The translations under genes and the position numbers were made by a program. The notes beneath the pieces are model-generated. The model saw only the letters and a program-made list of their open reading frames with translations, was not told where the DNA came from and searched no databases. DNA of 41,691 nt from Comamonadaceae bacterium (lineage in GTDB: Bacteria > Pseudomonadota > Gammaproteobacteria > Burkholderiales > Burkholderiaceae_C): the NCBI GenBank assembly GCA_947451995.1, contig CANGCI010000002.1, positions 1-41,691 of the forward strand. Reading direction: 5' to 3'. Positions 1-41,691 of the stretch are shown in pieces (within the stretch, counting starts at the first letter, position 1; every line of letters begins with the position of its first letter).

Positions 1-201
1 GACCATTGGCGTCAGACTGAATTGATTCGCGCGCGCAAGTTGATCGAAAAAGGACAACCCCTTGAAGAGGTCTTGGAATCTTTTTCAATCGGACTGATGA
101 AAAAAATGCTAAATGGTCCGTTGCGAGAACTTCACCATGCTGAAGTTGAGCAAAGAGACAAAGCGCGGGAAGCTGTGCGAAAAATGTTCCTCAACGCCTA
201 A
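1..201 (+). CDS. hemA: C-terminal end of probable glutamyl-tRNA reductase (5' truncated by window edge)
   Basis: Frame 1 is open from base 1 to TAA at 199-201: DHWRQTELIRARKLIEKGQPLEEVLESFSIGLMKKMLNGPLRELHHAE..., resembling the C-terminal dimerisation helix pattern of HemA; lies directly upstream of bciA. Confidence 0.55.
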   Translation, partial: DHWRQTELIRARKLIEKGQPLEEVLESFSIGLMKKMLNGPLRELHHAEVEQRDKAREAVRKMFLNA

Positions 202-208
202 CAGACCC

Positions 209-1162
209 ATGCGTGTTCTTTTGTTGGGTGCATCGGGCACCATCGGCCTTGCAACAGCCCGAGCATTGATGCAACAAGGCCATCAACTGGTTTGTTTTTT
301 GCGAAAGCCCCGCTTCCTCACTGAGTTGCAGGGTGCCGAGCTGCGATATGGCGATCCCTGCAATTTAGAGTCCCTCAAGCGAGATGCTTTTTGCAATGCG
401 CCATTTGATGCTGTGGTTTCTTGCCTAGCGTCGCGTACGGGAACGCCTCAGGATGCTTGGGCTGTGGATTATCAGGCCCACCTGTTTGCCCTGGAAGCCG
501 CCAAAGCGGTGGGTGTGCGTCAATTTGTGCTGCTGTCGGCCATCTGCGTCCAGAAGCCTTTGTTGGCATTTCAAAAAGCCAAGTTGGCCTTTGAGTCCGC
601 CTTGATTGAATCCGGTTTGACGTATTCAATTGTGCGGCCCACCGCGTTTTTCAAATCGCTTGCGGGTCAGCTGGCGCGCGTTCAAAAAGGTAAAGCCTTT
701 CTCATCTTTGGCGATGGCAGACTCACGGCTTGTAAGCCGATCAGCGATGATGATTTGGGTGATTTCATCGCAGGGTGTTTGACAGATGCGAGCAAGCACA
801 ATCAAATTCTGCCGATTGGCGGACCCGGTCCGGCCATTACACCGCGCGATCAAGGTGAGTTTTTATTCCGGCAACTTGGCAAGCCCGTCCAATTTAAAAG
901 TGTGCCTGTCGGCCTGCTTGATTTCATCATTGGTGTGCTGGATGTGCTTGGCAAAATTTCATCCAAAGCGGCTGATAAAGCTGAGCTGGCACGCATTGGG
1001 CGTTACTACGCAACAGAGTCGATGTTGGTTTGGAATGCGGACTTGCATCAATATGAGGCAGCGGCGACGCCATCGCACGGACAACAAACTTTGTTTGACG
1101 CTTATGCAGTATGGCTTAGGGGTGAGGCAGCGCCTGATCGACGTGAGCATGCTGTTTTTTAA
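209..1162 (+). CDS. bciA: BciA-type divinyl (proto)chlorophyllide a 8-vinyl reductase, NAD(P)-binding
   Basis: MRVLLLGASGTIG Rossmann start; diagnostic RPTAFFKSLAGQ, FGDGRLTACKPISDDDL, LPIGGPGPAITPRDQGE, KAELARIGRYYATESMLV blocks; internal ATG at 209 preferred over the ORF start at 113. Confidence 0.88.
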   Translation: MRVLLLGASGTIGLATARALMQQGHQLVCFLRKPRFLTELQGAELRYGDPCNLESLKRDAFCNAPFDAVVSCLASRTGTPQDAWAVDYQAHLFALEAAKAVGVRQFVLLSAICVQKPLLAFQKAKLAFESALIESGLTYSIVRPTAFFKSLAGQLARVQKGKAFLIFGDGRLTACKPISDDDLGDFIAGCLTDASKHNQILPIGGPGPAITPRDQGEFLFRQLGKPVQFKSVPVGLLDFIIGVLDVLGKISSKAADKAELARIGRYYATESMLVWNADLHQYEAAATPSHGQQTLFDAYAVWLRGEAAPDRREHAVF

Positions 1163-1402
1163 TGCATTCACTACAGCGCCAAACTGGCCTCTATCTTTAG
1201 TTCTAGGGGTAAGTGACTAAGTGAATATTTCTCAGATGAGAAAATTTTTTCACCGCTCAATTTGAAAACTATTGCGTTATTTTAAAAACTCTCCAAACCA
1301 GAGACTGGGTGTTAACCCTGTTTCAAATTTACACGCAAGAATTCATTGTTCCGTCTGAAATTTCATTTCAAATTTCACGACTTAAATCAGATGGAGCGAA
1401 AC

Positions 1403-3730
1403 ATGTCTTGGACTATCACAGACAAACATCGAACATTCAGTTTGAATGCCTTCAAACCACGGACGATGTTGCTAACGACCTCGGTTGCTTTGGGCTTAGT
1501 CGCCTGCGGCACCAGTGATTTTGTATTTGCACCGCCCAACATTCCTGCTGCCAAGTCGGCCATTGTTGCCCCTGAACTGACCACTTCATGCCCGATCGTG
1601 GCTTCCTACATTGAGTCCTTTGTGACCAAAGGGACAGGACCTGCTTTCAATGGTGCGCAATTCGGTGCAGTGGGCAGCTACAAGTACATCTTGGCCGAAG
1701 CCACCGGCAAGGTCAACGCCAATGACCCCTGCATTTCAACCATTGTGGATTTGAAAAATTCAGCAGATGCCTCAGGCCTCGTCTCTTATAAATTTGACGT
1801 GGTGATGTTGACGCCAACGGACGCCAGCAAAGGCAATGGCTCCTTGCTCTACATTGTGAACAACCGAACCAATTCAAGCGCATTTGAAGCCTTGAACGAT
1901 GGCTCTGGCAACGACTTGTTTAGCAATGTTGCCCCAGTCATCCCAACCAGTGGAGCCGATGTCGTCACAGGCGTTGGTGCTGGCAATGCTTACTTGATGA
2001 AGCAAGGCATGACCGTGGTGTTCTCGGGTTGGCAGGGCGATCGTCCCTCCACTTTGAGCGGCTCTAGCGCGGCCATTACCAGCAGTACGAAATGGTATGC
2101 GCCAGGCATGACATTGCCCGTTGCCAAAGACAACGGTGCAAAAATCACAGGCACCGTTCAAGACGAATTCATTGCCGACAATGCCACCAGCAATTTGCTG
2201 GGTACCTATTACCCACGTGTTGCCAACACACCCGCTACCTTGACGATCCGAAGAACGGCCACTGATGCACCTATTACCGTGGATGCAAGCATGTGGACGT
2301 ATACAGCGGGTACAGGCGTTGCAGAAGGTGGCAACACCGGTGCAACAGGTTTTGGCTACGTCACCATTGACCGTGCCAAAGTACGCGCAACTGCCGCTTA
2401 TGCGGCTGCCTTAGATGCAGGCAGTGACAACGGCGCCATTTATCACTTCAATTACACCGCCACCGATCCGAAGCCCATGGGCTTGGGCTTTTTAGGTGTC
2501 CGCGATTTGATTTCGTTTTTCAAGTATGAAAAAAATGACCTGACAGGCAATGTCAATCCAGTGGCAGGTGTGATCAACACGGCACTGGGAACTGGCATTT
2601 CGCAATCAGGTCGATTCTTGCGTGATTTCTTATGGCAAGGTTTTAATACAGACAAACAGCTCCGTACGGTGTTTGATGGTTTGCTGCCTTTGGTGGGGGG
2701 TTCACGCAAAACTTACACCAACTACCGCTGGTCAAAGCCAGGTGATTATTCTCGCCAGCATGAAACGCATTACACCCCCGGTGATCAGTTTCCATTTGCC
2801 TATTCAACCATCACGGATCCTTTGACGGGCAAAACCGATGGTTTGATGAAAAAATGCGCTGAGACCAACAACTGTCCCAAAGTCTTCCAATACGACAGTC
2901 CTATTGAGTTTGGTGGTGCTCGCGCCTCTTTGGTGTCCACAGATGGTGCAGGCAAAGACATTGAGATTCCTAGCAATGTGCGTTTGTTCTACGCAGCAGG
3001 AACTTCTCACGGTCCGCTTCAGCTGGCAGCCAATGCCAAGTCGCAACCTGATTACACGGTGGACAGGGCAGTCGCTGCCACAGCAGTCTCCACCTCACCC
3101 AGTGCCTTGAATGCCAGTACTGCTTTGTATCGTGCCTTGCTGACTAATTTGGACGGTTGGGTTAAAGGCAGCGCTACGCCATTGGCCAGCAGTTGGCCCA
3201 AAGTGGCTGATGGCACGATGGCGGTCCCCACCAGCGATCCCAAAAGCTTGAGTGCCATTGACCTTTCTGTTTTGGGCTTGGCCTACAGCGGCGTCTACAA
3301 CACTTTGACGGTCAACGACGAAAGTGTGATTCCAACGGCGCCAAGCAACAAAGCTTATGTGGTGCACCTGCCAACTCAAGATGGCCAAGGTAACAGCAAG
3401 GTTGGCGTGAAAATGCCTGACAGTGCCACGCCCCTTGCAACATTTGTGGGTTACAGCATTCGAAAGCCAGGCTTTGTGGCAGGTGATCAGAATGGCTTGA
3501 GCTCTTCGCAGTTGGCTTTTGCTGTCAATACCAGTGCCAAAAATAAAGCCGATACTCGCAAGAGTGTGCAAGAGTTGTATGGCACGCGAGATGGCTATGT
3601 GGCAGCATGGAATGCATCTGTCGACAAGTTGGTCGCAGACAAGCTGATGCTGCCTGACGATGCATTGGCCTACAAAAACCGTGGTTTGATGCAAGCTTCT
3701 CAACCCAACTTCTTAACTTTGGGTCAATAA
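1403..3730 (+). CDS. Large secreted lipoprotein, alpha/beta-hydrolase-domain protein (Abhydrolase_10-like)
   Basis: Lipobox-like TTSVALGLVACG; QGMTVVFSGWQGD and GTGISQSGRFLRDFLWQGFN; GGAG Shine-Dalgarno before ATG 1403. Confidence 0.75.
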   Translation: MSWTITDKHRTFSLNAFKPRTMLLTTSVALGLVACGTSDFVFAPPNIPAAKSAIVAPELTTSCPIVASYIESFVTKGTGPAFNGAQFGAVGSYKYILAEATGKVNANDPCISTIVDLKNSADASGLVSYKFDVVMLTPTDASKGNGSLLYIVNNRTNSSAFEALNDGSGNDLFSNVAPVIPTSGADVVTGVGAGNAYLMKQGMTVVFSGWQGDRPSTLSGSSAAITSSTKWYAPGMTLPVAKDNGAKITGTVQDEFIADNATSNLLGTYYPRVANTPATLTIRRTATDAPITVDASMWTYTAGTGVAEGGNTGATGFGYVTIDRAKVRATAAYAAALDAGSDNGAIYHFNYTATDPKPMGLGFLGVRDLISFFKYEKNDLTGNVNPVAGVINTALGTGISQSGRFLRDFLWQGFNTDKQLRTVFDGLLPLVGGSRKTYTNYRWSKPGDYSRQHETHYTPGDQFPFAYSTITDPLTGKTDGLMKKCAETNNCPKVFQYDSPIEFGGARASLVSTDGAGKDIEIPSNVRLFYAAGTSHGPLQLAANAKSQPDYTVDRAVAATAVSTSPSALNASTALYRALLTNLDGWVKGSATPLASSWPKVADGTMAVPTSDPKSLSAIDLSVLGLAYSGVYNTLTVNDESVIPTAPSNKAYVVHLPTQDGQGNSKVGVKMPDSATPLATFVGYSIRKPGFVAGDQNGLSSSQLAFAVNTSAKNKADTRKSVQELYGTRDGYVAAWNASVDKLVADKLMLPDDALAYKNRGLMQASQPNFLTLGQ

Positions 3731-3747
3731 ACCGCTTCGTTCTAAGC

Positions 3748-3783
3748 AAAAAGCCACTGACTGAAGGTCAGTGGCTTTTTTTC
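3748..3783 (+). terminator. Rho-independent terminator
   Basis: AAAAAGCCACTGAC-TGAA-GGTCAGTGGCTTTTTTT hairpin plus T-tract just after the hydrolase stop. Confidence 0.9.
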
Positions 3784-3843
3784 TTGCCAATATGAAATTG
3801 ACTTGTTGATGGTTGTGGTGATTTTTGGGTTCTACAATGGTCC

Positions 3844-4347
3844 ATGATCATTCTTCAACACATCCCCATTTGGGTCTTTCTAATTTTGGCTGGACTTTTG
3901 TGGCTGGGACTATCAGCCCGCAAAGATCGCATGATCAGATGGCGCGTTCCCATCATCGTTCCTGTTGCATTGACGATCATGGCCATCACCTCCTTGTTGG
4001 CGCAATATGGCGCTACGGAATTGCTGCTGCCCGCTTTGGTGTCGTGGGGCGGTGTGTGTGCCTTGGTTTCCTGGCTTTTTGCAAATCGCCCGTTGCCAGA
4101 GACAGTTCAATATGACCCTGAAACAGCCAAGTTTCAATTGCCAGGCAGCTACGTGCCTCTGGCCATGTACATGGGGATTTTTGCGTTCAAGTTCATGGTG
4201 GGTTTCATGTCGGGCATGCGAATGCCCATCGTGAACGAGCTGCTCTTTGTGCTGAGCATCAGTGCCGTATACGGCTTGTTTTCTGGTTTGTTTTTGTCTA
4301 ACGCTTGGCGCTTGTTCAAACTAAGGTCCAACACGCTCGGCCTCTGA
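3844..4347 (+). CDS. Small multi-pass membrane protein of unknown function
   Basis: 167 aa with about four hydrophobic helices (MIILQHIPIWVFLILAGLLWLGL...). Confidence 0.7.
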   Translation: MIILQHIPIWVFLILAGLLWLGLSARKDRMIRWRVPIIVPVALTIMAITSLLAQYGATELLLPALVSWGGVCALVSWLFANRPLPETVQYDPETAKFQLPGSYVPLAMYMGIFAFKFMVGFMSGMRMPIVNELLFVLSISAVYGLFSGLFLSNAWRLFKLRSNTLGL

Positions 4348-4363
4348 TGCGCTTCTCAAGCGC

Positions 4364-4657
4364 TTGTATTTCAACCCCTTGGGCACCATCCATGGTGGTT
4401 GGACTTCAACGCTGCTCGATTCTGCATTAGGCTGTGCGGTTCACACCAAAATGCCCGTGGGGCGGGGTTACACCACGGCAGAGTTGAATGTCCACATGGT
4501 GCACGCCATTACACCCAAGGTTGAGCGTGTGCGTGCCATTGCCGAGGTGCTGCACTGCGGTCGCCAGTTGGCCACCGCGCAAGCTAAGTTGGTAGGTCCT
4601 GACGGCACCCTTTACGCACATGCATCCTGCACGTGTCTTGTGTTTGAGATGAAGTGA
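4364..4657 (+). pseudogene. N-terminally truncated PaaI-family hotdog thioesterase
   Basis: YFNPLGTIHGGWTSTLLDSALGCAVHTKMPVGRGYTTAELNVHMV is the PaaI core, but the usual ~40-50 aa N-terminal segment is absent; the frame is open only back to 4325 (TAA at 4322-4324) and contains no ATG. Confidence 0.65.
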
Positions 4658-4691
4658 GTCAGTTCTAGCGAGCCAATATTGACTCGCCAAC

Positions 4692-6941
4692 TTACAACTT
4701 GAAAACCAAGGCTGTCACGTCGTCTCGACGTGGTTCTTTACCTTGCCATTGCGCAAAGTCTTCTTGAATGTGCTTTGCAATTTGTGCTGCATCCATCGCG
4801 TGGTGCTTTTTCAGCACAGCTTCCAATCTTCGATGACCATAGGCTGATCGCTTACCATTGTGCGATCCGATTTGATCAATCAAGCCATCGGTCACGATCA
4901 CAAAAAGGTCTTGTGGGCTATAGCTGATTATTTGAAGTTGAGGTTGCTGTGCTTCCTGCAGTGTTTCAACATAGCCCAAACTGCAGCGTTGGACGCCATG
5001 TCGAATGCATTCACCTTGCGACGTGACTTGAATTAGCCCAATTTTGGCGCTTGCAAATTCAATGCACCGCGAGGGCGGATCGATTCTCAGAATGACGGCG
5101 TCGCAACCATCGTTGCTTTCGCTGTCGAGTCGATCCTGATTGAGGCCGTGGCGTACGTAGTGGTCCAAGGAGAGCAAAGCTTGCGCAGGGTTCTCTGTGG
5201 TGTCTTGCGCGTAGATTCGCTCAAGTGAGTTGCTCACAAGCAATGACAGCATGGCGCCTGGAACCCCATGACCTGTGCAATCTGCAACAGCCAATACAAA
5301 GGGGCCCTGTTGTGTCGAAGAGGAAATCCACCACAGGTCGCCACCAATGGTGTCTCTGGGTTCCCAAATCGCTGCAAACGATTCAAAGCGATTGTCAATT
5401 CGAACGGAGCGCGGTAATTGGCCTCGTTGCAAACGGCTGGCATAGTTCACAGAATCCAGAACTTCTTTGTGTGCGGCATTGAGTGCTTTGTGCTGCGTTT
5501 GCAATTCTCGGGTGCGTTCTTCAACGGTGGCTTCTAACAGCTTGGTTTGATTTTCTGCAGCCTCGCGCTGTGCGACCAATGTGGCGCTCAGTTTTTTCTC
5601 AATCCCACGTGTTCTGGCGTGGATTGAAAAGTGGGACACCAAGGCCCCGAGCAATATAGCGATGGCCTGCAAAACATAAGTGTCGCTGAGCAACAGGGTT
5701 AAATTGGAATCGGTCCAATCTTTGAGCAGGTGGACACCTTCCATGCTCATGAGGGATAAAAACCATAAAGGCAATACGCTTGTCGCAAATACGATTGAAA
5801 ATTTGGCGGTTCGTAAGCCTTGTTTGAGTCGCATGACAGCGCAATAAATGGTGGCAGTTAGCATGCAAATGAAAAAAACATGCGAAGGCCATCTGAAAAG
5901 AGCCGGGCTGATCTCATGCTCAAAGAAGTAAGCAATGACAAAACGCAATCCTTCAAAAGCGATGAAAAGATTGCTGAAAAAATGGAATCTTGGAAAGTAG
6001 CGTTGTGTGCCTAGAAAAGCGCGACCAAATCCAAAATACATGACCAGCTGCAAATACGATATCAAGCCCATCCAAAACACATGACTGGGCATGATGCCAA
6101 TGGTGCTGGGTTGCTGATCAAATGCCAATTCAAACAAGCGCTGCCCATCTTGAATGGGTAACATGATGATTTGTAAAAATCCTAAAAACAACCACGTGCT
6201 GTAAATGACAGACACAATGTCGCGTTTAAAAAACAGGCTTGAACAAGAACTCATGACCAAAGCCAAAATAATCCCTGCAAACAGGCCTTCAATGTAAAGG
6301 CCTAATTTGCGGAGTTCTAAGTAAGTGGCTCGGTCATAAAATTGCAGATTGAAATTGGTTGCTGTGAATGTGCTGTTCGAATTCAAGCGAGACAACAGCA
6401 AGACCTCTTCATTTTTGGGCAATGTGAATACAGGATTACGGCTTAAAGAGGTGTCCATGGTGAACACAGATGGATTGATGTCATTCATGTGCAAGGGAAC
6501 ATGGGTGCTGTAAGGCCCATTCAATTCTTTGGCTTGGCCATTAGCGTCGATCACAAAATGTTGGTAACGCAGCCAATGAATGCCTTCCTTGTTGACAAAG
6601 GCGTTCACCACAATTTCTCTGTCTTCCCCCAATCGGTTGACCAATCGTTGGGCAACCCAGTAGTGAGACTTGGGCTTGATGGCTTCTACCGTGTCTGCTG
6701 GCTGAAATTCAGTCAGGCGTTTGCGCACGTCTTCGAGCGTGGCTGTGCCAGCTTTGTCCTCCAACACCAGCGCATTGAGTTTGTCGGCAAAGAAGATCGT
6801 GGTGTTGGGTCCTACCTCAAGCGGAGATTGTGCCCATGAACAAACTTGCCCCAGTATGGTGCAGGTCAAAAGACAAAATTTGAGCAGCAACAGAGGGTGC
6901 TGCCAAAGTCTGGCATTGAAATGGCAGCGGGGTGTTGTCAT
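4692..6941 (-). CDS. 7TMR-DISM-type membrane receptor fused to SpoIIE/PP2C serine phosphatase domain
   Basis: Signal-like N-terminus, extracytoplasmic domain, seven-TM-like segment, coiled coil, then PRDTIGGDLWWISS, VADCTGHGVPGAMLSLL, TDGLIDQIG, RRDDVTALV PP2C metal motifs. Confidence 0.88.
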   Translation of the reverse strand: MTTPRCHFNARLWQHPLLLLKFCLLTCTILGQVCSWAQSPLEVGPNTTIFFADKLNALVLEDKAGTATLEDVRKRLTEFQPADTVEAIKPKSHYWVAQRLVNRLGEDREIVVNAFVNKEGIHWLRYQHFVIDANGQAKELNGPYSTHVPLHMNDINPSVFTMDTSLSRNPVFTLPKNEEVLLLSRLNSNSTFTATNFNLQFYDRATYLELRKLGLYIEGLFAGIILALVMSSCSSLFFKRDIVSVIYSTWLFLGFLQIIMLPIQDGQRLFELAFDQQPSTIGIMPSHVFWMGLISYLQLVMYFGFGRAFLGTQRYFPRFHFFSNLFIAFEGLRFVIAYFFEHEISPALFRWPSHVFFICMLTATIYCAVMRLKQGLRTAKFSIVFATSVLPLWFLSLMSMEGVHLLKDWTDSNLTLLLSDTYVLQAIAILLGALVSHFSIHARTRGIEKKLSATLVAQREAAENQTKLLEATVEERTRELQTQHKALNAAHKEVLDSVNYASRLQRGQLPRSVRIDNRFESFAAIWEPRDTIGGDLWWISSSTQQGPFVLAVADCTGHGVPGAMLSLLVSNSLERIYAQDTTENPAQALLSLDHYVRHGLNQDRLDSESNDGCDAVILRIDPPSRCIEFASAKIGLIQVTSQGECIRHGVQRCSLGYVETLQEAQQPQLQIISYSPQDLFVIVTDGLIDQIGSHNGKRSAYGHRRLEAVLKKHHAMDAAQIAKHIQEDFAQWQGKEPRRDDVTALVFKL

Positions 6942-7115
6942 CGATTTGTGAGATTTGACGTGCCAGAAATTATCAAACGAATTGACGGCAATCGGATGGC
7001 TTGATCATAAGTACTTGCCCGAGGAAGTCAGAAATTGACAGAACCTATAATTTGCCCTCTATGGTCATTTGGATAAGTCTGGGCCAACTGATCAACCTTC
7101 AGTTTTGTTATAAAT

Positions 7116-8237
7116 ATGAAAATCAATCAATACCAATATCTCGATGGCGCTTGGGACCAAGCATTTGAACCCACCACTGGCAATGCTTGGATATTGGCCT
7201 TTGGTCAGCGCGGCGTTCTGAGTGAGGCCGTTTCTTCGCTTCAAAAGGCTTACCCCAATGCATCATTGGTGGCATCGTCGACCAGTGGCGAAATCCATGG
7301 CGACGAAGTGCATGACAACTCAGTCACGGCCAATGTGGTTGTTTTTGACAAAACCACCACCAAATTGGTTGCATTCCATTGCCCTAACTCGGCCAGCAGT
7401 GCCGCAACAGGTGAGCAATTAGGCAAGGCGCTTGCAGCGCCTCATTTAAAGCATGTGTTTGTGGTGTCCAACGGCCTCACTGTTAACGGTACAGCGCTGG
7501 CATCGTCTTTGCAGCAAGCGGTGGGCGCTGGCGTTTCCATTTCGGGTGGCCTTGCAGGCGATGGTGCCGATTTCAAAGAGACCCTGGTCATTGCAGGTGC
7601 AGAGACTGCAACTGATTTGGTGGCTGCCGTTGGCTTTTATGGCGAAGAGTTAAGTGTGTCCTGCGGCTCCTGGGGCGGTTGGCAACCGTTTGGCCCTATT
7701 CGCGTGGTGACCAAATCGGAAGGATCTGTATTGCACGAACTGGACGATAAAAGCGCTTTGAGCAAGTACAAAGAATACTTGGGTGAGCAAGCGGGTAGCT
7801 TGCCCGCCAATGCGTTGTTGTTTCCCATTTTGATTCAACCCGCTAACTCAGATCGCAAAATGGTCAGAACAGTGTTGGCCATTGACGAGGAAGCCCAAAC
7901 CATGACCTTTGCAGGTGATGTGCCTTTGGGTGCAACCGTGCAATTGATGCGCTCGAACACCGAGAGTTTGGTCGATGGCGCTAAATTGGCGGCAGAAAAA
8001 TCGCATGAAGGCCGAAGCGATCAGGCGCAACTGGCCATTTTGGTGAGTTGCGTTGGCCGCAAGTTGGTGATGAAGCAGCGTGTTGAAGAAGAGGTTGAAG
8101 CCGTGCGAGAAGTTCTGGGCGCACAGGCGGCTGTGACTGGCTTTTACTCTTATGGTGAATTGTCGCCACGCCAAACAGGTGCACCTTGTGACCTTCACAA
8201 CCAGACCATGACGGTGACATTGTTGAGCGAGGCTTGA
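7116..8237 (+). CDS. FIST domain (FIST_N/FIST_C) sensory protein
   Basis: ASLVASSTSGEIHGDEV, VSISGGLAGDGADFKETLV, CVGRKLVMKQRVEEEVEAVREVLG, GFYSYGELSP motifs typical of FIST proteins; no TM segments. Confidence 0.9.
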   Translation: MKINQYQYLDGAWDQAFEPTTGNAWILAFGQRGVLSEAVSSLQKAYPNASLVASSTSGEIHGDEVHDNSVTANVVVFDKTTTKLVAFHCPNSASSAATGEQLGKALAAPHLKHVFVVSNGLTVNGTALASSLQQAVGAGVSISGGLAGDGADFKETLVIAGAETATDLVAAVGFYGEELSVSCGSWGGWQPFGPIRVVTKSEGSVLHELDDKSALSKYKEYLGEQAGSLPANALLFPILIQPANSDRKMVRTVLAIDEEAQTMTFAGDVPLGATVQLMRSNTESLVDGAKLAAEKSHEGRSDQAQLAILVSCVGRKLVMKQRVEEEVEAVREVLGAQAAVTGFYSYGELSPRQTGAPCDLHNQTMTVTLLSEA

Positions 8238-9280
8238 TGCCTGCAACGCATCGCCTTCTTCAGCGGCAAGTTAAAAAGCACTTGGGTGGTGCCGTTGCTC
8301 CCGAGTTGGAGGCGTTTGTCCAAGCGGTCGATGGGGCTTACATTGACATGGACAACGACAAGTCCATGGTTGAAAGAAGCCTTGAGTTGTCTTCCAAAGA
8401 GCTGGAAGAACTCAATGATGCCGTTCGAAAAAAACAAGAAGAACTGGCTGTGGCCATGCAGCAAATCATGGAGTCTTTGCAATACGCCAGCAGGTTGCAA
8501 AGAGCTCAGTTGCCGCAGACCGATCGCTTTGTTAATCGCCTCAGAGATTTTGCGGTGCTCTGGTCTCCTAGAGACACCATTGGGGGCGATTTGTGGTGGA
8601 TTTCGCCCGGTGATTCAGAGGGCCGTTTCAGCATTGTGGTGGTCGATTGCACCGGTCATGGTGTGCCTGGTGCCATGTTGTCTTTACTTGCCAGCACATC
8701 ACTCGAGCAAATATATGGACATCACCGTGAACCAGGGCCTGCTGAGGCTTTGATGCAATTGGACCATGTCATTCGCAAGGGTTTGAACCAAGACAAGGCT
8801 GGTGCCAGCAGTGACGATGGTTGCGATGGTGCCATTTTGCAAGTCGATCCAACGACTCAAAAAATATATTTCGCAGGTTGCAGAATCGATTTGTATTGTG
8901 CAGAAACCGATGCCACCGTCTTGCGATTGGGGGCCGAACGCTTTTCAATGGGCTATCCGGATGATGTGTTTCGCAAACCACAGCAGCACGAGATGACGTG
9001 GCAAAACAATGCCATGTATGTGATGTCTTCCGACGGCCTGTTGGATCAAGTCGGTCGAAACGAAAATGGTAATTTGAGATCTTTTGGTCATCAACGTTTG
9101 ATGAAAGTCTTGGCCCAAAATGCAAACAGTGGTTGCACAAGCACCATCAATTCGGTTTCGGATTCTTTGAAGCAATGGCAAGGCGCAGAAAGTCGTCGTG
9201 ACGATGTCACCGTGATTGCATTTGTATTGCCCAGTTTTGAAGAATTGAAAGCCCTTAACAAGCCTTCTCCAACAACATAA
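8237..9280 (+). CDS. Cytoplasmic SpoIIE-family PP2C phosphatase (SiaA-like output)
   Basis: PRDTIGGDLWWISPG, VDCTGHGVPGAMLSLLAS, SSDGLLDQVG, RRDDVTVIAF; ATG at 8237 overlaps the FIST TGA (ATGA). Confidence 0.9.
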   Translation: MPATHRLLQRQVKKHLGGAVAPELEAFVQAVDGAYIDMDNDKSMVERSLELSSKELEELNDAVRKKQEELAVAMQQIMESLQYASRLQRAQLPQTDRFVNRLRDFAVLWSPRDTIGGDLWWISPGDSEGRFSIVVVDCTGHGVPGAMLSLLASTSLEQIYGHHREPGPAEALMQLDHVIRKGLNQDKAGASSDDGCDGAILQVDPTTQKIYFAGCRIDLYCAETDATVLRLGAERFSMGYPDDVFRKPQQHEMTWQNNAMYVMSSDGLLDQVGRNENGNLRSFGHQRLMKVLAQNANSGCTSTINSVSDSLKQWQGAESRRDDVTVIAFVLPSFEELKALNKPSPTT

Positions 9281-9292
9281 ATCGGAGTAGAT

Positions 9293-9817
9293 ATGGAAAT
9301 TCAAAGTGTCATTGACATGCGCCGTGAGATGCGCCAAGAGGGGGTCATCATGGCCTACAACGGCGAGATTTCAGATGAGCTCATGGTTTCCTTGGGTGTG
9401 ATTTTGCGAAATCATTTTGAAGCCATGGGAGAAGGGCAGAAGAAAGCGCGTTCTGTGTTTTCTGTCTTTGTCGAACAAGTACAAAACTTGATTTGGCATA
9501 CCCGCGGTGAAGAACGTGCGGCGGGCATGATCGTCATTGCAGAGCAAGGCAATGAAGTGACATTGGTTTGTGGTAACCGGGTTGACCGCGAAAAAGCGGA
9601 CGTCTTGCGTCAAACATTGGAATCGATTCAAGGTGTCGACAAAGAAACCATTCGTCAGTTGTATCGTGAGGGCTTGTCAAAGTCAGGCAGCCATGATGGT
9701 CCTGGTGCTGGTTTGGGATTGTTGCAACTTGCCAGGCAGTCGACGCAACCACTCTCCTTTGCATTTGTTGAGACAGACGAAGGCGATGTTGAATATTTCT
9801 TGGCAGCACGTATTTGA
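9293..9817 (+). CDS. siaB: SiaB-family protein kinase (HATPase-like)
   Basis: VIMAYNGEISDELMVSLGVILRNHFE, FSVFVEQVQNLIWHTRG, DGPGAGLGLLQLARQS; position between PP2C and SiaC matches the sia gene order. Confidence 0.85.
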   Translation: MEIQSVIDMRREMRQEGVIMAYNGEISDELMVSLGVILRNHFEAMGEGQKKARSVFSVFVEQVQNLIWHTRGEERAAGMIVIAEQGNEVTLVCGNRVDREKADVLRQTLESIQGVDKETIRQLYREGLSKSGSHDGPGAGLGLLQLARQSTQPLSFAFVETDEGDVEYFLAARI

Positions 9818-9828
9818 GGACGGACAAC

Positions 9829-10203
9829 ATGATTCAATTTGAAATTCCTGGTTCAGACAGAACACCTCACATCCAAGTACGTGCTGAAGGCGGTCTGATC
9901 TCGTTTGAAGGCGAGTCCTATCCAGAAGACGTGGCAACTTTTTACGGCCCTGTTGTCAATGCCATCACTGAATTGATGGCTGTTGCGCAAGAGGTCAATG
10001 CATCATTTCATTTGATTTATGTGAACAGCAGCAGCATGAAAGCTTTGTATCGAATTTTTGAGCTGCTGCAGAAAAAACATGAGTCTGGTGCACCCATCAA
10101 AATTGATTGGAAATTTGAAGAAGACGATGATGTGATGCAAGAGTTGGGTGAAGATTTCAAAGATCGTTTCCCTGATCTGAACTTCAATTTTCTTGCGCTT
10201 TAA
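9829..10203 (+). CDS. siaC: SiaC-family (DUF1987) regulatory phosphoprotein
   Basis: ISFEGESYPEDVATFYGPVVNAI, HLIYVNSSSMKALYRIFELL; immediately downstream of siaB-like gene. Confidence 0.88.
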   Translation: MIQFEIPGSDRTPHIQVRAEGGLISFEGESYPEDVATFYGPVVNAITELMAVAQEVNASFHLIYVNSSSMKALYRIFELLQKKHESGAPIKIDWKFEEDDDVMQELGEDFKDRFPDLNFNFLAL

Positions 10204-10217
10204 TTGCTGGACTTGCT

Positions 10218-11288
10218 TTGACCTCTTTTGATCTTTACGCCAGAGAAAATGCGCTGATCGAGGAAGCGGTGACAGCCTTGTCCAGCGGATCGGTGGACAC
10301 GCTGGACGATTATGCAAAGCGCTTGCTTGAACAACTCAAGCTCACTTTGAGTGAGAACCAACAATTGGTCAGGCATGCAGATCGTCAGCAAGCCAAGCTG
10401 GTGGACTTGAATCGAAATTTGAAACTCAAAACGCAAGAGGTTGAGCAGCGCGGTAAAGCCTTCGAGGAGTTGTCCAACAAGCTCAGCAAGTATTTGCCAC
10501 CTCAAATTCACAAAGCTTTATTTTCTGGACAACACGACACCAAAGTTGCCACTCAGCGAAAAAAACTGACGGTTTTTTTCAGTGACATCAAAGAATTCAC
10601 CACCTCTGCCGAGTCACTTCAGCCTGAGGCCTTGACTGAGTACCTCAATGAGTACTTCTCGGAGATGACCAAAATTGCACTTGAATACGGTGCAACCATC
10701 GACAAGTACATTGGCGATGCCATGATGCTGTTCTTTGGGGATCCAGATACTCGCGGTGTGGCTGAAGATGCCATTGCGTGTGTTGAGATGGCTGTCAAAA
10801 TGCAAAGCCGGATGCGCGTCCTGGGTGAGCAGTGGAAGAAACGCGGATTTGAAACCCCCTTCATCATCCGCATTGGTATCAATACGGGTTATTGCAATGT
10901 CGGTAATTTTGGTAGCGAAGAGCGCCTCAGTTACACCATCATTGGTGGTGAAGTGAACATCGCTCAACGCCTTGAATCGAATGCAGAGCCGGGTGGCATT
11001 CTGATGAGTTATGAAACCTATGCCCATGTAAAGCACCTCTATCAGGCAGAGGAAAAACCATCGATGCACCTGAAAGGTATTTCGCGCGAAATTAAAACCT
11101 TTGCTTTGCGTGATCGAATCGATGCAGGGCAAGAGACTTTGAAATGGTCGCACCCTGCAGGTGTTCAAATCAGTGTGTCGCCAGAACAAATGGATTCTCG
11201 TTCGCGTGAAGAGCTGGCGTCTCAACTGGCAGACATTGCGCGGCAGTTGGGTCAATACGCAACGCCACAACCATCCCCCAAGATATGA
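10218..11288 (+). CDS. Class III adenylate/guanylate cyclase domain protein with N-terminal coiled coil
   Basis: LTVFFSDIKEFTTSAE, IDKYIGDAMMLFFGDPD, RIGINTGYCNVGNFGSEERLSYTIIGGEVNIAQRLE catalytic motifs. Confidence 0.92.
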   Translation: MTSFDLYARENALIEEAVTALSSGSVDTLDDYAKRLLEQLKLTLSENQQLVRHADRQQAKLVDLNRNLKLKTQEVEQRGKAFEELSNKLSKYLPPQIHKALFSGQHDTKVATQRKKLTVFFSDIKEFTTSAESLQPEALTEYLNEYFSEMTKIALEYGATIDKYIGDAMMLFFGDPDTRGVAEDAIACVEMAVKMQSRMRVLGEQWKKRGFETPFIIRIGINTGYCNVGNFGSEERLSYTIIGGEVNIAQRLESNAEPGGILMSYETYAHVKHLYQAEEKPSMHLKGISREIKTFALRDRIDAGQETLKWSHPAGVQISVSPEQMDSRSREELASQLADIARQLGQYATPQPSPKI

Positions 11289-11755
11289 CAAACAATCCTT
11301 TGTGCTTTGCAGTCGATTCAGAAAAGCTTGGCAAGTTGGGCATTAATTTTTTGCGCTCCAGTGAGGGTGCTGCCGCCCTGAAAGCAGGTCAACTCAAGGG
11401 CGAAGAACGCTTGTTTTTAAGCCTTCTTGGCACGCCCCTTCTCAATGCAACCCTGATTTTGCCTGGGAAAAAAATCATCGAAGCTGGCAATCAGTTTGAA
11501 GATGCCTACTTCGTGATCAATGGTGAAGTTCAAATTCAGCAAGGAGAAAAATCATTCCGATTGGGCGCAGGATCTGTCCTGGGCCTGGCAGAGGGCATGG
11601 TGGGTTTGGCCGCACGCTACACGGCCACTGCGCTAACCCCTGTCCAAGTCAAGATGATTCCATTTCACAAAGTGGACAGCATTGTCAAAGTTTTGCCGCC
11701 TGAACTTCGCGCCATCATGGTGACCATCATTAAACGCAATCTGGCCGTGTCCTGA
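11285..11755 (+). CDS. Cyclic nucleotide-binding domain protein (divergent phosphate-binding cassette)
   Basis: PGKKIIEAGNQFEDAYFVINGEVQIQQGEKSFRLGAGSVLGLAEG CNB beta-roll; start overlaps cyclase stop (ATGA). Confidence 0.82.
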   Translation: MTNNPLCFAVDSEKLGKLGINFLRSSEGAAALKAGQLKGEERLFLSLLGTPLLNATLILPGKKIIEAGNQFEDAYFVINGEVQIQQGEKSFRLGAGSVLGLAEGMVGLAARYTATALTPVQVKMIPFHKVDSIVKVLPPELRAIMVTIIKRNLAVS

Positions 11756-11770
11756 AATGAAGGTGTTGGC

Positions 11771-12115
11771 ATGAGCAATTTTCAAATTGAAGAATTTTCC
11801 GCAGGTCAGACCATTTTTAAATTGGGCGACCCTGCAACACACCTTTATTTTTTGGAAAAAGGTGAGGTTGAACTGATTGACAAAAATGAGCGTGTCTTTG
11901 GTGTGATTCCTCAGGGGCAGTCGTTTGGTGAAGCTGCTATTTTGTCCGGTGGCATCCGCGGTGCCTCCATTCGTGCAAAAGGTGATGTGGCTTGTAAAAA
12001 GATCAACAACCAAGAGGCTGCTGAGTTGCTGAGTACTTATTCACCTTTGCTGGTTGTGATCATGGAGGCATTGTTGTTGCAGCAAACCATGAACAATGCT
12101 GTTAAAAATACCTGA
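11771..12115 (+). CDS. Minimal cyclic nucleotide-binding domain protein
   Basis: FSAGQTIFKLGDPATHLYFLEKGEVELID...GQSFGEAAILSGGIRGASIRAKGD, a canonical CNB phosphate-binding cassette (FGE...R). Confidence 0.88.
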   Translation: MSNFQIEEFSAGQTIFKLGDPATHLYFLEKGEVELIDKNERVFGVIPQGQSFGEAAILSGGIRGASIRAKGDVACKKINNQEAAELLSTYSPLLVVIMEALLLQQTMNNAVKNT

Positions 12116-12960
12116 TGTCCGGTGATCTGAAGGCCGATATGAACTTGTTCTTAAATCCCAAGGAAGCAAGTTGGCCTAACGCCTTTGATCATGCAATTGG
12201 CGTATTGCATGCCTCTTGGCCAGTTCAGTGGTGTGGTTTACCTCAAGTGCTTGAAGCGTGCATTGACCATTTAGACCTTCAGCACCATGCCCTAACGCCT
12301 GACGTTCAGAACTTGTTAGCAGCTTCGCGTGAGATTGCCGATCAACTCGAGCAATTGAGCCTCAATACGTCTGCGTACACTGAACCGCGCTATCACAACC
12401 GACTCCATACGGCCGATGTTTTGGCATCCATGACTTTGTTGGTGGCCATAGAAACCCAGCTTCAATCTGACAGGACTCCGGATTGGTGCGCTGCAGCTTT
12501 GTTGGCTGCGGTGGCTCATGATTTTGCGCATCCCGGTCGTGTGAACTCAAAACCATCTGAGTTAGAGCAATCTTCGATGTTGGGCGTGTTGCCCATTTTG
12601 AAGAAGCACCATGTCAAGTCTGAATGGATTGAATGTATCGAATATGTGGTTCTCAGATCTGACTTTGCCCTGGTAGCAGAAAATCATCGCCTCGTGGAAG
12701 GTCAATCATTTGCATGGCACCAAGATTGGCTTGCAGTACTTCTGAATGAAGCCGATATTTTGGGCAGCAGTGTTTCTGCCTTCGGTGAATCCTTGGGCCA
12801 TGCATTGTCAGATGAATGGCGCATGATTAATTTTCCCCCTTTTTCAACGGTTGCCACACCCGATGGCCGTCGTAAATTTTTGCAGAGTTTGAAGTTCTCA
12901 AGCAATGCTTCCCGTATATTGGGTGTGCAAGAGAGAATCACTGGGCAACTGATGCGCTAG
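12115..12960 (+). CDS. 3',5'-cyclic nucleotide phosphodiesterase, class I (PDEase_I)-like HD domain
   Basis: YHNRLHTADVLASM...AALLAAVAHDFAHPGRVN...LKKHHVKSEWI metal-binding His/Asp motifs; TGATG overlap with upstream CNB gene. Confidence 0.87.
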   Translation: MSGDLKADMNLFLNPKEASWPNAFDHAIGVLHASWPVQWCGLPQVLEACIDHLDLQHHALTPDVQNLLAASREIADQLEQLSLNTSAYTEPRYHNRLHTADVLASMTLLVAIETQLQSDRTPDWCAAALLAAVAHDFAHPGRVNSKPSELEQSSMLGVLPILKKHHVKSEWIECIEYVVLRSDFALVAENHRLVEGQSFAWHQDWLAVLLNEADILGSSVSAFGESLGHALSDEWRMINFPPFSTVATPDGRRKFLQSLKFSSNASRILGVQERITGQLMR

Positions 12961-13008
12961 TGTTTTCGTTTAAAACCATACAACGCCCAGTTCTTAGGAG
13001 TTAACGTG

Positions 13009-13473
13009 ATGAGCATTATTTTGAAGCAGCCAGTCACTGGCCCAGCAGCTTGGACGGGTAAGGACATTCAAAACGACACCAGTTGGATCGAGCAACTTCA
13101 GGCTTCAGACATTCAAGCTTTGGATGAAGCGCTTGCAACACTCAAATCTAAAGGCCGTTATTTGCGCCAATATCTGGAGTTGGGCTGCGACATCAAAGGC
13201 GTGCCCTTGTCAAAGGTGGAAATGGAAGCCCTCGATTGTTTCGACCGCATCATGCATTCACCCGAAATTCGCGTGGACATGTTGATGGAGCCTGGCGATC
13301 TGCAGTTTGCCAACAACTATGCAGTGCTGCATTCACGCACTGAGTTTGAAGACCATGACGATGTGGCGCAGCGTCGACGAATGTTGCGCTTGTGGTTGAA
13401 GATGCCAAATGCCAGAGAGTTGGCACCAGAGTTTCCGGGGCGCAATGGGTTTCCGATGCCAACTGCGGCTTGA
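13009..13473 (+). pseudogene. Internally deleted TauD/TfdA-family Fe(II)/2-oxoglutarate dioxygenase remnant
   Basis: 155-aa ORF joins a TauD-like N-terminus (VTGPAAWTGKDIQNDTSWIEQLQASDIQALDEAL) directly to the C-terminal region (GDLQFANNYAVLHSRTEFEDHDDVAQRRRMLRLWLKMPN); the middle with the HxD motif is missing. Confidence 0.65.
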
Positions 13474-13485
13474 TCATTTTTCGCA

Positions 13486-13899
13486 ATGACGTTGAATCAA
13501 CAGCCATCCACTCTAAGTGTCGAGCAACTGAACACACTTGCAAAGCAAGTGTCTCATCACTGCACATGCGCACTGAAAATCTGCAAAGGCTGGGAAAGCG
13601 TGCCCGACGCGCGCTGGCCGGCTGCCCAAATGCAAGCTGCAGGCACCCTCAGGCAAGAACTACCCGAAGGTCAAATGGAATTGACCTTCGAAGAATTCCA
13701 CCCTAACGGCACGCGCTATGACTCACCTAACGCGCCCATTGCAGTGGACTACTTTCCCTACAACCGCTGCGATGTTTTCAAGTGCAGCACATGCCAATGT
13801 GCTGTCTTGAAGTACACCGAGTACGGTGGTTATTACGTGGACACGCGAGCCAGGTTGGTCGATCCTGAAATGATCGTGGCACGCTCAGCAGAAGCCTGA
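13486..13899 (+). CDS. Conserved-looking hypothetical protein, Cys-rich C-terminal motif
   Basis: 137 aa; CDVFKCSTCQCAVLKYTEYGGYYVDTRARLV; tail overlaps dadA 3' end. Confidence 0.6.
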   Translation: MTLNQQPSTLSVEQLNTLAKQVSHHCTCALKICKGWESVPDARWPAAQMQAAGTLRQELPEGQMELTFEEFHPNGTRYDSPNAPIAVDYFPYNRCDVFKCSTCQCAVLKYTEYGGYYVDTRARLVDPEMIVARSAEA

Positions 13900-15110
13900 G
13901 CCGCCACCACTTCCGCCACCATGTCTGCTGTCACGGCAGACAATGTCCAACCTAAGTGACCGTGACCTGTGTTGTAAAACACATTGGCAGCTTTGCCACG
14001 ACCCACGCGGGGCATCATGTTGGGCATCATGGGACGCAAGCCAGCCCATGGCACCACGGAGCGGGTGTTGATTTTGGGGAAGCACTGGTTGACCCAATCG
14101 ACCAATGGCTTGATGCGGTCTGCGCGAATGTCACGGTTATAGCCGTTGAATTCTGCAGTGCCTGCCACACGGAATCGGTCGTCGCCTAAACGGCTGGTGA
14201 CCAACTTGGTTTCATCGTCCAGCAAGCTGACCTGCGGTGCGCCTGTTTGGCTTTCGGCGTCGTTCAAATTGACAGTGATGGAATAGCCTTTGACAGGGTA
14301 GATGTTGACGCGGTCACCCAGTTGCGCAGCAAACTGCTTGCTGGCCACACCTGCGCAGACCACCACGCTGTCAAAGGTGTGAATGCTGGTAGGCGCATCG
14401 GAATGGGCCACGGTGATCTTGATCTGGTCGTTGTCGTTTTGGATGTTCTTCACATCTTGGTCGTACAAGGTGCGAACCCCCCAACGCTGGGCAGCCAAGG
14501 CCAAACCATTGGTGAACTTGTGAATGTCGCCTGTGGAATCACTTTCTGTGAAATAGCCACCGTAGTACTTGCCAGCCAAGGTGGGTTCGATGGCTTTCAT
14601 TTCTTCTGGTGTGACTGCATGGCGAGGCAGGCCACCCTTGGCCAACATGTCTGACACTTTGCCTGCGTGGTCAAAGCCTTTTTTGTCGCGGTAAATGTGC
14701 AAGATGCCTTGCTTCTTTAAATCGAAATCAATGTTTTCAGCTTGTGCCCAAGCGAACAAATGTTGTCGTGCTGCCACAGCCAGTTTGGCTGTTTCAATGG
14801 TGTTCTTTTCGTAAGCCGCCATGGAAGCCATGAACTCTGCAAACCAAGAAATTTTGTGCCAACTGGGTTTGGGATTGACCAGCAGCGGCGCATCACTTTT
14901 GAGCATCCACTTCAAGCCCTTGACGATGGTGGAGGGATGGGTCCAAACTTCTGCGTTCGAGGCAGACAGCTGTCCGCCATTGGCAAACGACGTCTCCATG
15001 GCGGCATAGCGGTGACGCTCAAACAAGGTGACAGAGAAGCCGCGCTTGGCCAGTGCATAAGCAGTGGTGACGCCGGTGATGCCGCCGCCCACAATGGCAA
15101 TAGTTTTCAT
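13833..15110 (-). CDS. dadA: D-amino acid dehydrogenase / glycine-D-amino acid oxidase family flavoprotein
   Basis: MKTIAIVGGGITGVTTAYALAKRGFSVTLFERH FAD motif; FANGGQLSASNAEVWTHP; VPWAGLRPMMPNMMPRVGRG; NTGHGHLGWTLS. Confidence 0.88.
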   Translation of the reverse strand: MKTIAIVGGGITGVTTAYALAKRGFSVTLFERHRYAAMETSFANGGQLSASNAEVWTHPSTIVKGLKWMLKSDAPLLVNPKPSWHKISWFAEFMASMAAYEKNTIETAKLAVAARQHLFAWAQAENIDFDLKKQGILHIYRDKKGFDHAGKVSDMLAKGGLPRHAVTPEEMKAIEPTLAGKYYGGYFTESDSTGDIHKFTNGLALAAQRWGVRTLYDQDVKNIQNDNDQIKITVAHSDAPTSIHTFDSVVVCAGVASKQFAAQLGDRVNIYPVKGYSITVNLNDAESQTGAPQVSLLDDETKLVTSRLGDDRFRVAGTAEFNGYNRDIRADRIKPLVDWVNQCFPKINTRSVVPWAGLRPMMPNMMPRVGRGKAANVFYNTGHGHLGWTLSAVTADMVAEVVAAQASAERATIISGSTNLARVST

Positions 15111-15165
15111 GATTCAGATCTTTCAAAACGTCGAAGGGTTGAGCCATGACACAACTGTGCCAGTG

Positions 15166-15352
15166 GCGCCCCTTCTGTTTTGGACCTGAGAGATTCACAA
15201 CACGCTGGGGTGTTGCTTGCTCCTGCGGTGGGTTTGCGGACGAAAACGCAAACCACTCTTCAGAATGAAATATGACATCGGTCCTTTTGCCTGAGAGTTT
15301 CCGGGGCGGTTGCTCCTTCGGCGTTGCTTTTAAGCAATCTCTCCCGATGCCA
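15166..15352 (-). ncRNA. Tandem glycine riboswitch (two aptamers) upstream of dadA
   Basis: Minus strand reads GGGAGAGATTGC...CGCCGAAGGAGCAACC...GGAAACTCTCAGGCAAAAGGACCGATGTC (aptamer 1), then GAAGAGTGGTTTGCG...CACCGCAGGAGCAAGC...GAATCTCTCAGGTCCAAAACAGAA (aptamer 2). Confidence 0.92.
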
Positions 15353-15366
15353 CTGATGAGATCAAT

Positions 15367-16542
15367 TTACACCTTGAGGAATTCCCTCGTCAAGTGAATC
15401 CAATAGTCAGAACCTGTTGCAATGTTGTCATCGTTGAAGTCGTAACCCGGGTTGTGCACCATGCACGCGCCCGCGGAGTCGCCATCACCGTTGCCAATGA
15501 GCAAATAACTGCCAGGAATTTTTTCCAACATGAAGGCAAAGTCTTCGCTGCCAGTTAAAGGTGGGCCGTTTAAAACGACACGCTCAGCACCGACCAAATC
15601 CAAAGCCACTTGCCTTGCAAAATTGGTTTCGTTTTCTGAGTTCACCAACACGCAATAGCCTTCTTTCCAGTCGACCTCGGCCTTGCAGCCAAAGCTTTCG
15701 GCTTGTAATGTGGCAATGGCTTTGATGCGTTGTTCGAGCAATTTGCGAACACCAGGGTCCAAAGCGCGAACACTCAATTCGAGTGTGGCCAATGCGGGGA
15801 TCACATTGTTGGCCTTGCCAGCTTGAATGGAGCCCACCGTCACAACAGCGGTGTGCAGTGGATCGACATTGCGAGACACCACAGTTTGTAAAGCCATGAC
15901 GATAGACGCTGCAGCCACCAAAGAGTCTGCCGCGCGATGCGGCATACCACCATGACCGCCAGTTCCATTCACGCGAATGGTGACGTAGTCACTGGACGCC
16001 ATGGCACTGCCACTGCGAAACACAAATTTGCCCACAGGCACGCCAGGCATGTTGTGCATGGCAAAGATGGCATCGCAAGGGAACAAGTCAAACAGACCGT
16101 CTTGCATCATGCGCAGCGCGCCGCCACCGCCTTCTTCGGCCGGTTGAAAGATGAGGTGCAACACGCCATCAAACGCGCTGTTTAATGCCAACTCGTGGGC
16201 GGCGGCTAGCAGCATGGCGGTGTGGCCATCATGGCCGCAGGCATGCATCAGTCCGGGCTTGGTGCTCGACCATTCGGCGCCACTGGCCTCTTGAATAGGC
16301 AGGGCATCCATGTCGGCACGGAGGCCTAAGCTGCGCGTGCTGGTGCCGCGTTTGAGTGTGCCTACCACGCCGGTGCCCCCCAAACCGCGGTGAACTTGGT
16401 AGCCCCAAGATTCAAGCTTGGACGCCACCAACTCAGCGGTGCGATGTTCTTCAAACGCCAACTCGGGGTGACGGTGAATGTCACGCCGGAGTTGAATGAA
16501 CTCACCCACTCTGGCTGTGAGTGCCTCGCGCAAATAGGTCAT
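15367..16542 (-). CDS. M20-family amidohydrolase (hippurate hydrolase-like)
   Basis: DIHRHPELAFEEHRTAELV, LRADMDALPIQE, MHACGHDGHTAMLLAAA, FQPAEEGGGGA, GSEDFAFML. Confidence 0.88.
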   Translation of the reverse strand: MTYLREALTARVGEFIQLRRDIHRHPELAFEEHRTAELVASKLESWGYQVHRGLGGTGVVGTLKRGTSTRSLGLRADMDALPIQEASGAEWSSTKPGLMHACGHDGHTAMLLAAAHELALNSAFDGVLHLIFQPAEEGGGGALRMMQDGLFDLFPCDAIFAMHNMPGVPVGKFVFRSGSAMASSDYVTIRVNGTGGHGGMPHRAADSLVAAASIVMALQTVVSRNVDPLHTAVVTVGSIQAGKANNVIPALATLELSVRALDPGVRKLLEQRIKAIATLQAESFGCKAEVDWKEGYCVLVNSENETNFARQVALDLVGAERVVLNGPPLTGSEDFAFMLEKIPGSYLLIGNGDGDSAGACMVHNPGYDFNDDNIATGSDYWIHLTREFLKV

Positions 16543-16544
16543 GC

Positions 16545-17543
16545 TTATTGGGGTTGCAAGTTGATGGACTTGGCAATGGCGCGGAACTGTGCGGTGCCAT
16601 CGGCATACGCTTTGTCAACCGCTTGCAATGACAAGGGTTTGGCAACCAGTTGGCTGTTGGCTTCCAGGCCGCTGCGAACAGCAGGCTCGTTCAAAGACTC
16701 GGTGATGGCTTTGTAAATGATCTGAACGATGGGTTCAGGTGTGTCCTTTTTCACAAAGTAGCCAGTCCAAATGTTGAACGTGAAGTTCTTCAATGACTTG
16801 CTCTCTGTGATGGCGGGATACGCTTTGACAGATTCCAAACGCTCGCTGTTCAACATGGCCAGCACTTTGATCTTGCCTTGCTTTTGCAGTTCGTCGTAGG
16901 CTTTGCCATAAGGCGCCAAGAAAATGTCCACCTGGCCCCCAATCAAATCTTGGTTGGCAGGTGCAGCGCCTTTGTAGGGCACGTGCGTCATGGGGATGTT
17001 GGTGAGCTTGGACATGTGCTCACCCAACAGGTGATAGAAAGAACCTGGTCCTACGCTAGCGTAGGTGATAGGGCGACCTGCTTGAGCTTCTTTGCGGGCA
17101 TATTCAATGAACTCATCGACGTTGTTCACGGGCAAATCTTTGCGTGCCAAGAAGCCAATTTGCGCTGTGGCAATCATTTGTACCAAGCGGAAATCTTCGC
17201 TTTTGAATTTAACGGCGGAAATGGCCAAAGGTGCCAAGATCAATTCGTTGGGTGAGCCTTGAAAAATGATTTGACCGTCTGAAGGGGAGTTCAAAACTTT
17301 TTGCGCAGCAATGGCACCGCTAGCACCGCCGAGGTTGTCCACGATGACGGGCTGGCCCATGTGTTTGGTCAAAGCGTTGTTCACTGTGCGGGCAATCACA
17401 TCTGAAATGCCGCCAGCGGGGTAGGGCACCAACAGGGTGATCGGCTTGGTGGGGTAGGTTTGTGCCAACACTGTGCCGGCCAAAAGCAAGCCGCCCAGCG
17501 CGACAGTAGCGCGCTTGAAATATTTTTCAACCACTGAGTTCAT
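16545..17543 (-). CDS. Bug/TctC-family tripartite tricarboxylate transporter substrate-binding protein
   Basis: Signal peptide; YPTKPITLLVPYPAGGISDVIAR; GQPVIVDNLGGASGAIAAQKV; THVPYKGAAPANQDLIGGQVD. Confidence 0.92.
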   Translation of the reverse strand: MNSVVEKYFKRATVALGGLLLAGTVLAQTYPTKPITLLVPYPAGGISDVIARTVNNALTKHMGQPVIVDNLGGASGAIAAQKVLNSPSDGQIIFQGSPNELILAPLAISAVKFKSEDFRLVQMIATAQIGFLARKDLPVNNVDEFIEYARKEAQAGRPITYASVGPGSFYHLLGEHMSKLTNIPMTHVPYKGAAPANQDLIGGQVDIFLAPYGKAYDELQKQGKIKVLAMLNSERLESVKAYPAITESKSLKNFTFNIWTGYFVKKDTPEPIVQIIYKAITESLNEPAVRSGLEANSQLVAKPLSLQAVDKAYADGTAQFRAIAKSINLQPQ

Positions 17544-17605
17544 TTCTTGTCTCCTCTTTTGATGAATAGTGCCCTCATCCTAAAAATGGCTTGAAGCTAA
17601 GTCAA

Positions 17606-17642
17606 ATGCATAATAATATGCATTAGCATGATTTAAATGCAT
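17606..17642. promoter_or_regulatory. Candidate LysR operator: three ATGCAT elements including TGCATA-ATAA-TATGCA inverted repeat
   Basis: ATGCAT at 17606-17611, 17618-17623 and 17637-17642 in the divergent bug/lysR intergenic region. Confidence 0.45.
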
Positions 17643-17653
17643 GGAGAAAAGCG

Positions 17654-18538
17654 ATGACTTTGGTTCAACTGAAGCACTTCATTGAGTTGGCCGCCAATGG
17701 CTCGTTCAGCAAATCGGCTGAAAGACTATTCTTAACTCAGCCCGCCCTCAGCCGGAGCATCAAATCTCTGGAGGATGAACTGGGACAAGCCTTGTTTGAC
17801 AGAGTGGGGCGCAAGAATGAACTGACGCCCTTTGGGCATCACATCTTGGGGCAAGCGCGCGAATTACTCGATGCCGCCAACAACTTGAAGCAGAGCAGCA
17901 AGCACCTTTTAACAGGACGTCATGGCCAACTGAAGTTGGGATTGGGTTCGGGTCCTGGCGCTTTGTGGATGACGCCACTTTTAACTTATGTGGCCAACGA
18001 ATGCCCCGGCGCACGTTTGGAAATCGCCAGGGGTGCGACCAATTTGTTGGTTCAACAACTCAGAGAGCGCTTGTTGGATGCGTTGATCTTGGACATTCGC
18101 TCACTCAGTCCATCGACTGATTTGAAAGTAGAACCCTTGTGTGAGTTGCCAGGCACTTTCATGTGCAACAAAAAACATCCGCTTGCCAAACTGAAGCAAG
18201 TCACGTTTGAGCAATTGCTTGAATACCCTATTGCATCAACCCCCTTGAGTGATGAGGTGGCGCGAGTGCTGACTGAAAGATATGGTGCGCAAGCGCATCC
18301 AGAGCAACTGATTCAGTTGCGCTGCGAAGAAATATCGAGTTTGTTGGATGTGGCCAGAAACACGCAAGCGGTGGTGTTGACGGTGCGTGCAGTTGCGCCC
18401 GATTTGATCGAGTTGCCAGTGACACCCGCCCTGCATGCCAATGCCCGCTTTGGCTGGGTCTCTCTTAAGTCAAGGTCGGAAGTGCCCTTGGCCAGAGTGC
18501 TACGCGAGGCAGCAGTACAGCGTTTGTCGGCGCTTTAA
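17654..18538 (+). CDS. LysR-family transcriptional regulator
   Basis: MTLVQLKHFIELAANGSFSKSAERLFLTQPALSRSIKSLEDELGQALFDR HTH; divergent from bug gene. Confidence 0.92.
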   Translation: MTLVQLKHFIELAANGSFSKSAERLFLTQPALSRSIKSLEDELGQALFDRVGRKNELTPFGHHILGQARELLDAANNLKQSSKHLLTGRHGQLKLGLGSGPGALWMTPLLTYVANECPGARLEIARGATNLLVQQLRERLLDALILDIRSLSPSTDLKVEPLCELPGTFMCNKKHPLAKLKQVTFEQLLEYPIASTPLSDEVARVLTERYGAQAHPEQLIQLRCEEISSLLDVARNTQAVVLTVRAVAPDLIELPVTPALHANARFGWVSLKSRSEVPLARVLREAAVQRLSAL

Positions 18539-18732
18539 GCGGCTACCGTGTAGCCTTCTTCTGCAATGACGTGCGCAATTTCTTCGCGCGCTTTGGAACT
18601 CTCTACATCCACTTTGCCTGCAGGTCGGTCGATGGCCACTTTGGCTTCAGGATCTAAACGGGTGATGGCTTTTTTAACGGACATTTCGCAATGGCCACAA
18701 GTCATGCCTTGAACTTGAAATGTGTTGTTCAT
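18535..18732 (-). CDS. copZ: Heavy-metal-associated domain copper chaperone
   Basis: MNNTFQVQGMTCGHCEMSVKKAITRLD (GMTCxxC motif). Confidence 0.85.
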   Translation of the reverse strand: MNNTFQVQGMTCGHCEMSVKKAITRLDPEAKVAIDRPAGKVDVESSKAREEIAHVIAEEGYTVAA

Positions 18733-18771
18733 GATCAACTCCTCTCAATATATTAGATGTAAGCTTAGCCT

Positions 18772-21027
18772 ATGTCTGAATTGTCCTGCGATATTGGTAT
18801 TGGTGGCATGACCTGCGCGTCATGTGTTGCGCGGGTGGAACGCGCTATCGGAAAGTTGACCGATGTCAAAGACGTCAGTGTGAATTTGGCCACTGAATCA
18901 GCAAGGGTCACTTGGAAGTCGCCAGAGTCTGGCGCCGTCAATGCGCAAGAACAGCAAGCCCGCTTGCGACGTGCAGTGCGCGATGCGGGTTACGAGCCCT
19001 TGGCCGCAGACCATTTGGAGCAAGCGCCCGCTGGGGCATGGTCTGGTTTTGGTCCAGTCGCTGTGGGGTTGTTGCTCAGTGCGCCTTTGGTTCTGCCGAT
19101 GTTGGGCGATGCACTCGGCAAGCATTGGATGTTGCCTGCGCTGTGGCAGTTTTTATTGGCCACACCTGTGCAATTTATTCTGGGTGCTCGTTTTTACAAA
19201 GCAGGTTGGCACGCCTTGTTGGCAGGCAGTGGCAACATGGATTTGTTGGTGGCCATTGGCACCTCTGCGGGCTGGTTGTTGTCCATGTGGTTGTGGCTGA
19301 TGGCACCTGATGGGCACATGGTGCATTTGTATTTTGAAGGATCTGCCGTTGTCATTACCCTGGTCTTGCTAGGCAAGTGGCTTGAAGCACGTGCCAAGCG
19401 TCAAACCACCGATGCCATTCGGGCTTTGCATGCACTGCGTCCAGAAAAAGCACGTGTCATCACAGCCGATGGTGAAGTCGAAATTCCCATCGAAGAATTG
19501 TTGGTGGGCGATCGCATGCTGGTGCTGCCGGGTGAACGTTTTGCCGCCGATGGCGTGGTGCTGGAAGGGCAGACACAAGTCGATGAAGCCATGCTGACGG
19601 GCGAGCCTTTGCCTGTCCCTAAAAGTATTGGCGAACGCGTGACGGGTGGCAGCATCAATGGTGAGGGCCGCGTGCTGGTCACTGTCAGTGCCACAGGCAC
19701 CACAACGGTGTTGTCCAACATCATTCGCTTGGTTGAAGATGCGCAGGCTGCCAAAGCACCCATTCAGCGTTTGGTGGATCAGGTATCGGCCGTGTTTGTG
19801 CCTGTGGTTTTGGTGCTGGCAATGGTCACTTTGTTGGCGTGGTGGTTCACGGGGCACAGTCTAGAGGTCTCGCTCATTCACAGTGTGGCTGTTTTGGTGA
19901 TCGCTTGTCCCTGTGCTTTGGGTTTGGCTACGCCCGCCGCCATCATGGCGGGCACTGGCGTGGCTGCCAAGCATGGCATCCTGATCAAAGATGCGCAGGC
20001 ACTAGAAATCGCCCACAAAGTTGACACCGTCGCTTTTGACAAGACAGGTACTTTGACCCTCGGACAGCCGCGGCTGATTTCCCTGACATCGGTCAAGCTA
20101 CAAGATGCGCCAAACCCACATTCGGACGACCCACTGTTGATGTTGGCCGCCAGCTTGCAAAGCGGAAGTGAACACCCCTTGGCGCATGCTGTCGTGCAAG
20201 CAGCCAAAACGCAGAGCTTGCAGTTCGTGGTGCCTGACGACGTTAAAGCGGTGCCAGGTTTTGGTAGCGAAGGCCGTGTGCAGGGCCGTCATTTGTTGTT
20301 GGGCAGTTTGCGTTGGATGGACTCGCTCAATGTGCCAGACGGGCCGTGGCAAGCACAGGCAGCAAGCAAGCAGGCCGAAGGTGCCACTGTCTCGATCTTG
20401 GCTGAGCGCTCCCAAGCTGGCGTCAGCCCTTTGGCCGTCTTGGCGTTTGGCGACGAGCCCAAACCTGGCGTGCAAGCCGCATTGAAGTTGCTGCGTCAGC
20501 GCGGACTTCGGCTGGTCATGATTTCGGGTGACAACAAAGGCGCGGCACAAGCCATGGCGGCGCGTTTAGGACTTCAACCTGAAGAGGTGTTTGCAGAAGT
20601 ATTGCCTGGCGACAAAGCTGCATTGGTTAAAAGTTTGCAAGCCCATTCAACAGGTGCGCCGCATGTGGTGGCTTTTGTTGGGGACGGTATCAATGATGCG
20701 CCGGCATTGGCCGCTGCGGATGTGGGATTGGCCATGGCCAATTTGAATGCCGATGGCAGGCGTGGTGGCACCGATGTGGCCATGCAAGCCGCAGGCATCA
20801 CGTTGATGCGCGGCGATGTGGCCTTGGTGGCTGGCGCCTTGGAAATTTCTGCGCGCACAGTGGCCAAAATTCGGCAAAATTTATTTTGGGCATTTGCCTA
20901 CAACGCAGCGGGCATTCCGCTGGCAGCCATGGGCTACCTGAGCCCTGTGGTGGCTGGGGCGGCCATGGCATTGAGTTCGGTCAGTGTGATGACCAATGCC
21001 TTGCTGCTCAAGCGCTGGAAGCCTTAA
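18772..21027 (+). CDS. copA: Cu(I)-translocating P1B-type ATPase
   Basis: GMTCASC HMA domain; VIACPCALGLATP; FDKTGTLTLG; VGDGINDAPALAAADVG. Confidence 0.93.
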   Translation: MSELSCDIGIGGMTCASCVARVERAIGKLTDVKDVSVNLATESARVTWKSPESGAVNAQEQQARLRRAVRDAGYEPLAADHLEQAPAGAWSGFGPVAVGLLLSAPLVLPMLGDALGKHWMLPALWQFLLATPVQFILGARFYKAGWHALLAGSGNMDLLVAIGTSAGWLLSMWLWLMAPDGHMVHLYFEGSAVVITLVLLGKWLEARAKRQTTDAIRALHALRPEKARVITADGEVEIPIEELLVGDRMLVLPGERFAADGVVLEGQTQVDEAMLTGEPLPVPKSIGERVTGGSINGEGRVLVTVSATGTTTVLSNIIRLVEDAQAAKAPIQRLVDQVSAVFVPVVLVLAMVTLLAWWFTGHSLEVSLIHSVAVLVIACPCALGLATPAAIMAGTGVAAKHGILIKDAQALEIAHKVDTVAFDKTGTLTLGQPRLISLTSVKLQDAPNPHSDDPLLMLAASLQSGSEHPLAHAVVQAAKTQSLQFVVPDDVKAVPGFGSEGRVQGRHLLLGSLRWMDSLNVPDGPWQAQAASKQAEGATVSILAERSQAGVSPLAVLAFGDEPKPGVQAALKLLRQRGLRLVMISGDNKGAAQAMAARLGLQPEEVFAEVLPGDKAALVKSLQAHSTGAPHVVAFVGDGINDAPALAAADVGLAMANLNADGRRGGTDVAMQAAGITLMRGDVALVAGALEISARTVAKIRQNLFWAFAYNAAGIPLAAMGYLSPVVAGAAMALSSVSVMTNALLLKRWKP

Positions 21028-21218
21028 TCGGGCAAGACCAAGGCGTGATAGGCATGCCAAGTGGCATGACCAATCAAAGGTGCTGTGAAAAGAAGCAAGG
21101 ATTTGAGAAATTAAACTTTGCAGGTGCGGGTATTCTTGGTCTGCAAACAGCGCAAACACTCAGGGGCTTCGCTAGAAGGCCGCTTGAGGCGCGGCTGAAA
21201 GTGCTTCTTTAAATTGAC

Positions 21219-22136
21219 TTAAGTCAAGATGTAGTGGTCAAGCAGCAGTACCGCAAAGAGCGCCGTGAGATGAATCAGCGAAAAGCGAAATGTTTTGCGC
21301 GCCAATTCGTCTGAATATTTCTTAAACAGTGCAACGGCATAGGCAATGAAGCCGATGCTCAACACCACGGCGCCTGCCAAGTAAATCCAAGAACTCATGC
21401 CAAATGCAAACGGCATCAAGCAAGACGCTGCGAGCAAAAAGGTGTAGAGCAAAATTTGAAGCCGTGTGAAATCATTGCCGTGGGTGACTGGCAACATGGG
21501 CAAGCCAGACTTGCGATAGTCCTCAACGCGGTACAAAGCCAGTGCCCAAAAATGGGGCGGCGTCCACAGAAAAATGATCAGGAAAAGAATGGCGGCTTCT
21601 GCGCCTACTTCGCCTGTCATGGCGGCCCAACCCAAGACTGGTGGCATGGCGCCAGAAGCGCCACCAATGACGATGTTTTGAGGTGTCATGGGCTTGAGAA
21701 TCAGGGTGTAAATGACGGCGTAGCCCACGAAGGTGGCGAAGGTCAACCACATGGTGATGGGGTTGATCCACACGTACAAAATGAACGAGCCTATGGCGCA
21801 CAGCGTGGCTGAAAAAATCAGGGCTTGCATGTCAGACAACTCGCCCTTGGCGGTTGGGCGCCAAGACGTTCTGCGCATCTTGGCATCAATGGTTTTTTCA
21901 ACCAAACAATTGAAGGCCGCTGCTGCGCCCGCAACCAGCCAAATGCCCAAACAGGCCAGCGCCATTCTTTGCCACTCATCCCATGTTGGAAGTCCAGGTA
22001 CAGCCAGCACCATGCCAATCAGCGCGCAGAACACAATCAGCTGAATAACCCTTGGCTTAGTGAGTGCGTTGTACTGTTTAAAAAGGGTGCCAATGTTCAT
22101 TTGTGACTTTGTTTGGATAATGACGCTCAAGGACAA
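21219..22136 (-). CDS. ctaB: Protoheme IX farnesyltransferase
   Basis: [67 protein letters not shown]. Confidence 0.93.
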
Positions 22137-22256
22137 GTTGCGGATCTCAATGCGAGACTAAAAAAATTTAGAAAGTAAGTTTTTAGTAATGTTCTATCGA
22201 GGCAAGCTTGGCATGCGCATGGCGCTTTGCGCTTTATTCGCTAAGAGCCGACTATG

Positions 22257-22262
22257 TATAAT
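22257..22262 (+). promoter_or_regulatory. Candidate -10 element (TATAAT) of cytochrome c/cox operon
   Basis: Exact TATAAT 37 bp upstream of the cytochrome c start codon; -35 not convincing. Confidence 0.45.
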
Positions 22263-22264
22263 AT

Positions 22265-22278
22265 TTGATTTAGATCAA
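22265..22278. promoter_or_regulatory. Fnr/Anr-type binding site
   Basis: Perfect TTGAT-TTAG-ATCAA match to the Fnr consensus TTGAT-N4-ATCAA. Confidence 0.65.
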
Positions 22279-22298
22279 CCACAACTAATTTTTTCAGA

Positions 22299-22967
22299 AT
22301 GCGTCCCATGAGTTTCAAATCTTTTGCCATTGCGGCAGCTTTGTTCGCGGGCATGGCTGGCCAAATGTCAGTCGCGCAAGACCTTAAGGGTGATGTTCAG
22401 GCTGGAGAGAAAAAAATTGCCATGTGCATCGGTTGCCATGGCATCGTTGGCTACCAAGCCAGCTTCCCATCGGTCTACAAAGTTCCCATGATTTCAGGTC
22501 AGGGCGCCAAATACATTTCTAATGCATTGGCTGCTTACAAGTCCGGCGAGCGCAAACATCCCACCATGCGAACTGTTGCCATGGGTTTGACGGCACAAGA
22601 CGTTGCCGACATTTCTGCCTACTATGAACAACATGGCAACGGTTTGCCAGCACCCGATCAAATTGCCCCTGCGCCTGCAAAGGTTGCTGAGTTGTTGACC
22701 AAAGGCGGTTGCACCGGTTGCCACGGCGCCAATTTCAGCAAGCCCACCACGCCCGATTTCCCCAAAGTGGCTGGCCAGCACAAAGATTACTTGTACATGG
22801 CACTCAAGTCGTACAAAGAAGAAGGCTCTAGCACTTGGGGCCGTAACAATGCTGTCATGGGCGGCGTTGCAAAGCAATATTCATTGGCCGAGCTCAAAAT
22901 GATTGCAGATTATTTGGGCAGCCAACAAGGGGAACTCAAAGTTGTTCCTCAGTCCAAATTCCGTTGA
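22299..22967 (+). CDS. Periplasmic di-heme cytochrome c (c4-like)
   Basis: Signal peptide; two haem motifs CIGCH and CTGCH. Confidence 0.9.
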   Translation: MRPMSFKSFAIAAALFAGMAGQMSVAQDLKGDVQAGEKKIAMCIGCHGIVGYQASFPSVYKVPMISGQGAKYISNALAAYKSGERKHPTMRTVAMGLTAQDVADISAYYEQHGNGLPAPDQIAPAPAKVAELLTKGGCTGCHGANFSKPTTPDFPKVAGQHKDYLYMALKSYKEEGSSTWGRNNAVMGGVAKQYSLAELKMIADYLGSQQGELKVVPQSKFR

Positions 22968-23009
22968 TACCGGTTGGTCATCTCCTGCACTGTTTTTCGA
23001 GGATTTAAA

Positions 23010-23921
23010 GTGAATAAATTGAGCCAACATTGGAAAAAAATCGCCAACAGCAGCGTCGCTGCTTTGGCGGGTCTGGCATCTTCAGCCTATGCCGTTAATG
23101 ACTTGCCCGGCGGACCGGCTGTCCGTCAATTGAATTTGCATGCGCCTGCAACCAAGTTGGCTGCAGACCAAGGCAGCTTGCACGTTTTCATGATGATCAT
23201 TTGTTTGGTCATCTTCGTGGCTGTTTTTGGTGTGATGTTTTATTCCATCTTGAAGCACCGCAAATCATTGGGTCACAAGCCTGCGCATTTCCACGAGTCT
23301 GTCAAAGTTGAAATTGCTTGGACCTTGGCGCCTTTCATCATTGTGATTTTCATGGCCATTCCTGCGACCAAAACAGTGATTGCGCAAAAAGACACATCCA
23401 ATGCCGACCTCACCATCAAGGCCACAGGCCACCAGTGGCGTTGGGGTTATGACTACATCAAAGGTGAAGGCGAGGGCATTGCCTTCATTTCATCCTTGGA
23501 CAATGAACACCGCATCTTGTCAAACTCAGGTGCAAAAGGTGACATGCCCGACGATTACTTGTTGAAAGTCGACAATCCTTTGGTGGTGCCAGTTGGTAAA
23601 AAAATTCGCATCATCACAACGTCCTCCGATGTGATCCATGCATTTGCTGTGCCTTCCTTTGGTATCAAGCAAGACGCCATTCCTGGTTTTGTTCGTGACA
23701 CCCATTTCTTGGCTGAGCGAACAGGCATGTTCTATGGTCAGTGCCAAGAATTGTGCGGTAAAGAGCACGCTTACATGCCCATCAATGTGCAGGTTCTGTC
23801 CGAAGCTGATTACTCAGCTTGGGTTCAAAAGAAAAAGGCTGAAGCAGCACCTGCTGCAGCCAAGAATGAAGCCGCTCCCGCTGCGCAAGTAGCCCAAGCG
23901 CCTGTTTCTGAAAAGAAGTGA
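23010..23921 (+). CDS. coxB: Cytochrome c oxidase subunit II
   Basis: Two TM helices then CuA motif GQCQELCGKEHAYMPI; GTG start at 23010 in frame with a GAGG SD. Confidence 0.93.
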   Translation: MNKLSQHWKKIANSSVAALAGLASSAYAVNDLPGGPAVRQLNLHAPATKLAADQGSLHVFMMIICLVIFVAVFGVMFYSILKHRKSLGHKPAHFHESVKVEIAWTLAPFIIVIFMAIPATKTVIAQKDTSNADLTIKATGHQWRWGYDYIKGEGEGIAFISSLDNEHRILSNSGAKGDMPDDYLLKVDNPLVVPVGKKIRIITTSSDVIHAFAVPSFGIKQDAIPGFVRDTHFLAERTGMFYGQCQELCGKEHAYMPINVQVLSEADYSAWVQKKKAEAAPAAAKNEAAPAAQVAQAPVSEKK

Positions 23922-23946
23922 TTGAGTTGAAAGACTGAGGTAAACC

Positions 23947-25578
23947 ATGAGTTCCATTTCCCATTCTGACGGCGGCTTTGTCGATTCACACGGTCACGAT
24001 GACCACGACCATCACCCCCACGGCTGGCGTCGTTGGGTCTATGCGACCAACCACAAAGACATCGGTACTTTGTACTTGTTGTTCGCATTCACCATGTTGA
24101 TGCTGGGCGGCGTTTTGGCTTTGCTCATCCGCGCTGAGTTGTTCCAGCCAGGCTTGCAAATCGTCAACCCCGAATTGTTCAACCAATTGACCACCATGCA
24201 CGGTTTGATCATGGTGTTCGGCGCCATCATGCCGGCCTTCGTGGGCTTTGCAAACTGGATGATTCCTTTGCAAATTGGTGCATCCGACATGGCCTTTGCC
24301 CGCATGAACAACTTCAGCTTCTGGTTGATGATTCCTGCTGCATTGATGTTGTCTTCTACATTCTTCATGCCAGGTGGCGCACCTGCTGCTGGCTGGACGC
24401 TGTATGCACCGCTCACCATGCAAATGGGCCCCTCCATGGACGTTGCAATTTTTGCATTGCACATCCTGGGCGCATCTTCCATCATGGGTTCGATCAACAT
24501 CATCGTCACCATCTTGAACATGCGCGCACCTGACATGCCGCTGATGAAGATGCCCATGTTCGTTTGGACGTGGCTCATCACGGCTTTCTTGTTGATCGCT
24601 GTGATGCCCGTGTTGGCAGGTGTCATTACCATGACGCTCACAGACCGTCACTTTGGCACCACCTTCTTCAACCCTGCGGCTGGCGGCGATCCCGTCATGT
24701 TCCAGCACATTTTCTGGTTCTTCGGTCACCCCGAGGTGTACATCATGATCTTGCCGGCCTTCGGCATCGTCAGCCAGATCATTCCTGCGTTTGCACGTAA
24801 GAAATTGTTCGGCTACTCCTCCATGGTTTACGCCACTGCTTCTATTGCGATTCTGTCCTTCATCGTGTGGGCTCACCACATGTACACCACTGGCATGCCA
24901 GTGACTGGTCAGTTGTTCTTCATGTACGCCACCATGTTGATTTCAGTGCCTACCGGCGTGAAAGTTTTCAACTGGGTTGCCACCATGTGGAGAGGCTCCA
25001 TGACATTTGAAACCCCCATGTTGTTTGCTGTGGGCTTCATCTTCGTGTTCACCATGGGTGGTTTCACAGGTTTGATCTTGTCCATGGCGCCTATCGATTT
25101 GCAATTGCAAGACGGTTACTACGTTGTGGCTCACTTCCACTACGTGTTGGTGGCGGGTTCCTTGTTTGCCATGTTCGCTGGTGCCTATTACTGGTTGCCC
25201 AAGTGGTCTGGTGTGATGTACAACGAAACACGCGGCAAGTTGCACTTCTGGTGGACTCTGATTGCGTTCAACGTCACATTCTTCCCCATGCACTTCTTGG
25301 GCTTGGCCGGTATGCCACGCCGCTATGCCGACTACCCCATGCAGTTTGCTGACTTCAATGCCATTGCATCGGTCGGTGCCTTCTTCTTCGGTTTTGCACA
25401 GGTTTATTTCTTCTTCTTCATCGTCTTGCCTTGCATGCTCGGTAAAGGTGAAAAAGCGCCTCAGCAACCTTGGGAAGGTGCAGAAGGTTTGGAGTGGGAA
25501 GTGCCTTCACCAGCCCCACACCACACCTACGAAACACCGCCCAAGCTGAATGCTGACGCGAACAAGGTCATTGGTTAA
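23947..25578 (+). CDS. ctaD: Cytochrome c oxidase subunit I
   Basis: FWFFGHPEVYIMILPAFGIVSQI, HHMYTTGMP, VVAHFHYVLVAGSLFA. Confidence 0.97.
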   Translation: MSSISHSDGGFVDSHGHDDHDHHPHGWRRWVYATNHKDIGTLYLLFAFTMLMLGGVLALLIRAELFQPGLQIVNPELFNQLTTMHGLIMVFGAIMPAFVGFANWMIPLQIGASDMAFARMNNFSFWLMIPAALMLSSTFFMPGGAPAAGWTLYAPLTMQMGPSMDVAIFALHILGASSIMGSINIIVTILNMRAPDMPLMKMPMFVWTWLITAFLLIAVMPVLAGVITMTLTDRHFGTTFFNPAAGGDPVMFQHIFWFFGHPEVYIMILPAFGIVSQIIPAFARKKLFGYSSMVYATASIAILSFIVWAHHMYTTGMPVTGQLFFMYATMLISVPTGVKVFNWVATMWRGSMTFETPMLFAVGFIFVFTMGGFTGLILSMAPIDLQLQDGYYVVAHFHYVLVAGSLFAMFAGAYYWLPKWSGVMYNETRGKLHFWWTLIAFNVTFFPMHFLGLAGMPRRYADYPMQFADFNAIASVGAFFFGFAQVYFFFFIVLPCMLGKGEKAPQQPWEGAEGLEWEVPSPAPHHTYETPPKLNADANKVIG

Positions 25579-25607
25579 TCCCAAACCTTTTTTAAAATAA
25601 ATCCAAC

Positions 25608-26153
25608 ATGCAAACCAACTTTCAGTTGATGCGTAAGCTCCTCATGGTGAGCTTGGGCATGTTTGCATTTGGTTACATGTTGGTCCCCCTTTACGAAGCT
25701 TTTTGTGAGTGGACGGGGTCCAATGTGTTGTCACTGAGCGAGCGCGAGTCTAAAAACTCCATGAATGGTCGAGCGGGCTTGCCCCTCAATACGCAGGTAG
25801 ATACCTCCAGAACCATTTCAGTGGAATTTGACACCAACGTTCGAGGTCCATGGAACTTTGCACCCATGACTCGCTCATTGAATGTGCATCCTGGCGAGCT
25901 GGTCACGGTGATGTTTGAATTTCAGAACGTTCAAAATCGCACCATGTCTGCGCAAGCCATTCCAAGTTATGCCCCGCAACAGGCAGCTTCTTACTTCAAC
26001 AAAGTCGAGTGTTTCTGTTTCAATCAGTACACCTTGGCACCCGGAGAGAAGAAGCTTTGGCCTGTGACTTTTTACATCAACCCCAAAATGTCCAAAGACG
26101 TGAAGACCATCACTTTGTCTTACACATTTTTTGAAGTGGGTTCTAGCGTATGA
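25608..26153 (+). CDS. ctaG: Cytochrome c oxidase assembly protein CtaG/Cox11
   Basis: YASYFNKVECFCFNQYTLAPGEKKLWPVTFYINP-type Cox11 motif (FNKVECFCF). Confidence 0.93.
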   Translation: MQTNFQLMRKLLMVSLGMFAFGYMLVPLYEAFCEWTGSNVLSLSERESKNSMNGRAGLPLNTQVDTSRTISVEFDTNVRGPWNFAPMTRSLNVHPGELVTVMFEFQNVQNRTMSAQAIPSYAPQQAASYFNKVECFCFNQYTLAPGEKKLWPVTFYINPKMSKDVKTITLSYTFFEVGSSV

Positions 26154-26362
26154 GCAATCTTGAGCAAGCCCCTAAGGCCAGCCCATCTTTGTTGCGCGCT
26201 TTTGTCATGGTCGCATGGTCATTCTTTGGCATTCGCAAAGGTTCTGAGCACCGTCAAGATCTCTTGACTGTTAAGCCTGTGCAAATTGTCATCGTTGGCA
26301 TTGTTTGTGGTTTATTGTTTGTTTCGTTTTTGGCCTTCGTGGTCAACTTTGTCACGAGTTAA
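26150..26362 (+). CDS. DUF2970-type small membrane protein
   Basis: 70 aa single-TM, VAWSFFGIRKGSEHRQD, conserved position in beta-proteobacterial cox operons. Confidence 0.8.
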   Translation: MSNLEQAPKASPSLLRAFVMVAWSFFGIRKGSEHRQDLLTVKPVQIVIVGIVCGLLFVSFLAFVVNFVTS

Positions 26363-26376
26363 GTAGGAGAAGAGTT

Positions 26377-27258
26377 ATGAGTGCCAATTCGCACGCCAGC
26401 GCCCCACATTACTATGTGCCGGCTCCATCCAGGCACCCTGCCATGGCATCTTTGGGTTTGTTTTTCGTCATCATGGGCGCAAGCCAATGGGTGAACGACA
26501 GCGCCTGGGGCAAATACGCCTTGCTGATGGGCATGGTCATTTGGTTGACCACCTTGTACCAATGGTTTGGTGATGCCATCGACGAAAGCCTGCATGGTCA
26601 ATACGGTGCGCGCATCGACAAGTCCTTCCGTTGGAGCATGAGCTGGTTCATCTTCTCCGAAGTGATGTTCTTTGCGGCCTTCTTTGGCGCTTTGTGGTGG
26701 ACACGTATTCATGCTGTTCCCAATTTGGGCGGCGAAGCCAACAGCTTGCTCTGGCCTGGTTTTACGGCCGATTGGCCTAGCACTTTGGCGGGTGCTACAG
26801 CTTCTCCAGCAAAGATCATTGAAGAATTCGAAACTGTGGGTCCATTCTGGCTGCCAACCATCAATACAGCCTTGTTGTTGACTTCTGGCGTTACCATGAC
26901 CATTGCACACCATGCATTGCGTGAAAACAATCGTAGCAAAACTGTTTTGTTCATGTGGATGACTGTGTTGTTGGGCATGACTTTCTTGATTTGCCAAGGT
27001 TATGAATACGCACACGCTTATTCAGAACTCAACTTGAAGTTGTCTTCTGGTATCTATGGTTCTACGTTCTACATGTTGACTGGCTTCCACGGCTTCCACG
27101 TGTTCGTGGGCATGTTGATGTTGCTTGTCATTACATTGCGTTTGCAAAAAGGCCACTTCACAGCTGAAAGCCACTTCGGTTTTGAAGGTGCAGCTTGGTA
27201 CTGGCACTTTGTGGACGTGGTGTGGTTGGGCCTGTACATCGTGGTGTACTGGTTCTAA
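26377..27258 (+). CDS. ctaE: Cytochrome c oxidase subunit III
   Basis: YYVPAPSRHPAMASLGLF, FSEVMFFAAFFGALWW, GFHGFHVFVGML, WYWHFVDVVWLGLYIVVYW. Confidence 0.95.
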   Translation: MSANSHASAPHYYVPAPSRHPAMASLGLFFVIMGASQWVNDSAWGKYALLMGMVIWLTTLYQWFGDAIDESLHGQYGARIDKSFRWSMSWFIFSEVMFFAAFFGALWWTRIHAVPNLGGEANSLLWPGFTADWPSTLAGATASPAKIIEEFETVGPFWLPTINTALLLTSGVTMTIAHHALRENNRSKTVLFMWMTVLLGMTFLICQGYEYAHAYSELNLKLSSGIYGSTFYMLTGFHGFHVFVGMLMLLVITLRLQKGHFTAESHFGFEGAAWYWHFVDVVWLGLYIVVYWF

Positions 27259-27272
27259 GCAGAACCCAATTA

Positions 27273-27298
27273 AAAAGCCCCTTTAAGGGGCTTTTTTT
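27273..27298. terminator. Bidirectional Rho-independent terminator
   Basis: AAAAAGCCCC-TTTA-AGGGGCTTTTTTT between convergent genes. Confidence 0.88.
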
Positions 27299-27518
27299 AT
27301 GCGCCGACTGGGATGCCGGTGGGTTGTATCCAACCCATGGCGTACGAGAAGATGATGGTCAAAAATAGAAAGACAGAGATGCCGATGCGCCAAGTTAAAG
27401 CATTGGCCATCCGTTTGGCCTTGTCTTGCTCATCGGGCCCGCCGCGAACCATGAACAAACCAGCTGCAAGCAAGCTGCCAATGATGCCAATCAAGGCAAT
27501 GATGATCCAATATTTCAT
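27297..27518 (-). CDS. Twin-transmembrane protein (DUF2909-like) of cox locus
   Basis: 73 aa, two TM segments, convergent after ctaE. Confidence 0.75.
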   Translation of the reverse strand: MKYWIIIALIGIIGSLLAAGLFMVRGGPDEQDKAKRMANALTWRIGISVFLFLTIIFSYAMGWIQPTGIPVGA

Positions 27519-27563
27519 CCTGCTATTATCCTTTCAAATGGCCAGCACCCTTCAAACATTCTG

Positions 27564-28325
27564 ATGAGCACTTCGAACATGACTTCTGAAAGGGCAAATT
27601 TTGGGATGTTCTCAAAAACTTGGTTTGTCATCCTGCTGGCAACGTTGTTGGTCTCTGGCATCACAGCCAAGCTAGGCTTTTGGCAATTGGGTCGTGCACA
27701 AACCAAAGAAGCACTGAATGCCATCACAGTTGCACGCCAATTAGAGCCTGCTTTGCGCAACGACGACTGGGCTTCTGGGCTTGTGCCCGATGTTTGGATG
27801 CAAAGAAGTGCCGAGTTGAATGGGCAGTGGTTGCCACAATTCACGGTGTTCCTCGACAACCGCAGCATGAAGTCGCAAACAGGATTCTTTGTCATCACGC
27901 CTTTTCAGTTGAACAATGGTGCTGTGCTGCTTGTGCAGCGTGGCTGGGTTGCACGTGACCGTGCGCGCAGTGATTTATTGCCACCCGTTCAAACACCTCA
28001 AGGGCCATTGACCCTTCAAGGTCGGGTAGTGCCTTCACCTTCTAAGTTGATGGAATTGGGCGTAGCTGCCCCCGTTCAAGAAGGGTTTACTGTCCTCAGG
28101 CAAAATATAGACCTAGAGGCGTTTCGCCTAGAAACAAAACTCCCTTTGCTTGCAACGCTCCAACAAACGAGTGCTGCACCGGATGGCCTGGTCCGTGAAT
28201 GGCCTCAATCCATTTCGGGTGCTGATAAAAATCGCGGCTATGCTTTTCAGTGGTTTGCGCTTTCTGCATTAGCCTTCCTTCTTTTTGTCTGGTTCCAAGT
28301 TTGGAAGAAAATCAAAAATGTCTGA
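27564..28325 (+). CDS. SURF1-family cytochrome oxidase biogenesis protein
   Basis: LLVSGITAKLGFWQLGRAQTKEAL...VFLDNRSMKSQTGFFVITPF...VLLVQRGWVARD; start set to ATG 27564. Confidence 0.9.
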   Translation: MSTSNMTSERANFGMFSKTWFVILLATLLVSGITAKLGFWQLGRAQTKEALNAITVARQLEPALRNDDWASGLVPDVWMQRSAELNGQWLPQFTVFLDNRSMKSQTGFFVITPFQLNNGAVLLVQRGWVARDRARSDLLPPVQTPQGPLTLQGRVVPSPSKLMELGVAAPVQEGFTVLRQNIDLEAFRLETKLPLLATLQQTSAAPDGLVREWPQSISGADKNRGYAFQWFALSALAFLLFVWFQVWKKIKNV

Positions 28326-29010
28326 CCCCAAATCGCCTGATGACTTGAAGCCAATCGGTTTGACGGTCTACGATCTCCCGCAACCCACATCCAGTTCATT
28401 GTCTGAATCCTCGCGCACGCGGGGAGGGCGTTTGTACATGATGTTGGTGCTATTGGCATGCGCTGCACCTGTTGTTTTGTCTTATTTAACTTACTACGTC
28501 ATCCGTCCTGAAGGACGTGTGCATCACGGTGAATTGATTGAGCCGCAACGCATGCTGCCGGCATGGAGTGCCAAAGATCTTCAAGGCAAAGAAACACCGC
28601 TCGTCACCCTCAAGGGGCAGTGGCTACTGGTGGCCGTGGGCTCTGGCGAATGCGGTGAAAAGTGTGAGCGTCTGTTGTTTGTTCAACGCCAGTTGCACAA
28701 ATTGTTGAACAAAGAAAGTGACCGCTTGGACCGTGTTTGGCTGCTGAACGATCAAGCCGCACCCAAGGGCGAACTCCTCTCGGCCATTGAGGGTGCAACT
28801 GTTTTGCGTGTGCCTGCAGATCAACTGTCTCAATGGTTGTCGCCTTCAAGTGGCCGTGCGCTAGAAGAGCACTTGTATCTAATCGATCCCATGGGAAACT
28901 GGATGATGCGCTTCAACTATCCAGATGATGCCAAAACTGTCGTTGACATGAAACGCGATGTGGAGCGCTTATTGCGCGCATCAGTTTCATGGGACAAACC
29001 AGGTCGTTGA
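28318..29010 (+). CDS. Membrane-anchored SCO/thioredoxin-like protein of cox locus
   Basis: Single TM then WLLVAVGSGECGEKCERLLFVQRQLHKLL (CxxxC). Confidence 0.75.
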   Translation: MSDPKSPDDLKPIGLTVYDLPQPTSSSLSESSRTRGGRLYMMLVLLACAAPVVLSYLTYYVIRPEGRVHHGELIEPQRMLPAWSAKDLQGKETPLVTLKGQWLLVAVGSGECGEKCERLLFVQRQLHKLLNKESDRLDRVWLLNDQAAPKGELLSAIEGATVLRVPADQLSQWLSPSSGRALEEHLYLIDPMGNWMMRFNYPDDAKTVVDMKRDVERLLRASVSWDKPGR

Positions 29011-29017
29011 TCAATTT

Positions 29018-29509
29018 ATGAAATCAAAAACAATCGCAACGTGGCTCACTTTTGTGCTGGGCCCTTTTGGCATTCATCGCTTTTACTTGAAGGGTCTGCA
29101 AGACACCTTAGGCTGGTTCATGCCCATTCCTACTGCGCTGGGTGTTTGGGGATTTGAACGAGTTCAAGCCTATGGCTTAGACGACACCTTAAGTTGGGTC
29201 TTGTTGCCCATCTTTGGCATACACATTGCCGCTTGTTGTTTGCAGGCCATCGTCTATGGCTTGTCCACACCTGAAAAATGGAATGCGCAGTTCAATCCCC
29301 AAGCTGAACCCAAAGATTTGGCTGGCAAAAGCAGTTGGTTCACCGTGTTTGGCATCATTTTTAGCTTGTTGATAGGAACTGCGGCGCTGATGTCCGCCAT
29401 TGCCTATGGCACGCAGCGTTATTTCGAGACGGAGCTAGACAAGCAAGAAAAGCTGAACGCGATGAAGCCCACCAGTTCGCTGATGACTGTTGCGCACAAG
29501 CAAGTGTGA
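29018..29509 (+). CDS. TM2-domain-like membrane protein
   Basis: KSKTIATWLTFVLGPFGIHRFYLKG. Confidence 0.75.
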   Translation: MKSKTIATWLTFVLGPFGIHRFYLKGLQDTLGWFMPIPTALGVWGFERVQAYGLDDTLSWVLLPIFGIHIAACCLQAIVYGLSTPEKWNAQFNPQAEPKDLAGKSSWFTVFGIIFSLLIGTAALMSAIAYGTQRYFETELDKQEKLNAMKPTSSLMTVAHKQV

Positions 29510-29558
29510 CGGGCAACAGAGTTGACGTGCCCTTGATTCAACCCTTAAACTATTCAAC

Positions 29559-29801
29559 ATGAGCCTGAAAATCGTTGTCTACTCCAAGTCTGCGTGCCCA
29601 CAATGTGAGTCCGCCAAAATGATCCTCAAAACACGCTCTTTGGCGTACGAGGAAATCAAAATTGACGACGAAGCCGAGCGCATGGCTTTTTACGAAAAGT
29701 GCGGTCCCTCAGTTCGTCAAATGCCTCAGATTTTCATCAACGACCAACGCGTCGGCGGCTTGGCTGGTTTGCAAGCTGCCTTGGCTCAGTTGAGCCAATA
29801 A
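29559..29801 (+). CDS. Glutaredoxin
   Basis: VVYSKSACPQCESAKMIL (CPQC), RQMPQIFINDQRVGGLAGL. Confidence 0.88.
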   Translation: MSLKIVVYSKSACPQCESAKMILKTRSLAYEEIKIDDEAERMAFYEKCGPSVRQMPQIFINDQRVGGLAGLQAALAQLSQ

Positions 29802-29907
29802 ACTCAGTTGTCAATCACGGGAGGGCATCGGCGTCTTCCCTAATGCGTTCTTCGTACTAGCTCTTTAGAATGTACGTTGGCCTTTGCCAACCTATTCAGG
29901 AGACAGT

Positions 29908-30774
29908 TTGGACGCGAATAAAATTCAAAATGCCTTGGTCCTTTGCATGATCTTGGGCTACGCTGCCACTGAAGTCATCAGTCGGCGCTACAAAAACACT
30001 GTTCACGCCACCGCCAACGACACCAAGCTTGAACTGTTCATGTTCGTCAGCTTGTTGGCCATCACTCAGCCTTTGGCCATGCTGGCCACAGCCAAGCTGG
30101 GCACTTGGTTGGCGCCAGACTACAAAGGCATATTGGCAGATTTGCCTTGGTGGGGCATGGTGGGCTTGCTGCTGGTGTGCGATGACATGACCCAGTACTG
30201 GTGGCACCGACTGTCTCATTCGCCTTTGTTGTGGCCTCTGCACAGAGCGCATCACTCTGCGGCTTACATGAGCATTCGCGTCACGTTTAGAAACAACTTT
30301 TTCTATTACCTCATGATGCCTGGCTTGTGGTTGGCCGGTGTGCTGCTGTATTTGGGTGTGGGTGGCTTGGTTTATGCGCTTTATATCGTGGTCAAACTCA
30401 CCGTCATTTTGGGCGCTCACTGCGCATGGCGCTGGGACGAACCCTTGTACAAAATTCCAGCCTTGCGTCCTGTCATGTGGGTGCTAGAGAGGACCATTTC
30501 TACACCCGCGACCCATTGGGCCCACCATGCCATCACACAAAAAGATGGCGTGGGTCATTACAAAGGCAACTTTGGTAATTTGCTGTTCATTTGGGACATC
30601 ATTTTTGGATCGGCTCACATTACCCAACAGTATCCTGCGCAAGTGGGCCTGAAAGACGACCAACTGTTTGGACAAGAGCATTGGTATCACCAAATGTTCT
30701 TCCCACTTTTTCAGTCTAAGCGCGAATACACCGCCCTCAAATTTGGCGGCAAGATTTACACAGAAGACGATTAA
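29908..30774 (+). CDS. Sterol desaturase/fatty acid hydroxylase family protein
   Basis: His clusters WWHRLSH, LHRAHHSAAY, WAHHAI; TTG start at 29908 after CAGGAGACAG. Confidence 0.87.
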   Translation: MDANKIQNALVLCMILGYAATEVISRRYKNTVHATANDTKLELFMFVSLLAITQPLAMLATAKLGTWLAPDYKGILADLPWWGMVGLLLVCDDMTQYWWHRLSHSPLLWPLHRAHHSAAYMSIRVTFRNNFFYYLMMPGLWLAGVLLYLGVGGLVYALYIVVKLTVILGAHCAWRWDEPLYKIPALRPVMWVLERTISTPATHWAHHAITQKDGVGHYKGNFGNLLFIWDIIFGSAHITQQYPAQVGLKDDQLFGQEHWYHQMFFPLFQSKREYTALKFGGKIYTEDD

Positions 30775-30796
30775 TGGCCTGTGCTAATCAGTGATT

Positions 30797-30823
30797 GAAA
30801 AGGGCGCCTGGCGCCCTTTTTTC
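30797..30823. terminator. Bidirectional Rho-independent terminator
   Basis: GAAAAGGGCGC-CTG-GCGCCCTTTTTTC between convergent genes. Confidence 0.85.
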
Positions 30824-31988
30824 ATGAGCGGCCAGACAAGCCCATGCCGCGCGAAATGACTTCTTTCATAATTTCATTGGTGCCGCCATAGATGCGCTGT
30901 ACACGCGCATCGGCGTAGGCGCGGGTAATCGGGTATTCCCACATGTAGCCATAGCCACCGTGCAACTGCACGCATTCATCCATCACTTTGCATTGCAGGT
31001 CTGAACACCAGTACTTGGCCATGCTGGCTGTGGCGGTGTCCAGTTGATCCGTACTGAGCAACTCGCAGCACTTGTCCACAAACACGCGGGCGACTTGCAC
31101 TTCGGTTTGCAATTCAGCCAATGTGTAGCGCGTGTTTTGGTATTGCCCCACCGCTTGGCCAAAGACTTTGCGATCTTTCACATAGCTCACCGTCCAGTCG
31201 ATGGCCGCTTGTGCCGCGGCTACTGCGCCAATGGCAATTTGCAAACGCTCCCATGGCAGTTGCTCCATGAGGCAGATAAAGCCTTTGCCTTCCATGGCGG
31301 GGCCGCCCAGCAATTGATCGGCGCTGACCTTGACGTTGTCAAAGAACAGCTCGGAGGTGTCTTGTGCTTTGAGTCCCAGCTTTTTCAAGCGTTTGCCTTT
31401 TTCAAAGCCAGGCATGCCGCGTTCGATCAGGAACAAGCTGGTGCCTTTGGCGCCTGCATTCGGGTCAGTTTTGGCAACAACAATCACAAGGTCTGCGTGC
31501 CAACCATTGGTGATAAAGGTTTTGCTACCGTTGATGACGTAAGTACCATCGGCTTGTTGAATGGCGGTGGTTTTGACGCCCTGCAAATCCGAGCCAGCAG
31601 CAGGTTCACTCATAGCAATGGCGCCGATCATTTCACCACTGGCCATGGCGGTCAGGTACTTTTGCTTTTGCGCTTCAGTGCCGTAGTGAAGAATGTACGG
31701 CGCCACAATTTCGTTGTGCAGTCCATAGCCAATGCCACTAAAGCCACCGCGTGACAACTCTTCCATTTGCACCACGGAATAGAGCTTGTCTGCATCGGCG
31801 CCGCCATAGACCTCTGGCAAGGTCATGCCCAAGAAGCCGTTGGCACCGGCTTTGCGCCAAACCTCACGGTCGACATAGCCTTGCTCTTCCCAGGCCTCAT
31901 GGTAGGGGGCAATTTCTTTGTCCATGAACTTGCGAAAGCTGTCGCGAAAGGCTTCATGGTCGGCGTTGAAAAGGGTGCGTTCAATCAT
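30822..31988 (-). CDS. Acyl-CoA dehydrogenase
   Basis: AIAMSEPAAGSDLQGVKTTA, NGSKTFITNGWHADL, QLHGGYGYMWEYPITRAYADARVQRIYGGTNEIMKEVISR. Confidence 0.94.
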   Translation of the reverse strand: MIERTLFNADHEAFRDSFRKFMDKEIAPYHEAWEEQGYVDREVWRKAGANGFLGMTLPEVYGGADADKLYSVVQMEELSRGGFSGIGYGLHNEIVAPYILHYGTEAQKQKYLTAMASGEMIGAIAMSEPAAGSDLQGVKTTAIQQADGTYVINGSKTFITNGWHADLVIVVAKTDPNAGAKGTSLFLIERGMPGFEKGKRLKKLGLKAQDTSELFFDNVKVSADQLLGGPAMEGKGFICLMEQLPWERLQIAIGAVAAAQAAIDWTVSYVKDRKVFGQAVGQYQNTRYTLAELQTEVQVARVFVDKCCELLSTDQLDTATASMAKYWCSDLQCKVMDECVQLHGGYGYMWEYPITRAYADARVQRIYGGTNEIMKEVISRGMGLSGRS

Positions 31989-32034
31989 GGTGTCATCTAC
32001 CGGACTGTGAGAGGGAAGGAGGGACTGATTTATC

Positions 32035-32069
32035 TGCTCAAAAGTCTATACTGATTGACGAATTGAGCA
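32035..32069. promoter_or_regulatory. Candidate operator: TGCTCAA-N21-TTGAGCA inverted repeat flanking TATACT
   Basis: Perfect 7-bp arms in the divergent acyl-CoA dehydrogenase/thiolase intergenic region; TATACT at 32047-32052. Confidence 0.35.
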
Positions 32070-32106
32070 ACATGGGACAAGCCCGTGATGACCTTTAGGA
32101 GACAGC

Positions 32107-33312
32107 ATGACAGATGCATTTGTTTATGACGCCATTCGCACACCGCGCGGCAAAGGTAAAAAAGACGGCAGCCTCCATGAGGTGAAGCCGGTCAATTTGT
32201 TGGCAGGTGTTTTGTCGGAAATTCAAAAACGCAACGACCTCGATACCGCGGCCGTCGATGATGTGGTCATGGGCGTGGTGTCACCGATTGGCGAACAAGG
32301 CTCTGTGATTGCCAAAGTGGCCGCCCTCAAGGCGGGCTGGGACTGGCGTTGTTCGGGTGTTCAACTCAATCGCTTTTGTGCCTCCGGTCTTGAGGCCGTC
32401 AACATGGCTGCCATGAAAGTGCGCAGTGGTTGGGAAGATTTGGTGGTGGCGGGCGGTGTAGAAAGCATGAGCCGTGTTCCCATTGGTGCTGATGGCGGTG
32501 CTTGGGCACAAGATCCAGAAACCAACAGCGCTACTTTGTTTGTGCCACAAGGCATTGGGGCCGACCTCATTGCCACCATGAGTGGATTCAGCCGACATGA
32601 TGTCGATGCATTTGCCGTGGAATCCCAAAAACGCGCTGCCGCTGCGCGCAGTGCGGGTTACTTTGAAAAATCGGTGGTGCCCGTGAAAGATGCCTTGGGT
32701 CAAATTATTTTGGCGCAGGATGAATTCATCAAACCCAACACCACCGTCGAGACACTGGCGGGTTTGAAACCCTCATTTGAACAATTGGGTGCGATGGGTT
32801 TTGATGCTGTGGCATTACAGCGTTATCCAGAGGTGGCCCGAATTGATCACGTTCATCATGCCGGCAACTCGTCTGGCATTGTGGACGGCGCGGCTGCCGT
32901 TCTCATTGGCTCTGAAGCTGCAGGCAAACAACATGGCTTGAAGCCCCGTGCACGCATCGTGGCTGCCGCCTTATCGGGTGCCGATCCCACCATCATGTTG
33001 ACGGGTCCTATGCCCGCCGCACGCAAAGCTTTGGCCAAAGCCGGCATGACGATTGATCAAATTGATTTGTTTGAAATCAACGAAGCCTTTGCAGCGGTGC
33101 CCATGAAGTTCATGCAAGAAATGCACGTGTCGCACGACCGCGTCAATGTGAACGGCGGTGCCATTGCCATGGGTCATCCGTTGGGTGCCACAGGTGCCAT
33201 GATTTTGGGCATTCTGATTGATGAATTGCACCGCCGCAATTTGCGCTTCGGTCTGGCCACCTTGTGTGTGGGCGGCGGTATGGGCATTGCCACCATTGTT
33301 GAGCGCGTTTAA
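32107..33312 (+). CDS. Acetyl-CoA C-acyltransferase (thiolase)
   Basis: [66 protein letters not shown]. Confidence 0.94.
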
Positions 33313-33326
33313 GCAGGAGACCTCCA

Positions 33327-34867
33327 TGATTTTGAAAACACTGCGCTACGAAATTCAAGAGGGCATTGCCACCATCACCTTTGACGAGCAAGGCTCGCCC
33401 GTCAACACCATGTGTTTGCAATGGCAAGCCGATTTGGCCCAAGTCGTCGATCAGGTGAAGCAAGATGCCGCTCACCTCAAAGGTTTAATTTTGGCGTCCA
33501 CCAAGTCCACGTTCTTTGCTGGCGCGGACTTAAAAGGCGTGATGCGATCCACTTCAAAAGATGGCCTCCGTGTCTTTGCCGAAATTGAAGGCGTTAAGAA
33601 AAGTTTCAGAACACTAGAGACCTGCGGATTTCCAGTGGTGTCTTGCTTGAATGGTTCTGCCTTAGGTGGCGGCCTGGAAGTGGCGTTGTTGGGACATTAC
33701 CGCATTGCCACCCTCAACCCCAAAGCGATCTTTGGTTTTCCTGAAATTACGCTGGGCCTCATTCCTGGCGCCGGTGGCATTACCAAAATGACGCGCATCT
33801 TGGGCTTGTTGGCTGCGCAGCCCTACCTAATTGAGTGTAAGTTGTTCAACGCAGAAGAAGCCCATCGCTTGGGTTTGGTGCACGAGTTGGTGGCATCCGA
33901 TGATTTGCTTCGCCCGCAAGCCTTGGCCTACATTGCCTCTGCGCAGGGCAAACCAGAGGCCTCCCAGCACGTGTGGGATCGCAAGGATTACAAAATGCCA
34001 GGTGGCACACCTGCCAACCCCAAAATTGCCGGCATGCTGACGGTCGCACCGGCCATGCTAAAGCTCAAAACCCGCGGCTTGTATCCAGCACCCGAAGCGG
34101 CCTTGGCCGCCATGGTGGAAGGCGCTCTGGTGGACTTTGACACCGCCATGCGCATTGAAAGCCGTTACCTGGCCACGATGATGAACAGCGACGTTGCGCG
34201 CAACATGATCAATACGACCTTCTTTAACTTGAACAGCTACAAGGCCGATCTTGCCAAGCTGCAAGCTGAGTTGGGCCGCAAGCCGGATCATGCTTGGGTG
34301 CTGAACAAAGGCATGCCGGCTGCAGGTTTGGACTATGCGCAGTTGTTAAACGCTGAAGCTGCCGATAGCAAGCAAGCCTATGTCCAACGTGCCATGGCAG
34401 CCTACATGTCGCAAGCGGATTCACTCTTGTCTGAAGGCGTATCAGCGGCGTTGATTGAAAATTTAGCCGTGCAAGCGGGGATGCACATTGGACCATTGAA
34501 GATGAAGGCGCTGTGCGGTGCCACGCCCAAGACAGAAACAGCAAAGACAGCTGAGTCCAGAATCAGCAAATTGCAGGGGGCCGAACTTCATGAAGTCGTC
34601 AAAGATCGCCTTTTGTTCAGTCAGTCCGTTGAAGCGGCCAAGTGCCTGCAAGAAGGTGTTTTAAGTGCAGTGCACGAAGCCAATATTGGCGCCGTGTTTG
34701 TATTGGGCTTTCCTGCATGTACCGGAGGTACTTTGCAAATGGTCTATGCCATGGGCGTCGATGCATTTGCAAAACGTTGCCAAGAACTGGCCAGCCTATT
34801 TGGCTCAGCATTTGAGCTGTCGGCTGAGGTGGTGACTTGTTTGAAACAGCACCAGCCTCAGTACTAA
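33327..34867 (+). CDS. FadB/FadJ-like protein: enoyl-CoA hydratase plus partial 3-hydroxyacyl-CoA dehydrogenase C-terminal regions, lacking the NAD-binding domain
   Basis: ECH motifs (AGADLKGVM, GSALGGGLEVALLGHYRIA, PGAGGITKMTRILG), then NMINTTFFNLNSYKADLAKL...LLSEGVSAALIENLAVQAGMHIGPL...KDRLLFSQSVEAAKCLQEGVL; no GxGxMGxGIA Rossmann motif. Confidence 0.85.
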
Positions 34868-34872
34868 GCAAC

Positions 34873-35745
34873 TTACTCAGGTTTTTGCAGCTTGTCTTGT
34901 GTCTTGTGCAAAAAATCACTGGCGTCGTGACGCTCGTGCAGCTGTGTATCAAGCGGGCCCATGACACGGTTTACCATGCGCCCTCGCTTGACCGCTGGGC
35001 GGGCTTCAATTTCATCGGCCCAACGAATGATGTTGGTGTATTCGTGCACCGCTAAAAACTCACCAGAGTCATAACGCTCACCTTTGGCCAAGCCACCATA
35101 CCAAGGCCAGATGGCCATGTCGGCAATGGTGTAGTCGTCACCGCCAATGAAGCGATGATCGGCCAGACGGCGATTGAGCACATCGAGCTCGCGCTTGACT
35201 TCCATGGCAAAACGGTCAATGGCGTATTCAATTTTGGTAGGTGCGTAGGCAAAGAAATGGCCAAAGCCGCCGCCTAGATAAGGGGCACTTCCCATTTGCC
35301 ACATCAACCATGACATGCATTCGGTACGCTTGACCACATCGGTGGGCAAAAAGGCTTTGAATTTTTCAGCCAGGTAAAACAGGATGGAACCCGATTCAAA
35401 AACGCGAATGTCTTCCGGCCCACTGCAATCGAGCAGCGCTGGAATTTTGGAGTTGGGATTGACGCCCACAAAGCCGGAGCTGAATTGCATGCCTTCGTTG
35501 ATGCGAATCAACCAGGCGTCATATTCAGCGCCTGTGTGGCCCAGCTCGAGCAACTCCTCCAACATCACGGTCACTTTGATGCCGTTGGGTGTGCCCAAAG
35601 AATAAAGTTGAAGAGGGTGTTTGCCACGGGGCAGTGCTTGCTCGTGGGTAGCGCCCGCTACTGGGCGATTGATGTTGGCAAATCGGCCGCCATTGGCCTT
35701 TTGCCAGGTCCAAACTTTGGGGGGAACGTAGGGCGTATCAGACAT
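34873..35745 (-). CDS. yghU: YghU-like glutathione S-transferase
   Basis: YVPPKVWTWQKANGGRFANINRPVAGATHEQALPRGKHPLQLYSLGTPNGIKVTVMLEELLE. Confidence 0.88.
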   Translation of the reverse strand: MSDTPYVPPKVWTWQKANGGRFANINRPVAGATHEQALPRGKHPLQLYSLGTPNGIKVTVMLEELLELGHTGAEYDAWLIRINEGMQFSSGFVGVNPNSKIPALLDCSGPEDIRVFESGSILFYLAEKFKAFLPTDVVKRTECMSWLMWQMGSAPYLGGGFGHFFAYAPTKIEYAIDRFAMEVKRELDVLNRRLADHRFIGGDDYTIADMAIWPWYGGLAKGERYDSGEFLAVHEYTNIIRWADEIEARPAVKRGRMVNRVMGPLDTQLHERHDASDFLHKTQDKLQKPE

Positions 35746-35822
35746 GCTTGACCTCATCGAAATTGAGGAGCAAGCGTACACGAGATTGTGGCGGATTCAA
35801 ACTGGGAAAGTACGAGTTTTTC

Positions 35823-37049
35823 TCAAAACAAGAGTCCTATGGCGGTGGTGCTGATGAACAAGATCAGTGCGCCTGTCATTCTGAGTCCATAACTTTTTCC
35901 GCCACTGACAAAGCTCAGAGCCGACTTGGAAAGAACGCTGGCAGCCAAAATGGCAATCACGCCCCAGCGCGCCATTGCAGAAATCTCTTGCTGTGGTAGC
36001 GCCAGTTGTGAAATGCTGAAGGCTGCCGCATGAATTTCTGCAAAGCCAATGATGACGGCGGAAATTAGCGTGCCGGTTTGACCGAAGATGGCGCCAATCC
36101 AAGCCGACATGAGGCTGATGCTGCTGATGCTGAATGCAATGACGAAGACATGTTTGAGTTGAAATGCTTCTTGGGTGCTTGTGGGTAAAACATCACGTCG
36201 GAACATTTGTTTTTGAAAAAGAAATGCAGAAGTTGACAATAAGCTGAGACCGCCTAATGACAAAGGCAGCACCACAGACTTCAAAAGTTCCAAGCAACTT
36301 GCACCAAGAACCAGTGCAAACAAGATGAGTGAAGCCAACGTAGAGAGCAGCGCTGAAGCACAAGTGATGCTGGTGAGAGTGGGGTCATCTTTGGCTTTAT
36401 GGCCTAGATCCATGATCACAGCCGTCGAAGAAATAAAGCCTGATAAAAATCCAGTAATGGGCAAGCCATACTTGAGCCCAGATAAGCGAATGGCCAGATG
36501 CCCCAACATGCCCGTGCACATGATGATCACCACCACTTTCCAGATTCCAAAGGGCTTGAGCGCGCCCCACGGGTCGATGGCCTCTTGGGGAAGCAGTGGC
36601 AAGACGATCAAGGCCGCCGCAAATAGTATCAAGGCATCTTCCAGTTCCTGCTCCGAGATCAATTCTTGACTGAATTTGCGAAGTGGTTTTTTGAGGAAGA
36701 GCAAACCTGCAACCACAACACCCAATGCCGCTGCCAATTGAAAAGCGCTGATGGCCAGCCCGCCAAGGAGCACGGTCATGACCAATGAGACCTCACCTGT
36801 CATGCCAGGATCAGATCGAAAAGATTTGAAATAAGCAACTGCGACCAAGCAGCCAGTGACAATCAAAGTGATGGTGAAAATGGGCATTCCGAACTGGAAT
36901 GCCACTGCGCCCATCAGCGCTGCCACAGTGTGCGTTCTAACGCCTGCCATCATGACGCCAGGCTGGTGCAATCTCTCACGGACGATGCCAATCAGAAAGC
37001 CGATGCACACGGCTGTTAAAAATCCGACGGTTTGTTCTTGAGTCGCCAT
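35823..37049 (-). CDS. MgtC/DUF4010-type membrane protein
   Basis: FLTAVCIGFLIGIVRERLHQPG...AGVRTHTVAALMGAV, many TM helices, GFLSGFISSTAVIMDLG. Confidence 0.8.
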   Translation of the reverse strand: MATQEQTVGFLTAVCIGFLIGIVRERLHQPGVMMAGVRTHTVAALMGAVAFQFGMPIFTITLIVTGCLVAVAYFKSFRSDPGMTGEVSLVMTVLLGGLAISAFQLAAALGVVVAGLLFLKKPLRKFSQELISEQELEDALILFAAALIVLPLLPQEAIDPWGALKPFGIWKVVVIIMCTGMLGHLAIRLSGLKYGLPITGFLSGFISSTAVIMDLGHKAKDDPTLTSITCASALLSTLASLILFALVLGASCLELLKSVVLPLSLGGLSLLSTSAFLFQKQMFRRDVLPTSTQEAFQLKHVFVIAFSISSISLMSAWIGAIFGQTGTLISAVIIGFAEIHAAAFSISQLALPQQEISAMARWGVIAILAASVLSKSALSFVSGGKSYGLRMTGALILFISTTAIGLLF

Positions 37050-37122
37050 GCGAGCATCTTATGCCTCAAATTGGTTTAGGGTATCCGTTCTTCATTGTTT
37101 TGTGTCATGTCGACATGAGAGA

Positions 37123-38139
37123 ATGACGCCAATGAACAAGCAAGATCTCTCCGACTGGATTCACGATCACGCCTTTGACGCGGGTAGCGAAAAGGCCGAG
37201 CGCAGCACACGTCTGGTGATGTGGATCACGGCGGGCATGATGGTGATCGAAATTGTGGCGGGCTGGTGGTTCAACTCCATGGCTTTGTTGGCAGACGGGT
37301 GGCACATGAGCTCGCATGCTGTGGCCATTGGCTTGTCGGCACTGGCTTATGCCACCGCCCGAAAGTACGCTACAGACCCTCGCTTTGCTTTTGGTACCTG
37401 GAAGATTGAAGTTCTGGCAGGTTTTGCCAGCGCTATTTTTCTATTGGGCGTTGCGGTCATGATGGTGGTGGGCTCGGTGGAGAGACTTTTGAGTCCGCAA
37501 GAAATTCACTACCAAGAGGCCATGGTGGTAGGGGTGCTGGGTTTGTTGGTGAATTTGGTGTGTGCATTTCTTTTGGGTGATGCGCATCACCATGATCATG
37601 GTCACTCACAGGGCCACTCACACGACCACGCGCATGAGCATCCGCACCCCCATGGTCATTCGCATCATCAAAATGCATCCCCCAAAGAAAGTCAAACAGT
37701 TCACCATGACTTGAACCTCAAGTCAGCCTACATCCATGTCATCGCAGATGCGGCAACATCCGTCTTGGCCATCGTGGCGCTGGCAGGCGGTTGGTTTTAT
37801 GGGTGGTCGTGGTTAGACCCTGTGATGGGCTTGCTCGGGGCCATTTTGGTGGCTGTTTGGTCCAAGGATTTGATCGTGCAAACAGGCAAAGTTTTGCTGG
37901 ACCGAGAAATGGACCATCCGGTGGTCGATGAAATCCGGGAGGCCGTCGAGGCCGATCAAACCAAGGGCCCAACGCACATCACAGATTTGCATGTGTGGCG
38001 TGTCGGCAAAAATGTCTACTCGTGTGCCATGACCGTGGTGACGCAAGACACTGGGTTGACCCCCACTGAAATACGCCGTCGAATCTCAGTGCATGAGGAG
38101 GTGGTGCACGCCACCATCGAAGTGCACCACCACGCTTGA
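37123..38139 (+). CDS. dmeF: Cation diffusion facilitator (DmeF-like Co/Ni efflux)
   Basis: SMALLADGWHMSSHAVAIGLSALAY, His-rich loop HHHDHGHSQGHSHDHAHEHPHPHGHSHH, IHVIADAATSVLAIVAL. Confidence 0.87.
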   Translation: MTPMNKQDLSDWIHDHAFDAGSEKAERSTRLVMWITAGMMVIEIVAGWWFNSMALLADGWHMSSHAVAIGLSALAYATARKYATDPRFAFGTWKIEVLAGFASAIFLLGVAVMMVVGSVERLLSPQEIHYQEAMVVGVLGLLVNLVCAFLLGDAHHHDHGHSQGHSHDHAHEHPHPHGHSHHQNASPKESQTVHHDLNLKSAYIHVIADAATSVLAIVALAGGWFYGWSWLDPVMGLLGAILVAVWSKDLIVQTGKVLLDREMDHPVVDEIREAVEADQTKGPTHITDLHVWRVGKNVYSCAMTVVTQDTGLTPTEIRRRISVHEEVVHATIEVHHHA

Positions 38140-38145
38140 TTTCAA

Positions 38146-38724
38146 TTACTTCTGAATAGCTTCCAAAGCAATTTCAATGCGGACTTCGTCACCTACATAA
38201 GGTGCGTACTTGCCAGCGTTGAATTCAGAGCGCTTGATCACGGTAAAGGCATTGGCACCAATGGCGTCCTTTTTCAGCATGGGGTGTGCCATGGCTTGGA
38301 ATGAAGTTACCGTCAAGGTCACTGCTTTGGTGATGCCCTTGATGGTCAATTGGCCTTCAATGGAAGCGGGTTTGCCGTCTTGGAAGTTCACTTTGGTGGA
38401 CTTGAACGTTGCTTGAGGGAACTTGGCTGTGTCCAAGAAATCTTCACCCTGAATGTGACCATTGAAATCAGCAAAGCCAGTGTTCACGGATTTCATATCG
38501 ATGCTGATATCGACAGAACCTGTCTTGGCATCTGCGTCAAACACCACGGTACCCGTTGTCTTGTCAAAGCGACTGATCTGAGTGGAATAGCCGAAGTGCG
38601 AGTAAGCAAAACGAGGGAAGGTGTGTGAGCCATCCACTTCGAAGGTTTTAGGGGCAGCGATGGCCGATGTAGCGGCCAAAGTTGCGAAAGCCAAAGCGGC
38701 GGCAATGCGGTTGAGTTTTGTCAT
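38146..38724 (-). CDS. YceI-family periplasmic protein
   Basis: Signal peptide; FEVDGSHTFPRFAYSHFGYSTQISRFDKTTGTVVFD. Confidence 0.9.
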   Translation of the reverse strand: MTKLNRIAAALAFATLAATSAIAAPKTFEVDGSHTFPRFAYSHFGYSTQISRFDKTTGTVVFDADAKTGSVDISIDMKSVNTGFADFNGHIQGEDFLDTAKFPQATFKSTKVNFQDGKPASIEGQLTIKGITKAVTLTVTSFQAMAHPMLKKDAIGANAFTVIKRSEFNAGKYAPYVGDEVRIEIALEAIQK

Positions 38725-38747
38725 AGAGAAGCTCCTGGTTTAAAAAA

Positions 38748-39320
38748 TTATTTGCTCGCGAGAGCGGTGATTTGAAAATTCACTTGAACCTCGTTCGCCA
38801 CAGTGTCGAACTTGGCCCACATGCCCTCACCGATGTTGAAGTCGGCGCGGCGCATCACAAAGCTGCCATTGAACACCCCCACATTGCCTTGTGCAGTTTG
38901 TTTCAATGGAAAGCTGATGTCTTTGGTTTGACCTTTGATGGTCAATTTGCCTGCCACTTCAAATTGATTGGCAGCTGTTTGTTTAATTTGGTTGCTCACA
39001 AAGACGGCTTTGGGAAATGCTGCGGTGTGAAACCATGACTTGCCTGTCACTTCTTGATCGGCTTCGCTAGAGCCAGTGTCGATAGAAGCCAAGTCGATTT
39101 CCAACGTGGCTTTGGCTGCTGCAGGTTTGGTCGGGTCAAAGTTCAGTTGCGCTGAAAACTTTTTGAACTTGCCATCCATGCCAACGCCCATTTGCTTGTA
39201 GCTGAAAGCGACGTTGCTTTTGGCCGCGTCAATGGCTTTGTATTCAACGGCGTGAGCGTTGAAGGTCAGAAGCAGGGCCGCGAATGCAGTGCCCGTGGTT
39301 TTGAGAAAGCGTGATGTCAT
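38748..39320 (-). CDS. YceI-family periplasmic protein
   Basis: Signal peptide; YKAIDAAKSNVAFSYKQMGVGMDGKFKKFSAQLNFDP. Confidence 0.9.
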   Translation of the reverse strand: MTSRFLKTTGTAFAALLLTFNAHAVEYKAIDAAKSNVAFSYKQMGVGMDGKFKKFSAQLNFDPTKPAAAKATLEIDLASIDTGSSEADQEVTGKSWFHTAAFPKAVFVSNQIKQTAANQFEVAGKLTIKGQTKDISFPLKQTAQGNVGVFNGSFVMRRADFNIGEGMWAKFDTVANEVQVNFQITALASK

Positions 39321-39871
39321 GATGCGTCTTGTTTGGGTTGGGTGAAGGAGGCCATGCGACGCAGTGTGTCGTCACGGTCGATGAAGTGGTGTTTCAACGC
39401 AGCCAATACATGGCCGGCAATCATGACCACCAAGGTCCAACTCAAGACACCATGGACGTCCTCAAGAAGGTGACCGAGGGCTTTGTCTTTGCTGATCAGG
39501 TCAGGCAATGGTAAAATGCCAAACCAAACGGTCTGCACACCTTTGGCTGAGCTCATCAGCCAGCCCGAGATGGGGATGATCAACATGAAGGCGTACAAAG
39601 CAATGTGACCTGCATGCGCCAATCGCTGCATGTTGAGGGACATGCTTTCCGCATAGGGCGGGGGTGGGCTGATCCAGCGCCATACCAAGCGAACCCAAAC
39701 CAGTGCAAAGATGCTCACTCCGGCCCATTTGTGCCAAGAGAAATATTGCAACTTCTCGGGCGAGAATTCCATGTCGCTCATGATGCTGCCCAAGGCGACC
39801 AACCCAAAAATACCAAGTGCCATGGCCCAGTGAAGGGCTTTTGCGACGGGGGAGTAAGTACTGCGGTTCAT
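39317..39871 (-). CDS. Cytochrome b561-type di-haem membrane protein
   Basis: YSPVAKALHWAMALGIFGLVALG, FSWHKWAGVSIFALVWVRLVWR, 4-bp overlap with downstream yceI. Confidence 0.9.
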   Translation of the reverse strand: MNRSTYSPVAKALHWAMALGIFGLVALGSIMSDMEFSPEKLQYFSWHKWAGVSIFALVWVRLVWRWISPPPPYAESMSLNMQRLAHAGHIALYAFMLIIPISGWLMSSAKGVQTVWFGILPLPDLISKDKALGHLLEDVHGVLSWTLVVMIAGHVLAALKHHFIDRDDTLRRMASFTQPKQDAS

Positions 39872-39880
39872 GACATGCCT

Positions 39881-40681
39881 TTAAGTGAATGTGTAGCCGT
39901 CCATCGCAATGACATAACTGCTGATGCCGCGATAGAAAGCTTTGGCGTTGGCATCTTTGCCTGCAGCGCCCATGGCCACAAACAAAGGCAACAAATGATC
40001 TTCAGTGGGGTGTGATCGAACACCTTCGCGCGAATGCTGACGATAGTCCAACATACGCTGAACATGGTGATTTGTCAGTTCGTTCTCCACCCAATCGGCA
40101 AAGTTTTGAACATAGGCCGGTGTTTGACCGCCTTGCATGGCAGCCATGCGGTAGTCGCCCAAGTTGTGCGTGATGTTGCCAGAGCCAATCACCAAGAAGC
40201 CTTGGTGTGTCAGTTCTTCCAGTGCTTCGCCCATGGCCAATGCATGCGCTGTTCCGGCATGGCTTTGTATTGACACGGCAATGATTGGAATGTCTGCATC
40301 TGGAAACATTTGACGCAGGGGAGTCCAAGCGCCGTGATCAAGGCCGCGTGAGGGATCGGTCGCGACGTTGTCGAAGCGTTTTTGCAAAGCTGCCACCACT
40401 TCTTGGGCGCCCTCAGGGCAGCCTGTTGCGGGGTATTTGATTCTGTACAGCGCTTCAGGAAATCCGTAAAAGTCGTAAATGGTTTCCAGTTGTGTGGCCG
40501 TGCTCACCGTGGGAACGGCCGTGTCCCAGTGAGGGCTGACCACGATGATGGCGCGAGGTGCAGGCAACTGGCTGGCCAATTGACTCATGGCCGCGCCCGC
40601 TGCGCCAGGGTCTAGCGCAAAGGTGGGCGCGCCGTGAGGCACAAAAATGGCGTTGCGAAGGGTTTCCATACAGGTCTCCAA
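39881..40681 (-). CDS. DODA-type extradiol ring-opening dioxygenase (YgiD-like)
   Basis: FVPHGAPTFALDPGAAGAAM, IIVVSPHW, SRGLDHGAWTPLRQMFPDADIP, GSGNITHNLGDY. Confidence 0.9.
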   Translation of the reverse strand: METCMETLRNAIFVPHGAPTFALDPGAAGAAMSQLASQLPAPRAIIVVSPHWDTAVPTVSTATQLETIYDFYGFPEALYRIKYPATGCPEGAQEVVAALQKRFDNVATDPSRGLDHGAWTPLRQMFPDADIPIIAVSIQSHAGTAHALAMGEALEELTHQGFLVIGSGNITHNLGDYRMAAMQGGQTPAYVQNFADWVENELTNHHVQRMLDYRQHSREGVRSHPTEDHLLPLFVAMGAAGKDANAKAFYRGISSYVIAMDGYTFT

Positions 40682-40728
40682 GGGGATGGGCGAACTGTAG
40701 GATTTAAATTGGTTTTAAAAAAGTATCT

Positions 40729-40759
40729 AATTAGCAAATATTTGTTGCAAAATTAGCAA
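40729..40759. promoter_or_regulatory. Direct repeat AATTAGCAA x2, 22-bp period, in divergent dioxygenase/lysR promoter region
   Basis: AATTAGCAA at 40729-40737 and 40751-40759. Confidence 0.4.
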
Positions 40760-40761
40760 CA

Positions 40762-41646
40762 ATGGACAAATTCAACGCAATGCAAGTGTTCGTGCGCGTG
40801 GCTGAAGCGGGCAGCTTTACAGCTGTGGCCAATCAGCAAAATGTCGCGCGATCCATGATCACCCGCCAAATCGCAGGACTGGAAAAACAACTTGGCAGCA
40901 AGTTGATTGTTCGCAGCACGCGCAGCCTCACCTTGACCACAGCGGGTGCGGCTTATCTCGAGCGTTGCCGTGTCATTTTGAACATGGTGGACGCCGCAGA
41001 GACCAGCTTGTCGGAAGAAAAGGTGGAGCCACGCGGCCGCATTCGTTTGGGGTTGCCACTCAGCTTTGGATTGCAGCGGCTCATGCCTACCTTGGCAGAG
41101 TTCTCCAAGCTGCATCCCCACATTCAGCTCAGCATGGACTTCTCGGACAGGCGCTCCAACTTGATTGAAGAGGGCATTGATGTGTCGATTCGCATCACGG
41201 CCAACTTGGACCCCAGCGACATCGTTCGCAAATTAGGCGCCTGCAAAATTCTCACCTTGGCGTCGCCTGACTATTTGGCGCAACACGGCACACCCAAGCA
41301 TCCGCGTGATTTGCAAAACCATGAGTGCTTGGCCTATTCCATGGACATGAAGCCAGCGAACTGGATTTATGAAGCGGGCGGTAGCAACTTCAACGTGCCC
41401 ATCAGAGGACGCATGATGGCCAACAATGGTGAAGCCCTGATGAAGGCAACGGCTGAAGGCATTGGCATCACGCGACAACCCGACTTCATTGCACAACCGT
41501 TCTTAGACGCTGGTGAAGTGGTGGAAATCTTGAAAAAGTTTGCGATGGACCCGCTTGGCATTTACGCTGTGTTGCCCAGCAATCGCTACATCCCGCATCG
41601 GGTTTCGGTGTTGATTGAGTACTTGTCAGCTGCGCTCAAATCCTGA
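40762..41646 (+). CDS. LysR-family transcriptional regulator
   Basis: MDKFNAMQVFVRVAEAGSFTAVANQQNVARSMITRQIAGLEKQLGSKLIVRSTRSL. Confidence 0.93.
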   Translation: MDKFNAMQVFVRVAEAGSFTAVANQQNVARSMITRQIAGLEKQLGSKLIVRSTRSLTLTTAGAAYLERCRVILNMVDAAETSLSEEKVEPRGRIRLGLPLSFGLQRLMPTLAEFSKLHPHIQLSMDFSDRRSNLIEEGIDVSIRITANLDPSDIVRKLGACKILTLASPDYLAQHGTPKHPRDLQNHECLAYSMDMKPANWIYEAGGSNFNVPIRGRMMANNGEALMKATAEGIGITRQPDFIAQPFLDAGEVVEILKKFAMDPLGIYAVLPSNRYIPHRVSVLIEYLSAALKS

Positions 41647-41670
41647 AACGCCCTCTAAAATCGAAACAGC

Positions 41671-41691
41671 ATGACACGAGAAGAAATCAAA
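41671..41691 (+). CDS. Start of a downstream gene, truncated by window end (MTREEIK...)
   Basis: ATGACACGAGAAGAAATCAAA open to the last base; too short to identify. Confidence 0.3.

Follow-up and report, generated by a model that had tools for sequence, protein, structure and literature searches.

The window analyzed here (i.e., a whole stretch of 41,691 nucleotides from contig CANGCI010000002.1 of the Comamonadaceae bacterium assembly GCA_947451995.1) carries genes for two SiaA-like PP2C (SpoIIE) phosphatases next to genes for SiaB, SiaC, and a nucleotide cyclase. The features of the locus are as follows:

4692..6941, minus strand: putative 7TMR-DISM-type receptor and SiaA-like PP2C in one protein (749 aa), connected by a long coiled-coil helix
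6942..7115: divergent intergenic region of 174 bp between the receptor phosphatase gene and the FIST operon (from the coordinates)
7116..8237, plus strand: stand-alone FIST protein (FIST_N and FIST_C), putative sensor, 373 aa (PF08495, 134.8 bits; PF10442, 121 bits)
8237..9280, plus strand: SiaA-like PP2C, cytosolic, with no fused sensor domain (PF07228, 75.2 bits; 6k4e, 123 bits)
9293..9817, plus strand: SiaB-family protein kinase (NF038262, 147.9 bits; 6kko, 81.8 bits; E61)
9829..10203, plus strand: SiaC (PF09345, 117 bits; alignment to 6kko)
10218..11288, plus strand: class III nucleotide cyclase, CyaB-like, predicted adenylate cyclase (PF00211, 100 bits; 3r5g, 228.8 bits)
11285..11755, plus strand: cNMP-binding-fold protein (protein 1) with a degenerate phosphate-binding cassette (PF00027, 33.3 bits; no GE...RxAS motif)
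11771..12115, plus strand: stand-alone cNMP-binding protein (protein 2) with an intact phosphate-binding cassette (GEAAILSGGIRGAS; PF00027, 66.1 bits)
12115..12960, plus strand: class I (PDEase_I) cyclic-nucleotide phosphodiesterase (PF00233, 34.1 bits; YHNRLHTADV and HDFAHPGRVN)

The plus-strand genes from 7116 to 12960 (i.e., FIST, PP2C, siaB, siaC, the class III cyclase, cNMP-binding proteins 1 and 2, and PDEase_I) form an operon in which adjacent genes overlap or are at most 26 bp apart, and the receptor phosphatase gene on the minus strand is divergent from it. A promoter scan of the 174-bp region between them returned one weak sigma70-like site on the minus strand, about the same as for shuffled sequence. 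The initial annotation placed the two PP2Cs on either side of a SiaB/SiaC pair; in fact, both are located upstream of it, in the order DISM-PP2C (minus), FIST, PP2C, SiaB, and SiaC (all plus), and the span to which that annotation referred (4692 to 9280) excludes SiaB and SiaC, located at 9293 to 10203. It also lacked the output branch, i.e., the class III nucleotide cyclase that follows siaC in place of SiaD, and the signs that one of the phosphatases came from a different locus. The assembly is 81% complete, and the genome-wide counts given below apply to that portion.

Both phosphatases match the SpoIIE/PP2C profile (PF07228; 88.7 bits for the receptor protein and 75.2 bits for the cytosolic protein against a cut-off of 25), and they are the only SpoIIE matches in the assembly. 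The resemblance of their catalytic domains, already pointed out in the initial annotation, is far above chance (129/324 residues, or 40%, identical; E = 4e-83) and falls in the C-terminal ~260 residues of both proteins. The PP2C metal-binding and catalytic motifs GGDxW, DCTGHG, DG, and RRDD are intact in both enzymes; of the motifs listed earlier as common to the two, DDGCDxxIL is exact in the cytosolic PP2C, but the receptor PP2C has NDGCDAVIL. The PP2C domain of Pseudomonas aeruginosa SiaA (6k4e) is the sole PDB sequence match for both enzymes and the best Foldseek match of the receptor protein (E = 7e-16), and by this kinship and the metal-binding Asp residues both are SiaA-type catalytic domains. 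Against the SiaA equivalog model NF038263, for which scores of >700 bits include the sensor part, the two proteins reach only 182.5 and 181.0 bits, all of which come from the PP2C and linker part.

As the initial annotation recognized, one PP2C is fused to a membrane receptor and the other is tied to FIST. From its signal-peptide-like N terminus, the receptor protein continues with an extracellular domain rich in beta structure, then seven hydrophobic helices, and finally a long helix that connects to the PP2C; the AlphaFold model likewise shows seven helices, with the beta domain at residues ~41 to 203 and the connecting helix at residues 421 to 507. Its score against 7TMR-DISMED2 (21.1 bits) is marginally below the cut-off of 22 and it did not match the 7TM model; two orthologues (L012 and L133) exceed the 7TMR-DISM_7TM cut-off. 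The cytosolic enzyme has only a coiled-coil-like N terminus of ~75 aa ahead of its catalytic domain, and its ATG (8237) shares one base with the FIST stop codon (TGATG). Such an overlap of FIST and PP2C genes is known from two loci only, and it suggests that FIST may interact with the cytosolic PP2C. The FIST protein is not a NosP by score (50.4 bits against NF041558, cut-off of 450). A limited literature search retrieved no report of FIST with SpoIIE or of 7TMR-DISM with SpoIIE.

The kinase and adaptor genes belong to their respective families by wide margins, with 147.9 bits against a cut-off of 85 for SiaB (NF038262) and 117 bits against a cut-off of 24.5 for SiaC (PF09345). The predicted catalytic Glu61 of SiaB is conserved. 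SiaC has the phospho-site motif YxN[TS]S (N66-S67-S68), in which Ser67 corresponds to T68 of P. aeruginosa; this position is Ser in 39/39 cyclase-linked SiaCs and in 87/112 others. Some SiaC contact residues are altered in the window (R103 to Val).

The gene following siaC does not encode a GGDEF diguanylate cyclase of the SiaD type, by which a SiaABCD system is defined, and has the features of a class III adenylate cyclase, with cAMP as its predicted product. Its best solved relative is P. aeruginosa CyaB (3r5g; 228.8 bits), with which it shares the residue pattern. Residues D123, D167, N247, R251, K163, and T240 are invariant across 14 cyclases of this kind; we take D123/D167 to be the metal Asp pair, N247/R251 the transition-state residues, and K163/T240 the purine-selecting residues. 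The N-terminal stalk is predicted to be helical from residue 26 to 90 (AlphaFold) and has no membrane-type hydrophobic stretch. Within this helix, RHADRQQ (residues 52 to 58) aligns with RISDRYQ of SiaD and represents a putative SiaC-docking motif. The effector-stalk pattern of SiaABCD systems, R-x-S-D-R-x-Q, is thus present with Ala in place of Ser at one contact (S82 of SiaD). In the solved P. aeruginosa complex, RISDRYQ (R80 to Q86) touches SiaC T68 (PMC8457831). The stalk motif is carried by every class III cyclase (38/38) and histidine kinase (11/11) encoded directly after SiaC and by most of the diguanylate cyclases in that position (50/56), compared with 2/21 such proteins encoded at other positions of these loci. 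These counts suggest that a single docking motif lets SiaC act on three or more kinds of output. The adenylate cyclase profile also matched some diguanylate cyclases and Azospirillum kinases, and these matches correspond to the shared stalk. Of the downstream gene products, cNMP-binding protein 2 retains its cassette, protein 1 does not, and the phosphodiesterase retains both metal signatures. No link between SiaC and an adenylate cyclase was found in a limited literature search.

Comparison with other loci supports the proposal of the initial annotation that a single SiaC is the substrate of both phosphatases. The receptor-type PP2C is the lone phosphatase at a number of SiaBC-cyclase operons (e.g., L012 to L014, L017, L024, and L027), and the FIST-coupled PP2C is the lone phosphatase at that of L004, a Limnohabitans locus. 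Of 90 Limnohabitans genomes, 13 have SiaC, and exactly these 13 also have SiaA-like PP2Cs (E < 1e-30), which are missing from the remaining 77; the probability of this co-occurrence by chance is 1 in 10^15 if genomes are treated as independent, which they are not. The 81% complete assembly contains one SiaC and one STAS match, the latter in a frame of 565 aa; no stand-alone anti-sigma protein of the HATPase_c_2 type exceeded the cut-off. Single SiaBC pairs surrounded by two or three PP2Cs are found at L016, L022, and, in part, L019 (where one copy is collapsed) and L020 (where a contig end cuts the locus); such multi-PP2C arrangements account for 5/39 cyclase-linked loci, including the window, compared with 1/112 others. 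Given the co-occurrence in 13/90 genomes and the absence of another obvious partner-switch substrate from this assembly, the putative convergence on one SiaC, the shared substrate that we infer for the two enzymes, is well supported at the comparative level.

Phylogenetic trees of the PP2C domains (44 domains and a larger set of 144) revealed that both window PP2Cs lie inside one clade (support of 100/99) of PP2Cs from class III cyclase loci, which also takes in three loci of one family and leaves outside SiaA and the remaining PP2Cs of diguanylate cyclase loci. The two domains are therefore not phylogenetically distant, and the term "paralogous" used for them holds in its broad sense, but not in the sense of sister genes. 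The sister of the cytosolic PP2C is the FIST-coupled enzyme of L004 (100/99; 60% identity), and that of the receptor PP2C is its counterpart in L003 (100/100; ~93 to 94% identity in the PP2C domain). The initial annotation had suggested a phylogenetic test for local duplication. An origin by tandem duplication of a single SiaA-like gene in place, with a sensor fused afterwards, would fit the adjacency and 40% identity of the catalytic domains; however, each PP2C has nearer kin in another genome, and constraining the two as sisters was rejected (delta lnL of 115; AU test, p = 5.9e-8). Given the tree and this test, we dropped local duplication, to which we assign almost no probability.

The locus itself appears to be composite. 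In the full-length receptor tree, the window and L003 group with L060/L061 (100/100; separation rejected, p = 1e-91), whereas for the SiaB-SiaC core of the window and L003 a grouping with L060/L061 is rejected (p = 6e-6). The placement of this core near L004 is weak (87/77 in one tree, absent from another; p = 0.15), and the mosaic test with the PP2C domain alone gave p = 0.17. The gene orders are varied: L004 has FIST-PP2C-SiaB-SiaC-cyclase without a receptor phosphatase, in L003, the gene for the receptor phosphatase lies immediately next to siaB in divergent orientation, and DNA comparison detected neither FIST-PP2C nor a degraded remnant of it; the window has both phosphatases. Elsewhere, the receptor PP2C family adjoins siaB-siaC, and no further FIST-PP2C was found away from SiaBC loci at E < 1e-45 among 401 genomes of the bacterial family. 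The conflict between the histories of SiaBC and the receptor phosphatase suggests that the latter was probably added to an existing FIST-PP2C/SiaBC locus. We infer, from few taxa, an order of gain and loss in which the SiaBC core probably had FIST-PP2C as its earlier partner and the receptor phosphatase probably joined later, from a second lineage of SiaBC-cyclase loci. A related but doubtful possibility is that a phosphatase replacement is under way, with a recent and largely redundant receptor enzyme, FIST-PP2C on its way out, and two-input integration incidental. The disagreement between the two sets of trees is compatible with this, as are the state of L003, where the receptor enzyme is present and FIST-PP2C is missing and which is closest to the window of all relatives (93% PP2C identity), and the collapsed second phosphatase copy of L019. 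However, neither PP2C has lost a catalytic motif, the gene overlap with FIST persists, two or three PP2Cs are present at several loci, and the L003 genome has a second, different SiaA-like PP2C on a separate contig (L059). Replacement is, moreover, compatible with convergence on SiaC and would lower only the adaptive meaning of the arrangement. Less probable still is a division of substrates, in which SiaC is the target of one PP2C and an unlinked phosphoprotein that of the other, or FIST-PP2C regulates a different process. The 60% divergence of the catalytic domains, the opposite strands of the genes, and the incompleteness of the assembly leave some room for it: a second SiaC or other substrate could be absent from the assembled portion, and the receptor phosphatase could be active under different conditions. 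Yet a SiaA-like PP2C never occurred without SiaC among the 90 genomes of the genus, either type stands alone at SiaBC-cyclase loci, and the single STAS match and lack of a stand-alone anti-sigma protein offer no ready alternative partner.

We therefore favor, with a probability of roughly 0.72, the view that this composite locus encodes a partner switch of the SiaABC type with two inputs and a nucleotide cyclase under its control, a model based on gene content, homology, intact catalytic motifs, phylogeny, co-occurrence, and conservation of the stalk motif. In this switch, SiaB would phosphorylate SiaC, probably at Ser67, and thereby keep it from its target. The phosphate would be stripped from SiaC both by the membrane 7TMR-DISM phosphatase, responding to an extracellular or envelope signal, and by the cytosolic phosphatase, responding to a cytoplasmic signal via FIST. 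Dephosphorylated SiaC would then dock on the R-x-[SA]-D-R motif in the coiled-coil stalk of the CyaB-like cyclase and turn on cAMP synthesis, and the cAMP would be read by the co-encoded cNMP-binding proteins and removed by the class I phosphodiesterase. The direction of control is presumed by analogy with P. aeruginosa.

The locus shares with P. aeruginosa SiaABCD (PMC7647112, PMC8457831) a SiaA-type PP2C, the SiaB kinase with E61, the SiaC motif YxN[TS]S, and an effector docking stalk. It departs from that system in its number of phosphatases (two rather than one), its inputs (putative 7TMR-DISM and FIST rather than Cache-HAMP), its effector (a class III cyclase in place of the GGDEF protein SiaD), and its predicted SiaC phospho-acceptor (Ser rather than Thr), and it adds the cNMP-binding proteins and phosphodiesterase. 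The cyclase also differs from P. aeruginosa CyaB, the closest solved catalytic domain, in that its N terminus is a short cytosolic stalk with the putative docking site. With two PP2Cs, different inputs, and one STAS-fold phosphoprotein, the locus resembles the Bacillus subtilis RsbU/RsbP-RsbV system (PMC12143880), and it can be viewed as a SiaABC partner-switch variant analogous in logic to that established for RsbU and RsbP on RsbV. RsbP is activated by a separate partner, RsbQ, and partner proteins work on the linkers of both RsbU and RsbP (PMC12143880); the helical N-terminal linker of the cytosolic PP2C resembles this layout, and FIST may act likewise. In contrast to the window, the Rsb system has a sigma factor output via RsbW, no second-messenger cyclase, and PP2Cs of another subfamily; no RsbV-type stress-response genes (sigma factor or anti-sigma kinase) lie beside the locus. 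Heme/NO binding and pairing with a sensorless kinase characterize FIST proteins of the NosP type (NosP-NosK; PMC12570481). The window likewise encodes a stand-alone FIST beside a sensorless signaling enzyme, although its putative partner is a PP2C and that of NosP is the histidine kinase NosK.

A broader reading, which we hold at even odds, is that the SiaC family represents a general adaptor. One phospho-switch would dock on a short R-x-S-D-R stalk motif acquired by three effector classes (diguanylate cyclases, class III adenylate cyclases, and histidine kinases), and its inputs would be sensor phosphatases that can be added, combined, and exchanged, among them 7TMR-DISM, FIST-coupled, and Cache-HAMP types; the window would be a natural two-input cAMP version that has both phosphatases. 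The known role of SiaABC is that of a c-di-GMP biofilm switch served by a single phosphatase. Should the model be correct, this switch would also control cAMP in freshwater Burkholderiales and would accept two sensor phosphatases at once, making it a Gram-negative counterpart to RsbU/RsbP. A portable docking motif would, in turn, predict SiaC targets from sequence alone, and the locus would provide a tractable case of bacteria adding and replacing the inputs of a signaling pathway.

A stalk motif predicted to dock SiaC is common to class III cyclases, diguanylate cyclases, and histidine kinases encoded directly 3' of siaC (window positions 10218-11288; comparison loci L030-L040 and L073-L170); the histidine kinases carrying it are encoded at Azospirillum loci, by the genes immediately after siaC. 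At three loci (L126, L128, and L131), SiaB and SiaC are followed immediately by a PP2C belonging to the cyclase-locus clade, and no recognised effector was found near these SiaB-SiaC-PP2C genes.

Downstream of the window cyclase, the operon continues with the following genes:

11285-12115, plus strand: two stand-alone cNMP-binding proteins, side by side; the phosphate-binding cassette is intact in the second and not in the first
12115-12960, plus strand: a class I (PDEase_I), eukaryote-like cyclic-nucleotide phosphodiesterase, here within a betaproteobacterial operon

Many related loci keep this class of phosphodiesterase alongside the cyclase and the cNMP-binding proteins. The genome also encodes a second FIST protein (475-aa frame) away from this locus, on contig C178 of assembly G000 (1867-2472).

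In L003, the nearest relative, the siaB-siaC junction (5509-6256) is short by approximately 159 bp, with the SiaB C-terminus and SiaC N-terminus gone; the gap could be an artefact of assembly or could mean that function has truly been lost. L019 holds a remnant of a second receptor phosphatase (3116-3589), in which the signal peptide and the start of the extracellular domain are joined to the last ~110 residues of a PP2C. The SiaBC locus of L013 (CAMDKR010000009.1) clusters with freshwater Comamonadaceae bins, and the label of this record, a Bordetella parapertussis MAG, appears to be wrong.

SiaA-like PP2Cs adjoining SiaBC-cyclase operons at four loci carry N-terminal domains (~250 or ~145 aa) that matched no Pfam model:

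L016, 7876-9396
L021, 9463-11001
L022, 4376-7410
L062, 7366-8574

These domains probably represent additional sensor types.
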